From an uncultured Mycoplasmatota bacterium (lineage in GTDB: Bacteria > Bacillota_I > Bacilli_A > RF39 > UBA660): 47,085 nucleotides of DNA. The stretch lies in the NCBI GenBank assembly GCA_947365915.1, contig CANAXT010000004.1, forward strand, positions 1 through 47,085, in the 5' to 3' direction. This document shows, in pieces, positions 1 through 47,085 of the stretch (position 1 is the first letter of the stretch; each line of letters opens with the position of its first letter). Below the pieces are notes generated by a model. It was not told the DNA's origin. It saw nothing but the letters and a program-made list of their open reading frames with translations, and did no database searches. A program made the position numbers and the translations under genes.

Positions 1-522
1 ATTGTAACCAAAAATGGATATGCAACAACCAAAAGATTACCAAATGGAAAATACAAAATAGTTGAAACCAAAGGAAAAGAAGGCTACTCTGAAATTGTAC
101 CAATGGAATTTATTATGAATGAAGAAGCCGAAAAAGAAATAACGATTGAAAACTATTTATGTACAGGAACATTAGAAGTTGTCAAAAAAGCCCAAGATGG
201 AACAGTACTTCCAGGAGTTACATTTGGGCTTTATAGTAAAAGTGGAAAAAAACTAGACGAACAAATTACAGATCAAAATGGAAAAATAGTTTGGATTTTG
301 CCACCAGGTGATTATCAAGTAAAAGAATTAAAAACCTTAAAAGGATTTGTATTAGATACCACTAAGAAAAAAGTAACTGTAGAATCAGGAAAAACTGCAT
401 CCATAGAACAAATCAACGTTCCAATGTTACCAAATACAAGTGGTCATAAAAAAAGCCATTGGCAATTTATGATTGGAATCATAGGATTTGTAATTAGTAA
501 AAAATTATGGTTCATCATTTAA
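1..522 (+). CDS. Sortase-anchored pilin-like surface protein, C-terminal part only
   Basis: The frame is open from base 1, so the start lies outside the window. The visible part reads like a SpaA/Cna-B type beta-sandwich repeat (VLPGVTFGLYSKSGKK, then a G-x-Y-x-V-x-E segment), as in Gram-positive pilins and LPXTG adhesins. It ends with a sorting signal: LPNTS-G encoded at 427-444, then a hydrophobic stretch (FMIGIIGFVI) and lysines. That signal would let a sortase join the Thr to a pilin lysine or to the cell wall. The tail after the lysines (KKLWFII) is more hydrophobic than the usual charged tail. The gene overlaps the downstream sortase gene by 16 bases, which suggests translational coupling and that the sortase acts on this protein. 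The ligand is unknown. Confidence 0.75.
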   Translation: MVTKNGYATTKRLPNGKYKIVETKGKEGYSEIVPMEFIMNEEAEKEITIENYLCTGTLEVVKKAQDGTVLPGVTFGLYSKSGKKLDEQITDQNGKIVWILPPGDYQVKELKTLKGFVLDTTKKKVTVESGKTASIEQINVPMLPNTSGHKKSHWQFMIGIIGFVISKKLWFII

Positions 523-998
523 AGAAAGTAGGACTTTTGATTATTATGAGTGTATGTATTTATATATCAGTAAATGATATCAAAGAAGAAACAATTTCAT
601 TTATGGATTATCAAAAAGAAAAAATAGGAATTCAAAAAAGAGAAGACAAATTAGAATTAGAAATTCCTGATCTTAATTTTACACGTCTCATCAAAGAAGG
701 AACAGTAGACAATATTGATGATTCATTTGCCATCTTACTAAGAGAAACCGAAAAAAACAAAGTAATTGCAGGTCATAATATTGATACTATATTTCATGAA
801 CTGCACAATGTAAAAATAGGTATGAAAATAATATTCAATAATCATGGAGATGAATTAAAATATCAAGTAGAACAGATTTTAATTGTTCATCCATATGAAG
901 CTCATTATTTAGAAGAAACAGAAGAAGAACAATTGACCTTAATCACTTGTACAGAACATGATCAAAAAAGGTTGGTGATATTATGTAAGAGAATTTGA
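507..998 (+). CDS. Sortase (pilus/housekeeping type, short)
   Basis: A 163-residue membrane-anchored cysteine transpeptidase. An N-terminal hydrophobic segment (about residues 8-22) should anchor it. The catalytic triad of sortases is visible: His90 in VIAGHN, Cys148 in TLITC and Arg155 in KRLVI. The length and the TLITC motif are closest to class C/D sortases, but there is no C-terminal second membrane segment, which argues against a typical class C pilin polymerase. The start overlaps the end of the surface protein gene and there is no clear separate promoter, so the two are probably one transcript. Its probable substrate is the LPNTS protein just upstream. The sortase family is secure; the class is inferred. 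Confidence 0.85.
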   Translation: MVHHLKKVGLLIIMSVCIYISVNDIKEETISFMDYQKEKIGIQKREDKLELEIPDLNFTRLIKEGTVDNIDDSFAILLRETEKNKVIAGHNIDTIFHELHNVKIGMKIIFNNHGDELKYQVEQILIVHPYEAHYLEETEEEQLTLITCTEHDQKRLVILCKRI

Positions 999-1011
999 AT
1001 TCTCTTTTTTT
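988..1011 (+). terminator. Rho-independent terminator of the surface protein-sortase operon
   Basis: AGAGAA (988-993) pairs with TTCTCT (1000-1005) and is followed by a T run. The sortase stop codon (TGA, 996-998) sits in the loop. Confidence 0.8.
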
Positions 1012-1032
1012 AAGCAAATAAAAAACTATCTC

Positions 1033-1062
1033 TTGAAATTATATTACCTTTTATAGTATAAT
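1033..1062 (+). promoter_or_regulatory. Promoter for the small HTH gene
   Basis: TTGAAA (1033-1038) and TATAAT (1057-1062) are separated by 18 bp. The -10 box lies 18 bases before the chosen ATG, so the leader is short. Confidence 0.7.
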
Positions 1063-1079
1063 TTAGATAGGTGGTTTTT

Positions 1080-1424
1080 ATGAAATATAATAAAGCAGAT
1101 ACTGTAAAACTAATACAAGAGAAACTAAATGGAAAGTCAATGTTAACCTATTGTGAAATAGCAAACGTTACTGGATATCATCCAAAATACATTTTGCGCC
1201 TCAAAAAAGAAATATTAAATAATACCATACAATTAGAACATGGAAACAAAAACAAAACATCATATAAAGCAATCCCAAAAGAAGAAGAAGAAAAAATCGT
1301 AAACTTATATAAACGTAGTAACGCAAGCGTAAGACGATTTTGCAAGTTCTATGGAAGAAGAAGTTACTCTTGTATATACTATATATTAAAAAAACATGGA
1401 TTATTAGAATCACAAAAAAACTAG
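1080..1424 (+). CDS. Small helix-turn-helix protein, transposase-N-terminus-like
   Basis: 114 residues with two helix-turn-helix-like segments: TYCEIANVTGYHPKYILRLK (about residues 21-40) and a C-terminal NASVRRFCKFY region. The 'EIA-xx-TGY-xx-KYxxRLKKE' pattern resembles the DNA-binding N-terminus of some IS transposases, but no DDE catalytic domain follows. It could be a domesticated or truncated transposase N-terminus, or a free-standing DNA-binding protein. I chose the ATG at 1080 because AGGTGG (1069-1074) is spaced correctly before it; an in-frame GTG at 1071 would overlap that site. It has its own promoter and a terminator at its stop codon, so it is monocistronic. The function is not known. 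Confidence 0.6.
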   Translation: MKYNKADTVKLIQEKLNGKSMLTYCEIANVTGYHPKYILRLKKEILNNTIQLEHGNKNKTSYKAIPKEEEEKIVNLYKRSNASVRRFCKFYGRRSYSCIYYILKKHGLLESQKN

Positions 1425-1444
1425 TTTTCAAAAGAACTAGTTTT
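1417..1444. terminator. Bidirectional terminator between the HTH gene and feoB
   Basis: AAACTAGTT (1418-1426) pairs with AACTAGTTT (1435-1443). A-rich sequence flanks the left arm and T-rich sequence the right, so it can act on both convergent transcripts. The HTH gene stop codon is in the left arm. Confidence 0.8.
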
Positions 1445-3561
1445 TATATAAACGTACTAACCATCTTAATCAAAAAACATAACAGAATTCCAATAAAAGT
1501 AGGTAACAAAATAGAAATTATCGTCCATTTAAAACTTCCCGTTTCCTTTTTAATCGTAAGACAAGTTGTTCCACAAGGAAAATGAAACAAAGTAAAAACA
1601 AGAGCACATAATGAAGTCACAATTGTCCAACCATGACTCACTAACAAATCCTTTAAAGCAAACAAACTATCAAACTCCACTAACGTATTCGTTGCTAGAT
1701 AACTCATAATAATAATTGGCATCACAATTTCATTCGCAGGAAAACCTAAAATAAAAGCCATTAAAATAACACCATCTAATCCAATAAACCTCGCAAACGG
1801 ATCGAAAAAAGAAGTCAAATGCGCTAAAAGAGACAAACTGCCAACATGAATATTAGCTAACATCCAAATCAGTAAACCAGCAGGAGCAGCCACCATCATA
1901 GCCCTACCTAAAACAAAAATGGTACGATCAAAAATAGACCTTACAATGACCTTCCCAATTTGAGGTCTCCGATATGGAGGAAGCTCCAAAACAAAGGAAG
2001 AAGGATACCCCTTTAACACAGTTTTAGATAACACCTTAGATACGATCAAAGTCATAACAATACCAAGTAAAATAACCATAGTAAGTATAAAGCTAGAAAT
2101 CAAAGGATTCGAATGCATTCCAATAAAAAACATAGTAATAATTGCAATCAAAGTAGGAAAACGCCCATTACAAGGAACAAAATTATTGGTGATAATAGCA
2201 ATTAATCGTTCCCTAGGCGAATCGATAATACGGCATCCCACAACACCACAAGCATTACAACCAAATCCCATACACATAGTCAGTGACTGCTTTCCATGAC
2301 AAGAAGCCTTCTGAAACAAATGGTCCATATTAAATGCAATCCTTGGTAAAAAACCAGAATCCTCTAATAACGTAAACAATGGGAAAAAGATAGCCATAGG
2401 CGGAAGCATAACCGAAACGACCCACGCTAAAGTTTGATAAACCCCATAAACCAAAGGATCTAAAATCCAACTTGGAGTATGAAACCAATTTAGAAAATCA
2501 ACAAGATATGGTTGAATACCAAATAATAAATCAGAAAGTAACGCCGAAGGATAATTAGAACCAACAATCGTAAGCCAAAAAATACCTCCTAACAACAATA
2601 ACATAAGTGGAATTCCAAACCATTTAGAAGTAATAAAATGATCAACTTTTTCTGTCTTTTCATTGTATTTTTCATCATGAATAGTGACACAATTTTTATA
2701 AATTCGCTCACTTTCTTTAACAATAGTAGAAACAATATAATCACTAACTTCGGTAATCCCCTGTTCCCTTAAATAACGATGTGCTTCTTGAGTAGCCACC
2801 TTTAAAGACTTATTTTCTAGAATATCAATTTGTAAATGATCACATAAAGACTTAGAAAGAGACGTATTACGATCTAATAACTGTAAACTAATCCAACGAC
2901 TTTTTTTAGGATCATGTATTAAATTTTCTATTTCAGGTTGAATCATAGAAAGCGCCGTCTCAATCACCTCAGAATATGAAACCTCAAATGGCTTAAACTC
3001 TAACTCAGTATGACTAACAATTTTCGTCTTTTCCATTAACTCATCCAGACCTTGATGACTTCTAGCGCTAGTACCAACTACAAATATTCCAAGCGAATAA
3101 GAAAGTTTCCTAAAATCAATATCAATCTTTTTTTTCTTCGCCTCATCCAATAAATTCAAACATAAAATAGCATGGTCAGTCAATTCCATAATTTGTAATA
3201 TTAAATTCAAATTGCGTTCCAAATTAGTCGCATCAGCCACAATAATTGTAGTATCTGGATTCTCAAAACAAATAAAATCACGAGCAACCTCTTCTTCCAC
3301 AGAACTAGCAAGCAAAGAATAAGTTCCAGGCAAATCAATTAACGTGAACTCCTCATTTCCATAAGAATAAGTTCCCTCTGCATTAGAAACAGTTTTTCCA
3401 GGCCAATTTCCAGTATGCTGATTTAACCCAGTTAACTCATTAAATACCGTACTTTTTCCAACATTCGGATTACCAGCAAGAGCAATTACCTTATTTGAAT
3501 GAGTTATATGAATCTTTTTATCAACTGATTTAAAACCGGTTCCTGAAGCAGTTAAGCCCAT
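1444..3561 (-). CDS. feoB: Ferrous iron transporter FeoB
   Basis: A 705-residue inner-membrane Fe(II) uptake protein. The N-terminal GTPase domain has G1 GNPNVGKS (30-37), G3 DLPG (76-79) and a G4-like NLLD (136-139). A helical GDI-like segment follows to about residue 280, then the membrane channel with the two repeated gate regions. The segment with GFGCNACGVVGC and later FVPCNGRFPT is the cysteine-bearing gate 1 region of a FeoB subtype common in Bacillota. The length is normal. feoA lies upstream and the coding regions overlap by 10 bases, so they are translationally coupled. No Fur box was identified with confidence. Confidence 0.96.
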   Translation of the reverse strand: MGLTASGTGFKSVDKKIHITHSNKVIALAGNPNVGKSTVFNELTGLNQHTGNWPGKTVSNAEGTYSYGNEEFTLIDLPGTYSLLASSVEEEVARDFICFENPDTTIIVADATNLERNLNLILQIMELTDHAILCLNLLDEAKKKKIDIDFRKLSYSLGIFVVGTSARSHQGLDELMEKTKIVSHTELEFKPFEVSYSEVIETALSMIQPEIENLIHDPKKSRWISLQLLDRNTSLSKSLCDHLQIDILENKSLKVATQEAHRYLREQGITEVSDYIVSTIVKESERIYKNCVTIHDEKYNEKTEKVDHFITSKWFGIPLMLLLLGGIFWLTIVGSNYPSALLSDLLFGIQPYLVDFLNWFHTPSWILDPLVYGVYQTLAWVVSVMLPPMAIFFPLFTLLEDSGFLPRIAFNMDHLFQKASCHGKQSLTMCMGFGCNACGVVGCRIIDSPRERLIAIITNNFVPCNGRFPTLIAIITMFFIGMHSNPLISSFILTMVILLGIVMTLIVSKVLSKTVLKGYPSSFVLELPPYRRPQIGKVIVRSIFDRTIFVLGRAMMVAAPAGLLIWMLANIHVGSLSLLAHLTSFFDPFARFIGLDGVILMAFILGFPANEIVMPIIIMSYLATNTLVEFDSLFALKDLLVSHGWTIVTSLCALVFTLFHFPCGTTCLTIKKETGSFKWTIISILLPTFIGILLCFLIKMVSTFI

Positions 3562-3794
3562 GAAGATTCCTCCATTCTAGTAATTTCAATCAGACTCGCA
3601 TCTTCATTCCGAAGTGCAATAGTAGTTCCACGAATAAAATAAGCAGTAGGATCTTTAAAAGGACTTCGATAAAGGCACTTCACTTTTGTATTTGGAACAA
3701 TACCCAAATCTAAAAAACGCCTTCTTACTTTATCTGTAGCATGAATGGCTTTCACAACACCATATTCCCCAAGTTGTAGTTCATTTAATGACAT
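3552..3794 (-). CDS. feoA: FeoA, SH3-like accessory protein of Fe(II) uptake
   Basis: 80 residues with the FeoA pattern: L-x-E-L-x-x-G-E near the N-terminus, then 'RRRFLDLGIVPNTKV' and a final segment with 'IALRNEDASLIEI'. This small SH3-like cytoplasmic protein is thought to bind FeoB and modulate transport. Three in-frame starts lie close together (GTG 3803, ATG 3800, ATG 3794). I chose 3794 because GGAGTG ends six bases upstream, whereas the other two overlap the ribosome binding site. It is the first gene of the feoAB operon. Confidence 0.92.
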   Translation of the reverse strand: MSLNELQLGEYGVVKAIHATDKVRRRFLDLGIVPNTKVKCLYRSPFKDPTAYFIRGTTIALRNEDASLIEITRMEESSWA

Positions 3795-3850
3795 ATACAT
3801 CACTCCAATAATATAGTCAATATAACTTATGAAATAAAAAGAAAAATGTG

Positions 3851-3879
3851 AAAATAAAAAACTTAGCTCTTACTAAGTT
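3851..3879 (-). terminator. Terminator of the Rpn-type nuclease gene
   Basis: On the minus strand AACTTAG (3879-3873) pairs with CTAAGTT (3866-3860), followed by TTTTATTTT. The stop codon of the nuclease gene lies inside the right arm. Confidence 0.75.
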
Positions 3880-4735
3880 CTTTTTGACATTTGGATATTA
3901 ATTGCTCAGAGGCATCTGCAATTTCTATAATAGTAGAAACAGGAAAACCCTTTACCAACATATTTTTAATAATTTTAACTTGTTCATCGAATTTTCCACG
4001 TTTTTCTCCCCGCTTTTCACCCTTTTGAATACCCGTATGAAAAGCCTCAAATTTAATCATAGCAGTTGCCTCATCAAATGTCATCTGCATACTTTCAGCC
4101 TCCTTTAATTTTTGATAACTGTCTAAATCCCGATTATAAAGTTCAATTTGTTCCACTATCGATCGGAACTTACTTTCTTTTTTTAACGTTTGTAAAATAA
4201 ATTTACTTTCTTTAACAGAATAATCACTTAGATTAAACAATAATGCATATTTATAATCAATAGTATCCTTCTGCTTCAAAGCTTCCTGAATATTCCAAAC
4301 ACTAACATTAGCGTATCTTCCGAATTCTTCTCCCATTTGAATTTCTAATTGACGATATTGTTTTAATACCTTAGGAGAACCATGAGGATAATTTAATATC
4401 ACAAAAATTTTGACTGGTTTTACCTTGCGATAATACTTACCTGGATTCCTGCTTGCATAAATTCTAGCAGGATATACTGCCATTCTTTGAGCCAAATTTC
4501 TTAAATCTAAATTCTGCATTTCGAAAATAATAATTTCCTTTTTCGTTTCAATCAACAAATCACAAATTCCATATCGTAAATTTTTATTTTCTTTAATAGA
4601 CTCTTTATCACGATATTGAATAGAACATATCGTTTCATGGAAAATATCACTGAAAAACATACGTAGATGTTTTTGGTTAGAAAAAATGTGTTTAAAACTA
4701 GGATCGTACTTGATTCCATAAATCTTATCTTGCAT
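3863..4735 (-). CDS. Rpn family PD-(D/E)XK nuclease (recombination-promoting nuclease / putative transposase family)
   Basis: 290 residues. The N-terminal half has the PD-(D/E)XK core of the Rpn/transposase_31 family: 'YDPSFKHIFSN' at the start, Asp59 in ICDLLIET and Glu72-x-Gln74 in FEMQN. Known members are RecA-independent recombination nucleases and phage-defence or competence-limiting nucleases. The C-terminal part is charged, with repeated GEKRG units (about residues 238-250), a common flexible linker in the family. AGGAG precedes the ATG by seven bases. It has a consensus promoter inside an inverted repeat, so it is probably tightly controlled. Such genes are usually multicopy and variable between strains; the substrate here is unknown. 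Confidence 0.85.
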   Translation of the reverse strand: MQDKIYGIKYDPSFKHIFSNQKHLRMFFSDIFHETICSIQYRDKESIKENKNLRYGICDLLIETKKEIIIFEMQNLDLRNLAQRMAVYPARIYASRNPGKYYRKVKPVKIFVILNYPHGSPKVLKQYRQLEIQMGEEFGRYANVSVWNIQEALKQKDTIDYKYALLFNLSDYSVKESKFILQTLKKESKFRSIVEQIELYNRDLDSYQKLKEAESMQMTFDEATAMIKFEAFHTGIQKGEKRGEKRGKFDEQVKIIKNMLVKGFPVSTIIEIADASEQLISKCQKELSKS

Positions 4736-4760
4736 AAATAACTCCTCTCAACTCAAGAAA

Positions 4761-4813
4761 GAAGCTATCTACATTATAACCGATACATATTATCGTGTCA
4801 AGTAGATAACTTC
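4761..4813 (-). promoter_or_regulatory. Consensus promoter nested in an inverted repeat, upstream of the Rpn nuclease
   Basis: On the minus strand TTGACA (4801-4796) and TATAAT (4778-4773) are 17 bp apart, a full consensus promoter. It is framed by 12-base arms at 4761-4772 (gaagctatctac) and 4802-4813 (gtagataacttc) that match as inverted repeats at 11 of 12 positions. The spacer itself contains CGATA-N5-TATCG (4781-4795). The arrangement suggests operator sites around a strong promoter. Confidence 0.7.
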
Positions 4814-4874
4814 TACCCTCTACTTATATTATTCGACACAAACAGGCTAAAATCCTACCTTTAAAACAAAAAAA

Positions 4875-4894
4875 CAAATTTTTATAAAAATTTG
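4875..4894. repeat. Perfect 20-bp palindrome upstream of the Ca2+ ATPase
   Basis: CAAATTTTTATAAAAATTTG reads identically on both strands. It lies 63 bases before the ATPase ribosome-binding region start codon and could be an operator or a weak bidirectional hairpin. No function can be assigned from sequence. Confidence 0.5.
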
Positions 4895-4956
4895 TCGGAC
4901 AATAACTATCCTATTTATACAGAACTACTAATATAGTGAAGTGTAGGAGGGGACTT

Positions 4957-7593
4957 ATGAAAAAACAGATAGAAACAGGATTGACAGACAAACAAGTAGC
5001 ACAAAACCGTAGTAAATATGGAAGCAATCAAATTACTTCAAAAAAACAAGACAGTTTTTTTAAACTACTACTAGGAACACTAGGAGACCCCATTATTAAA
5101 ATCTTATTGATTGCCCTAGCCATTAAAACAATTTTTCTAATTCAAAACTTTGATTGGTATGAAACCGTAGGAATTGTAATCGCCATTTTCCTAGCATCAT
5201 TCATCTCAACAATTTCTGAATACGGAAGTGAACAAGCATTTGCCAAACTACAAGAAGAATCTTCAAAAATAAAATGTCGAGTGAGAAGAAACGGAAAAAT
5301 AACAGAAATACCAGTGGATGACATTGTAGTAGGAGATATTGTCTTATTAGAATCAGGTGATAAAATACCAGCTGATGGGAAAATGATTGAAGGAGAAATC
5401 ACAGTAGACGAATCTGCCCTCAATGGAGAAACCAAAGAAGCCTACAAAGAAGCAGTCGAAACAATTACCATGGAAGGAACCGAAAAAAACCTAGTTTACC
5501 GCGGAACCGTTGTATACTCAAAATCAGGAACCATGATTGTAACAAAAGTAGGAGATAACACCTTTTATGGAAAGCTAGCCAGTGAATTACAAGAAAAACA
5601 ACCAGAAAGCCCATTAAAAATCAAATTGCGAGATTTAGCCAAATTCATTAGTCGTATTGGATATGCAGGCGCCATTTTAGTATCCATTTCTTACTTATTT
5701 TCCGTAATTGTAATTCAAAATCATTTTCAAATGTCAGAAATGATATCCACACTAACAAACGTTCCAATTATGTTTGGACACATATTATATGCTCTAACCT
5801 TAAGTGTAACCATTATTGTAGTAGCAGTACCAGAAGGACTACCCATGATGATTACATTAGTACTTTCATCAAACATGAAACGAATGTTAAAAAACAACGT
5901 GTTAGTAAGAAAGCTAACAGGAATAGAAACAGCAGGAAGCCTAAACATTTTATTTACAGACAAAACAGGAACACTAACCAAAGGAAAATTAGAAGTCATC
6001 GGATTTTTATCAGGATCATTAAAAAACTTTTCCACAGAATTAGAACTGAAACAAACACCAGCATTACATAAAATAGTAGCCACTTCCATTATTTATAACA
6101 GCTCAAGCACTTATGATGTGGAAAACCAAAAAGCAATTGGAGGAAATACCACAGATCGAGCCTTATTAGAATTTATAAAACCACAAGACTGTGGAAAAAT
6201 AACAAAAATCAAAACCATTCCATTTGATAGCAAAAATAAATATGCCATCACCACAATCGATAATGGAATAAAAGTAAACCTAATCAAAGGAGCCCCAGAA
6301 AAAATTCTTCCTTTTTGTACAAAATTTTATAATGATCAAGGAGAAAAACGAAGCTTTTATGAAAAAAAACAAGTACTATCAAAAATTGAACAAATGACAA
6401 AAAGAGGAATTCGCGTAATTGCTTTAGCAACCAGTAGTACTCTAACAAATAATTTTTTTAGAGACTTAACATTTGTTGGATTACTATTTATCAAAGATGA
6501 AGTACGTAGCGAAGCCATAGAGGGCGTCAAACTTGTACATGATGCTCATATCGAAACTGTAATGATCACAGGTGATAACAAAGAAACAGCTTCATCCATT
6601 GCCAGAGAAGTAGGACTGTTAACAAAAGAATCTGATATCGTATTAACCAGTGATGAATTACATTCAAAAAGTGATGAAGAAATAAAAAGAATATTACCAA
6701 AACTAAGAGTTGTCGCTCGAGCACTTCCCCAAGACAAAAGCAGATTAGTGCGTCTTTCCCAAGAACTAGGACTTGTTGTAGGAATGACAGGAGATGGAGT
6801 CAACGATGCTCCAGCCTTGAAACGAGCTGATGTAGGATTTGCGATGGGAAGTGGTACAGAAGTAACCAAAGAAGCAAGTGATATTGTTATTTTAGATGAT
6901 AACTTTTTATCGATATCAAAAGCGATTTTATTTGGAAGAACCATTTTCAAAAGCATTCGAAAATTTATTATATTTCAATTAACCGTAAACTTTTGTGCAA
7001 TCAGTTTATCCATTATAGGACCATTTATAGGAGTACAAACACCAGTGACCGTAATTCAAATGTTGTGGATTAATATGGTAATGGATACATTAGCAGGATT
7101 AGCATTTGCCTTTGAACCACCACTGAGAGAATATATGAATGAATATCCAAAGAGAAAAAATGAAGCAATCATCAATTCATATATGATGGGAGAAATTCTA
7201 TTTACAGGACTCTTTTCAGCCTTACTTTGTATTTTCTTTTTAACCTCTCCATGGATTCATAGCTTATATCGTTTAGATGAAGCGAACCAATACTTAATGA
7301 CAGCATTCTTTGGATTATTTATATTTATTGGAATTTTTAACAGTTTTAATGCTAGAACAGAACGACTCAATTTACTAGCACATCTTTTAAAAAATAAAAT
7401 CTTTCTTATTGTAATACTATTTATTGTAATCGTCCAAATTTTATTAATTTACTTTGGAGGATCTCTATTTAGAACCTCTGGACTTACACTAAAAGAATTT
7501 GAAATTACCATATTATTTGCCTTACTAGTGGTTCCTGTAGATTGGATTCGCAAGATTTACTTACGACATAAAGGGGCAATTGGAGGTGTTTAG
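4957..7593 (+). CDS. Calcium-transporting P-type ATPase, PMCA-like (P2B)
   Basis: An 878-residue ATP-driven cation exporter of the plasma membrane. Visible motifs: actuator-domain NGET (156-159, in place of TGES), M4 PEGLP (292-296) with the Ca2+-binding Glu, phosphorylation site DKTGTLT (Asp335), hinge TGDGVNDAPALK (from about 611) and M6 NMVMDTLAGLAFAFEPP, whose Asn and Asp are the site-II ligands. This set fits a single-site PMCA-type Ca2+ pump, and no C-terminal calmodulin region is visible. I chose ATG 4957 because AGGAGGG (4945-4951) precedes it by five bases; an in-frame GTG at 4936 would place the ribosome binding site inside the gene. Monocistronic. Mn2+ transport cannot be excluded. 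Confidence 0.93.
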   Translation: MKKQIETGLTDKQVAQNRSKYGSNQITSKKQDSFFKLLLGTLGDPIIKILLIALAIKTIFLIQNFDWYETVGIVIAIFLASFISTISEYGSEQAFAKLQEESSKIKCRVRRNGKITEIPVDDIVVGDIVLLESGDKIPADGKMIEGEITVDESALNGETKEAYKEAVETITMEGTEKNLVYRGTVVYSKSGTMIVTKVGDNTFYGKLASELQEKQPESPLKIKLRDLAKFISRIGYAGAILVSISYLFSVIVIQNHFQMSEMISTLTNVPIMFGHILYALTLSVTIIVVAVPEGLPMMITLVLSSNMKRMLKNNVLVRKLTGIETAGSLNILFTDKTGTLTKGKLEVIGFLSGSLKNFSTELELKQTPALHKIVATSIIYNSSSTYDVENQKAIGGNTTDRALLEFIKPQDCGKITKIKTIPFDSKNKYAITTIDNGIKVNLIKGAPEKILPFCTKFYNDQGEKRSFYEKKQVLSKIEQMTKRGIRVIALATSSTLTNNFFRDLTFVGLLFIKDEVRSEAIEGVKLVHDAHIETVMITGDNKETASSIAREVGLLTKESDIVLTSDELHSKSDEEIKRILPKLRVVARALPQDKSRLVRLSQELGLVVGMTGDGVNDAPALKRADVGFAMGSGTEVTKEASDIVILDDNFLSISKAILFGRTIFKSIRKFIIFQLTVNFCAISLSIIGPFIGVQTPVTVIQMLWINMVMDTLAGLAFAFEPPLREYMNEYPKRKNEAIINSYMMGEILFTGLFSALLCIFFLTSPWIHSLYRLDEANQYLMTAFFGLFIFIGIFNSFNARTERLNLLAHLLKNKIFLIVILFIVIVQILLIYFGGSLFRTSGLTLKEFEITILFALLVVPVDWIRKIYLRHKGAIGGV

Positions 7594-7625
7594 AAGAATG
7601 TCTATCAGGATGTTCTCCTTTTTGG
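7594..7625 (+). terminator. Terminator after the Ca2+ ATPase
   Basis: GAATGTC (7596-7602) pairs with GATGTTC (7609-7615), allowing G-U pairs, and is followed by a CCTTTTT tract. Confidence 0.55.
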
Positions 7626-7638
7626 TTGGTTGCGATAA

Positions 7639-7668
7639 TTGACAAATTATGGTAATATTTATTAGATA
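7639..7668 (+). promoter_or_regulatory. Probable promoter of the response regulator-kinase pair
   Basis: TTGACA (7639-7644) is followed after 17-18 bp by TTAGAT/TAGATA (7662-7668). A second possible -10 (TATAAG) lies nearer the gene. No clear LytTR direct repeats were identified. Confidence 0.45.
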
Positions 7669-7722
7669 GCAAACGGTAACCTATTATAGTGATCAATCAT
7701 TGTATAAGATAGGAGTGACAAT

Positions 7723-8430
7723 ATGATTAATTTCATTATTTGTGATGATAATCCAGACATGAGAAGCAGTATTTTAGAAGTAGTAGAATCATTTATGATT
7801 TCCAAAAATTTAGAATATAAGACTTATCTATATGATGATTACGATGAGAAATTTATGGAAATAGTAAATCAGAAACTTTCATTCAAAATTTACATTTTAG
7901 ATATTGAAACCCCGACCAGAACTGGGATTGATGTAGCACGAATCATTCGGCATAAAGATGAAGATAGTGCAATTATATTTATTACAGGTCATGAAGAATT
8001 AGGTTCTAGATTGCTATCTAAAGATATCACCTTTCTCGCATTTATTAACAAGTTTGATGACTACAAAGGAAGATTACAACTAAATATACAAAAAGCTATT
8101 TCCGCCCTGGAAAAGAAAAAAAGCTTAAAAATAGAAGATCATGGTGTTTTATATGTTTTAGCGTTTCATGATATTTTGTATATTACAAAAGACAGTTTGA
8201 GTAGAAAATCGATTGTGGTTACTGACTATGGAGAATATAAAGTATCAAAACCATTGATTTATTTTAAAGAAAACCTAGATGAAAATTTTATTCAAACACA
8301 TCGTGCTTGTATAGTAAATAAAAAGAGAATTGTGAGTATTAATAAGAAAGAACATTTAGTAGTTTTTGATAATAGAATGAAAGTGGATTTGATTTCGACT
8401 AGATTTAATGTAGAGGAGTTGGTGGAGTAG
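7723..8430 (+). CDS. agrA: AgrA-like response regulator (receiver + LytTR DNA-binding domain)
   Basis: 235 residues. The receiver domain has the acidic pair Asp8-Asp9, phospho-acceptor Asp60 in YILDIE, and a late lysine in the FINKF segment. A LytTR DNA-binding domain follows (about 135-235), with 'ILYITKDSLSRKS', 'FIQTHRACIVNKKRI' and a final F-N-V-E. The domain order and size match AgrA/ComE-type regulators that activate their own quorum-sensing operon. A strong AGGAGTG site precedes the ATG. The kinase gene starts one base after its stop, so the two form an operon. The symbol rests on the agrB and agrD genes next door. Confidence 0.88.
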   Translation: MINFIICDDNPDMRSSILEVVESFMISKNLEYKTYLYDDYDEKFMEIVNQKLSFKIYILDIETPTRTGIDVARIIRHKDEDSAIIFITGHEELGSRLLSKDITFLAFINKFDDYKGRLQLNIQKAISALEKKKSLKIEDHGVLYVLAFHDILYITKDSLSRKSIVVTDYGEYKVSKPLIYFKENLDENFIQTHRACIVNKKRIVSINKKEHLVVFDNRMKVDLISTRFNVEELVE

Positions 8431-8431
8431 T

Positions 8432-9748
8432 ATGTTAGAGGTAATTGAGAGTGTGTTAATGACTTTAGCCGTGATAGTTTCAACTTTTTATGTTTGGTGT
8501 AAACTATTGAATAAACGTATAGATTTCAAAGATAAAAGATTTTGGATTATTTTATTAGGACTAGTATCTTTTATCATATTGAATTATTATATGGTAAACA
8601 AATTTCTTAGAATTATTTCTGTAACAATTGTTTTTATGCTTTCCTGTATTTACTTGCTGAAAGTAGAATTTAAACAAGGAGTAATTGCAGCTTTGATTTC
8701 ACAAATGATGACAATGATAGCAGAAACCATATTTGTAATTGTGATTTCTGTTATTTTTAAATCTGGTGGAGAGTTTATACAAAATACTCAGTTTGCTACA
8801 ATTCTAGCAAATGTGTGTATAGCTATGATCGTAATTTTATTGGCTCAACTAAGTTTCGCTAAAAAATTATATGATAAATTGGTTAGATTTACAATGAATA
8901 TTAGTGATCTACATTTAATGTTAATTATTATTGTTTTTGTGTTTGGATTAAATATATTTTCTATGATTGCTTATTATCAATTAGATTTTAAAATGATGTT
9001 ATTATTTAATGTTGCGACTATGGTCATTTACTTTATTGTAATTATGACAGCATTTAAAAATAAAAATGATTATATTGAAATCTCAGATAAATATAACACA
9101 ACAATTACGAGCTTAAAAGAATATGAAGATATTTTAAATAATTATAGAGTCAGTAATCATGAAAACAAAAATCAGTTATTAACTATTAGAAATATGGTGA
9201 AAGGCAAAGAAAAGAATATTGTAGGTTATATTGATAAAATTGTAGAAAATAAATTACAAGATAATGAAAATTTAATGGGACAATCTATGATTATTCCAGA
9301 AGGTGGACTTAGAGGACTAGTCTATTCAAAAATGTTATTAATGAAATCTAAAAATATTGACTTTGACTTAAGTGTAGATAAATCGATTCGTACTGTTCAA
9401 CTTATTGAACTAGGAGAACAAACCATGTTAGACATTTGTAAAATCGTAGGAGTATTTTTAGATAATGCTATTGAAGCTGTGGAAAACTTAGAAGAAAAAT
9501 TTATTGATTTTGAAATGAGTGTAGAAGATACAAAATTATCAATTTTTGTTACAAACAATTATGAAGGAACCATTGATTTGGATCATATGGAAGATAAAGG
9601 ATTTAGTACGAAAGGTGGAAATCATGGTTATGGATTAACTTTAGTAAAGAGATTAGTATCAAGCAATCATTTATTAAGAAATGAAAAACATGTTTCTCGT
9701 GATGAGTTTACGCAACAATTAATTATTAATATTTCAAAATTAAAATAA
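8432..9748 (+). CDS. agrC: AgrC-like sensor histidine kinase (GHKL type)
   Basis: 438 residues. The N-terminal half is a polytopic sensor with about six membrane segments (to residue ~208), as expected for a peptide-pheromone receptor. A dimerisation helix carries the phospho-acceptor His243 (SNHENKNQLL, the AgrC pattern of His followed by Asn-Gln-Leu). The C-terminal ATPase domain has an N-box (LDNAIEAVENL) and a glycine box (GFSTKGGNHGYGLTLVKRLV). It should sense the cyclic peptide made from the agrD gene on the opposite strand and phosphorylate the regulator encoded one base upstream. Confidence 0.88.
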   Translation: MLEVIESVLMTLAVIVSTFYVWCKLLNKRIDFKDKRFWIILLGLVSFIILNYYMVNKFLRIISVTIVFMLSCIYLLKVEFKQGVIAALISQMMTMIAETIFVIVISVIFKSGGEFIQNTQFATILANVCIAMIVILLAQLSFAKKLYDKLVRFTMNISDLHLMLIIIVFVFGLNIFSMIAYYQLDFKMMLLFNVATMVIYFIVIMTAFKNKNDYIEISDKYNTTITSLKEYEDILNNYRVSNHENKNQLLTIRNMVKGKEKNIVGYIDKIVENKLQDNENLMGQSMIIPEGGLRGLVYSKMLLMKSKNIDFDLSVDKSIRTVQLIELGEQTMLDICKIVGVFLDNAIEAVENLEEKFIDFEMSVEDTKLSIFVTNNYEGTIDLDHMEDKGFSTKGGNHGYGLTLVKRLVSSNHLLRNEKHVSRDEFTQQLIINISKLK

Positions 9749-9783
9749 AACTATTAGATATCTTCTTGTCTAATAGTTTTTTT
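9749..9783 (+). terminator. Terminator of the agrA-agrC transcript
   Basis: AACTATTAGA (9749-9758) pairs perfectly with TCTAATAGTT (9769-9778), followed by seven or more T. Confidence 0.85.
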
Positions 9784-9810
9784 ATAAAAAAACTATTGCA
9801 GAAACAATAG
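9784..9810 (-). terminator. Terminator of the agrB-agrD transcript
   Basis: On the minus strand CTATTG (9810-9805) pairs with CAATAG (9798-9793), followed by seven T. It faces the plus-strand terminator of agrAC, insulating the two convergent operons. Confidence 0.8.
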
Positions 9811-9827
9811 CTTTATTGATAGATAGT

Positions 9828-9947
9828 TTATTTAATTAAGCTTTTTGGACATTCAGGTTCATCAACAACCCATATCATACAAGCTTGACTTCCCATATTT
9901 GCAGATCCTAGTCCTAATGCTTTTAAAATTGAAGCAAAAAATTTCAT
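9828..9947 (-). CDS. agrD: AgrD-like autoinducer pro-peptide, 39 residues
   Basis: The frame starts at ATG 9947, with AGGAG well placed just after the agrB stop, and ends with TAA at 9828-9830. It has the three AgrD parts: an amphipathic N-terminal leader (MKFFASILKALGLG), a core with one candidate thiolactone cysteine (Cys23 in QACMIWVV), and an acidic recognition tail (DEPECPKSLIK) like the D-E-x-x-x-P-K-x-L tails of known AgrD proteins. AgrB should cleave before the acidic tail and cyclise Cys23 to the new C-terminus. Aligning the PKSL tail with staphylococcal and clostridial AgrD gives a ring of CMIWV or CMIWVV. A second Cys (32) in the tail is unusual. The mature pheromone is inferred. 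Confidence 0.85.
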   Translation of the reverse strand: MKFFASILKALGLGSANMGSQACMIWVVDEPECPKSLIK

Positions 9948-9963
9948 ATTCTACTACTCCTCT

Positions 9964-10578
9964 CTATGTATTATTTGCACTAGCAAGATATGTTTTATAA
10001 TTATCATATGGTAAATGGAAAAATTTATATACCATAGGAGAAATTAAAAAACATTGAACAATAGGTGCGAAAATGAAACAGTTGGAATAGAAACTACTAC
10101 CAACACATAAAGCAAGAATACCAAAAATTGTAGCAATAGTAGTAGCAAGAAGTTTATAAACTTTTCTTCTTGTAGGATTAACGATAGGTCTTTTATACGT
10201 ATCAGCAGGACTATTTTTATAGATAAAGAAAATCGTAATCGCACTAATAATCCATTTTACATTATCTGGTAGGATTATGTATTTACATATTAATGGAGTT
10301 AGTATAAAGATGACTGTTGAAGTTAGTAAGCAAATCCAACTTTCTGTAGCATGCAATCCAAATGAACATGTCCTAATAATATTGAATATAATCATAAATA
10401 TGATTACTTCAAAGATAATATTTAGAAACCATGCTAACAATAAAATTACGATCACCTTAGTAATAGTTAAATAGATTCCTAACAACCCATATTCAATTTC
10501 TGATATTGTCGTATCATCAATAGTAGGATTATACTTTCTAATTAACTGTAAAGAACGCTGAATCAAAAAATCTTTCAT
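9964..10578 (-). CDS. agrB: AgrB-like peptide-processing membrane protease
   Basis: 204 residues from ATG 10578 (a GTG at 10587 in the same frame is the alternative; spacing to AGGGGA slightly favours it). Membrane cysteine endopeptidase of the AgrB family. Diagnostic features: an N-terminal RSLQLIRKYNP segment, the catalytic His in CSFGLHA (His-Ala within the conserved G-x-H-A motif) and a downstream Cys within the membrane region (PLICKYI), with further membrane helices and the polar NPTRRKVYK loop. It should process and cyclise the AgrD peptide encoded 16 bases downstream on the same transcript. The agrBD unit is convergent to agrAC rather than in the usual single BDCA operon. Confidence 0.9.
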   Translation of the reverse strand: MKDFLIQRSLQLIRKYNPTIDDTTISEIEYGLLGIYLTITKVIVILLLAWFLNIIFEVIIFMIIFNIIRTCSFGLHATESWICLLTSTVIFILTPLICKYIILPDNVKWIISAITIFFIYKNSPADTYKRPIVNPTRRKVYKLLATTIATIFGILALCVGSSFYSNCFIFAPIVQCFLISPMVYKFFHLPYDNYKTYLASANNT

Positions 10579-10587
10579 TATTACCAC

Positions 10588-10905
10588 TTCTTCCCCTATT
10601 TCTTTTTCATTTTAACATATCCCCAAAACGCTAATAGAAAATCAAGTACAAAAAACTTTACAAAATAGTTCATTTCAAAATGTTAGTCAGATATCGGCTT
10701 TTTTTAATGCATTCAGGCATAAAATCACGTCATTCATGTACAAAAAAAGCAGATAAGATATAGAAATGATATAATAAAAACGCCCTTGACAGTCAATTTT
10801 GTCGAAAATTGTCGAAATTTAGAAATCGAAAATTCTTGAATTAATGACGAAAAAGGGTTATAGTTAAATTGTAGGGGAGAATAAGTGGAAGGGAGATGTG
10901 TTAGT
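10588..10905. other. Intergenic region between agrB and the cold-shock gene
   Basis: Divergent spacer of about 320 bases. TATAAT at 10770-10775 and TTGACA at 10786-10791 are present but not in a standard pair. Three direct copies of TCGAAAATT/TCGAAATTT lie at 10802-10810, 10812-10820 and 10826-10834, and AATTTTGTCGAAAATT can fold. Two related CAAAAT...GT motifs (10661 and 10676) lie on the agrB side. If transcription starts at the 10770 promoter, the cold-shock mRNA has a leader of over 100 bases, as is common for csp genes. Confidence 0.4.
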
Positions 10906-11118
10906 GTGACAGGAAAAGTTAAATGGTTCAATAATGACAAAGGTTTTGGATTTATCGAATACAAAGATAATGAAGATATCTTTGTTCATTATTCAGCCAT
11001 TCTATCGGAAGGCTACAAAACTTTGGTTGAAGGTCAATATGTTGAGTTCGAATTAGTAAGAACCGACAAAGGACTTCAAGCAAAGAACGTAGTAGAGATT
11101 AAAACTGCCTTAGTATAG
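10906..11118 (+). CDS. Cold-shock domain protein (CspA family)
   Basis: A 70-residue OB-fold single-strand nucleic acid binding protein. It starts with the family's TGKVKWFN, followed by RNP1 KGFGFIEY and RNP2 DIFVHYSA, then a normal family ending. It acts as an RNA chaperone in the cytoplasm. I chose GTG 10906 because the family begins at this point (M-TGKVKWFN). An in-frame GTG at 10885 with a good AGGGGAG site would add seven residues and cannot be excluded. Its terminator overlaps the stop codon. Confidence 0.93.
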
Positions 11119-11129
11119 GTAGTTTTTTT
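11103..11129 (+). terminator. Terminator of the cold-shock gene
   Basis: AACTGCC (11103-11109) pairs with GGTAGTT (11118-11124), with one G-U pair, followed by T7. The stop codon lies at the loop edge. Confidence 0.8.
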
Positions 11130-11192
11130 CTACTAAAAGGAAACGAATCATAAAAAACGTGATATAATAGAAATATAAAGGAGGATTTATTT

Positions 11193-11723
11193 ATGAAATT
11201 TAATATTCGTGGAGACAAAGTAAAAGTAACCGAACCAATCAAAAATTATATTGAGGAAAAAATAGGAAAACTGAATAAATATTTTGAAGATCCAGGAAAC
11301 CTTACAGCTAACGTGTTAGTTAGAGTACAAGGAATTAACCAAATTGTAGAAGTAACCATTCCCGCTAAAAAATTTATTTTAAGAGGAGAAGTAAAAGATA
11401 AAGACCTTTATGCAGCAATTGATTTAGCGTCTGATAAACTAGAAAGACAAATTCGTAAAAATAAAACGAGAATGAAAAAAAATAATAAAAAATCTCCAGT
11501 AATTGACTTTATCATGGAATTTGAAACTGATATAGAACAAGATGAAAAACAAGTAGTGAAAAGAAAATCTGTAGAAATGAAACCAATGAATGAAGAAGAG
11601 GCCATTTTACAAATGAACTTACTTGACCATGCCTTCTATATTTTTAAAGATTCTGATACAGATACAGTTTCTGTCTTATATCGTAGACAAGATGGAGATT
11701 ATGGAGTAATAGAAGTGAAATAA
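11193..11723 (+). CDS. hpf: Ribosome hibernation promoting factor, long form
   Basis: 176 residues. The N-terminal ribosome-binding domain (MKFNIRGDKVKVTEPIKNYI, YF-E-D-P, and YAAIDLASDKLERQIRK) occupies residues 1-105. A linker leads to the C-terminal dimerisation domain (about 120-176; 'KPMNEEEAILQMNLLDHAFYIF', 'SVLYRRQDGDYGVIE'). Long HPF dimerises 70S ribosomes into inactive 100S particles in stationary phase. AGGAGG and a TATAAT box (near 11163-11168) precede it. It lies directly upstream of secA, the conserved order in many Bacillota. Confidence 0.95.
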   Translation: MKFNIRGDKVKVTEPIKNYIEEKIGKLNKYFEDPGNLTANVLVRVQGINQIVEVTIPAKKFILRGEVKDKDLYAAIDLASDKLERQIRKNKTRMKKNNKKSPVIDFIMEFETDIEQDEKQVVKRKSVEMKPMNEEEAILQMNLLDHAFYIFKDSDTDTVSVLYRRQDGDYGVIEVK

Positions 11724-11740
11724 GGCAAATAGCCTTATTT
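11718..11740 (+). terminator. Terminator of hpf
   Basis: AAATAAGGC (11718-11726) pairs perfectly with GCCTTATTT (11732-11740), followed by TGTTTC. The hpf stop codon lies in the left arm. Confidence 0.75.
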
Positions 11741-12009
11741 TGTTTCAAACAAAATGTAATTTAAAGTTACGAATAATTACTTTTTGAAAATCTTTATCAA
11801 TTGTTTGTAATCTAACATACTGTAATTTAAAACGAATTCACGATGAAATTCATGAATATAAAGAAAAAATAAATAATGAAACATATTGTAACCATTACGA
11901 ATCATAGAATGAATGAAGACGACAAATCGTTTAAATTCCACTAAAACTCTATGATTTTTCTTTATTTTTTGATAAAATAATAGTTATAAGTTGAAAGGAT
12001 AGATAAGAA
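11741..12009. other. Intergenic region between hpf and secA
   Basis: No coding sequence is recognised. A long-range hairpin can form between AATCATAGA (11900-11908) and TCTATGATT (11948-11956), with ACGA-CAAA-TCGT inside, and is followed by a T-rich tract. This could be a leader attenuator or a small RNA terminator upstream of secA. A possible secA ribosome site (AAAGGA) follows. Confidence 0.35.
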
Positions 12010-14499
12010 ATGAAATTATTAAAAAAAATATTTGATCATGAATATAAAGAGCTAGAATCATTTAAAAAAATTGCGGACAAAGTAATTGCTCTAGATGAAG
12101 AAATGTCAAAACTAACAGACAAACAATTGCAAAGCAAAACAGAAGAATTTAAAAATAGACTTCAAAATGGAGAAACACTAGAAGACATCAAAGTAGAAGC
12201 ATTTGCAGTCGCAAGAGAAGCAGCAAGCCGTGTAATCGGAGAAAAACCATACTATGTTCAAATCCTAGGAGGACTAGCCATTCACTATGGAAACATAGCA
12301 GAAATGAAAACAGGAGAAGGAAAAACACTTACCTGTATTTTACCTGCCTACTTAAACGCCTTAACAGGCGATGGAGTTCATGTCATCACAGTAAACGAAT
12401 ACCTAGCGGGTCGTGACGCTGAATGGATGGGATCAATTTATCGCTTTTTAGGACTTACAGTAGGAGTAAACTATCGTGAATTAACCCCAAGTGAAAAAAA
12501 AGCAGTATATGAATGTGATATTGTGTACTCAACCAATAATGAAATTGGATTTGACTACTTAAGAGATAACATGGTAGTAAGAGCAATCGACCGTGTGCAA
12601 CGCCCACTCAATTTTGCCATCGTTGATGAAGTAGACTCTGTATTAATTGATGAAGCAAGGACACCATTAATCATATCAGGTGGGTATATGAAATCAGCTA
12701 ATTTATATATAGATACAGATCGATTCGCAAAAAAACTAAAAGAAAATAACGGATACATCTATGATGAAAAAACCAAAGCAGTTATTTTAGACGAAGAAGG
12801 AATCAGTGAAGCTGAAAAAACATTCCATGTAGATAACTTATATGACATTAAAAATACGAACTTAGTTCACTTTATCAACCAAGCCTTAAAAGCAAACTAT
12901 TCAATGAAAAAAGACTTTGACTATGTAGTAAAAGATGGAGAAGTTATTATTGTAGACCAATTTACAGGACGTTTAATGAAAGGACGTACTTACTCAGAAG
13001 GACTTCACCAAGCAATTGAAGCCAAAGAAGGCGTACAAATTCAGGAAGAAACAAAAACACTAGCAACCATTACATTCCAAAATTTATTCAGAATGTATCA
13101 TAAACTAGCAGGAATGACAGGAACAGCCAAAACAGAAGAAGAAGAATTCAGAGACATTTATAACATGTATGTTATCTGTATTCCAACCAACAAACCAGTG
13201 CTTAGAAAAGACTATGGAGACCTAATATTTGCAACAGCCAAAGGAAAATATAAAGCAATTGTAGAAGAAATAGAAGAACGACATAAAGTAGGTCAACCAG
13301 TATTAGTAGGAACAGTAGCCGTAGAAACCAGTGAACTAATTAGTTCCATGCTGAAGAAAAAGAAAATTCCACATGAAGTATTAAACGCAAAAAACAATGC
13401 TCGTGAAGCTGAAATTATTGCCAAAGCTGGATCAAAAGGAGCCGTTACCATTGCAACAAACATGGCAGGACGTGGAACCGATATCAAATTATCAGATGAA
13501 GTAAAAGAACTAGGAGGACTAGCTGTTATTGGAACTGAACGACATGAATCACGCCGTATCGATAACCAATTACGTGGACGTTCTGGTCGTCAAGGTGACC
13601 CTGGATTTTCACAATTTTGTGTTTCATTTGAAGATGAATTAATGGTTCGATTTGGAACAGATCGTGCCAAAATGTTACTTGCAAAAGTAGGTTTTGATGG
13701 AGAAGCCTCTATTCGTAATAAAATGTTATCAGGCTCTATTGAATCAGCCCAAAAACGAGTAGAAGGAAATAACTTTGATATCAGAAAAACTCTATTAGAA
13801 TATGATAATGTCATTAACGAACAACGTGAAATCATATATGAACGAAGAAATGAAATCTTAGACTCTGAATCCATTCATGAAACCATATTAAATACAATTC
13901 ATGATTATGTAACAGAATTAGTAGAATCTCATATTATGCCAGAAGGAAAACTAACAGATCAAGATCTAGACGAAATAAGAGAAGCCATGAATGAACTATT
14001 AAAAAACAAAATTGATTTAGCAGATCTTCAAAATAGAACCATAGAAGAAGTAATAGAAAACGTTTATGGAAGAGTAGTAAGTGAATATGATGAAAAACTA
14101 AAAACCATTCCAGAAGAAGTACAAAACGAATTTGAAAAAGCCATTACACTAAGAGTAATAGATACACATTGGATGGATCACATTAATACAATGTCAAACC
14201 TAAGAGAGGGAATTTATTTAAGAGGATATGGTCAAGAAAACCCATTACAAGCTTATACCAAAGAAGGATTTGACCTATTTGATGAAATGCTAAATACGAT
14301 TGACAAAGAAACAACCATTTACTTATTACGAGCTGAGATAAGACAAAATATAGAACGAAAACAAGTTGTAGAAGGAAAAGCCGTAGAAGATACAAACAAA
14401 GTAAAAAAACAACAACCAAAACGAGTAGCAAAAGTAGGTAGAAATGATGCTTGTCCTTGTGGCTCAGGTAAGAAATATAAGCAATGCTGTGGTAAATAG
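12010..14499 (+). CDS. secA: Protein translocase ATPase SecA
   Basis: An 829-residue motor that drives preproteins through SecYEG. Walker A (MKTGEGKT, about 99-106), the DEAD-like VDEVDSVLID (about 205-214), the cross-linking domain and the second helicase domain with TNMAGRGTDIKL are all present. The C-terminal SEC-C zinc motif CPCGSGKKYKQCC ends the protein. The length is close to B. subtilis SecA. prfB, which often follows secA, is absent; a truncated integrase follows instead. The final codons are the attachment-site copy of the downstream element, so the last bases of this gene may be element-derived although they still encode a normal tail. Confidence 0.97.
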   Translation: MKLLKKIFDHEYKELESFKKIADKVIALDEEMSKLTDKQLQSKTEEFKNRLQNGETLEDIKVEAFAVAREAASRVIGEKPYYVQILGGLAIHYGNIAEMKTGEGKTLTCILPAYLNALTGDGVHVITVNEYLAGRDAEWMGSIYRFLGLTVGVNYRELTPSEKKAVYECDIVYSTNNEIGFDYLRDNMVVRAIDRVQRPLNFAIVDEVDSVLIDEARTPLIISGGYMKSANLYIDTDRFAKKLKENNGYIYDEKTKAVILDEEGISEAEKTFHVDNLYDIKNTNLVHFINQALKANYSMKKDFDYVVKDGEVIIVDQFTGRLMKGRTYSEGLHQAIEAKEGVQIQEETKTLATITFQNLFRMYHKLAGMTGTAKTEEEEFRDIYNMYVICIPTNKPVLRKDYGDLIFATAKGKYKAIVEEIEERHKVGQPVLVGTVAVETSELISSMLKKKKIPHEVLNAKNNAREAEIIAKAGSKGAVTIATNMAGRGTDIKLSDEVKELGGLAVIGTERHESRRIDNQLRGRSGRQGDPGFSQFCVSFEDELMVRFGTDRAKMLLAKVGFDGEASIRNKMLSGSIESAQKRVEGNNFDIRKTLLEYDNVINEQREIIYERRNEILDSESIHETILNTIHDYVTELVESHIMPEGKLTDQDLDEIREAMNELLKNKIDLADLQNRTIEEVIENVYGRVVSEYDEKLKTIPEEVQNEFEKAITLRVIDTHWMDHINTMSNLREGIYLRGYGQENPLQAYTKEGFDLFDEMLNTIDKETTIYLLRAEIRQNIERKQVVEGKAVEDTNKVKKQQPKRVAKVGRNDACPCGSGKKYKQCCGK
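14458..14499 (+). repeat. Attachment-site copy 1 (secA 3' end, presumed attL)
   Basis: The first 23 bases, 14458-14480 (tgtggctcaggtaagaaata plus taa), are identical to 20056-20078. The rest differs only at synonymous positions through the stop codon. The sequence encodes the CGSGKKYKQCCGK tail of SecA. An integrase that crosses over here leaves the host protein intact. Confidence 0.8.
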
Positions 14500-14580
14500 T
14501 CTTAAAACCCTTTATTTATAAGGATTTGAGAAAAAACAAAAATGAAAAAAAGACTATAAATCACATAAAAATTATAGAAA

Positions 14581-14678
14581 ATACCTCATTTGGTCCTCGT
14601 TTAAAAAAAAATGAGGACAAGAACCTCAAAAATCCCTTTAAAATCAAGGGCTTATGAATGAGGACAAAAATGAGGTAT
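14581..14678. repeat. Inverted repeat and ATGAGGAC repeats beside attL
   Basis: ATACCTCATTTGGTCCTC (14581-14598) is inverted at 14660-14678 (GAGGACAAAAATGAGGTAT) with one gap. A further direct copy of ATGAGGAC lies at 14611-14618. The place, just inside the left attachment copy, fits arm-type integrase or excisionase binding sites; a cruciform is also possible. Confidence 0.5.
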
Positions 14679-14689
14679 AAATTTATAGA

Positions 14690-14720
14690 TGTCAACATTT
14701 CCTAATTGTTGGCATTTTTT
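14690..14720 (+). terminator. Terminator-like hairpin before the integrase
   Basis: TGTCAACA (14690-14697) pairs with TGTTGGCA (14707-14714), with one G-U pair, followed by TTTTTT. It would stop read-through from secA into the element. Confidence 0.65.
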
Positions 14721-14756
14721 GTCTTTACAAATAACTTTGTAAGAGATGTTGAAGTT

Positions 14757-15623
14757 ATGGTAAAAGTACAAATTAAAAAAAGAGGGAAGTATTATCAATA
14801 TATGTTTGAAATAGCTCCTCAAGACGGAAAAAGGAAGTGGATAACAAAGTCTGGTTTTAAAACAAAACCAGAAGCAGAGCGGGAAGGATTAAAAGCACTT
14901 AGTGAGTATTTAGAAACAGGTCATAGTTTTAAACCATCAGAAATTTCATATAGTGATTATTTAGATTATTGGATGGAGGAATATTGTTATATAAATTTAA
15001 AGCACCGTACTATTGAAACATATAAGTATATAATAAAAAATCATTTAAAACCTAGATTAGGGTTTTATAGAATATCTCAAATAACAACAGCAACAATACA
15101 AGAAGCAATAAATGATATATATGTCGAAAGAGGTTTTGCAAAAAGTTATATGAAAAGTATACTTAAAGTTATAAAATCTTCTTTTGATTATGCGGCAGAA
15201 ATAGTAAATTTTATAAAATATGATCCTTCTATAAAAGTTAAAGTTCCAAAGTATGATGAACCTGAAGGAGATCCAGTACATATTTTTACTAAGGAAGAAA
15301 TAGACTTAATATTTAATAGTGTTAAGAATAATCATTGCGTTTATTATGCGTTTTTAACTGCATATCATACAGGACTTCGTATATCTGAAGTGTTTGGACT
15401 AACTTGGGAAGACATAGATTTAGAAAATAAAAAGATTCATGTTAGAAGAAATATTGTTAAAAAAAATCAAGCAGGTGGTACTAAAAAAAGACATATAAGT
15501 GGAAATTCTACTACAGTATGGTATTATGGTACATGTAAAACAGTCAATAGTTATAGAACAATAGATATAGGGGATACACTTGTAACTGCACTAAAGAAAT
15601 ATAAAGAGGAACAAGGAATATAA
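14757..15623 (+). pseudogene. Tyrosine integrase, C-terminally truncated
   Basis: 288 residues from ATG 14757 (weak GAAG ribosome site). An N-terminal AP2-like arm-binding region (KRGKYYQYMFEI, KWITKSGFKTKPEAE) and a SAM-like core-binding domain are present. The catalytic domain starts with the first catalytic Arg in AYHTGLRISEVFGLTW. The protein stops at KKYKEEQGI, before the HxxR, LGH and Tyr boxes, so it lacks most of the active site and cannot act alone. The family is Tn916-like ICE integrases, usually near 390 residues. A second integrase fragment at 18974-19790 repeats the Arg region, so the two pieces come from different genes rather than one split gene. Confidence 0.8.
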
Positions 15624-15721
15624 GAAAATATTTACTATATTTCATTACTAATAACCCAATGTCAAAGACTTTTGACAGACAAAAATATTTCTTTCTTATA
15701 AAATGTAATTGGAGGTGCAAA

Positions 15722-16303
15722 ATGAATGTTGGATCAAGAATTAAAAAATATAGGGAAAAACAAAATATTTCACAAGATGAATTAGCATTGAAAGTGTTTG
15801 TTTCAAGACAAACAATATCCAATTGGGAGACAAATAAAAGTTATCCTGATATAAAAAGTTTAACTATGTTATCTAACATTTTTCATGTAACTCTAGATGA
15901 TTTTATAAAAGGAGATATGGAGGAGATGAAAAAAATAGTTAGTAAAGAGAAAATAGAAAAATTTAATATAATGAGTTATATTTTGCTAGTAGAAATGATA
16001 ATTGTTATGTTTAGTGCTTATCCATTATTTAGCATAGATGGATATATTGGTGTTATCATTTGGGCGTTATTTTTTGTAATAACATTTGTAACAGCAATAA
16101 TCATTGAGAAATTTAAAAAGAAGAATGATATTCAAACTTATAAAGAAATTATTGCTTTTATGGAAAATAAGTCATTATCTTATGAAGAAGTACAACAAGA
16201 AATAGGAAAAAGGAATTATCAAAAGATTTTGTTAGCAATTTTAACGGGTTTAATAACATTTATTATTTTTATAATTGAAATATTTATAATGAAAAAATTA
16301 TAG
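15722..16303 (+). CDS. XRE-family HTH protein with membrane C-terminus
   Basis: 193 residues. The N-terminal Cro/C1 helix-turn-helix (residues 1-65: RIKKYREKQNISQDELA, SRQTISNWE) is followed by a linker and three hydrophobic segments near 83-103, 107-128 and 170-190. Such DNA-binding proteins fused to a membrane domain are frequent in Bacillota, often beside transport or cell-envelope stress genes. I chose ATG 15722 because GGAGGTG lies seven bases upstream; longer readings lack a site. The next gene, a tiny membrane peptide, follows after 25 bases, so they are probably co-transcribed. Confidence 0.8.
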   Translation: MNVGSRIKKYREKQNISQDELALKVFVSRQTISNWETNKSYPDIKSLTMLSNIFHVTLDDFIKGDMEEMKKIVSKEKIEKFNIMSYILLVEMIIVMFSAYPLFSIDGYIGVIIWALFFVITFVTAIIIEKFKKKNDIQTYKEIIAFMENKSLSYEEVQQEIGKRNYQKILLAILTGLITFIIFIIEIFIMKKL

Positions 16304-16328
16304 AAAAAAAGATTTTAGGAGGTAGAAT

Positions 16329-16433
16329 ATGGAATTTTGGATAATTTTTATAGTTCTTATATGTATGGGTGGAAGTTGTTCACTAGCTGGTACTTGGTGG
16401 AGTAAAAAAAAAGATAAAAACAGAAAAAAATAA
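16329..16433 (+). CDS. Small membrane peptide, 34 residues
   Basis: AGGAGG stands seven bases before ATG 16329. The product has one hydrophobic segment (WIIFIVLICMGGSCSLAG) with two Cys, then a strongly basic tail (KKKDKNRKK), as in single-span inner-membrane peptides with the basic end inside. It lies between two HTH/membrane regulators in the secA element. It could be a sensor partner, a toxin-like peptide or a small subunit; no homologue is recognised. The coding claim rests on the ribosome site, the location and the composition. Confidence 0.55.
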   Translation: MEFWIIFIVLICMGGSCSLAGTWWSKKKDKNRKK

Positions 16434-16519
16434 TTTATTATAAAGATCATCTGGTTGTATGGAAGATTTGCTCTTTTTTTGGTATAATTGAATTAGTAAG
16501 ATTTGATGGAGTTGGAAAT

Positions 16520-17230
16520 ATGGATCAGGAGAAGGTTGCTAAAATTATTAAAGATATTAGAAAAAAGCATAATTTAACTCAAAAGCAATTTGCTGATAAA
16601 TATAATGTTACTTATCAAGCAGTGAGTAAATGGGAGAATGCTTTAAATATGCCAGATACTTCTCTTTTGAGACAGATAAGTAAAGATTTTGATATAAGTA
16701 TAGATGAACTATTAGATGGAGAATACAAAGTTACTAAAAAGAAAAAGACATATTTAGTAATTGCCATATCTGTTCTAGTAATTATTACTTTATTTATAAT
16801 TTTAATAATTATCATCAAGCCATTTCAGCAAGATAATGATTTTCAATTTAAAACACTATCTACAGAATGTAAAAACTTTAATATTTCAGGAAATATTTCT
16901 TATAATGAAAATAAATCTGCTATTTTTATAAATAACATTAAATACTGTGGTGGAGATGATACGAAAGAATATAAATCAATAGAATGTACTTTATATGAAT
17001 TAAACAATAATATTGAAAAAAAGATTAGTAATTTTAAATCTACTCGTGAAAAAATAAAGTTAGAAGACTTTTTACAAGATGTAACTTTATCCATAGATAA
17101 TTATGAAAAGACTTGTAAAGAATATAAAGAAAATAGTCTATACTTATCTATAAATGCTACTGATTTTAATGATAAAATAACCACTTATAAAATACCATTA
17201 AAGTTAGAGAACTGTAATGGTGCAAATTAA
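16520..17230 (+). CDS. XRE-family HTH protein with single membrane span and extracytoplasmic domain
   Basis: 236 residues. The N-terminal HTH (residues 5-62: DIRKKHNLTQKQFADKYNV, AVSKWENALNMPD, SIDELL) is followed by a lysine-rich junction and one membrane span (about 78-100). A roughly 135-residue domain would lie outside the cell; it has three or four Cys and no recognised family. The layout suggests a one-component membrane regulator that senses an external signal. An extended -10 (TGGTATAAT, near 16480-16488) lies upstream and a terminator follows directly, so it is monocistronic. The target may be the rhodanese-thioredoxin pair downstream. Confidence 0.75.
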   Translation: MDQEKVAKIIKDIRKKHNLTQKQFADKYNVTYQAVSKWENALNMPDTSLLRQISKDFDISIDELLDGEYKVTKKKKTYLVIAISVLVIITLFIILIIIIKPFQQDNDFQFKTLSTECKNFNISGNISYNENKSAIFINNIKYCGGDDTKEYKSIECTLYELNNNIEKKISNFKSTREKIKLEDFLQDVTLSIDNYEKTCKEYKENSLYLSINATDFNDKITTYKIPLKLENCNGAN

Positions 17231-17253
17231 CTCAACTAAATGTTGAGTTTTTT
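17229..17253 (+). terminator. Terminator of the HTH/membrane regulator
   Basis: AACTCAAC (17229-17236) pairs perfectly with GTTGAGTT (17242-17249), followed by six T. The last bases of the stop codon fall in the left arm. Confidence 0.85.
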
Positions 17254-17319
17254 CAACTCCTTCGTTATTGGTTTTCTCTAAATACTCCTATAAAATGGTT
17301 AATGAAAGGAGAAAAAGAA

Positions 17320-18030
17320 ATGAAGAAAAATTTAATTTTAGTGCTAGTAGCAGTTGCTAGTATCATAATAGGAGGTTTAGGAAGTTATTTTGTATTTGGT
17401 AATTCTAATGTGAACAAAGAAGATCCTCTACCAAAACAAGAAAAATCAGAAGGACTTAGAGGGGTATATGATATTGATAAAAATATCAATGAAAAAACGA
17501 TTGATAATTATTTAGGTAGAAGTGATACTGTATATCGTGATGTAAGAATGCTTATGGATAGTGCAACTTGGGAAAATAAAGGTGGAGAAAGAGAACTAAC
17601 AGGATTCGTTGAAGGATTTGAAGTAGTGCCTTATGCTTACTTAACCGAATTCCCACAGGAGTATGTAGATCAAAAAGCTAGCGAAAATGTATCAGGATTA
17701 TATAAAGGGAAAACATTATTTTCATTAGATGAAGATGGAAACTATGTTGCTAATTATAAAGAATCTATGGAAGTATTAGAGTATCTTTTCCCAAAGGATA
17801 AATATATCTTTATAATGTGTGGTGCAGGTGGATATGCAAACTTTACAAAACAAATGCTTGTTGCTCTAGGTTGGGATAAAAATAAAATATATAATGTTGG
17901 TGGATATTGGAATTATGAAGGAAATCGTAGGATTAGTACAGTAAATAATCATGATTCTAAAACAAAATATGATTTTTGGAAAGTAAATTATCATGATATT
18001 AATTTTGATAATTTAACAGAAATTAAATAA
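17320..18030 (+). CDS. Secreted/membrane-anchored rhodanese-like protein
   Basis: 236 residues from ATG 17320 (AAAGGAG eight bases upstream; an in-frame ATG at 17302 overlaps that site). An N-terminal membrane span or signal segment (residues 4-26) without a lipobox precedes a domain outside the cell. The C-terminal half looks like a rhodanese fold: a beta strand YIFIMC, candidate active Cys167 in the loop CGAGGYA, then a helix and 'KIYNVGGYWNYEG' resembling the rhodanese end motif. The loop differs from the classic C-R-x-G-x-R. The next gene starts with no intervening base, so this protein and the thioredoxin-like protein are probably made together. A redox or sulfur role outside the membrane is inferred. 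Confidence 0.7.
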   Translation: MKKNLILVLVAVASIIIGGLGSYFVFGNSNVNKEDPLPKQEKSEGLRGVYDIDKNINEKTIDNYLGRSDTVYRDVRMLMDSATWENKGGERELTGFVEGFEVVPYAYLTEFPQEYVDQKASENVSGLYKGKTLFSLDEDGNYVANYKESMEVLEYLFPKDKYIFIMCGAGGYANFTKQMLVALGWDKNKIYNVGGYWNYEGNRRISTVNNHDSKTKYDFWKVNYHDINFDNLTEIK

Positions 18031-18936
18031 ATGGAAAAGAAAGTTATTATAAGTTTAACAACATTATTTATTTTAGCTATAATTATAACTGCAATTACTA
18101 TTTTAACAACTCGTAAAAACGAAAAGCCATTTTATTTAGAAAATAACTATTATGGAACAACTAATATAACAGAAATAGAAGTTGAGAAATTAAACGAGTT
18201 AATAGACAATAAAGAATCGTTTGCTGTTTTTGTATATCAACCAATGTGCGTTACTTCAGCTGATTTTGAAAGCGTTTTAAATGATTTTTTAGAAGAAGAA
18301 AAAGTTAGTATTTATAAAATTGCTTTTTCAAAAATTAAAGATACTAAATTAGGAGAATCAATAAAATATTATCCTTCCTTTATAATTTATAACAAAGGGA
18401 AAATGGTTGATTTTTTAGAAGCAAACAAAGATGAAGATGTTAATTATTATACTTCTAAAAAAGGCTTTGAGAGTTGGTTTACAAAATATGTTAAATTAAA
18501 AGATAATTTGTCTAATGATAATAAGCCATCTGAAGATAAATCTACTTTAGAGGAAAATAAGATTTTAAAAGATGTTAATTTAGAAAATGTAATAAAAGAA
18601 GATAATAAAATAAATATCTATTTCTTTTGGGGAAATGGATGTCCACATTGTGAAGAAGAATCTAAATTTTTTGATAGTATAAAAGAAAAATATGGGGAGC
18701 ATTATAATCTATATACTTTTGAAACATGGTATAATGAGGAAAATGAAAAATTACTTTATACATTTGCTGATGCTATGGGAGATAAAGTAACAGGCGTTCC
18801 TTATACTATAATAGGAGAAAAATCTTTTACTGGTTTTGGAGAAAAGTCTAAAAATAACTTTATTAGTGCAATAGAAGATCAATATAAAAAAGGTTATGAT
18901 GTTTATTTTGATAAAATAAAAGATAAGAATAAATAA
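18031..18936 (+). CDS. Membrane-anchored protein with two thioredoxin-like domains
   Basis: 301 residues starting at the base after the upstream TAA. The N-terminal membrane anchor (residues 5-27) is followed by a first thioredoxin-like domain (about 45-155) that lacks CxxC and keeps one Cys (PMCVTSADFE). A charged linker leads to a second domain (about 185-295) with FFWGNGCPHCEEE (Cys204, Cys207) and the cis-proline GVPYTII. The CPHC motif is typical of DsbA/thioredoxin-like oxidoreductases outside the cell. With the rhodanese-like partner it may form a thiol-relay module. A terminator follows at 18948. Confidence 0.8.
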   Translation: MEKKVIISLTTLFILAIIITAITILTTRKNEKPFYLENNYYGTTNITEIEVEKLNELIDNKESFAVFVYQPMCVTSADFESVLNDFLEEEKVSIYKIAFSKIKDTKLGESIKYYPSFIIYNKGKMVDFLEANKDEDVNYYTSKKGFESWFTKYVKLKDNLSNDNKPSEDKSTLEENKILKDVNLENVIKEDNKINIYFFWGNGCPHCEEESKFFDSIKEKYGEHYNLYTFETWYNEENEKLLYTFADAMGDKVTGVPYTIIGEKSFTGFGEKSKNNFISAIEDQYKKGYDVYFDKIKDKNK

Positions 18937-18947
18937 AAGTATATTGG

Positions 18948-18971
18948 AGTAAACTAAATAGTTTACTTTTT
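18948..18971 (+). terminator. Terminator of the rhodanese-thioredoxin operon
   Basis: AGTAAACT (18948-18955) pairs perfectly with AGTTTACT (18960-18967), followed by TTTTT. Confidence 0.8.
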
Positions 18972-18973
18972 CA

Positions 18974-19790
18974 ATGAAAAAGAAAAAAATATTGATGAGA
19001 TTTAGGAGACAAGAAACTTTTACTTGCTTCTTTTTAACATCCTGCTTCACGGGTATAAGAACAGGAGAAGTTTTTGCATTAACATGGAAAGATATAGATT
19101 TTGAAAACGGCATAATTCATATAAAGCATAGTGTATATGATAAATCAAAAGATGAAAGATGGCATATAGGATCTACGAAAACAATTTCAGGGACAAGAGA
19201 TGTTTTTATGAGCCCAACATTATCTAATGCTTTAAGAATTTTTAAGAAGAGACAGGATTGGTTAAAATAAATATATGGGAATAAATATATTTATTATCAT
19301 ATAGAAGATGTAAAAAATGAATTTGAAAAAGTTATTGAAACAAGAATTGTAGAGAATAACATCGGTGAAGAGTATGAAAGCAAGTATATATTTATTTTCT
19401 AATAATTCTTTTTTCTTTTATTAGTAAATTTTGACATATCATTGCCTCCTTTGATATAATTTTAACACATAGAAAAAGATAGGTGTTTTTTCCTGTCTGT
19501 CTATTTCTATGGGTATAGTTTAAACTGATTTAATGCGTTATCCGTTTTAAATAATTCATGATGAAATCGGAATTAAAAAATGTAGATTTTATGATCTTAG
19601 AGGAAGTTATGCTACAAAGATTTTTAACAATGGAGTAGAGATTAGAGAAGTTGCAGATATACTTGGACATAGAAATATTGAGACAACAGAAAATTATTAT
19701 ATTTCTAGTACAAGTATATATGCAACTGAAGTATTTGATAAAACGATGAAGTCAGAGATTATTGATAAAATAATTAAGTATGATTTTTAA
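18974..19790 (+). pseudogene. Second tyrosine integrase, N-terminally deleted and disrupted
   Basis: The first piece (18974-19270) has the Arg box FTGIRTGEVFALTWKDIDF. It ends in an in-frame stop, after which the frame continues in register to 19402 (YIYYHIEDVKNEFEKVIETR). About 120 bases of unrelated sequence follow. The C-terminal boxes then resume in another frame (19557-19790): FYDLRGSYATK, DILGHRNIETT and the Tyr region ENYYI. The N-terminal arm and core-binding domains are missing. It is clearly inactive. It lies about 265 bases before the right secA-tail copy. Confidence 0.8.
19399..19437 (-). other. 12-codon leader-like ORF with strong ribosome site inside the integrase pseudogene
   Basis: On the minus strand AAAGGAGG lies seven bases before an ATG that encodes MSKFTNKRKKNY and a stop. 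Upstream on the same strand CATAGAAATAG (19511-19501) can pair with CTATCTTTTTCTATG (19482-19468), forming a stem-loop before the ribosome site. The segment interrupts the integrase. It is either the leader of a translation-controlled gene or the amputated start of one whose body is lost. Confidence 0.4.
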
Positions 19791-20055
19791 GATTAAAATT
19801 TTGAAGCAAATTCTATTCTTAATTGGAGTAGAATTTTCTTTGGAATTTTGATTAGAGATGATTCCAAAAGAATATTGTGGATATTGTACTTTTCTAATAT
19901 TTTGTGTATAATTTATATGTCAGAAAAGACATGACATTGTTAAAAATATTCATGAGTGAGTGGATGCAAACAATGTTTGCAAACGAGAAATTATTTATAG
20001 TAAACATAGTACTATAAATACCATAAATACTATATATACTAGATTTGCTTCAACA
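19791..20055. other. Non-coding right end of the secA element
   Basis: A terminator-like hairpin AAATTCTA/TAGAATTT (19808-19836) followed by TTCTTT; a palindrome GCAAAC-AAT-GTTTGC (19966-19980); and repeated ATAGTA/TACTAT words near 19998-20040. These could be arm-type sites of the integrase. No gene is visible. Confidence 0.45.
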
Positions 20056-20097
20056 TGTGGCTCAGGTAAGAAATATAAACAATGCTGCGGAAAATGA
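20056..20097 (+). repeat. Attachment-site copy 2 (secA-tail duplicate, presumed attR)
   Basis: Repeats the end of secA: 23 identical bases (20056-20078), then three third-position differences, and a TGA stop instead of TAG. It encodes CGSGKKYKQCCGK but has no SecA body before it. The synonymous differences are what is expected when an element carries its own copy of the gene end to restore the host protein. Confidence 0.8.
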
Positions 20098-20263
20098 GTA
20101 TTTAAAGGGTTTGCGAGGATTTTACAAAGTTAAAAAATGTTAACAAATTTAATTTGTTTGTAAATAATTAAAAAATATGGCTTAAATGCCTTAAAATAAA
20201 GGATGTAAACAGAAAAAATATGTGAACGTCCTTTTAAAATCCAAGAAAGTGAGGTAATATCAA

Positions 20264-21149
20264 TTGAAAAAAGATCTAGTAACAGCAGAAATAATTGTTA
20301 AAGAAAATAAAGTTGGAATATTAAGGGTAGGAAATGTTAATTATATTTCATTAACGGATTTAGCTAAGTATATCAAAATTCAACTGACCCATCTTTTACA
20401 GTTAAAAACTGGCTAAGAAGAATAAATACTATTAATTATATTGGTTTATGGGAGAAAATTCATAATCAAGATTTAATTTGGTCGAATTCGACCAAATTAA
20501 AACAGAGTATGGAAAAAACTCATTTGCAATGTCACCAACACAGTGGATAAAAAGGACTAATGCAGTAGGTATTGTTTCAAAAGGCGGAAGATATAGTATT
20601 GGAACTTTTGCTCATCCAGATATAGCATTTGAATTCGCGAGTTGGCTATCTCCAGAATTCAAACTATACTTAATAAAAGAATTTGAGAGATTAAAAGCTA
20701 ATGAAGCATATCAAGAAAAAGTTGATTGGCAAGCCAATAGATTATTATCTAAATTAAATTACGTAGTCCATACTGATGCATTAAAAACTTATATTGTACC
20801 AACACTTACAGAAGAATAAAAGAAATTTGTTTATGCCGAAGAAGCCGATGTTTTAAATGTAGCATTATTTGGTATGACTGCAAAAGAATGGAGAGACCGT
20901 AATCCAGAATTGGCACGTGATGGTAATATGAGGGATTACACTGATTTACTGCATTTAGTAATATTAAATAATCTTCAAAATACAAATGCAGAACTAATTG
21001 AAGAAAAAGTACCTCAAAGTGAAAGACTTATAAGGCTTAATAATTCAGCAAGAAGACAAATGAAAGTATTAAAAGACAATAAGAATATCAAAGAATTAGA
21101 ATTATTACAAAAACAAGTTAATGAAGAAAAAGAATTATTAATTGGTTAA
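20264..21149 (+). pseudogene. KilA-N domain protein, broken by two frameshifts and a stop
   Basis: It starts at TTG 20264 after a GAGGT site. The first frame (LKKDLVTAEIIVKENKVGIL, then YISLTDLAKYI) shifts near 20382, continues as TDPSFTVKNWLRRI, and shifts again near 20475 to VEFDQIKTEYGKNSF, SPTQWIKRTNAVGI and FAHPDIAFEFASWLSPEFK. A TAA at 20817-20819 interrupts the same frame, which continues (VYAEEADVLNVALFGMTAKEW) to 21149. The assembled product would be about 290 residues, the usual length of phage and island KilA-N proteins, which bind DNA through the KilA-N module. It is no longer functional as one protein. Confidence 0.8.
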
Positions 21150-21322
21150 AATAGAAGAGTATTAGCAGATAGTGTGAATGCTCTTTTGTTTTATATAGAA
21201 AAGGAAATCGATATAAGTTTGATAGATAAATTTTTAGTAGTGTCATTGTTAAGTAATATAAAAAACAGTATAATATGATTAATCAATTGCTTAACAAATT
21301 AAGATTAAAGGAGGTGCTAAAA

Positions 21323-22099
21323 ATGGAAGATAAACTAATTGGAAATGAAAAAAATATTTTATTTTATAATGACGAAGCTGGTAATACGAAAGTAGAAGTA
21401 TTATTAGAAAATGAAGATGTTTGGTTAAATACAGAAGCCTTATCAACACTTTTTAATATTGATAGAAGTGGTATTGTTAGGCATATCAATAATATTTATA
21501 AAGATGAAGAATTAAATGAAAATAGCACTTGTGCAAAAATTGCACAAGTTCAAAAGGAAGAAAATCGAAACGTAAAAAGGGTTTACTCTTACTACAATCT
21601 TGATATGATTATTTCTATTGGATTTAGAGTTAATTCTAAAAAAGCAATTAAATTTAGAACTTGGGCTAATAAAATAATTAAAGATTATATGGTTCAAGGA
21701 TTTGCTTTAAATGATGAAAGATTTATGAAAGCAAGAAAGTCTGATCAAGAATATTTTAAAAGATTGCTTGAAAGAATTAAATTAATTCGTACAAGTGAAA
21801 GAATGTTTTATCAAAAAATTACTGATATATTTGCTGAATGTTCTATTGATTACGATAAAGATAGTGATATGGCTGTAACATTTTATAAAACGATTCAAAA
21901 TAAATTCCATTTTTCTATAACTGGAGAGACTGCTGCAGAAATTATTTATAATAGAGTTGACTCCAAAAAAGATAATATGGGAGTACAAAGTTCTTGTGGA
22001 AGTGGGAAAAAATACAAACATGTTGTGGTAAGTAGAAGCGTTTATAAGGAATTGTCAGGAAATATTATCTTATGTATTGATAATTTGTCATATTTCTAA
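21323..22099 (+). CDS. RhuM family protein, C-terminally truncated and fused to a secA-like tail
   Basis: 258 residues from ATG 21323, with AAAGGAGGTG upstream. Residues 1-225 follow the RhuM (virulence protein RhuM / Fic-associated DNA-binding) family: VWLNTEALSTLFNIDRSGIVRHI, then YSYYNLDMIISIGFRVNS with FRTWANKI, FALNDERF, and GETAAEIIYNRVDSKKDNMG. Family members of about 330 residues continue for roughly 100 more. Here the sequence changes abruptly at about 21990 to SCGSGKKYK, the SecA tail, then runs out of frame to a stop at 22099. This looks like a recombination or deletion joint at an attachment site. RhuM genes usually travel with islands and restriction or toxin loci. The role is unknown. 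Confidence 0.75.
   Translation: MEDKLIGNEKNILFYNDEAGNTKVEVLLENEDVWLNTEALSTLFNIDRSGIVRHINNIYKDEELNENSTCAKIAQVQKEENRNVKRVYSYYNLDMIISIGFRVNSKKAIKFRTWANKIIKDYMVQGFALNDERFMKARKSDQEYFKRLLERIKLIRTSERMFYQKITDIFAECSIDYDKDSDMAVTFYKTIQNKFHFSITGETAAEIIYNRVDSKKDNMGVQSSCGSGKKYKHVVVSRSVYKELSGNIILCIDNLSYF
21994..22035 (+). repeat. Attachment-site copy 3 (diverged secA tail with one-base deletion)
   Basis: The sequence aligns with the secA end at about 32 of 43 positions with one gap. Read with one base restored it encodes CGSGKKYKQCCGK and TAG, with different codons (AGT for TCA Ser, GGA for GGC Gly). Conservation at the protein level, not the base level, points to a secA tail brought from another host rather than a copy of the local gene. 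Confidence 0.65.
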
Positions 22100-22186
22100 T
22101 TAAAAAAAATAAAATACCATTGTTTTACAAAAAAAGTAATAGTATAATAAAAATAATAAATTAATTTTTAGGAGGGTTTATTAATT

Positions 22187-23047
22187 ATGAAAGAAAGTAG
22201 AATAGAAAAAGAGTTATTTAAAAATAACAAATTAACAAATATGGAATTGAAACATATGAGAGAAGATTATCGTAGATTGCAGGAAATGTTATCTGCTTAT
22301 CAATCTCGTATAATAGGAAAAAAAGAAAAGGCTTTAGAAATTCAAGAATTGCTAAACGATTTACAAAGACAAGCAGCTCATTTAATATTTTTGGGAGAAA
22401 ATTATGGAAATGTTATCTCACAAATTAGGACAGAAATAGATAAATTAACGGATAGAAATTTGGATATAGGTTTGGACGATTATCACAATACAGTATTAAA
22501 TTTAATTACTTTTCTTCTTAATAGAGGTCAAAAAAACTTTGTGTCAGGTTGTGTAAAACATAGTGAATTTAGGAGCATTGATGTAGGAAGAGGTGTAGTT
22601 ATAAATGACCATTTTGATTTAATAGCAGAAGAATCAGTATGGCCACAAGATCGTTTAGATATTTTTGATTTATTAAAATATTTGAATTTATTATGTGATG
22701 TACAAGAGCCTTTTATAATATCAGTATACGATTCTTTTAATAATGATACTACTATTAGCCAAATAAGATCGATTTGTGAACGTGATAATGTAGCACTTTT
22801 ATCATCATGGGGGAGATGGCAGAATTTTTGCTTTAGTCCAGATCATGACATTACATTTAGAAAAGTAATAATGAAAATAATGCTTTTTTCTGAACTTCAC
22901 GGTTTACCTTTTGATGAATTAAATGAAAGTAATATAGAACAGTATGCCCAAGCAATAGAAAGTATGGATGTAGAGTCATATTCCTTGATACCTAATCCTG
23001 AAAGACGTCCTAAAGAGCTTATCTTAGTGCCAAAGCAAAAGCATTAA
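22187..23047 (+). CDS. Unrecognised protein with N-terminal coiled coil
   Basis: 286 residues; AGGAGGG lies ten bases before the ATG. Residues 15-90 are charged heptad-like helix (LKHMREDYRRLQEMLSAYQ, EKALEIQELLNDLQRQA), followed by a mixed alpha/beta part of about 190 residues with no motif I recognise. No membrane segment or signal peptide is present. It is the first gene after the secA-tail array, with its own promoter region and a hairpin downstream, so it is probably monocistronic. It may be cargo of the same island. I assign no function. Confidence 0.65.
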   Translation: MKESRIEKELFKNNKLTNMELKHMREDYRRLQEMLSAYQSRIIGKKEKALEIQELLNDLQRQAAHLIFLGENYGNVISQIRTEIDKLTDRNLDIGLDDYHNTVLNLITFLLNRGQKNFVSGCVKHSEFRSIDVGRGVVINDHFDLIAEESVWPQDRLDIFDLLKYLNLLCDVQEPFIISVYDSFNNDTTISQIRSICERDNVALLSSWGRWQNFCFSPDHDITFRKVIMKIMLFSELHGLPFDELNESNIEQYAQAIESMDVESYSLIPNPERRPKELILVPKQKH

Positions 23048-23426
23048 ATAAGATATAGGGACTTCTAAAAGTAAAGTTACCAATTATGGAGTAATAATAA
23101 TTTTTCAATTTTTGTGATATACTCATTTTAACAACAACTTCCTTACTTTGGTTTTAATCTATAACCAGTATAAGTTGTTGTTTTATTTACATCAAATTGT
23201 AACTCTTATTTTTGGATATCGCTTATATAAATAAGGAAACATAACAATTCAAACCTATAAAATGTATTCAAACAAAAAGAATAATAGATACAACATTATT
23301 ATAACCGAGACATTTAGACATGAGACTAAAAATGAAGTTTTACTCAAGACAAAAAAGAACAATAGATATCGGGTATAACAAATCATTTTAAGTTAAAATG
23401 TATATACGAACTGAGAGGAGAAAAAT
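23048..23426 (+). other. Non-coding region with nested hairpin, possible small RNA
   Basis: A GATATACT box near 23115-23123 is followed by AACAACAACTT (23130-23140), which pairs perfectly with AAGTTGTTGTT (23172-23182). TGGTT and AACCA can pair inside, and TTTTATTT follows. It reads either as the terminator of the upstream gene or as a 55-base transcript with its own promoter. The remaining 240 bases show no gene. GAGAGGAG marks the ribosome site of the next gene. Confidence 0.4.
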
Positions 23427-24284
23427 ATGAATTGGAGTCAATCGATTAGTAGAGCAATTGAATATATTGAAAACAACTTAACAAATGATATAAGTATAGA
23501 AGATATCGCAAACTATGTATATATATCACCATTCTACTTTCAAAAAGGATTCTCAATGCTATGTGGTTATGGAGTAGGGGAATATATTAGAAACAGAAGA
23601 TTATCACTAGCAGCTTACGAACTATTACATACGGACAATAAAATAATTGATATCGCTTTAAAATATAGATATGATTCTCCAGATAGTTTTACAAAAGCCT
23701 TTACAAGATTTCATGGAGCCACTCCAACCTCAGTTCGAAAAGGTGGAAAAATAAAAGAATTCGCGCCTTTAAAAATAAATATAATGTTGAAGGGTGGTTA
23801 TACTATGGAGTATAAAATTGAAGAAAAGGAAGCATTTGAAATTGTTGGATTAAAAAATAATTTTAAATATGAAACAGCACATCAAGAAATACCAAAAATG
23901 TGGAAAAAGTTTTTCATAAAAAATGCGTTTCATAAAATAAAACCGAAATATGCAGTTAATATTGATAATCATATGGGAAGTAATGAATTTGAATATATCA
24001 TTGGAGATGACTATAACCCCACATTAAAAATTCCCAAAGATTTTGAAATAATACAAATTCCAAAATTTTCTTGGGCAGTATTCTCTTGTACAGGACCAGC
24101 CAGTATAAAGATGCAAGAAACAAACGAAAAAATATTTAAAGAATGGCTACCTAGCTCAAATGAATATGAAATAGCAGCAGGGTATAATATTGAAATGTAT
24201 TCAAATCCAGATGATTATAAAAACGGAACAAATGATGAAAAATATTATTGTGAAATTTGGATTCCAATCAAAAAAAAGCACTAA
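23427..24284 (+). CDS. AraC family regulator with GyrI-like effector domain
   Basis: 285 residues. The N-terminal AraC double HTH (about 8-108: YIENNLTNDISIEDIANYV, PFYFQKGFSMLCGYGV, RRLSLAAYEL, DSPDSFTKAFTRFHGATP) is followed by a GyrI-like ligand-binding domain (about 125-285: EIVGLK, FEIIQIPKFSWAVF, IEMY and YYCEIWIPI). This is the Rob/YtgA-like layout, in which the C-terminal domain binds amphipathic drugs or metabolites and the protein activates efflux or detoxification genes. No direct target is evident beside it; the convergent TetR gene shares its terminator. Confidence 0.9.
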   Translation: MNWSQSISRAIEYIENNLTNDISIEDIANYVYISPFYFQKGFSMLCGYGVGEYIRNRRLSLAAYELLHTDNKIIDIALKYRYDSPDSFTKAFTRFHGATPTSVRKGGKIKEFAPLKINIMLKGGYTMEYKIEEKEAFEIVGLKNNFKYETAHQEIPKMWKKFFIKNAFHKIKPKYAVNIDNHMGSNEFEYIIGDDYNPTLKIPKDFEIIQIPKFSWAVFSCTGPASIKMQETNEKIFKEWLPSSNEYEIAAGYNIEMYSNPDDYKNGTNDEKYYCEIWIPIKKKH

Positions 24285-24302
24285 TACAATTAGAACACAA
24301 AT

Positions 24303-24332
24303 AAGGTGATATTTTAATTTTTATCACCTTTT
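24303..24332. terminator. Bidirectional terminator between the AraC and TetR genes
   Basis: AAGGTGATA (24303-24311) pairs with TATCACCTT (24322-24330) and T residues follow. The TetR stop codon is in the loop. Confidence 0.85.
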
Positions 24333-24829
24333 AAAATGTAAAAATCCATAAACATATCCGCTATTTCAGTAGGCGTCTCAATACATCCACTAATTAACCA
24401 GTTATAATAAATATTATATAGCCCACCAGAAATAAAATAGTAGTGATATTTTTCTTTTTTATTTTTTGCTTTACTATAAAAAATCTTATCAAACTCATCT
24501 TTTATATAATGGATACAATTAGCTTTATATAAAAGAATTCCTATCTCTTCTTTCTCTTTTAAATGAGTAAATAAAGTAATAAGATAATCCCTAAAATTGT
24601 TCGGATCATAATTAACTTGTTTCTTTTTAATAAACTCATTTGTTATATCATCCACATAATACTTTAAAATTTCATCTTTGTTTTTAAAATTACGATAAAT
24701 AGTTATATGAGATAACCCTGCTCTGTCAGTGATTTCTTTGTTAGTAATTTTACCATAATCTTTTTTCTTCATTAGAAGTATTAAAGCATCAGCCATATCT
24801 TTTTTGGATATTTCACTTTGCAATTCCAT
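24314..24829 (-). CDS. TetR family transcriptional repressor
   Basis: 171 residues. The N-terminal TetR helix-turn-helix (about 9-55: DMADALILLMKKKDYGKITNKEI, GLSHITIYRNFKNKDEIL) is followed by a mostly helical ligand-binding part with a YNIYYNWLISGCIETP segment typical of the YbiH/TetR_C group. It is transcribed away from a three-gene operon with a tiny membrane protein and two hydrolases. A palindrome overlaps the start region of both, so it most likely represses that operon and itself. Confidence 0.88.
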   Translation of the reverse strand: MELQSEISKKDMADALILLMKKKDYGKITNKEITDRAGLSHITIYRNFKNKDEILKYYVDDITNEFIKKKQVNYDPNNFRDYLITLFTHLKEKEEIGILLYKANCIHYIKDEFDKIFYSKAKNKKEKYHYYFISGGLYNIYYNWLISGCIETPTEIADMFMDFYILKGDKN

Positions 24830-24852
24830 TGTTATAATTCACCTTTCTTTCT

Positions 24853-24901
24853 AACAATAGTCATTTTAACTATTGTTTTTTTAATATTTTTAGAATAAAA
24901 T
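24853..24901 (+). promoter_or_regulatory. TetR-type operator and promoter of the hydrolase operon
   Basis: AACAATAGT (24853-24861) and ACTATTGTT (24869-24877) form a perfect 9-bp inverted repeat. The right arm overlaps the -35 TTGTTT (24873-24878); after 17 bp comes TAAAAT (24896-24901), a plausible promoter. Repressor binding would block the -35. Confidence 0.65.
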
Positions 24902-24961
24902 ACAATTGTTAGAAATATAACACTTATTTTGAAAGAAGTCAATATGAAGGAGTTGAAAAAT

Positions 24962-25093
24962 ATGATGACTGGAAAAAGATGGATTATTCTTGGAGGTGTA
25001 GTTCTTATAGGAATTGTAGTTGGAAGACTAGCATTTCGAGCATTTTTAAACCTACTAATGGGTGGAACATTATTTGGAGGTAATTTTCTATGA
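24962..25093 (+). CDS. Small membrane protein, 43 residues
   Basis: AAGGAG precedes ATG 24962. The product (MMTGKRWIILGGVVLIGIVV then a GRLAFRAFLNLLMGG segment) is one or two hydrophobic spans with little else. Its stop overlaps the start of the downstream hydrolase gene (ATGA at 25090-25093), so they are translationally coupled. It is the first gene of the TetR-controlled operon. The role is unknown; a small accessory or leader peptide is possible. Confidence 0.6.
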   Translation: MMTGKRWIILGGVVLIGIVVGRLAFRAFLNLLMGGTLFGGNFL

Positions 25094-26070
25094 AAAATGA
25101 CAAGAAAAGAGGTACAGGTATGTTTATAGGTATATGTATAATTTTATTTTTAGTTTCTTTTGGAATAGGCATTGCTTCTAAAATGATGATTAAACCAGAA
25201 TGGACTAAAAAATATGCAGTGAAATGGTCTAATCAATTAGGAACAAAAATAACAGATATTTCCTATGGTGATGGAGAAGCAAATAAATTTGATTTGTACT
25301 TACCAAAAGATAACAGTAAAGAAAATTATGGATTGGTTGTTTATCTTCATGCAGGAGGATTCACTGGGGGAGATAAATCCGGAGATGAGGGAATACTTTC
25401 ATGGCTATGTTCAAAAGGATATGTAGCAGTTGGAATCAATTATACTTTAAGAAATGAAACGAATGAAAAATCAGTATTAACACAATCAATGGAAATAAAA
25501 GGATCTATTCCAAAAGTAATTGAAGAAGCAGAAAAACATGGATACCATATTAATGAAATGGGAATAGCAGGAGGATCAGCAGGTCATGCCCTCGCTATGA
25601 TATATGCTTATAGAGATTATAAAGAATCCCCTGTACCAGTTAAATTAACATTCGGAGCAGTTGGTCCATCTAGCTTTTATGCGAGTGATTGGGATATATA
25701 TGGATTTGATAGAGATACAGATGAAGCAATGAGTGGTGCTGCAGGATTACTTGGAGTAATGGGTGGAGTAGAATTAACACCAGAAATGATAAAAGATGGC
25801 TCTTATATTGAAAAATTAAAACCTATTTCAGCACTAATGTGGATAGATGAAAATACCGTGCCTAGTGTTGTTGCATATGGAAAATACGATAAAGTACAAC
25901 CATATAAAGGGTCACAAAGATTATTAGAAGCGTTTAAGAAATATAATGTTGATTACAAATATTTTGAAGCCTCTCACTCAGGACATGGATTACAAAATGA
26001 TAATAAAGTATATAAAGAGTGGATGGAAACAGTAGAAGAGTATTTAGATAAGTATATGCCAGTAAAATAA
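25090..26070 (+). CDS. Membrane-anchored alpha/beta hydrolase, HSL/carboxylesterase-like
   Basis: 326 residues. The N-terminal span (about 10-30) anchors the enzyme with its catalytic domain outside the membrane. The oxyanion-hole motif HAGGF (87-91) and nucleophile motif GGSAG (161-165, Ser163) are typical of the esterase/lipase group. Candidate acid and base: Asp in YGKYDKVQP and His in ASHSGHG. The substrate is unknown; esters or acylated compounds are expected. It sits between a tiny membrane protein and a second hydrolase in a TetR-controlled operon, which suggests a detoxification or cell-envelope lipid role. Confidence 0.85.
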   Translation: MKNDKKRGTGMFIGICIILFLVSFGIGIASKMMIKPEWTKKYAVKWSNQLGTKITDISYGDGEANKFDLYLPKDNSKENYGLVVYLHAGGFTGGDKSGDEGILSWLCSKGYVAVGINYTLRNETNEKSVLTQSMEIKGSIPKVIEEAEKHGYHINEMGIAGGSAGHALAMIYAYRDYKESPVPVKLTFGAVGPSSFYASDWDIYGFDRDTDEAMSGAAGLLGVMGGVELTPEMIKDGSYIEKLKPISALMWIDENTVPSVVAYGKYDKVQPYKGSQRLLEAFKKYNVDYKYFEASHSGHGLQNDNKVYKEWMETVEEYLDKYMPVK

Positions 26071-26084
26071 GGAGAAAAAGGAGT

Positions 26085-27005
26085 ATGAAAAAAGTGTTAA
26101 AAATTGTAGGAATCATAATATTGATACCAATGATCTTAATAATTGAATTATTAATAATTTTATCATTTATCCCAGCAGCCCCTAAAAATTATACAAAAAA
26201 AGTGAAAACTGGAGGAAACATTGAAGCCAAATATCTCAGAATGGGTGAATATAAAGTAAAAAGTACAAAAAGTAAATCCTCAGAGCTAACAAAATACAAT
26301 TATGTTTATTATCCCGAAGAATTAGAAAGTAGTAATAAGAAATATCCTGTAGTAATCATATTAAATGGAACAGGGATACTTCCTAAAAAATATAAAGCCT
26401 TATTTAAACATCTAGCATCGTGGGGATTTATAGTTGTAGGAAATGATGATGGAAGTACAGGATTTGGAAAATCATCAGATGAAACAATAGACTATTTAAA
26501 AAAAGCAAACAAAGATAAAGATAGTATACTATATGAAAAAATAGATTTAAATAATATAGGCATCACAGGACATTCACAAGGTGGTGCAGGAGTATTTACA
26601 TCCATTTCTATTATGAAACATAAAGACAAATATAAAACAGCAGTTGCATTATCTCCAACACATGAAGAAACGGCTCTTGCCTTTGGCTGGAATTATGACT
26701 TAACAAAAATAAATATACCAACCTTACTCGTAGCAGGAACACAAGGAGATTTTGAAACACAAGCCGTGATACCAATAGAAAAAATGATTGATATGTATCA
26801 CAAAATTCCATCTTCCAAAGTAATGATGAGAAGAATTGGAGCAGAACATGGACAAATGTTATATGTAGCAGATGGATATGTAACAGCATGGTTTATGTGG
26901 CAATTACAAAATGACAAAGAAGCAAGTAAAGCATTTACTGGAGACAATCCAGAAATACTGAAAAATAAACTTTATCAAGACCAAAAAATAGATTTAAGTA
27001 ATTAA
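26085..27005 (+). CDS. Membrane-anchored alpha/beta hydrolase, chlorophyllase/PETase-like fold
   Basis: 306 residues. The N-terminal membrane segment (about 5-30) is followed by the hydrolase core: an NGTG oxyanion region, nucleophile motif GHSQGGAG (162-169, Ser164) and candidate His in IGAEHGQ. The GHSQGG elbow and the long loop before it resemble dienelactone-hydrolase, chlorophyllase and polyester-hydrolase-like families. The gene starts 15 bases after the first hydrolase with its own GGAG, and both are probably made together under the TetR operator. The substrate is unknown. Confidence 0.82.
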   Translation: MKKVLKIVGIIILIPMILIIELLIILSFIPAAPKNYTKKVKTGGNIEAKYLRMGEYKVKSTKSKSSELTKYNYVYYPEELESSNKKYPVVIILNGTGILPKKYKALFKHLASWGFIVVGNDDGSTGFGKSSDETIDYLKKANKDKDSILYEKIDLNNIGITGHSQGGAGVFTSISIMKHKDKYKTAVALSPTHEETALAFGWNYDLTKINIPTLLVAGTQGDFETQAVIPIEKMIDMYHKIPSSKVMMRRIGAEHGQMLYVADGYVTAWFMWQLQNDKEASKAFTGDNPEILKNKLYQDQKIDLSN

Positions 27006-27061
27006 CAAAGTAGAATAAAAACAACAGAAAATGATATTACTAGTATCATCAGTGACATACT

Positions 27062-27085
27062 CCCACTTCTTATTTAAGAAGTGGG
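27062..27085. repeat. Strong hairpin CCCACTTCTT/AAGAAGTGGG: operon terminator or IS200/IS605 end remnant
   Basis: The ten-base arms are perfect with a 4-base loop, preceded by GTGACATACT and followed by GGGCTTTTTGATG. It can end the hydrolase operon. The context (TGACATACTCCCACTT...AAGTGGGGGCTTTTT) also resembles the subterminal hairpin found at the right end of many IS200/IS605 elements. No TnpA or TnpB gene is near. Confidence 0.6.
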
Positions 27086-27197
27086 GGCTTTTTGATGTTT
27101 TTGGCTAAAAATTAGTTGTATTATTGTTAAATGAGATAAATCATAGTATAATATGTTAAGTTGATTACCTAAAGAATAAATGCTAAGGAGAAAACAC

Positions 27198-27290
27198 ATG
27201 AGTGAAAGCTTAAAAGAAACAATAGAATATCATGTAAAAGAAACAGAAATCTCAAAAGAAGGATGTACTTTTGCTTATAATTTTTTATAA
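27198..27290 (+). CDS. Possible 30-residue peptide gene upstream of the WYL regulator
   Basis: ATG 27198 has AAGGAG seven bases upstream and a TATAAT box near 27150. The product MSESLKETIEYHVKETEISK... is hydrophilic, has one Cys and ends in a short aromatic tail. It may be the remains of a longer gene or a leader peptide. The homologous family is not recognised. Confidence 0.4.
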   Translation: MSESLKETIEYHVKETEISKEGCTFAYNFL

Positions 27291-27309
27291 AATTAGATTT
27301 GAGGCGTAA

Positions 27310-28203
27310 ATGAAAAATAATCGTTTATTTGGGATTGTGTACCTATTGCTTTCTAATAACACAATGACAGCCAAATCTTTAGCGCAATATTTTGAAGTAT
27401 CAGTAAGAACAATATATAGAGATATAGAAACACTAAGTGAATTAAATATTCCCATATATATGCATAAAGGAAAAAATGGCGGAATAAGCCTATTAGATAA
27501 TTATAAATTCGATAAAACCTTATTAACAGATAAAGAACAAAATCAAATATTATTTTCTTTACAAGGAATAAATAAATTGAATATTAGTGATGATAGCCTT
27601 TTAAAAAAGATGAAAACTATATTTTCTAAAAATGATGAAAATTGGTTTGAGGTTGACTTTTCAGTATGGGGAAATTCCAACATATATAAGAAAAACTTTG
27701 AAATTATTAAAACTGCAATTATAAACAAAAACGTAATAAAATTTGATTATTTTAATTCTTATGGTTCATGCACAAATAGAGAAGTAGAACCATTAAAATT
27801 ATATTTTAAATATAACTCTTGGTATCTATATAGCTTTGACAGACATAAAAAAGATTATAGATTATTTAAAATAATGAGAATCAAAAAAGTAGTACTCACA
27901 AATGAATCATTTGAAAGAGTAATAATAGAAGAATCACAAATATTGAATGATCCTCCAAAAATAATTAAAATCGTTTTGAAAATAAATAAAGAACTATCAT
28001 ATAGAGTGTATGATGAATTTGAAGAAACAAATATTATAAAATTAGAAAATGGAGACTTTATAGTATCATTAGAATTACCTTTAAATGATTGGGTATATGG
28101 ATATATTCTTTCATTTGGCGAACATATTAAAGTATTAGAGCCAACTGATATAAGAGATAAAATAATAGATAAATTGAAAAAAAATTTAGATAATTACCTA
28201 TAA
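27310..28203 (+). CDS. WYL-domain transcriptional regulator (DeoR/HTH_11 type)
   Basis: 297 residues. The N-terminal winged HTH (about 1-62: NTMTAKSLAQYFEVSVRTIYRDIETLSELNIPI and GGISLLDNY) is followed by a WYL ligand-sensing domain (about 135-205: IKFDYFNSYG, REVEPLKLYFKYNSWYLYSFDRHKKDYRLFKIMRI) and a WCX tail. WYL regulators answer nucleotides or other small ligands. It precedes a run of small detoxification-type genes in the same direction, separated from the first by a palindrome that is a likely operator. Confidence 0.92.
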   Translation: MKNNRLFGIVYLLLSNNTMTAKSLAQYFEVSVRTIYRDIETLSELNIPIYMHKGKNGGISLLDNYKFDKTLLTDKEQNQILFSLQGINKLNISDDSLLKKMKTIFSKNDENWFEVDFSVWGNSNIYKKNFEIIKTAIINKNVIKFDYFNSYGSCTNREVEPLKLYFKYNSWYLYSFDRHKKDYRLFKIMRIKKVVLTNESFERVIIEESQILNDPPKIIKIVLKINKELSYRVYDEFEETNIIKLENGDFIVSLELPLNDWVYGYILSFGEHIKVLEPTDIRDKIIDKLKKNLDNYL

Positions 28204-28205
28204 TA

Positions 28206-28238
28206 TGACAGTACGTTGTCAATAACATTTACTATAAT
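28206..28238 (+). promoter_or_regulatory. Palindromic operator and -10 box before the GyrI-like gene
   Basis: TGACA-GTACGT-TGTCA (28206-28221) is an inverted repeat; TATAAT lies at 28233-28238. No standard -35 is spaced 17 bp away, so the palindrome may take its place, bound by the WYL protein encoded just upstream. Confidence 0.55.
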
Positions 28239-28265
28239 TTATTTATAGAAAAGGAGATGTGAATT

Positions 28266-28904
28266 ATGGCCTTTGACTTTAAAAAAGAATATAAAGAATT
28301 TTATATGCCAAAAAATAAACCAAATATTATAGAAATACCAAAAATGAATTATATTGCAATAAGAGGAAAAGGAAATCCAAATGAAGAAAATGGAGACTAT
28401 AAAAAAACAATAGGATTACTATACAACATTGCATATACAATCAAAATGAGCGATAAAGGAAACCATAAAATAGATGGATTTTTTGAATATGTTGTACCAC
28501 CATTAGAAGGATTTTGGTGGCAAGAGGGCATGAAAGAAACAATTGATTATAATAATAAAAGCGCAATGCACTTTATATCAATCATTAGATTACCAGACTT
28601 TGTAACCAAAAAAGACTTTGATTGGGCTATAGAAGAAGCAACAAAAAAGAAAAAAGAGGACTTTTCAAAAATTGAATTTTTCACTTATGATGAAGGATTG
28701 TGTGTTCAATGTCTGCACATAGGTTCTTATGATGAAGAACCAGAAACAATCAATGTAATGCACCAATATATAAAAGAAAATGGATATGAACTAGATATAA
28801 CAGATACTAGATATCATCATGAAATATATTTAAGTGACCCAAGAAAATGTGATGTCAAAAAATTAAAAACAGTAATAAGACATCCGATTAAGAAGATTCA
28901 GTAA
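28266..28904 (+). CDS. GyrI-like small-molecule-binding protein, stand-alone
   Basis: 212 residues beginning FDFKKEYKEFYMPKNKP and containing IEIPKMNYIAIRGKGNPN, FFEYVVPPLEGFWW and CVQCLHIGSYDEEPETI. These features match the stand-alone GyrI-like ligand-binding family related to SbmC/GyrI. Family members bind or sequester hydrophobic drug-like compounds; some act as hydrolases. AAGGAGATG precedes the start. It is the first gene after the WYL regulator palindrome, so it is probably its main target. Confidence 0.85.
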   Translation: MAFDFKKEYKEFYMPKNKPNIIEIPKMNYIAIRGKGNPNEENGDYKKTIGLLYNIAYTIKMSDKGNHKIDGFFEYVVPPLEGFWWQEGMKETIDYNNKSAMHFISIIRLPDFVTKKDFDWAIEEATKKKKEDFSKIEFFTYDEGLCVQCLHIGSYDEEPETINVMHQYIKENGYELDITDTRYHHEIYLSDPRKCDVKKLKTVIRHPIKKIQ

Positions 28905-28938
28905 GGATAATTTAGAAAATTTGTAGAAGGAGTAAAAC

Positions 28939-29685
28939 ATGAATGAATATATAAATATAACATTAGAAAATATTGATGAAGAACACATCTGCTGTGCAAT
29001 AGGAGATAAGAAACATCAAAAAGGAGTAGATAGAAAAAAAGAATGGATGAAAAAGAAAATACCAGATGGTCATGTCTTTAGAAAACGAAATGTTAGAGGA
29101 AAAACATTTATTGAATATGAACCAATAGAAACCGCTTGGGTACCCATTAATGGAAAAAATTATGAATATATTTACTGCTTATGGGTAGCAGGAAGCTTCA
29201 AAGGAAAAGGAATTGCAAAAGAATTATTAGAATATGCAATTAAAGATTCCAAAGCAAAAGGAATGAGTGGAATATGCACATTAACTTCCAAAAAGAAAAA
29301 ACCTTTTATCGGAGAAAAAAATTTTTATCTTCATTATGGATTTAAAGTCGTAGATGAAATTGAAGACTATGAATTATTAGCGCTACAATTTGATAATAAC
29401 GAAACTCCTAAATTTAATGATAATGCAAGAATCATGAAAATAGATAATGAGGATTTTACCATTTATTATAGCAATGAATGCCCTTATGTAGAATATGAAA
29501 TTCAAGAATTAACAGAATATGCAAAAGAAAAAAACATAAAAATGAACTTCATAAAAATAGATACACTAGAAAAAGCCAAAAACGCGCCTTGTATATTTAA
29601 TAACTGGGCTAACTTTTATAAAGGTGAGTTTATATCAAATACAATACTAAATGCGAACTCATTTGAAAAATTGATTAATAAATAA
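28939..29685 (+). CDS. GNAT N-acetyltransferase with C-terminal YoaP domain
   Basis: 248 residues. The N-terminal GNAT fold has an acetyl-CoA loop in LWVAGSFKGKGIAKELLEYA (about 75-95). The C-terminal part (about 165-248) resembles the YoaP domain of B. subtilis, with 'DFTIYYSNECPYVEYEIQEL' in a thioredoxin-like layout and 'NNWANFYKGEFISN' near the end. The substrate is unknown. It follows the GyrI-like gene after 34 bases with an AAGGAG, so it is probably co-transcribed. A role in modifying toxic compounds or peptides is inferred from context. Confidence 0.82.
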   Translation: MNEYINITLENIDEEHICCAIGDKKHQKGVDRKKEWMKKKIPDGHVFRKRNVRGKTFIEYEPIETAWVPINGKNYEYIYCLWVAGSFKGKGIAKELLEYAIKDSKAKGMSGICTLTSKKKKPFIGEKNFYLHYGFKVVDEIEDYELLALQFDNNETPKFNDNARIMKIDNEDFTIYYSNECPYVEYEIQELTEYAKEKNIKMNFIKIDTLEKAKNAPCIFNNWANFYKGEFISNTILNANSFEKLINK

Positions 29686-29749
29686 AATGGAATTTGTTGA
29701 AGTTATACTTATCAAGGTAACATAACTATAAAAAAAGGAATGAAACATT

Positions 29750-30172
29750 ATGGATTTAAAAAAAATAGAAAAATTTATTAACAAACAAAAAGTAAGCTTT
29801 ATTTGCTCTATTGATGAAGACAACTATCCAAACATAAAAGCAATGCTAAAACCAAGAAAAAGAAATGGATTAAAAGAATTTTACTTTTCCACAAATACAT
29901 CATCAATGAGGGTACAACAATATAGAAAAAATCCCAAAGCCAGCATTTACTTTTATCATAAAGGACGAATAAAATATATTGGAGTTATGTTAAAAGGCAA
30001 AATGGAAATCTTAACAGACCAAGAAACCAAAAATATGATTTGGAAAAAAGGAGATACAATATTTTATAAAAAAGGTGTAACAGATCCCGATTATTGCGTG
30101 TTAAAATTTACAGCTACAAACGGTAGATACTATTGTGATTTAAAAACAGAAAACTTTGACATCGACGAATGA
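29750..30172 (+). CDS. Pyridoxamine 5'-phosphate oxidase-like flavin-binding protein
   Basis: A 140-residue split-barrel protein: 'KVSFICSIDEDNYPNIKAMLKPRKR', 'FYFSTNTSSMRVQQYRKNPKASIYFYHKG', 'GVMLKGKMEIL' and a final 'CVLKFTATNGRYYCDLKTENF'. These match the general-stress / PPOX-like family (PF16242-type) that binds FMN or F420 and reduces unknown substrates. It has no membrane segment. It is the last of the small detoxification-type genes after the WYL regulator, with its own weak GGAAT site. Confidence 0.85.
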   Translation: MDLKKIEKFINKQKVSFICSIDEDNYPNIKAMLKPRKRNGLKEFYFSTNTSSMRVQQYRKNPKASIYFYHKGRIKYIGVMLKGKMEILTDQETKNMIWKKGDTIFYKKGVTDPDYCVLKFTATNGRYYCDLKTENFDIDE

Positions 30173-30254
30173 TAGTAAATAGGAAAAATGAAATTTTGAT
30201 AATCATAACAACAAAAAAAGTGATAAAATATATAAAAGAAAGAAGGAAGATAAA

Positions 30255-30791
30255 ATGAAATTAAAAAAAATAATATTAGGATCACTTACTAGTGTATGTG
30301 CATTATGCTTTATTACAGGATGTTCAGAACAAAAAGTAGAAGAAAAACCAAAAGAAGAAGTGAAAGGAAACTGTACTGTTACAGAATGTATTAAAAAAAT
30401 AGAAACAACAAATACAAAAGAAGAAATAAATAAAATTATTGGATTTGAAGGAGAAACCAGTGAATATAGTAACGAAACGACTTGGAAATTAGATTCAAAA
30501 AACTGGATAACATTAAAACCAGGAACCAATAGTCAAATCGTACAAGCAACTATTGACAAAGAATCTATCAAAAACGATAACGTAACATTACCAAGTCAAA
30601 AAGAACTTCAAGAACTATTAAACCAAGGAATTACCTATACCGAACTAGTAGAAAAAATTGGCGCAGAAGGGACCTTAAATAGCAAGACCAGTACCTCTGT
30701 AGGTTACATATGGGCAGACAAAAATGGGCAAAGATTAAGTGCCTCTATCAATAACGAGAGTGGAAAATGTACCGTTGCAAGTTATAGATAA
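30255..30791 (+). CDS. Lipoprotein with BLIP/DUF3862-like domain
   Basis: 178 residues. The signal peptide ends in lipobox FITGC (Cys23), so the mature protein is lipid-anchored outside the membrane. A first repeat (about 40-105, TVTECIKKIETTNTKEEINKIIG) and a second (about 115-178, LNQGITYTELVEKIGAEG, VGYIWADKNGQRLSASI, CTVASYR) resemble the small DUF3862/beta-lactamase-inhibitor-like fold, which is a tandem repeat of such modules. Function unknown; binding of a small ligand or protein is the usual guess. AGAAGGAAG precedes the start; no terminator is clear. Confidence 0.75.
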   Translation: MKLKKIILGSLTSVCALCFITGCSEQKVEEKPKEEVKGNCTVTECIKKIETTNTKEEINKIIGFEGETSEYSNETTWKLDSKNWITLKPGTNSQIVQATIDKESIKNDNVTLPSQKELQELLNQGITYTELVEKIGAEGTLNSKTSTSVGYIWADKNGQRLSASINNESGKCTVASYR

Positions 30792-30867
30792 AATACAAAA
30801 ACTCAAGTATTGTTTCGTGTAAAAAACAACTTTTGCATTATAAAATGAATGTGAAAGGAGAAAAAAT

Positions 30868-31596
30868 ATGAATCAAGAAAAAATTGGAAAATTTATAGCC
30901 ACCTGTAGAAAAGAAAAAAAGATCACCCAATCAGAACTATCAGAACAATTAGGCGTAACAGATCGATCAGTGAGTAATTGGGAAAATGGTAAAAATATGC
31001 CAGACTTATCCCTATTTAAACCATTGTGTGAACTCCTTGATATCACAATTAACGAATTATTAAGTGGCGAAAAAATAAGCAAAGAAAAATATCAAGAAAA
31101 ATTTGAAGAAAACATAGTCAATACCATTGATTATTCTACAAAAAAAATAAACAAATATAATGGAATCATTTCTCTAATACTCATTATATTTGGTCTCTTC
31201 GTTTCCCTATCAGCAATTATGATCTTTCCAAGTGAATCAAGTTGGGGATCCATTTATTCAACATTTGGAATGATCATATTTATAATTGGTATTTCAAGAA
31301 AAATAACACCCATAAAATGGTATAAAAAAATACTACTTCTAACGCTTATCGCTATAGGAGCAATGGGAATTTTATTATTTACTGATTATGTAAACGTAAA
31401 AAACAACAAACAAGCACCTAGATTTAGAATAACAACCACTACAACGGGTAATGTAATCTATTACGACACATTATTTTATGATGTTTATAGATGTAACTTT
31501 GACGAAGATAATGAATATTGGATCATTGAGAAAAACCATCATAGAACAATTCCAGAACTAACCAATTACTGCAATAAAAATACGAATCATGATTGA
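30868..31596 (+). CDS. XRE-family HTH regulator with membrane C-terminus
   Basis: 242 residues. The HTH (residues 4-60: KFIATCRKEKKITQSELSEQLGV, SVSNWENGKNMPD, INELLSGE) is followed by a cytoplasmic linker and three hydrophobic spans (about 95-117, 123-142 and 150-170), then a hydrophilic tail. The layout is close to the two HTH/membrane regulators in the secA element but the sequence is distinct. AAAGGAG precedes it; a strong terminator covers its stop codon. Its target is not evident. Confidence 0.85.
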   Translation: MNQEKIGKFIATCRKEKKITQSELSEQLGVTDRSVSNWENGKNMPDLSLFKPLCELLDITINELLSGEKISKEKYQEKFEENIVNTIDYSTKKINKYNGIISLILIIFGLFVSLSAIMIFPSESSWGSIYSTFGMIIFIIGISRKITPIKWYKKILLLTLIAIGAMGILLFTDYVNVKNNKQAPRFRITTTTTGNVIYYDTLFYDVYRCNFDEDNEYWIIEKNHHRTIPELTNYCNKNTNHD

Positions 31597-31612
31597 AATG
31601 ATTCGTATTTTT
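31579..31612 (+). terminator. Terminator of the HTH/membrane regulator
   Basis: AATACGAATCAT (31579-31590) pairs perfectly with ATGATTCGTATT (31598-31609), followed by T. The stop codon is in the loop. Confidence 0.9.
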
Positions 31613-31731
31613 TAGTAAACATTATAACAAGTAAAAAACCTAGAATAATAAGTGATATCAACTATAATTGGTAGTAAAATATACAATATCTAGTTTATAA
31701 AAAAAACATAAAATTAGAATGGAGAAGTAAC

Positions 31732-33558
31732 ATGAAAAAAACAAAAAAAGTTTTAGAAATTCTAAAATATAATATAGGACCATTGATAGGATTCCAATTC
31801 CTATTTAAAATACTAACCATTATGATATTTACTCCATTATTTGTAAAAGAATTTAGCATTATCATGAAAATAACAAATTATCAATATTTATCATTAGAAA
31901 ATATAACTTCATTCTTATTAAATCCACTGACAATGATCATGCTAATCATTTTGATACTGCTCATGACAGTCTATACAATGCTAGATATAACAACAATTAT
32001 TGTTATTTTAGATAGCTCATATCAAAAGAAAAAAATCAAAATAATAGATGCAATTAAAATATCAATAAACAAATGTAACAAAATATTTCATATAAAAAAC
32101 ATTTCTTTAGCCTTTTTCATTTTATTCCTAATTCCATTTTTAAACTTTGGTCTTGCTTCAAGCTTTATAACAATCATTAAAATTTCCGAATTTATATATG
32201 ATTTTATAGAACAAAACACAATACTATTTATTCTGATGAAACTATTAACCATAACTCTTTTCATAATTCTACTAAAATGGATCTATTCACTTCACTATTT
32301 TGTATTAGAAGATGTTAGCTTTAAAGAAGCAAGAAAAAAAAGTAAAAACCTTGGTAAAAAACATCATCTTACCGATATAATATCTTTAATAATAGTACAA
32401 CTTGGAATCGTTCTATTATACTTTCTATTTGTTTTATTCGGAATCTTAATCATATTATTATTAAATAATATTTTTAAAGATATTGTAATATTGCAAAGTA
32501 TTACAACAACTATAATATGGATATTTATCGCCTTATCATTTTTGATAGTTACATTTCTTGTAACCCCAATTAGCTATGCAAGCATCAGTGTTCTTTATTA
32601 CCTGAAAAAAGAAGAAAAATCAGAAAAAATAAAACATATAAAAATTCCAGAAAAAGAAATTACAAATCGATTAGATAAAATATTAAAAAAAGGATTTATT
32701 ACTTTATTTATAATTTCACTCATCATTGGATCTATATTTACTTATGGATTATATAAAGGAAAATACAATTTAAATATAGAATATATAAGAACAATAGAAG
32801 TAACAGCCCATAGAGGATCTTCCATAAATTATCCTGAAAATACAATGAGTGCCTTTATTGCAGCAAAAAAACAAGGCGCTGATTTTATAGAATTGGATGT
32901 ACAACAAACAAAAGATGGAAAAATTATAGTCGTCCATGACCACAATTTAAAAAGAACAACAGGAATAAACAAAAACACTTGGGAAACAACTTATGAAGAA
33001 ATCAGTACCTTAGATGCTGGGAGTTTTTTAGACAAAAAATTTAAAAATGAAAAAATTCCATTACTAGAAGATGTAATCAAATGGGCTAAAAAAAATCAAA
33101 TGAAACTAAACATTGAATTAAAACCAACAGGTCATGAAAATAACTTTGAAAAAAAAGTAATTGACATCATAACAGAACTAAACTTTGAAAAAAATTGCGT
33201 GATTACCTCACAAACATATCATGTATTAGAAAAAGTAAAAAAAATCAATAAAGAAATTAAAACGGTTTACGTAATGAGCTTAGCTTACGGAAATATATTA
33301 TCACTGAAAGATGCTGATCACTTCAGTATTGAAGCAACAAGCGCAACTCCTTCACTAGTAAATAGAATTCACAAAGAAGGGAAACAACTTTACGTTTGGA
33401 CAGTAAATACAGAAGACGGTATAAGAAAAATGATAGACTTAAAAGTGGACAATATTATAACAGATGATATTTCACTAACAAAAGATATCATTTATTCTAG
33501 TAAAACCAGTAATTTGATTAATGAATATATAAAATGGATTGATAAATTATTGTATTAA
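31732..33558 (+). CDS. Glycerophosphodiester phosphodiesterase with N-terminal membrane domain
   Basis: 608 residues. The first 340 form a polytopic membrane domain of the GDPD membrane type (six or more spans). The catalytic GDPD TIM-barrel (about 355-600) has HRGS (His360), a PENT motif, ELDVQ and VVHDHNLKRTTG (second catalytic His), then 'IELKPTG' and 'VYVWTVN'-like ending (KQLYVWTVNTED). The fold hydrolyses glycerophosphodiesters to glycerol-3-phosphate and alcohol; membrane-fused forms may act on lipids or teichoic-acid-derived material. GGAGAAG precedes the start; monocistronic or followed closely by the DUF4026 gene. Confidence 0.92.
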   Translation: MKKTKKVLEILKYNIGPLIGFQFLFKILTIMIFTPLFVKEFSIIMKITNYQYLSLENITSFLLNPLTMIMLIILILLMTVYTMLDITTIIVILDSSYQKKKIKIIDAIKISINKCNKIFHIKNISLAFFILFLIPFLNFGLASSFITIIKISEFIYDFIEQNTILFILMKLLTITLFIILLKWIYSLHYFVLEDVSFKEARKKSKNLGKKHHLTDIISLIIVQLGIVLLYFLFVLFGILIILLLNNIFKDIVILQSITTTIIWIFIALSFLIVTFLVTPISYASISVLYYLKKEEKSEKIKHIKIPEKEITNRLDKILKKGFITLFIISLIIGSIFTYGLYKGKYNLNIEYIRTIEVTAHRGSSINYPENTMSAFIAAKKQGADFIELDVQQTKDGKIIVVHDHNLKRTTGINKNTWETTYEEISTLDAGSFLDKKFKNEKIPLLEDVIKWAKKNQMKLNIELKPTGHENNFEKKVIDIITELNFEKNCVITSQTYHVLEKVKKINKEIKTVYVMSLAYGNILSLKDADHFSIEATSATPSLVNRIHKEGKQLYVWTVNTEDGIRKMIDLKVDNIITDDISLTKDIIYSSKTSNLINEYIKWIDKLLY

Positions 33559-33626
33559 TGAAACAAATATATTGTTGATTTCCTAATTCCTTTTATATAT
33601 AATAAAAAAGAAAGAGAGTGATCACA

Positions 33627-34883
33627 ATGAAAAAAAATTTAACAGAATCCCCATTAGGCTATTGGGAACAGGAATCATATATGATCATAGTTCCAAAAGA
33701 CCCAACAGAAGAATTACTAGAAGGAATCATAGATAGAATATCAAAAATAGAAGAACTAACAATATTAGAACAACATCCTTTAACTATAGAAAATCCAGGA
33801 AAAATCAAATTAACCTATCAAAAAGAAGAATACGAAATCGGATTTTACCCATCTGGCTTTTCAATTCCAGAATATTATTTAAACAAAAATATATACTTTA
33901 CAGAAGAAGAAAAAGAAGCATTAAAAAACGCCAAAGCCTCATTAACACTATTTATGAAATTTAACCATGATGCCAAAAAATCATATCATTTACAACTAAA
34001 ACTCGCTCTAGCAATGATTCCAGATATGCTTGGAATTATGGATGAAAGCGCCGAAAAAATGCTTCCAGCTACTTGGGTAAAAATGACAGCCGGATCAAAA
34101 GTATTACCAAGTGCCAACACACTATATAACGTTCAAGCCGTATCCAATGACGAAGGAGAAACGTGGCTACATACACATGGATTATGCAGATGTGGACTAA
34201 CAGAACTTGAAATTTTAAACTCAGACCAGCAAAACTACAATAACCATTACAACCTAATTTCTACATTCGCAAGCTACTTACTAGACAAAAAAGAAGAATA
34301 TCAAGGAAGCGCCTATATTGGACTTCTTGTCAACCGTCAACCTGTAGTAGCAACCTACCTACCATGGACAGAGGGTTTAAACGAATATAAAAACCTAAAA
34401 CTAGGAAACTTAGAAGACAGAAAAAATGGACACAACAGTAAAACAAGCATTATATTTCTTTATAAAAATGAAGAAGACGAAAAAAAACAAAAACGAACAA
34501 AAATATCAGAATTTAACGACTTATGGGGAGAAAATCCAATCTTCTTTATCAGCAATGAAGAAACCGCTCGTATGAAAGAACTTGCAATAGAACGATTTTC
34601 ATATATCAAAGAAGCTTTTAAAAACAAAGAAAACCATATCATCATTAAAATTGGTTTACCAGTAGACGATGATAACAATTACGAACACATTTGGTTTGAA
34701 CTAATAGAACTTGATGGAGAACAATTTAAAGCAAAATTATTACAAGAACCATACGATGTGAAAAACATTCATGAAGGAGATGAAAGAACCTTTACTGTAA
34801 ATGACATAACAAACTGGTTAATTTATACTCCGTCATTTACAATCAATCCAGAAACAGTATACCTTTTAGAAAGAAAAAACTAA
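33627..34883 (+). CDS. DUF4026 protein with C-terminal DUF2314-like domain
   Basis: 418 residues from ATG 33627 (AGAGAGTG upstream; an in-frame GTG at 33618 overlaps the ribosome site). The N-terminal and central part fits DUF4026 ('YEIGFYPSGFSIPEYY', 'MLPATWVKMTAGSKVLPSA', 'WLHTHGLCRCGL'). The last 70 residues, with 'HIWFELIELDGEQFKAKLLQ' and 'DITNWLIYTP', match DUF2314. No catalytic role is known. Cytoplasmic and soluble by sequence. The family recurs near regulators and membrane kinases in Bacilli, but context gives no clear job. Confidence 0.8.
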   Translation: MKKNLTESPLGYWEQESYMIIVPKDPTEELLEGIIDRISKIEELTILEQHPLTIENPGKIKLTYQKEEYEIGFYPSGFSIPEYYLNKNIYFTEEEKEALKNAKASLTLFMKFNHDAKKSYHLQLKLALAMIPDMLGIMDESAEKMLPATWVKMTAGSKVLPSANTLYNVQAVSNDEGETWLHTHGLCRCGLTELEILNSDQQNYNNHYNLISTFASYLLDKKEEYQGSAYIGLLVNRQPVVATYLPWTEGLNEYKNLKLGNLEDRKNGHNSKTSIIFLYKNEEDEKKQKRTKISEFNDLWGENPIFFISNEETARMKELAIERFSYIKEAFKNKENHIIIKIGLPVDDDNNYEHIWFELIELDGEQFKAKLLQEPYDVKNIHEGDERTFTVNDITNWLIYTPSFTINPETVYLLERKN

Positions 34884-34905
34884 CTGTTAATCATAGGGGG
34901 ACACA

Positions 34906-36345
34906 ATGAAACTATATATACAAATTCTAAAACTACTATTTCGAAAATTTATTTTAAAACAAAATAATGGAACAATTATAAAAAAATTCTCAGAAAAAAT
35001 GGGAATCGTTTATATCAAATTAGCGCAAATGTTAGCAACCCAAAACTTTGGAAATCTATTTACAGAAGAAGACCGAAAAATGTTATCCAGTATTTGTGAT
35101 GATTGTAATCCAATTGATTATCAAGAAATTGAAAAAATACTAAAACAAGAATATGGAAATTTAGACACTATTTTTGAATATATCGATCCAAAACCACTAG
35201 GTTCTGCCTCCATCTCACAAGTTCATCGAGCCAAACTAAAAACAGGCGAAGAAGTTGCCTTAAAAATAAGAAGAAAAGACATTACAAAAACAATACAAAA
35301 AGACATAACAAGAATTAGAAGAATTGTACACACCTTTGGGAGAATTGTGAACTTTCATAATTTCACTGGAGGAGATCATGCTCTGGATTTATATTTAAGT
35401 TGGATAGAGCAAGAAACAGACTTTAACCAAGAAAAAGAAAATATAAAATCCTATGAAAGTTTTTCTCACAACGTAAATGGAAAAGTAAAATGTACAAAAC
35501 AAATTAAAGTTCCAAAACTTTATGAACAATATTGTACAAATAATATTATCGTTATGGAATTTATTCCAAATAAAACGATTAACAAATTAGAATTAACAGA
35601 GGAAAACAAAAAAACAATTATAACGGCCTTAAATAGCTATATAAAATCAAGCTTTTGGGCCTTGTTTCATAATCAACAAATTGTCTTTCATGGAGATCCA
35701 CATAGCGGAAACATCTGTATAGATGAAGAAGGAAACATCTGTTTTTTAGACATGGGATTATTATGTACATTAAGTGATACAGATGCCACATTGTGTAGAC
35801 AATTCTTTTTAACAGCATACGCAGGCAATCATGAAAAATTATATAACATGTTAATTCCTTATGGAAAAATGGATGAAATAAAAAAGAGACAATTTAAAGA
35901 AGACTGTAAAAAATATTGTGATGAAATAAAGAAGAAAGAAGTTACTTATTACTTTATTGACATGATCAATATTTGTTTAAATTATGAAATTATTCCTCCA
36001 AATTTTCTATTTAGTATGGCCAAAGCATTTGTATGTTTAAATGGAATTAGTAACTTCACGAACAACGAATATACAGCACGAGAACTATTACAAGAACAAA
36101 CCATTGAATTTTTAGTAAAAAGAAGCATAAATGATTGTAAGGGAATTGTTTCAGGAAGCTTACATATTGCCCCAAGAGCCTTACAAAACACACTGCAATA
36201 TGGTCTAGTAAATACAATTGCCAAAGCAGCAAATAGTGAAATAAAAGAAAATATAAATACTACCCTTGAAAACTTCAAAGAAATGTTAGAATTAATTATT
36301 TCCTTTAATGAAAAAGATCCTCCAAAGCAAAAAATAAAATGGTAA
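34906..36345 (+). CDS. AarF/UbiB (ABC1) family atypical kinase
   Basis: 479 residues. Diagnostic UbiB/ABC1 signatures: a KxGQ-like KLAQ (38-41) in IKLAQMLATQ, an Ala-rich loop PLGSASISQVHRA (98-109), invariant Lys120 (VALKIRR), HGDPHSGN (about 262-269) and a DxG-like FLDMG (about 280). The K-L-A-Q form (Ala for Gly) is a variation in the family's unique motif. Members are ATPase/kinase-like proteins tied to isoprenoid or quinone lipid metabolism; no quinone genes are near. No C-terminal membrane pair is obvious. A terminator follows at 36380. Confidence 0.9.
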   Translation: MKLYIQILKLLFRKFILKQNNGTIIKKFSEKMGIVYIKLAQMLATQNFGNLFTEEDRKMLSSICDDCNPIDYQEIEKILKQEYGNLDTIFEYIDPKPLGSASISQVHRAKLKTGEEVALKIRRKDITKTIQKDITRIRRIVHTFGRIVNFHNFTGGDHALDLYLSWIEQETDFNQEKENIKSYESFSHNVNGKVKCTKQIKVPKLYEQYCTNNIIVMEFIPNKTINKLELTEENKKTIITALNSYIKSSFWALFHNQQIVFHGDPHSGNICIDEEGNICFLDMGLLCTLSDTDATLCRQFFLTAYAGNHEKLYNMLIPYGKMDEIKKRQFKEDCKKYCDEIKKKEVTYYFIDMINICLNYEIIPPNFLFSMAKAFVCLNGISNFTNNEYTARELLQEQTIEFLVKRSINDCKGIVSGSLHIAPRALQNTLQYGLVNTIAKAANSEIKENINTTLENFKEMLELIISFNEKDPPKQKIKW

Positions 36346-36379
36346 AATATCCTTAATATATAACAAAAATAAATTGTAC

Positions 36380-36407
36380 AAGTACTATAAAAAATAGTGC
36401 TTTTTTT
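36380..36407 (+). terminator. Terminator after the AarF-type kinase
   Basis: AGTACTAT (36381-36388) pairs with ATAGTGCT (36394-36401), with one G-U pair, followed by T7. Confidence 0.8.
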
Positions 36408-36437
36408 GTATGATATTGACTCGAAAGGAGAAAACAA

Positions 36438-37505
36438 ATGGAAAAAATATATTTAAGAAAAGATGGAAGGTACTCTATGAAATATAAAAAGGGAATCAAA
36501 GAAGATGGTTCAATAAAGTATGGATATATATATGGTAAAACAGAAAAAGAGGTATTAAAAAAATATGAAACAACAAAAAAAGCAACAATTGATAAATCAC
36601 TATTTAGTGGAGACATATATAACTGGCTAAAAAGTGTCAAAATATCATGTAAAAAATCTTCTTACTCAAACTATGAATATACAGCATACGCACATTTAAT
36701 ACCAGAATTTGGTACATACAAAAGAAAACAAATCAATAAAAGTTTAATTAATGAATTTACTGAGAAAATGTTAAACAGGGGATTTGCCCCCAAAACAGTA
36801 AAAGACATGTTGATCATATTACAACAAATTTTAAAATACCACAATATAAGAATAGACATTACCATGCCAAAAATTCCTAAAAAAGAAATTCAAATATTAA
36901 CAAAAGAACATCAAAAACGATTAGAACAAAAATTAAAAGATACCATCAATGAAGATTACTTTGGTATATTTCTTTGTCTATATACTGGACTTAGAATTGG
37001 CGAATTATGTGCATTAAAATGGGAAAATATTGACTTAAAAAACAATATTATTAGGATAGAAAAAACATTAATACGAGTAAAGAATTATGATCAAAAGGCA
37101 AAACAGAAAACAATAGTAATATTAGATGAACCAAAATCAGTTTCATCTATTAGAAATATTCCCATTCCCAATTTTATCATTCCAATATTAAAAAAATTGC
37201 AAAAAGAAGATAACTGTTTCTTTTTAACTGGAAAAACAAAATTTATGGAACCTAGAAGTTATACAAATCATTATAAAACGATTATGAATTCTATTAACTT
37301 AAATTATAACTTTCATGCATTAAGACATACATTTGCTACCAGATGTATTGAAAATGGTTGTGATCCCAAAACACTAAGTGAAATTCTAGGCCATTCCGAT
37401 GTAAAAATAACACTAGATAGATATGTACATCCTAGCTTTGATAATAAAATTAAAATGATGAATAATCTCATTCCAATGTGTCATTTATCTAAAATCGATT
37501 CCTAA
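36438..37505 (+). CDS. Tyrosine recombinase/integrase, complete
   Basis: 355 residues. An N-terminal arm region (IYLRKDGRYSMKYKKGI) and SAM-like core-binding domain (about 55-140) precede a full catalytic domain: Arg in YTGLRIGELCALKW, HALRHTFATR (His293, Arg296), LGHSDVKITLDRYVH with the Tyr nucleophile, and the usual ending. All catalytic residues are present, unlike the two integrases in the secA element. GAAAGGAG precedes the start. No attachment repeat was found nearby; the amidoligase operon downstream may be its cargo. Confidence 0.92.
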   Translation: MEKIYLRKDGRYSMKYKKGIKEDGSIKYGYIYGKTEKEVLKKYETTKKATIDKSLFSGDIYNWLKSVKISCKKSSYSNYEYTAYAHLIPEFGTYKRKQINKSLINEFTEKMLNRGFAPKTVKDMLIILQQILKYHNIRIDITMPKIPKKEIQILTKEHQKRLEQKLKDTINEDYFGIFLCLYTGLRIGELCALKWENIDLKNNIIRIEKTLIRVKNYDQKAKQKTIVILDEPKSVSSIRNIPIPNFIIPILKKLQKEDNCFFLTGKTKFMEPRSYTNHYKTIMNSINLNYNFHALRHTFATRCIENGCDPKTLSEILGHSDVKITLDRYVHPSFDNKIKMMNNLIPMCHLSKIDS

Positions 37506-37522
37506 TAGAATCGATTTTTACA
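37491..37522 (+). terminator. Terminator of the integrase gene
   Basis: AAAATCGATTC (37491-37501) pairs perfectly with GAATCGATTTT (37508-37518), with T residues after. The stop codon is in the loop. Confidence 0.85.
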
Positions 37523-37644
37523 ATAAAAAAGATAAAATACTTATCTTCTCATAACTAAAATACTATTTTTTAATTTTGATATGCCCAGCCTCATCCATTT
37601 TAAGTAAAGTTACCCAATACCTTTTATCACACCAAAAAAATCCC

Positions 37645-37802
37645 AAAGTTTTTCACTTTGAGATTAAAAGACTAGTTGCCTAAGCAACTTGTGGATTATT
37701 CTAACGTAAAAAAAATATTTTGTCAAATTCATAATAGTCAAACTAATAATAAAGTAAAAAAATATCACAAATATTCCATTATTTCTCAAAGTGAAAAACT
37801 TT
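37645..37802. repeat. 19-bp perfect inverted repeat flanking a promoter region
   Basis: AAAGTTTTTCACTTTGAGA (37645-37663) is repeated in inverse at 37784-37802, enclosing 120 bases. Inside, AGTTGC/GCAACT (37674-37689) forms a smaller hairpin, and TTGTCA with TAATAA about 17 bp later could be the promoter of the downstream operon. The gap between the integrase and the operon (37506-37827) otherwise shows no gene. MITE-like or operator-loop readings are both possible; no target-site duplication is evident. Confidence 0.7.
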
Positions 37803-37827
37803 AAGAAAAACTTAGGGGGTTAAATAA

Positions 37828-38685
37828 ATGGCGAAAAAAAAGAAAAGTCATAAAAGAAAATTAAATAAGCAAGAACTTCAAAAAATGCAAAAACAACAAA
37901 AATTTTTAGAGCAAATGGAACGAGATATCAAAAAAATGGAATTTGAATTAAAACATCAAAATATAGTAAATGCAAAAAGAAAAACAATTAGAAATCTAAA
38001 AATCAGTGTTAGAGCACTACAATTGGTTGCTCCATATGTGCTAATTGCAGGAGTGACCTTTGGTGGTTTTGCTCAATTAAATATAACCCCATTTTATAAT
38101 GGAGATGAATGGGAAGTTCCTGCACAAATCATGACAGAATTTGATACACTTGGAAATGAAAGATATGAAAAAAAGTATAGCAGTTTTGGAAAAAGTAATA
38201 CCCTTTATTATTACACAAAATGGAAACAAAATAGCGATGGAACATACTCGCGTATGATTGAAACCTATCCAATAAAGGAGAAAACTTATGAAGAAATGGT
38301 AGAATTATTACAACAAGAAAACGTAAATTTAGAAGAAATTCTAGGAGAGTCAGAAGAAGAACCAATTGAGGAAATAAAAAAAACACTAACTGAAGAAGAA
38401 TTACAAGAAGAAGCCTTTATTAAAGCAGTAGTATATAGTGAGGATGAAGATGATTATATCATCTGTAGAGAAGATATTTCCCTTAATATCGCAGAAACTA
38501 TATTATATGTTGTAATAACGGCAATAGGAGAATACATTGCAATAAAAACTAGAAAAAAATTCTCATCATTCAATTTTTCAGAATGTGTTGATCATATCCG
38601 AGAACAAAATCCATTAACAGACAATGAATCTGTAGCAAAAAAATTAGAACTAAAAAGAGAAAACTATAATAGGATGATACGATGA
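37828..38685 (+). CDS. Membrane protein with basic coiled-coil N-terminus, partner of the amidoligase
   Basis: 285 residues. A very basic coiled-coil N-terminus (residues 1-60, KKKKSHKRKLNKQELQKMQ) lies before a membrane span (about 65-85). An extracytoplasmic stretch of roughly 130 acidic residues follows, then a second span (about 218-238) and a short tail. No family is recognised. AGGGGG precedes the ATG. The end overlaps the amidoligase start by four bases (ATGA), so the pair is translationally coupled. A role as a scaffold or target of the amidoligase is inferred, not seen. Confidence 0.7.
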   Translation: MAKKKKSHKRKLNKQELQKMQKQQKFLEQMERDIKKMEFELKHQNIVNAKRKTIRNLKISVRALQLVAPYVLIAGVTFGGFAQLNITPFYNGDEWEVPAQIMTEFDTLGNERYEKKYSSFGKSNTLYYYTKWKQNSDGTYSRMIETYPIKEKTYEEMVELLQQENVNLEEILGESEEEPIEEIKKTLTEEELQEEAFIKAVVYSEDEDDYIICREDISLNIAETILYVVITAIGEYIAIKTRKKFSSFNFSECVDHIREQNPLTDNESVAKKLELKRENYNRMIR

Positions 38686-39710
38686 TGAAAGCAAAAGAAA
38701 AAACACTGATAGACGACCCATTATTTCACTATATAAAACCAACAAATAATGATCAATTTTCAGAAATGAAGGGAATTGATTTACAAGACTTATTGTATTA
38801 TATTGAAAACTATTACTTAGAATTACGTAGCCAACTAGGATTTGATGACACTATTACATTTGGAACGGAATTAGAATTTGAAGAAGCCATGAGAGACCGT
38901 ATAGAAAAACAAACTAGACAACTATTACTACATAGACGTTGGCAACCAAAACATGATAGAACATTAAAAAACGGATTTGAAATCGCTTCCCCAATACTAA
39001 AAGATACCAAAAAAGATTGGAACGAACTAAAATTGATCTGCGCTATATTAGAAAAAAATGCCATCATTGGAGAACACTCAGGAGGGCATATTCATATTGG
39101 AACACAAGTTCTTGGAGAAAAAACAGAATCATGGATAAATTTTATTAAATTATGGTCTGTTTATGAAAACATTATTTATCGATTTGTATATGGAGACTTC
39201 TTAACGCCTAGAACCAGCATGAGCCATTATGCAGTACCAATTGCCCAACAATTATGGAAAAGCTACCAATCTATGCGATCAGTTCACGATTTATCAATGA
39301 ATGATTTCATTCATACGATTCCACATGCTAGAAATCAAGCCATAAATTTTAATAATATTAGTGATTTTACAATCACCGAATCAGAAAATACCATAGAATT
39401 TCGATGCCCAAATGGAAGTTTAGATCCAGTAGTATGGCAAAACAACGTAAACCTATTAGTGAATATATTATTATATTCAAAAAGCGATAGATACAACGAT
39501 GACCTTATAACAGAGAGAAGAAATATCAATCAAGATAAATACTATGGACTAGAATGGTATGGAGAAATTTACTTACAACAAGCATTAGAACTTTGTGATA
39601 TGTTATTCACGAATAACTTTGATAAAGTATATTTTCTAAGACAATACTTGAAATCATTTCAAATTGCCAATCAGCCACTATCGAAAACAAAAACGTTCAC
39701 AAAAAAATAA
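38682..39710 (+). CDS. Amidoligase family protein (ATP-dependent carboxylate-amine ligase, GCS-like fold)
   Basis: 342 residues. The glutamine-synthetase-like amidoligase pattern is visible: FGTELEFE (60-67) supplying metal ligands, an acidic/histidine strand with GGHIHIG (134-140), NQAINF (218-223) and TIEFRCPNGSL (237-247). Family members join a carboxylate and an amine at ATP cost and are linked to peptide tagging, cell-wall or secondary-metabolite modification in the literature on amidoligases. The substrate is unknown. It is coupled to a coiled-coil membrane protein with no peptidase or GGCT gene nearby. A plus-strand terminator lies inside the convergent MerR gene. Confidence 0.85.
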   Translation: MMKAKEKTLIDDPLFHYIKPTNNDQFSEMKGIDLQDLLYYIENYYLELRSQLGFDDTITFGTELEFEEAMRDRIEKQTRQLLLHRRWQPKHDRTLKNGFEIASPILKDTKKDWNELKLICAILEKNAIIGEHSGGHIHIGTQVLGEKTESWINFIKLWSVYENIIYRFVYGDFLTPRTSMSHYAVPIAQQLWKSYQSMRSVHDLSMNDFIHTIPHARNQAINFNNISDFTITESENTIEFRCPNGSLDPVVWQNNVNLLVNILLYSKSDRYNDDLITERRNINQDKYYGLEWYGEIYLQQALELCDMLFTNNFDKVYFLRQYLKSFQIANQPLSKTKTFTKK

Positions 39711-40151
39711 TTAATGTGAACTTTGATATATTTTTTTTATATCGTCAGGCATTTCATAAAGAGTCATATTTTTGACTCTTTTTTCATTTCCATCCTTTTC
39801 CGCTTCCTCATAATACCAGCATTTATATTGAATTAATTGAAGTGCTTTTTGTAACTCTAGAATTTCATTTTGAATATGACTTCGTTGCCTGAAAAACATC
39901 TGTTTTCTTTTAGAAATTGTTTTATTTCCTTCCTGACACCAAAGCATAAATTCTTTAATGTCTTTGATCTGCATTCCAGACTTTTTCAAACACTCAATCA
40001 ATCGTAAAGCTTCAATAGTTTCCTCACTAAATCTTCGAACACCAGAACGATCTCGTTTCAAAGTAAGTAATAATCCTTGCTTATCATAATACCGTAACGT
40101 AGAAATTGGTAAATGAAACTTCGCAGAAACTTCCCCAATCGTATATTCCAT
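39711..40151 (-). CDS. MerR family transcriptional regulator
   Basis: 146 residues from ATG 40151 (GGAGG five bases upstream; the ATG at 40154 would leave only two). The N-terminal MerR winged HTH (YTIGEVSAKFHLPISTLRYYDKQGLL, RRFSEETIEALRLIECLKKSGMQIKDIKEF) is followed by a coiled-coil dimerisation helix and a short C-terminal part with Cys in MLWCQEGN. It is divergent from two flavodoxin genes over a promoter with a 19-bp spacer, the hallmark of MerR activation. The ligand is unknown; a redox or electrophile signal fits the targets. Confidence 0.9.
   Translation of the reverse strand: MEYTIGEVSAKFHLPISTLRYYDKQGLLLTLKRDRSGVRRFSEETIEALRLIECLKKSGMQIKDIKEFMLWCQEGNKTISKRKQMFFRQRSHIQNEILELQKALQLIQYKCWYYEEAEKDGNEKRVKNMTLYEMPDDIKKIYQSSH
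39758..39784 (+). terminator. Terminator of the amidoligase operon, inside the convergent merR-like gene
   Basis: AAAGAGTCA (39758-39766) pairs with TGACTCTTT (39773-39781), followed by T residues on the plus strand. It lies within the MerR coding sequence near its 3' end. Confidence 0.75.
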
Positions 40152-40180
40152 CATAACCTCCAAAAAATAAAAATTTAGTA

Positions 40181-40211
40181 TTGACCTAAAGTTAGGTTCA
40201 TGCACTATAAT
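40181..40211 (+). promoter_or_regulatory. MerR-type promoter with 19-bp spacer and palindromic operator
   Basis: TTGACC (40181-40186) and TATAAT (40206-40211) are 19 bp apart, too far for normal RNA polymerase but right for MerR activation. ACCTAA-AG-TTAGGT (40184-40197) is a perfect palindrome across the spacer, the expected MerR binding site. Confidence 0.85.
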
Positions 40212-40257
40212 CATAGTAGCACATGAAACAATAGCATGTCAAGGAAGGAAAGAATGA

Positions 40258-40857
40258 ATGAAAAAAATAACTATAGGAATAATAATCGTTATACTAGGAA
40301 TAGGATCGTATCTCTTAGTTAGCAATATCAAAAAACCCAAAAAAGAAATGAATTATGAAGAAAATAATCTAAAATCATCACAAACATTAGTCATTTATTA
40401 TTCAGCAACAGGATCTACTGAAAAAGTTGCTGAACAAATAGTGAAAAACATAAATGCTGATTTATGGGAAATTATACCAGAACAAGAATATACAAAAGAA
40501 GACTTAGATTGGACAAATCAGAACTCAAGAGTATCAAAAGAACATGATGATGAATCATTAAGACAAGTAAAACTAAGAACCACAAAAGTAGAAAACTGGG
40601 ATAACTATGATACCATTTTTATTGGTTACCCAATATGGTGGGGAATTGCCGCATGGCCAGTAGATACATTTGTAAAAAACAACAATTTTGAAGGCAAAAC
40701 AGTAATTCCATTTTGTACATCAGCGTCAAGTGAATTAGGGCAAAGCGGAAAACAACTAGAAAAAACAGCCAAAACAGGCAATTGGTTAGAAGGAAAACGC
40801 TTTCAATCAAACGTATCCAATAATGAAATTAAAAATTGGATAGACAATTTAAAATAA
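40258..40857 (+). CDS. Flavodoxin-family protein with N-terminal membrane anchor
   Basis: 199 residues. The N-terminal span (about 4-23) is followed by a long-chain flavodoxin-like domain with the FMN phosphate loop YYSATGSTEKVAEQI (about 48-62), YPIWWGIAAWPVDTFV and FCTSASSELGQSGKQL. The 'IGYPIWWG' and 'SASSELGQ' signatures match the YyaL/flavodoxin-4 group of NADPH- or FMN-dependent oxidoreductases. It is the first gene under the MerR promoter; GGAAGGAAAG precedes the ATG. Membrane-linked electron transfer or quinone/disulphide reduction is inferred. Confidence 0.9.
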   Translation: MKKITIGIIIVILGIGSYLLVSNIKKPKKEMNYEENNLKSSQTLVIYYSATGSTEKVAEQIVKNINADLWEIIPEQEYTKEDLDWTNQNSRVSKEHDDESLRQVKLRTTKVENWDNYDTIFIGYPIWWGIAAWPVDTFVKNNNFEGKTVIPFCTSASSELGQSGKQLEKTAKTGNWLEGKRFQSNVSNNEIKNWIDNLK

Positions 40858-40876
40858 AAAATAGGAGGGAATAATA

Positions 40877-41359
40877 ATGAATAAAAAATTAATCGTATTT
40901 TTTTCATACACAAATAATACGAAAACAATCGCACAAAAAATCAAAGAAAAATTAAACTGTGATATGATAGAAATTAAAACAGTAAAACCATATTCAAATG
41001 ACTATCAAACTGTAGTAGAAGATGAACAAAATAGTGAGTCAAGCACTCACTTACCAGAAATAGAAAAAATCAATATAAACCTAAACCAATACCATACCAT
41101 TATTCTAGGAACACCAGTATGGTGGTATAGACCAGTACCAGCAGTCAGAACCTTTTTAACAGAAAATGACTTAAGTGGCAAAACCATTATTCCATTCGCA
41201 ACCAATGGAGGATGGATAGGAAGAACATTTGAAGAAATCAAAAAACTATGTCCGAACTCCAATATAATAAATGAAATAAATATTGTGTTTGAAAATAACC
41301 AACTAAAAACAAAGGAAACAAAAATAGAACAATGGATCGATTCAATAACAAAACAATAA
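40877..41359 (+). CDS. Flavodoxin-family protein, soluble
   Basis: 160 residues with no signal or membrane segment. FMN phosphate loop FFSYTNNTKTIAQKI (8-22), GTPVWWYRPVPAVRTFL and FATNGGWIGRTFEEI. AGGAGGG stands before the ATG, 19 bases after the first flavodoxin, so the two are one operon under the MerR promoter. It is a paralogue rather than a copy of its neighbour. Confidence 0.92.
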   Translation: MNKKLIVFFSYTNNTKTIAQKIKEKLNCDMIEIKTVKPYSNDYQTVVEDEQNSESSTHLPEIEKININLNQYHTIILGTPVWWYRPVPAVRTFLTENDLSGKTIIPFATNGGWIGRTFEEIKKLCPNSNIINEINIVFENNQLKTKETKIEQWIDSITKQ

Positions 41360-41379
41360 TTTTAAAGTACAAAAAGCAT

Positions 41380-41432
41380 ATTCCAATCTCTATATAAAAG
41401 TGTTATAATAAAAACAGATTGGAATTTTTTTA
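41380..41432 (+). terminator. Long-loop inverted repeat before the thioredoxin-like gene
   Basis: ATTCCAATCT (41380-41389) pairs perfectly with AGATTGGAAT (41416-41425), then seven T. The loop holds TATAAT (41404-41409), so the repeat may end the flavodoxin operon or flank the promoter of the next gene. Confidence 0.6.
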
Positions 41433-41459
41433 AATTTCACATAAAAGGTAGGGAAGAAT

Positions 41460-41894
41460 ATGAACGAAAAGAAAAAAATTTGGATTGTTTTAGGAATTGT
41501 AATTATAATAACCATATTAATAATCATTCTAGCAATCTTATCAGGCATGAAAAAACAAAAAATAGTAGATTCATTTAACAAATCATTTGAATCAAAAACT
41601 GAAGAAATAATATATTTAGGAAGACCAGACTGTAGTCATTGTATCGCATTCAAACCAGTATTACAAAAAGTAATTGCTGACTATAACTTATCTTATTTAG
41701 ACATCAATACGGATGAATTAGGCGAAAAAAGATTAAATCAAATATTAAACAAGCTAGGAATGGATCAAGAATCATTTGGAACACCAACCACAGTAATCGT
41801 AAAAAATAAAAAAGTAATCGATACCTTAATGGGTGAAGTATCAGAAGAAGACCTAGTATCTTCATTAAAAGAGAACAAAGTAATTTCTAAATAA
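41460..41894 (+). CDS. Membrane-anchored thioredoxin-like protein
   Basis: 144 residues. The N-terminal span (about 8-28) is followed by a thioredoxin-like domain with LGRPDCSHCIAFKP (Cys58, Cys61) and the cis-proline FGTPTTVIV. The CSHC motif and short length resemble bacteriocin-accessory / PedC-type thioredoxins, which form or isomerise disulphides outside the cell. GTAGGGAAG precedes the ATG. It stands between the flavodoxins and a PH-like protein; a shared thiol-redox role is inferred. Confidence 0.85.
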   Translation: MNEKKKIWIVLGIVIIITILIIILAILSGMKKQKIVDSFNKSFESKTEEIIYLGRPDCSHCIAFKPVLQKVIADYNLSYLDINTDELGEKRLNQILNKLGMDQESFGTPTTVIVKNKKVIDTLMGEVSEEDLVSSLKENKVISK

Positions 41895-41906
41895 GGAGGA
41901 TAAAAC

Positions 41907-42356
41907 ATGCAAAGTCCCGTATATAAAAAAGTAAGAGAATTCAAATCTCGTTATCCATTTACGGTAGCCTGGAGATTAAAAGCACATTCTAAAATCATCG
42001 ATCTGCACTTAAACCCAGGAGAGGAAGTAAAATATGCCTTTGCTGCCCAAAAAAATGATAACCCGTTAGATATCATTACAACTTATGTGATCGCTCTAAC
42101 AAACAAAAGAATTTTGTTAGGACAAAAAAGACTCATATTTGGATATTTTTTTACAGCAATTACACCAGACATGTTCAATGACTTAGAAGTGAAAATGGGA
42201 ATTATTTGGGGAAAAGTTTCCATTGACACCGTAAAAGAATTTGTTCCACTCTCTAATATACAAAGAGAAGCACTGCCAGAAATCGAAACTTGTATTACAG
42301 AATATATGATGAGAGAAAAAAAGAAATACGCGAAAATAAAAATGGGAGAAGAATAA
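41907..42356 (+). CDS. Bacterial PH-like domain protein
   Basis: 149 residues. A YdbS/YvbH-style PH-like pattern: 'LNPGEEVKYAFAAQKND', 'YVIALTNKRILLGQKRLIFGYFFTAI', then 'VSIDTVKEFVPLSNIQ', which is the beta-barrel core with the TNKRIL strand. No membrane segment is present. The role of bacterial PH proteins is unclear. AAGGAGG precedes the ATG, 12 bases after the thioredoxin gene, so they are one operon. Confidence 0.75.
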   Translation: MQSPVYKKVREFKSRYPFTVAWRLKAHSKIIDLHLNPGEEVKYAFAAQKNDNPLDIITTYVIALTNKRILLGQKRLIFGYFFTAITPDMFNDLEVKMGIIWGKVSIDTVKEFVPLSNIQREALPEIETCITEYMMREKKKYAKIKMGEE

Positions 42357-42442
42357 TTCCATTTTTTTTTTGAAAAGCTGTTGAAAAAAATTAGAACTTT
42401 CAGTATAATAAGAAGTAGGAATAAAAAGGAGGATTTTTTACT

Positions 42443-43081
42443 ATGCAAAAAATACCAGCATTGAATCAAAATAATCAAGCTTTGGAAATAGAAATTATTC
42501 GTTATTTTAGAAAAGATGATAAAAAATATTTGATATTTACACTAGGAGAAACAGATGAACAAGGGTATGTTAAAATTTACGTTTCAAAAATTTTAGGACT
42601 CAATGGAACACTAGCTGCTTATGATATTATTGACGAAACAGAATGGGCAAACGTAAGAGAATTAGTAAAACGAATTGTCAAAAACAACCGTGAAGGTGGA
42701 AGCTTAGAAATAGAAGATTTATCAAAAGAAAAATTAACAAACCTTAAAATTAATGGACAACAAGGATTTAAACTGATTGGCAATTTGGTAGAACTATTAG
42801 GAGCCAATGTAAACGAAGTACAAGAGGAAGAAACACCAGTTCAAAATAAACCAGAAGTTGTAAGCCCAGAAGCAGTAGAAGAACCAAAAGAGGTAACTGT
42901 AGAAACCAATGAACAACCAGAAAATGAAGAAACTCCTTTACAACCTAGTTCTGAAATAGAACAACCAAATGAATATCAAAAATTATATCAAGACTTGTTT
43001 GCACAATATCAACAATTATTAGAAGAAAATACAAAATTAAAAACGCAACTTTCAAATATCAAAGCAATTATTAATGAATAA
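42443..43081 (+). CDS. Unrecognised protein with N-terminal beta domain and C-terminal coiled coil
   Basis: 212 residues. The first 80 residues look like a small beta domain (EIEIIRYFRKDDKKYLIFTL, YVKIYVSKILGL), somewhat like the DUF1292/YrzB family. The middle (about 80-125) is mixed. An acidic, low-complexity stretch (about 130-175, rich in E, P, V) leads to a coiled coil (LYQDLFAQYQQLLEENTKLK) at the end. AAGGAGG precedes the ATG. A terminator follows at 43088. I do not recognise the whole protein and assign no function. Confidence 0.65.
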   Translation: MQKIPALNQNNQALEIEIIRYFRKDDKKYLIFTLGETDEQGYVKIYVSKILGLNGTLAAYDIIDETEWANVRELVKRIVKNNREGGSLEIEDLSKEKLTNLKINGQQGFKLIGNLVELLGANVNEVQEEETPVQNKPEVVSPEAVEEPKEVTVETNEQPENEETPLQPSSEIEQPNEYQKLYQDLFAQYQQLLEENTKLKTQLSNIKAIINE

Positions 43082-43087
43082 TTTATC

Positions 43088-43112
43088 AGGAAAATTCTAT
43101 TTTCCTTTTTTT
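43088..43112 (+). terminator. Terminator of the coiled-coil gene
   Basis: AGGAAAA (43088-43094) pairs with TTTTCCT (43100-43106), followed by T7. Confidence 0.85.
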
Positions 43113-43140
43113 ATGCATAAATATTAATGAGGTGGATAAG

Positions 43141-44052
43141 ATGAAAAATGCGATTCAGTATTATTATCAGTTGTATCCAGCAGAGATTCACCAAAGTAAC
43201 GGATCTTATCAATTTGAAATTCATGATGAACATTATTATCTAACACCTTATAATCGCTCCCCCATAGAATTACAAGAACTATATAAAATTAGTATGCAAC
43301 TATTAGAGCGAGGAGTGTATTGTCATCAATTTGTATTAAACATAAAACAAGAAATTATTACCATAATCAACCATATTCCATATATCATGCTTCGTGTATT
43401 TATTAATTCTGATGCACATGTCACAGTAAAAGATATCTTATTTTTTTCAAATTTAGTTACAAAAGATACAGAAAAAAGCCTACTCAGTAGAAATCAGTGG
43501 AAAAAATTATGGATGGAAAAAAACGACTATTTTGAATATCAAGTGAACCAATTTGGAAAAAGATATCCTAAAATTAGAGAAAGTTTTAGCTACTTTATAG
43601 GACTATCTGAAATAGGAATTTCCTTATTAAATGAAGTAAAAAAAGAAGAGCCATTAGTAGTTAGTCATAGAAGAATTTGTAGCAATAACACATTATTTGA
43701 CTTATATAACCCATTAAACTTTGTATTAGACTACAAAGAACGAGACATAATAGAATATTGGAAAGAAGAACTATTAAAAGAAGACTTTTCCTTTTCAGAA
43801 TTTCAACAATTTTTAAATATCATTTCCTTGAATGAAGATGAATGGCTATTACTATTAGCGCGTGCCTTTTACCCAACATTTTATTTTGACCGATATGAGA
43901 AAATTATAGATCATCATGATAATGAAAATATATTAGATAAAATATTAGAACAAATTGATATATATGAACAATTTTTAAGTATTCTTTATTTAAAAGTAAG
44001 AACTTATAAAGCATTGCCAGATATGCTATGGTTAACAAAAAACATAGGATAA
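43141..44052 (+). CDS. YutH-like spore coat-associated / kinase-like protein
   Basis: 303 residues from ATG 43141 (GAGGTGG upstream; an in-frame GTG at 43132 overlaps it). The sequence follows the CotS/YutH layout, a degenerate aminoglycoside-phosphotransferase-like fold: a small N-lobe to about residue 85, 'VVSHRRICSNNTLFDLYNPLNFVLDY' (a relic of the HGDLHPGN/DFD motifs) and an acidic/aromatic C-lobe. The family is known from spore coats of Bacillus. The neighbour on the opposite strand is a NifU-like protein, the same pair as B. subtilis yutH-yutI. Catalysis is doubtful because the Asp motif is altered. Confidence 0.75.
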   Translation: MKNAIQYYYQLYPAEIHQSNGSYQFEIHDEHYYLTPYNRSPIELQELYKISMQLLERGVYCHQFVLNIKQEIITIINHIPYIMLRVFINSDAHVTVKDILFFSNLVTKDTEKSLLSRNQWKKLWMEKNDYFEYQVNQFGKRYPKIRESFSYFIGLSEIGISLLNEVKKEEPLVVSHRRICSNNTLFDLYNPLNFVLDYKERDIIEYWKEELLKEDFSFSEFQQFLNIISLNEDEWLLLLARAFYPTFYFDRYEKIIDHHDNENILDKILEQIDIYEQFLSILYLKVRTYKALPDMLWLTKNIG

Positions 44053-44060
44053 ATCCTATG
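44043..44060. terminator. Bidirectional hairpin holding both convergent stop codons
   Basis: CATAGGA (44043-44049) pairs with TCCTATG (44054-44060). The plus-strand stop (44050-44052) and the minus-strand stop (44056-44058) both lie within it. Confidence 0.65.
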
Positions 44061-44298
44061 ATAATTCTTCTTTGACATTAATTACTTGAGTAACTTCTGG
44101 GACCTCTTCTTTGATAGCAGCCTCAATTCCGTCTTTCAAAGTCAAATCAAGCATTTGACAATTAGAACAAGCTCCCATCATTTTAATATATACGACATGA
44201 TCTTCATACTTTACAAATTCAATATTTCCACCATCATTAATTAAAAAAGGACGTAATCGATCAATAATATCAATAATTTTTTCTTCATTATTTTTCAT
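44056..44298 (-). CDS. NifU C-terminal-domain iron-sulfur scaffold (YutI-like)
   Basis: An 80-residue NifU-like C-terminal domain: 'IIDRLRPFLINDGGNIEFVKYEDHVVYIKMMGACSNCQM' (quoted in parts; the Cys pair is in GACSNC) and a final 'VINVKEE'. It holds or passes Fe-S clusters through the CxxC. I chose ATG 44298 because GGTGAT ends four bases upstream; a longer reading (MMVIKM...) lacks a site. The TATAAT box (near 44316-44321) is upstream. Convergent to the YutH-like gene with three bases between stops. Confidence 0.92.
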   Translation of the reverse strand: MKNNEEKIIDIIDRLRPFLINDGGNIEFVKYEDHVVYIKMMGACSNCQMLDLTLKDGIEAAIKEEVPEVTQVINVKEELS

Positions 44299-44393
44299 TT
44301 TTATCACCATCAATATTATATAACAATGAACTTACATTAGTAAAGACTTTTTCTTTGAAAAAAATTGTGCTATAATGCAAATAGAGGTGTTCT

Positions 44394-44753
44394 ATGACAA
44401 AATATAAGAAAGGTCGTGTTGTCCGAGGAACAGTAACAGGAATTGAAAATTATGGAATTTTTGTATCATTCGATGAATTTTATAGTGGATTAATTCATAT
44501 CTCTGAAATTTCGCATGGTTTTGTAAAAGATATTAATAGTTTTGTAAAAATTGGGGAAACTATTTATGTAGAAATTTTGGAAGTAGATGAAGAATCTTGC
44601 CATTTAAAACTAAGTATTAAAAACATTGTATATAAGGTAAAGAGAAAAGAAAACAAAAAAAAGATTGTTGAAACAAAACATGGATTTCGTACACTTGCCT
44701 ATAAGTTGCCGTTTTGGATAGACCAAAGTTTAAAAAAGTCCGAAAATAATTAA
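44394..44753 (+). CDS. S1-domain RNA-binding protein (YugI/CvfD-like)
   Basis: 119 residues. The S1 fold (residues 6-75) has KKGRVVRGTVTGIENYGIFV, YSGLIHISEISHGFV, VGETIYVEILEVDEESCHLKLSIK-type strands, then a basic tail. The match is to general-stress protein 13/YugI and CvfD, ribosome-associated S1 proteins of Bacilli. AGAGGTGTTC precedes the ATG. It lies just upstream of the tRNA operon with its own promoter. Confidence 0.9.
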   Translation: MTKYKKGRVVRGTVTGIENYGIFVSFDEFYSGLIHISEISHGFVKDINSFVKIGETIYVEILEVDEESCHLKLSIKNIVYKVKRKENKKKIVETKHGFRTLAYKLPFWIDQSLKKSENN

Positions 44754-44770
44754 AAATTTAAAAATTTATA

Positions 44771-44799
44771 TTGACAAATCACTATTTAACTGGTATAGT
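44771..44799 (+). promoter_or_regulatory. Strong promoter of the tRNA operon
   Basis: TTGACA (44771-44776) and TATAGT (44794-44799) are 17 bp apart. Transcription would start about 12 bases before tRNA-Val. Confidence 0.85.
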
Positions 44800-44818
44800 T
44801 AAATACGTCCGAGTGTCT

Positions 44819-44895
44819 GGGCGATTAGCTCAGTTGGTTAGAGCACCTGCCTTACAAGCAGGGGGTCGTAGGTTCGAGTCCTACATCGCCCACCA
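44819..44895 (+). tRNA. tRNA-Val(UAC)
   Basis: Acceptor GGGCGAT pairs with ATCGCCC; anticodon loop CTTACAA gives UAC. CCA is encoded. Confidence 0.95.
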
Positions 44896-44904
44896 TTAAA
44901 TTTT

Positions 44905-44980
<76 letters not shown>

Positions 44981-44988
44981 TTTATTAT

Positions 44989-45072
44989 GGAGGGGTAGCG
45001 AAGTGGTCAAACGCGGCAGACTGTAAATCTGTTCCTTCGGGTTCGATGGTTCAAATCCATCTCCCTCCACCA
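44989..45072 (+). tRNA. tRNA-Tyr(GUA)
   Basis: Long variable arm (class II); anticodon loop CTGTAAA gives GUA. Ends CTCCACCA with CCA encoded. Confidence 0.95.
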
Positions 45073-45093
45073 CTTTAATTTTTATAACGATCT

Positions 45094-45169
45094 TGCCTCG
45101 TAGCCAAGCGGTAAGGCACCACACTTTGACTGTGGCATTGCGCTAGTTCGAATCTAGCCGAGGCAGCCA
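45094..45169 (+). tRNA. tRNA-Gln(UUG)
   Basis: Acceptor TGCCTCG pairs with CGAGGCA; anticodon loop CTTTGAC gives UUG. CCA is encoded. Confidence 0.95.
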
Positions 45170-45178
45170 TTATTTTAT

Positions 45179-45254
45179 GTCTCGTTAGCTCAGCAGGTAG
45201 AGCATTTGACTTTTAATCAAAGGGTCACGTGTTCGAATCACGTACGAGACACCA
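45179..45254 (+). tRNA. tRNA-Lys(UUU)
   Basis: Acceptor GTCTCGT pairs with ACGAGAC; anticodon loop CTTTTAA gives UUU. CCA is encoded. Confidence 0.95.
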
Positions 45255-45258
45255 TTCT

Positions 45259-45335
45259 GGGGAATTAGCTCAGCTGGCTAGAGCACTTGCCTTGCACGCA
45301 AGGGGTCAAGGGTTCGAATCCCTTATTCTCCACCA
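45259..45335 (+). tRNA. tRNA-Ala(UGC)
   Basis: Acceptor GGGGAAT pairs with ATTCTCC (one G-U); anticodon loop CTTGCAC gives UGC. CCA is encoded. Confidence 0.95.
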
Positions 45336-45345
45336 TAAGAAAATT

Positions 45346-45365
45346 AACCGTTGATTTCAACGGTT
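45346..45365 (+). terminator. Hairpin between tRNA-Ala and tRNA-Arg
   Basis: AACCGTTG (45346-45353) pairs with CAACGGTT (45358-45365), followed by TTAATT. It is a weak terminator or processing structure; tRNA-Arg may be read through or have a separate start. Confidence 0.55.
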
Positions 45366-45381
45366 TTAATTATATATAATT

Positions 45382-45458
45382 GCCCGTATAGCTCAGCTGG
45401 ATAGAGTGTTTCCCTCCGAAGGAAAAGGTCATGAGTTCGAATCTCATTATGGGCACCA
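45382..45458 (+). tRNA. tRNA-Arg(CCG)
   Basis: Acceptor GCCCGTA pairs with TATGGGC (one G-U); anticodon loop CTCCGAA gives CCG, decoding the rare CGG. CCA is encoded. Confidence 0.93.
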
Positions 45459-45497
45459 TAGGAAAATTAGTCGAACTAATCCGACTTTCAAAATATA

Positions 45498-45523
45498 AAG
45501 GTTAATTCCGGTTAATCTTTTTT
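45498..45523 (+). terminator. Terminator of the tRNA operon
   Basis: AAGGTTAA (45498-45505) pairs with TTAATCTT (45512-45519), with one G-U pair, followed by T6. Confidence 0.75.
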
Positions 45524-45551
45524 GTTTGTTTTGGAAGGAGTTTGATTAGTT

Positions 45552-45824
45552 ATGCAAATAATAAAAGAAAAATTAGAAATTGATGAGGTATTAGAAAAGA
45601 AAATTAATAACCTGCTTAAGTTTAATAACATAAAAGCAAAATTAAAAAATGGGAATATTATTAGTTTATCAAATACGAACATTGTTTATATACAGCCTCA
45701 TAGTATCGAAATAAAAGGAATTACTTACCTTTTCTTTAATGAGTGTGAAGATGTTTATATTAATGATTTAAGTAGATCCATTCCTTTCAAAGAATTAGAA
45801 AATTTTATCAGGTGTACTTTTTAA
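45552..45824 (+). CDS. Unrecognised small protein, 90 residues
   Basis: ATG 45552 with GGAAGGAG eleven bases upstream, a longer gap than usual. The N-terminal third is helical and charged; the rest is mixed, with 'NIVYIQPHSIEIKGITYLFF' probably beta. There is no signal or membrane segment. It lies just after the tRNA operon, a common place for islands. I do not recognise a family. Confidence 0.5.
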   Translation: MQIIKEKLEIDEVLEKKINNLLKFNNIKAKLKNGNIISLSNTNIVYIQPHSIEIKGITYLFFNECEDVYINDLSRSIPFKELENFIRCTF

Positions 45825-45953
45825 ATACAAATTGAATACGAAAAAAAGCAAAATTCAGCTGATTTAGTTTATTATAACCGATCCAATGTACATAATAAAT
45901 ATTTAAAATAAAAGCTAAAAATGTTATCATTGATTTATAAGGAGGTTTTATTT

Positions 45954-46802
45954 ATGCCAACAATAAATGAAGATACAAAAAAATACTTAGAAAATTTTTC
46001 AGATGAACGATTTAAAGAATACCATTTTGTGGCACTACTTTTACCTTTATTATTTCAAAATGGTGTTTATAAAATAGATGAAAGAGAATTAGAAAGAAAA
46101 TTATTTTATTATTATAAAAATCCCAATTTTAGGGAACTATTTCAAGATATAGCTATAGAAGATTTGCCTAGCTATAAGTCAGTATGTCTTTATGATGGTT
46201 TTTATCAAGAAAAGTATTTTGGAAATGGTATATGGTTTGATCAAATGAATAGTGATATTTTAAATCTAGCATATAATAAAGATATAGATTTATCTTTGTA
46301 TGAACAATATTTAAGTGAAGATGGTAGATTAAAAATAAGACAAATTGCACAAGAATTAGCAAAAAGGTATAAAGCTGAACAAAGAAGTACTATTAAATTA
46401 AGTATTTATGGTATTAATCCTAATTGTCATTATCAATTAATACACGGTGTACATCATAGTAGTTTACTTAGCTTTGAATTAATTACAGATGGTGATATTC
46501 AAACAATAAATTATCAAGACAATAAAGGGTTAGAACATTGTTTTTATGATAGCACATTTGATCCAAATGAGGCTGTTCAATTAGAAGATAATAAAGTTGT
46601 TTATATTGGTTTACAAAATGCAACTTATGCAATTAAGCAAGGGTTATGTGATGGAAAAATCCGTTATTGCCATGTCAATACACAATTATTAGATGAAACA
46701 CAATTAGAAAAAATTGTAGATATTGCTAATCAAAAATATGCAGAAACTGAATATGCAATTACTGAAAAAGCGCCATATGTTAGAAAATTAATTTTAAAAT
46801 AA
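45954..46802 (+). CDS. Unrecognised protein, 282 residues
   Basis: ATG 45954 with AAGGAGG seven bases upstream; a longer in-frame reading from 45921 lacks a site. The N-terminal part is helical ('KEYHFVALLLPLLFQNGVYKI', 'LERKLFYYYKNPNFREL'); the C-terminal part has a beta pattern (IKLSIYGINPNC, LLSFELITDGDIQTI, NKVVYIGLQNATYAI). There is no membrane segment and no motif I can assign. It stands downstream of tRNA genes with the unrecognised 90-residue gene, so both may be cargo of a tRNA-linked island. I assign no function. Confidence 0.6.
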   Translation: MPTINEDTKKYLENFSDERFKEYHFVALLLPLLFQNGVYKIDERELERKLFYYYKNPNFRELFQDIAIEDLPSYKSVCLYDGFYQEKYFGNGIWFDQMNSDILNLAYNKDIDLSLYEQYLSEDGRLKIRQIAQELAKRYKAEQRSTIKLSIYGINPNCHYQLIHGVHHSSLLSFELITDGDIQTINYQDNKGLEHCFYDSTFDPNEAVQLEDNKVVYIGLQNATYAIKQGLCDGKIRYCHVNTQLLDETQLEKIVDIANQKYAETEYAITEKAPYVRKLILK

Positions 46803-46817
46803 GTTTAAAGGTGGCTT

Positions 46818-47085
46818 TTGACAATAATTATAAAATATGTTATTATGAATATGTCAAGGAAACTTGCATACAATAAAAAAAGAGGAACATTTGGGTCGCA
46901 AGTGAATGTCGCCTCTAATTTAATAGGATTGACACTCTATCAATGTGAATTATACCCAATAAAATGGACACGATAGAGATTTAAATTTTATTGATTATTG
47001 GTTTTGAAGAAGATGATTTCTGTATTGCACAGGGTTTGTCAAGAAAAGTGTGTAAGTTGTTTATAGCTAATATATAATTTCAAAG
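46818..47085 (+). other. Promoter followed by structured non-coding segment at the window edge
   Basis: TTGACA (46818-46823) and TATTAT (46841-46846) are 17 bp apart. Downstream, AGAGG (46881-46885) with ACATT (46887-46891) can pair with AATGT (46905-46909) and CCTCT (46912-46916), while ACTTGC (46862-46867) could instead pair with GCAAGT (46898-46903). CTCTATC (46935-46941) pairs with GATAGAG (46972-46978). No open frame of note is present to the window end. The last 50 bases (TTTGTCAAGAAAAGTGTGTAA) could be a transposon end. Small RNA, leader or element end cannot be decided here. Confidence 0.4.

Follow-up and report, generated by a model that had tools for sequence, protein, structure and literature searches.

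An agr quorum-sensing locus with a predicted six-residue ring and a putative AgrA-driven cold-shock promoter in a family of uncultured Bacilli

In Staphylococcus aureus, AgrB, AgrD, AgrC, and AgrA are encoded in a single agrBDCA operon, the signal has a five-residue ring, and the divergent promoter region beside agrB gives RNAIII. In staphylococcal AgrD, a DE pair directly follows the cleavage site, and agr systems are known for a variable core and sensor combined with a fixed tail. Rings of five residues are found in staphylococci, Clostridium perfringens, and Listeria monocytogenes, and a six-residue ring (CVLVTL) in C. acetobutylicum (PMC12312760); the five-residue rings are far more common (PMC10301443). 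In C. acetobutylicum, agrBD and agrCA form distinct operons (PMC12312760, PMC10301443), and a LanM-like effector gene (CA_C0082) lies downstream of the locus. LytTR operators consist of two direct repeats of about 9 bp, about 21 bp apart, which lie a few bases 5' of the -35 element and are often accompanied by an extended -10 element (PMC6193735). Our search of the literature found nothing relevant on AgrD in Tenericutes, and the lineage studied here had no agr study in the literature searched.

Here, we analyzed a stretch of 47,085 nucleotides (hereafter, the window) from the small genome of an uncultured Bacilli bacterium. The window contains a complete agr gene set, in which agrB, with its His/Cys pair, lies beside agrD and is accompanied by agrC and agrA (Table 1). 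The reading that best explains the whole, and that we consider quite probable from the sequence evidence, is a working agr quorum-sensing system with a six-residue thiolactone and an AgrA-driven cold-shock promoter.

Table 1. Features of the agr locus and its divergent region in the window
Feature	Position	Strand	Basis or remark
agrA, LytTR response regulator	7723..8430	+	domain profiles
agrC, membrane sensor and GHKL kinase	8432..9748	+	domain profiles
agrD, 39-residue signal precursor	9828..9947	-	translation, TIGR04223 profile, codon pattern in congeners
agrD stop	9830-9828	-	
agrD tail, DEPECPKSLIK	9863-9831	-	
agrD core, CMIWVV	9881-9864	-	
agrD leader	9947-9882	-	
agrD Shine-Dalgarno, GAGAGGAG	9957..9964	-	
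agrB, membrane protease/cyclase	9964..10587	-	PF04647, E 6.5e-31; alternative ATG start at 10578
Predicted AgrA (LytTR-type) operator, GCATTCAGGCA-N10-TCATTCATGTA	10709..10740	+	21-bp period; motif search, held-out test
-10 element, TATAAT	10770..10775	+	29 nt past the second repeat, facing the cold-shock gene
Two predicted Spo0A-type boxes, TGTCGAA	10800..10816 (10800-10806, 10810-10816)	+	core from PMC3485338
Second promoter-like site of the cold-shock gene, TTGAAT-17-TATAGT	10836..10864	+	promoter scan, overall no richer than shuffles
Divergent cold-shock-domain gene, predicted agr target	10906..11118	+	putative GTG start

The agrA and agrC genes are on the opposite strand from agrB and agrD, and thus agrAC and agrBD are convergent. 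The same orientation of agrC was found in all 138 family loci with agrC in view. The separate operons resemble those of C. acetobutylicum, but here they converge, and a cold-shock-domain gene diverges from agrB. As for the LanM-like effector, PF13575 had no match in nine genomes, and the controls gave no match either. The locus shares with S. aureus the set of AgrB, AgrD, AgrC, and AgrA, a tail starting with DE, and a divergent promoter region beside agrB. It differs from S. aureus in its two convergent operons, in the predicted ring of six residues, and in the divergent product, which is a cold-shock-domain protein instead of RNAIII. His79 and Cys86 of AgrB, seven residues apart, were kept in 157 of the 159 family AgrBs. 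At one family locus (L032, 6003-9329), agrC was present in two tandem copies, each broken into frames of 302 and 138 aa; a frameshifted gene may truly have been duplicated there, or the assembly may be at fault. No match to a known structured RNA was obtained in the intergenic regions at the Rfam gathering thresholds.

The earlier note on this DNA had taken a 39-codon frame, with no strand given, for an AgrD. This identification was borne out, and the gene is on the minus strand, next to agrB, with its start 16 nt 3' of the end of agrB. The frame (9947..9828) translates as MKFFASILKALGLGSANMGSQACMIWVVDEPECPKSLIK and scored 28.9 bits (E 9e-7) against the NCBI model TIGR04223 (quorum_AgrD), whose curated cut-off is 19, so that a standard model detects it; the narrower, staphylococcal AgrD model of Pfam gave 18.7 bits, below its cut-off of 22.7. 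The protein has an amphipathic leader (judged by eye only), a Cys-containing core, and an acidic, proline-bearing tail, as expected of TIGR04223 precursors. Among six congeneric species, pN was 0.26 for the six core codons and 0.12 for the leader, and in the tail (the last 11 codons) all 44 pairwise differences were synonymous. The lack of amino-acid changes in the tail despite many silent ones indicates that the agrD frame is translated and under selection, and a chance open frame is rejected by the profile score together with the codon pattern. The identity of AgrC to that of one congener was 26-36% over residues 1-200 (the membrane sensor) and 60-86% over the remainder. AgrD and AgrC thus show this agr pattern, the core and the sensor varying and the tail remaining constant.

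We also considered a decayed or untranslated agrD, with the locus silent or the signal coming from elsewhere. Relatives without a detected agrB exist (146 of the 386 family genomes), but the tail is under purifying selection, the Shine-Dalgarno sequence and the agrB, agrC, and agrA frames are intact, the congeners keep the same layout, and a protein search found only one AgrB match in the genome; this possibility is thus extremely improbable. A second agr locus in the genome was also rejected by the single AgrB match.

The family sample consisted of 386 genomes from 150 genera; AgrB was found in 240 of these genomes and in 110 of the genera, and 149 distinct AgrDs were read from the fetched loci. 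The frames were picked by a D/E-like residue followed by E, with a Cys or Ser in the preceding eight residues; because the Cys or Ser was admitted anywhere in this stretch, a spacing of six was not forced. Cys was located at -6 from the conserved D/E-E pair in 135 of the 149 AgrDs, and the remainder had Cys at -7 (nine), Ser at -6 (four), or Cys at -5 (one). The +1 position after the core was D or E in all 149, and the +2 position was E in all, which was partly imposed by the picker. The hydrophobic residue at -1 varied among L, I, F, V, A, M, and W. In the AgrDs of L043, L189, L079, and L052, Ser replaces the ring Cys, and their products are predicted to be lactones, not thiolactones.

In the window, AgrD reads C-x5-DE, with five residues between Cys and DE, and the six residues from Cys to the putative cut before DE correspond to the C. 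acetobutylicum-type spacing. The claim that there is one residue more between Cys and the tail than in staphylococci and C. perfringens therefore agrees with the tabulated five-residue rings (PMC12312760). The core had also been called unusual. This holds in comparison with staphylococci and the like but not within the family, where the same spacing is the norm, and six-residue rings had already been described. A species-specific oddity is rejected by the 135 AgrDs of the same spacing, and the "unusual" core is a family rule. The six-residue size, already known as a variant in Clostridium, is shown here, as judged from the predicted sequences, to prevail throughout a family of uncultured Bacilli.

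In a tree of the AgrB sequences, the ring classes needed 8 changes, versus 13.8 with shuffled labels, and none of 200 shuffles reached so few. Of the nine AgrDs with a seven-residue core, five (L030, L035, L169, L172, and L186) are accompanied by AgrBs that form one well-supported clade. Both observations suggest that ring size tends to pass down together with AgrB.

Our best prediction for the mature signal is the six-residue thiolactone CMIWVV. The cut was placed before D29 because DE directly follows the cut in staphylococci. By this analogy, AgrB would cleave the 39-residue AgrD between V28 and D29, the thiol of Cys23 would be joined to the carboxyl of V28 to close the ring, and a second protease would trim the leader as the peptide leaves the cell. 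The earlier note had offered a ring of CMIWV or CMIWVV, with either a six-member ring or a shifted cut; the conserved DE, which comes immediately after the core, favours CMIWVV over CMIWV. If the family AgrB cut one residue earlier, leaving V28 on the tail, the ring would be of the far commoner five-residue size, and the position of the cut is not fixed by sequence alone; however, such a cut would precede the variable hydrophobic residue at -1, and the invariant D/E-E pair would be shifted by one across the whole family relative to its place after the cut in staphylococci. We therefore regard the shifted cut as unlikely and retain CMIWVV.

The second Cys pointed out in the tail is indeed present. 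However, this position was Met in 60, Cys in 53, Ala in 17, and Thr in 9 of the 149 AgrDs; such swaps leave a ring role for the second Cys unsupported, and it probably has none. Two CPBP (MroQ-family) membrane proteases are encoded in the genome. They were not taken as the leader protease, since 11 of 14 control genomes also encode members of this widespread family and neither protein has a link to agr.

Of 76 family loci, 70 have a cold-shock-domain gene divergent from agrB; hpf and secA come next after it in the window and in the two congener loci that were read over a long stretch. Two integrase-like frames (14706-15623 and 36438-37505 of the window), located 3' of secA, suggest at least one mobile element. 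For the region between agrB and the cold-shock gene, a two-block motif search was performed with 82 upstream regions, including some duplicate fetches, and the later tests were performed with 75. Only a period of 21 bp was favoured, with a score of 668 versus 507-542 at 18-20 and 22-25 bp and 427-440 in shuffles. Most repeat sites in the family loci are 110-136 nt away from the agrB start; in 32 of the 40 good sites a -10 hexamer is found 28-30 nt past the repeat on the cold-shock side. After five-fold held-out training, 27 of the 75 regions reached a score of 9, compared with 0.5% of shuffles; on the opposite strand, 8 of 75 did so, also above the shuffles, and thus the signal is partly not strand-specific. 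The operator was clear in only about a third to half of the loci. A general promoter scan gave no more matches than in shuffled sequence.

Ten relatives with no agrB detected had a readable region upstream of the cold-shock gene, and the repeat was missing from nine of them. A rank test comparing the training set with held-out regions favours the former and is biased; the figures to rely on are those from the held-out training. In an exact pattern search of the window's genome, the operator was found at the agr locus only. The one exceptional relative (L199, 2119-3528) has cold-shock-domain genes twice in tandem, followed by the LytTR-like repeat and then by an agrA-like gene, with no agrB between its cold-shock gene and the latter; it has perhaps lost agrBD secondarily. 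The retention of the agrA-like gene there is what one would predict of a repeat that serves AgrA.

The repeat in the window has the geometry of LytTR operators: its direct repeats have a period of about 21 bp and lie immediately 5' of the -35 element. It resembles CATTTCAGACA, compared with ACCACTTAY in operators of the ComE, HdrR, and BrsR type, which likewise have direct repeats of about 9 bp with a period of about 21 bp (PMC6193735); unlike these, it shares its region with Spo0A-type boxes. We predict that the family-wide 21-bp direct repeat is a LytTR (AgrA)-type operator, which is new here. It is possible, though somewhat doubtful, that the repeat serves another regulator or controls agrBD instead of the cold-shock gene: the repeat occupies the space between divergent genes, and autoinduction of agrBD would be expected in agr systems. 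The LytTR-like period, the spacing of the -10 hexamer on the cold-shock side, the near absence of the repeat from relatives without a detected agrB, and the agrA-like gene near the repeat in L199 argue against it and for an AgrA operator directed at the cold-shock gene.

In the system that we propose, the receptor for the peptide would be the fast-evolving membrane half of AgrC, and AgrC would then phosphorylate AgrA. AgrA, through LytTR, would bind the direct repeat between agrB and the divergent gene and activate at least the promoter directed at the cold-shock gene; we infer both the binding and the direction of regulation from the sequences. Autoinduction is assumed, as the agrBD promoter has no identified operator.

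The sequence TGTCGAA is the core of the Spo0A box (PMC3485338). The boxes in the window lie between the predicted AgrA promoter and the cold-shock gene, and the tandem pair occurs once in the genome assembly, upstream of this gene. In the 75 regions, TGTCGAA occurred 45 times, biased to one strand, versus 0.75 times in shuffles. Spo0A was encoded in all nine genomes checked, with a Spo0A_C match of E 7.8e-40 in the window's genome. Among the ten relatives in which agrB was not detected, five had the boxes, which are thus independent of agr. As the AgrA-type repeat and the Spo0A boxes lie 5' of the same gene, agr and Spo0A may converge on the cold-shock gene.

We tentatively propose that this family has fixed a six-residue signal, with an inherited seven-residue form in one AgrB clade, and, rather than to an RNAIII-like RNA, has wired agr to a divergent gene for a cold-shock-domain RNA-binding protein, with Spo0A boxes in its promoter region. 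What makes the locus of interest is the series of ring sizes together with the predicted output, not the single peptide. In about 150 natural AgrB/AgrD pairs, the predicted ring is nearly always six residues, the exceptions being nine rings of seven, one of five, and four with serine, and such a series makes the determinant of ring size in AgrB directly testable. If our reading of the operator holds, the output of quorum sensing in this family would pass through an RNA-binding protein.
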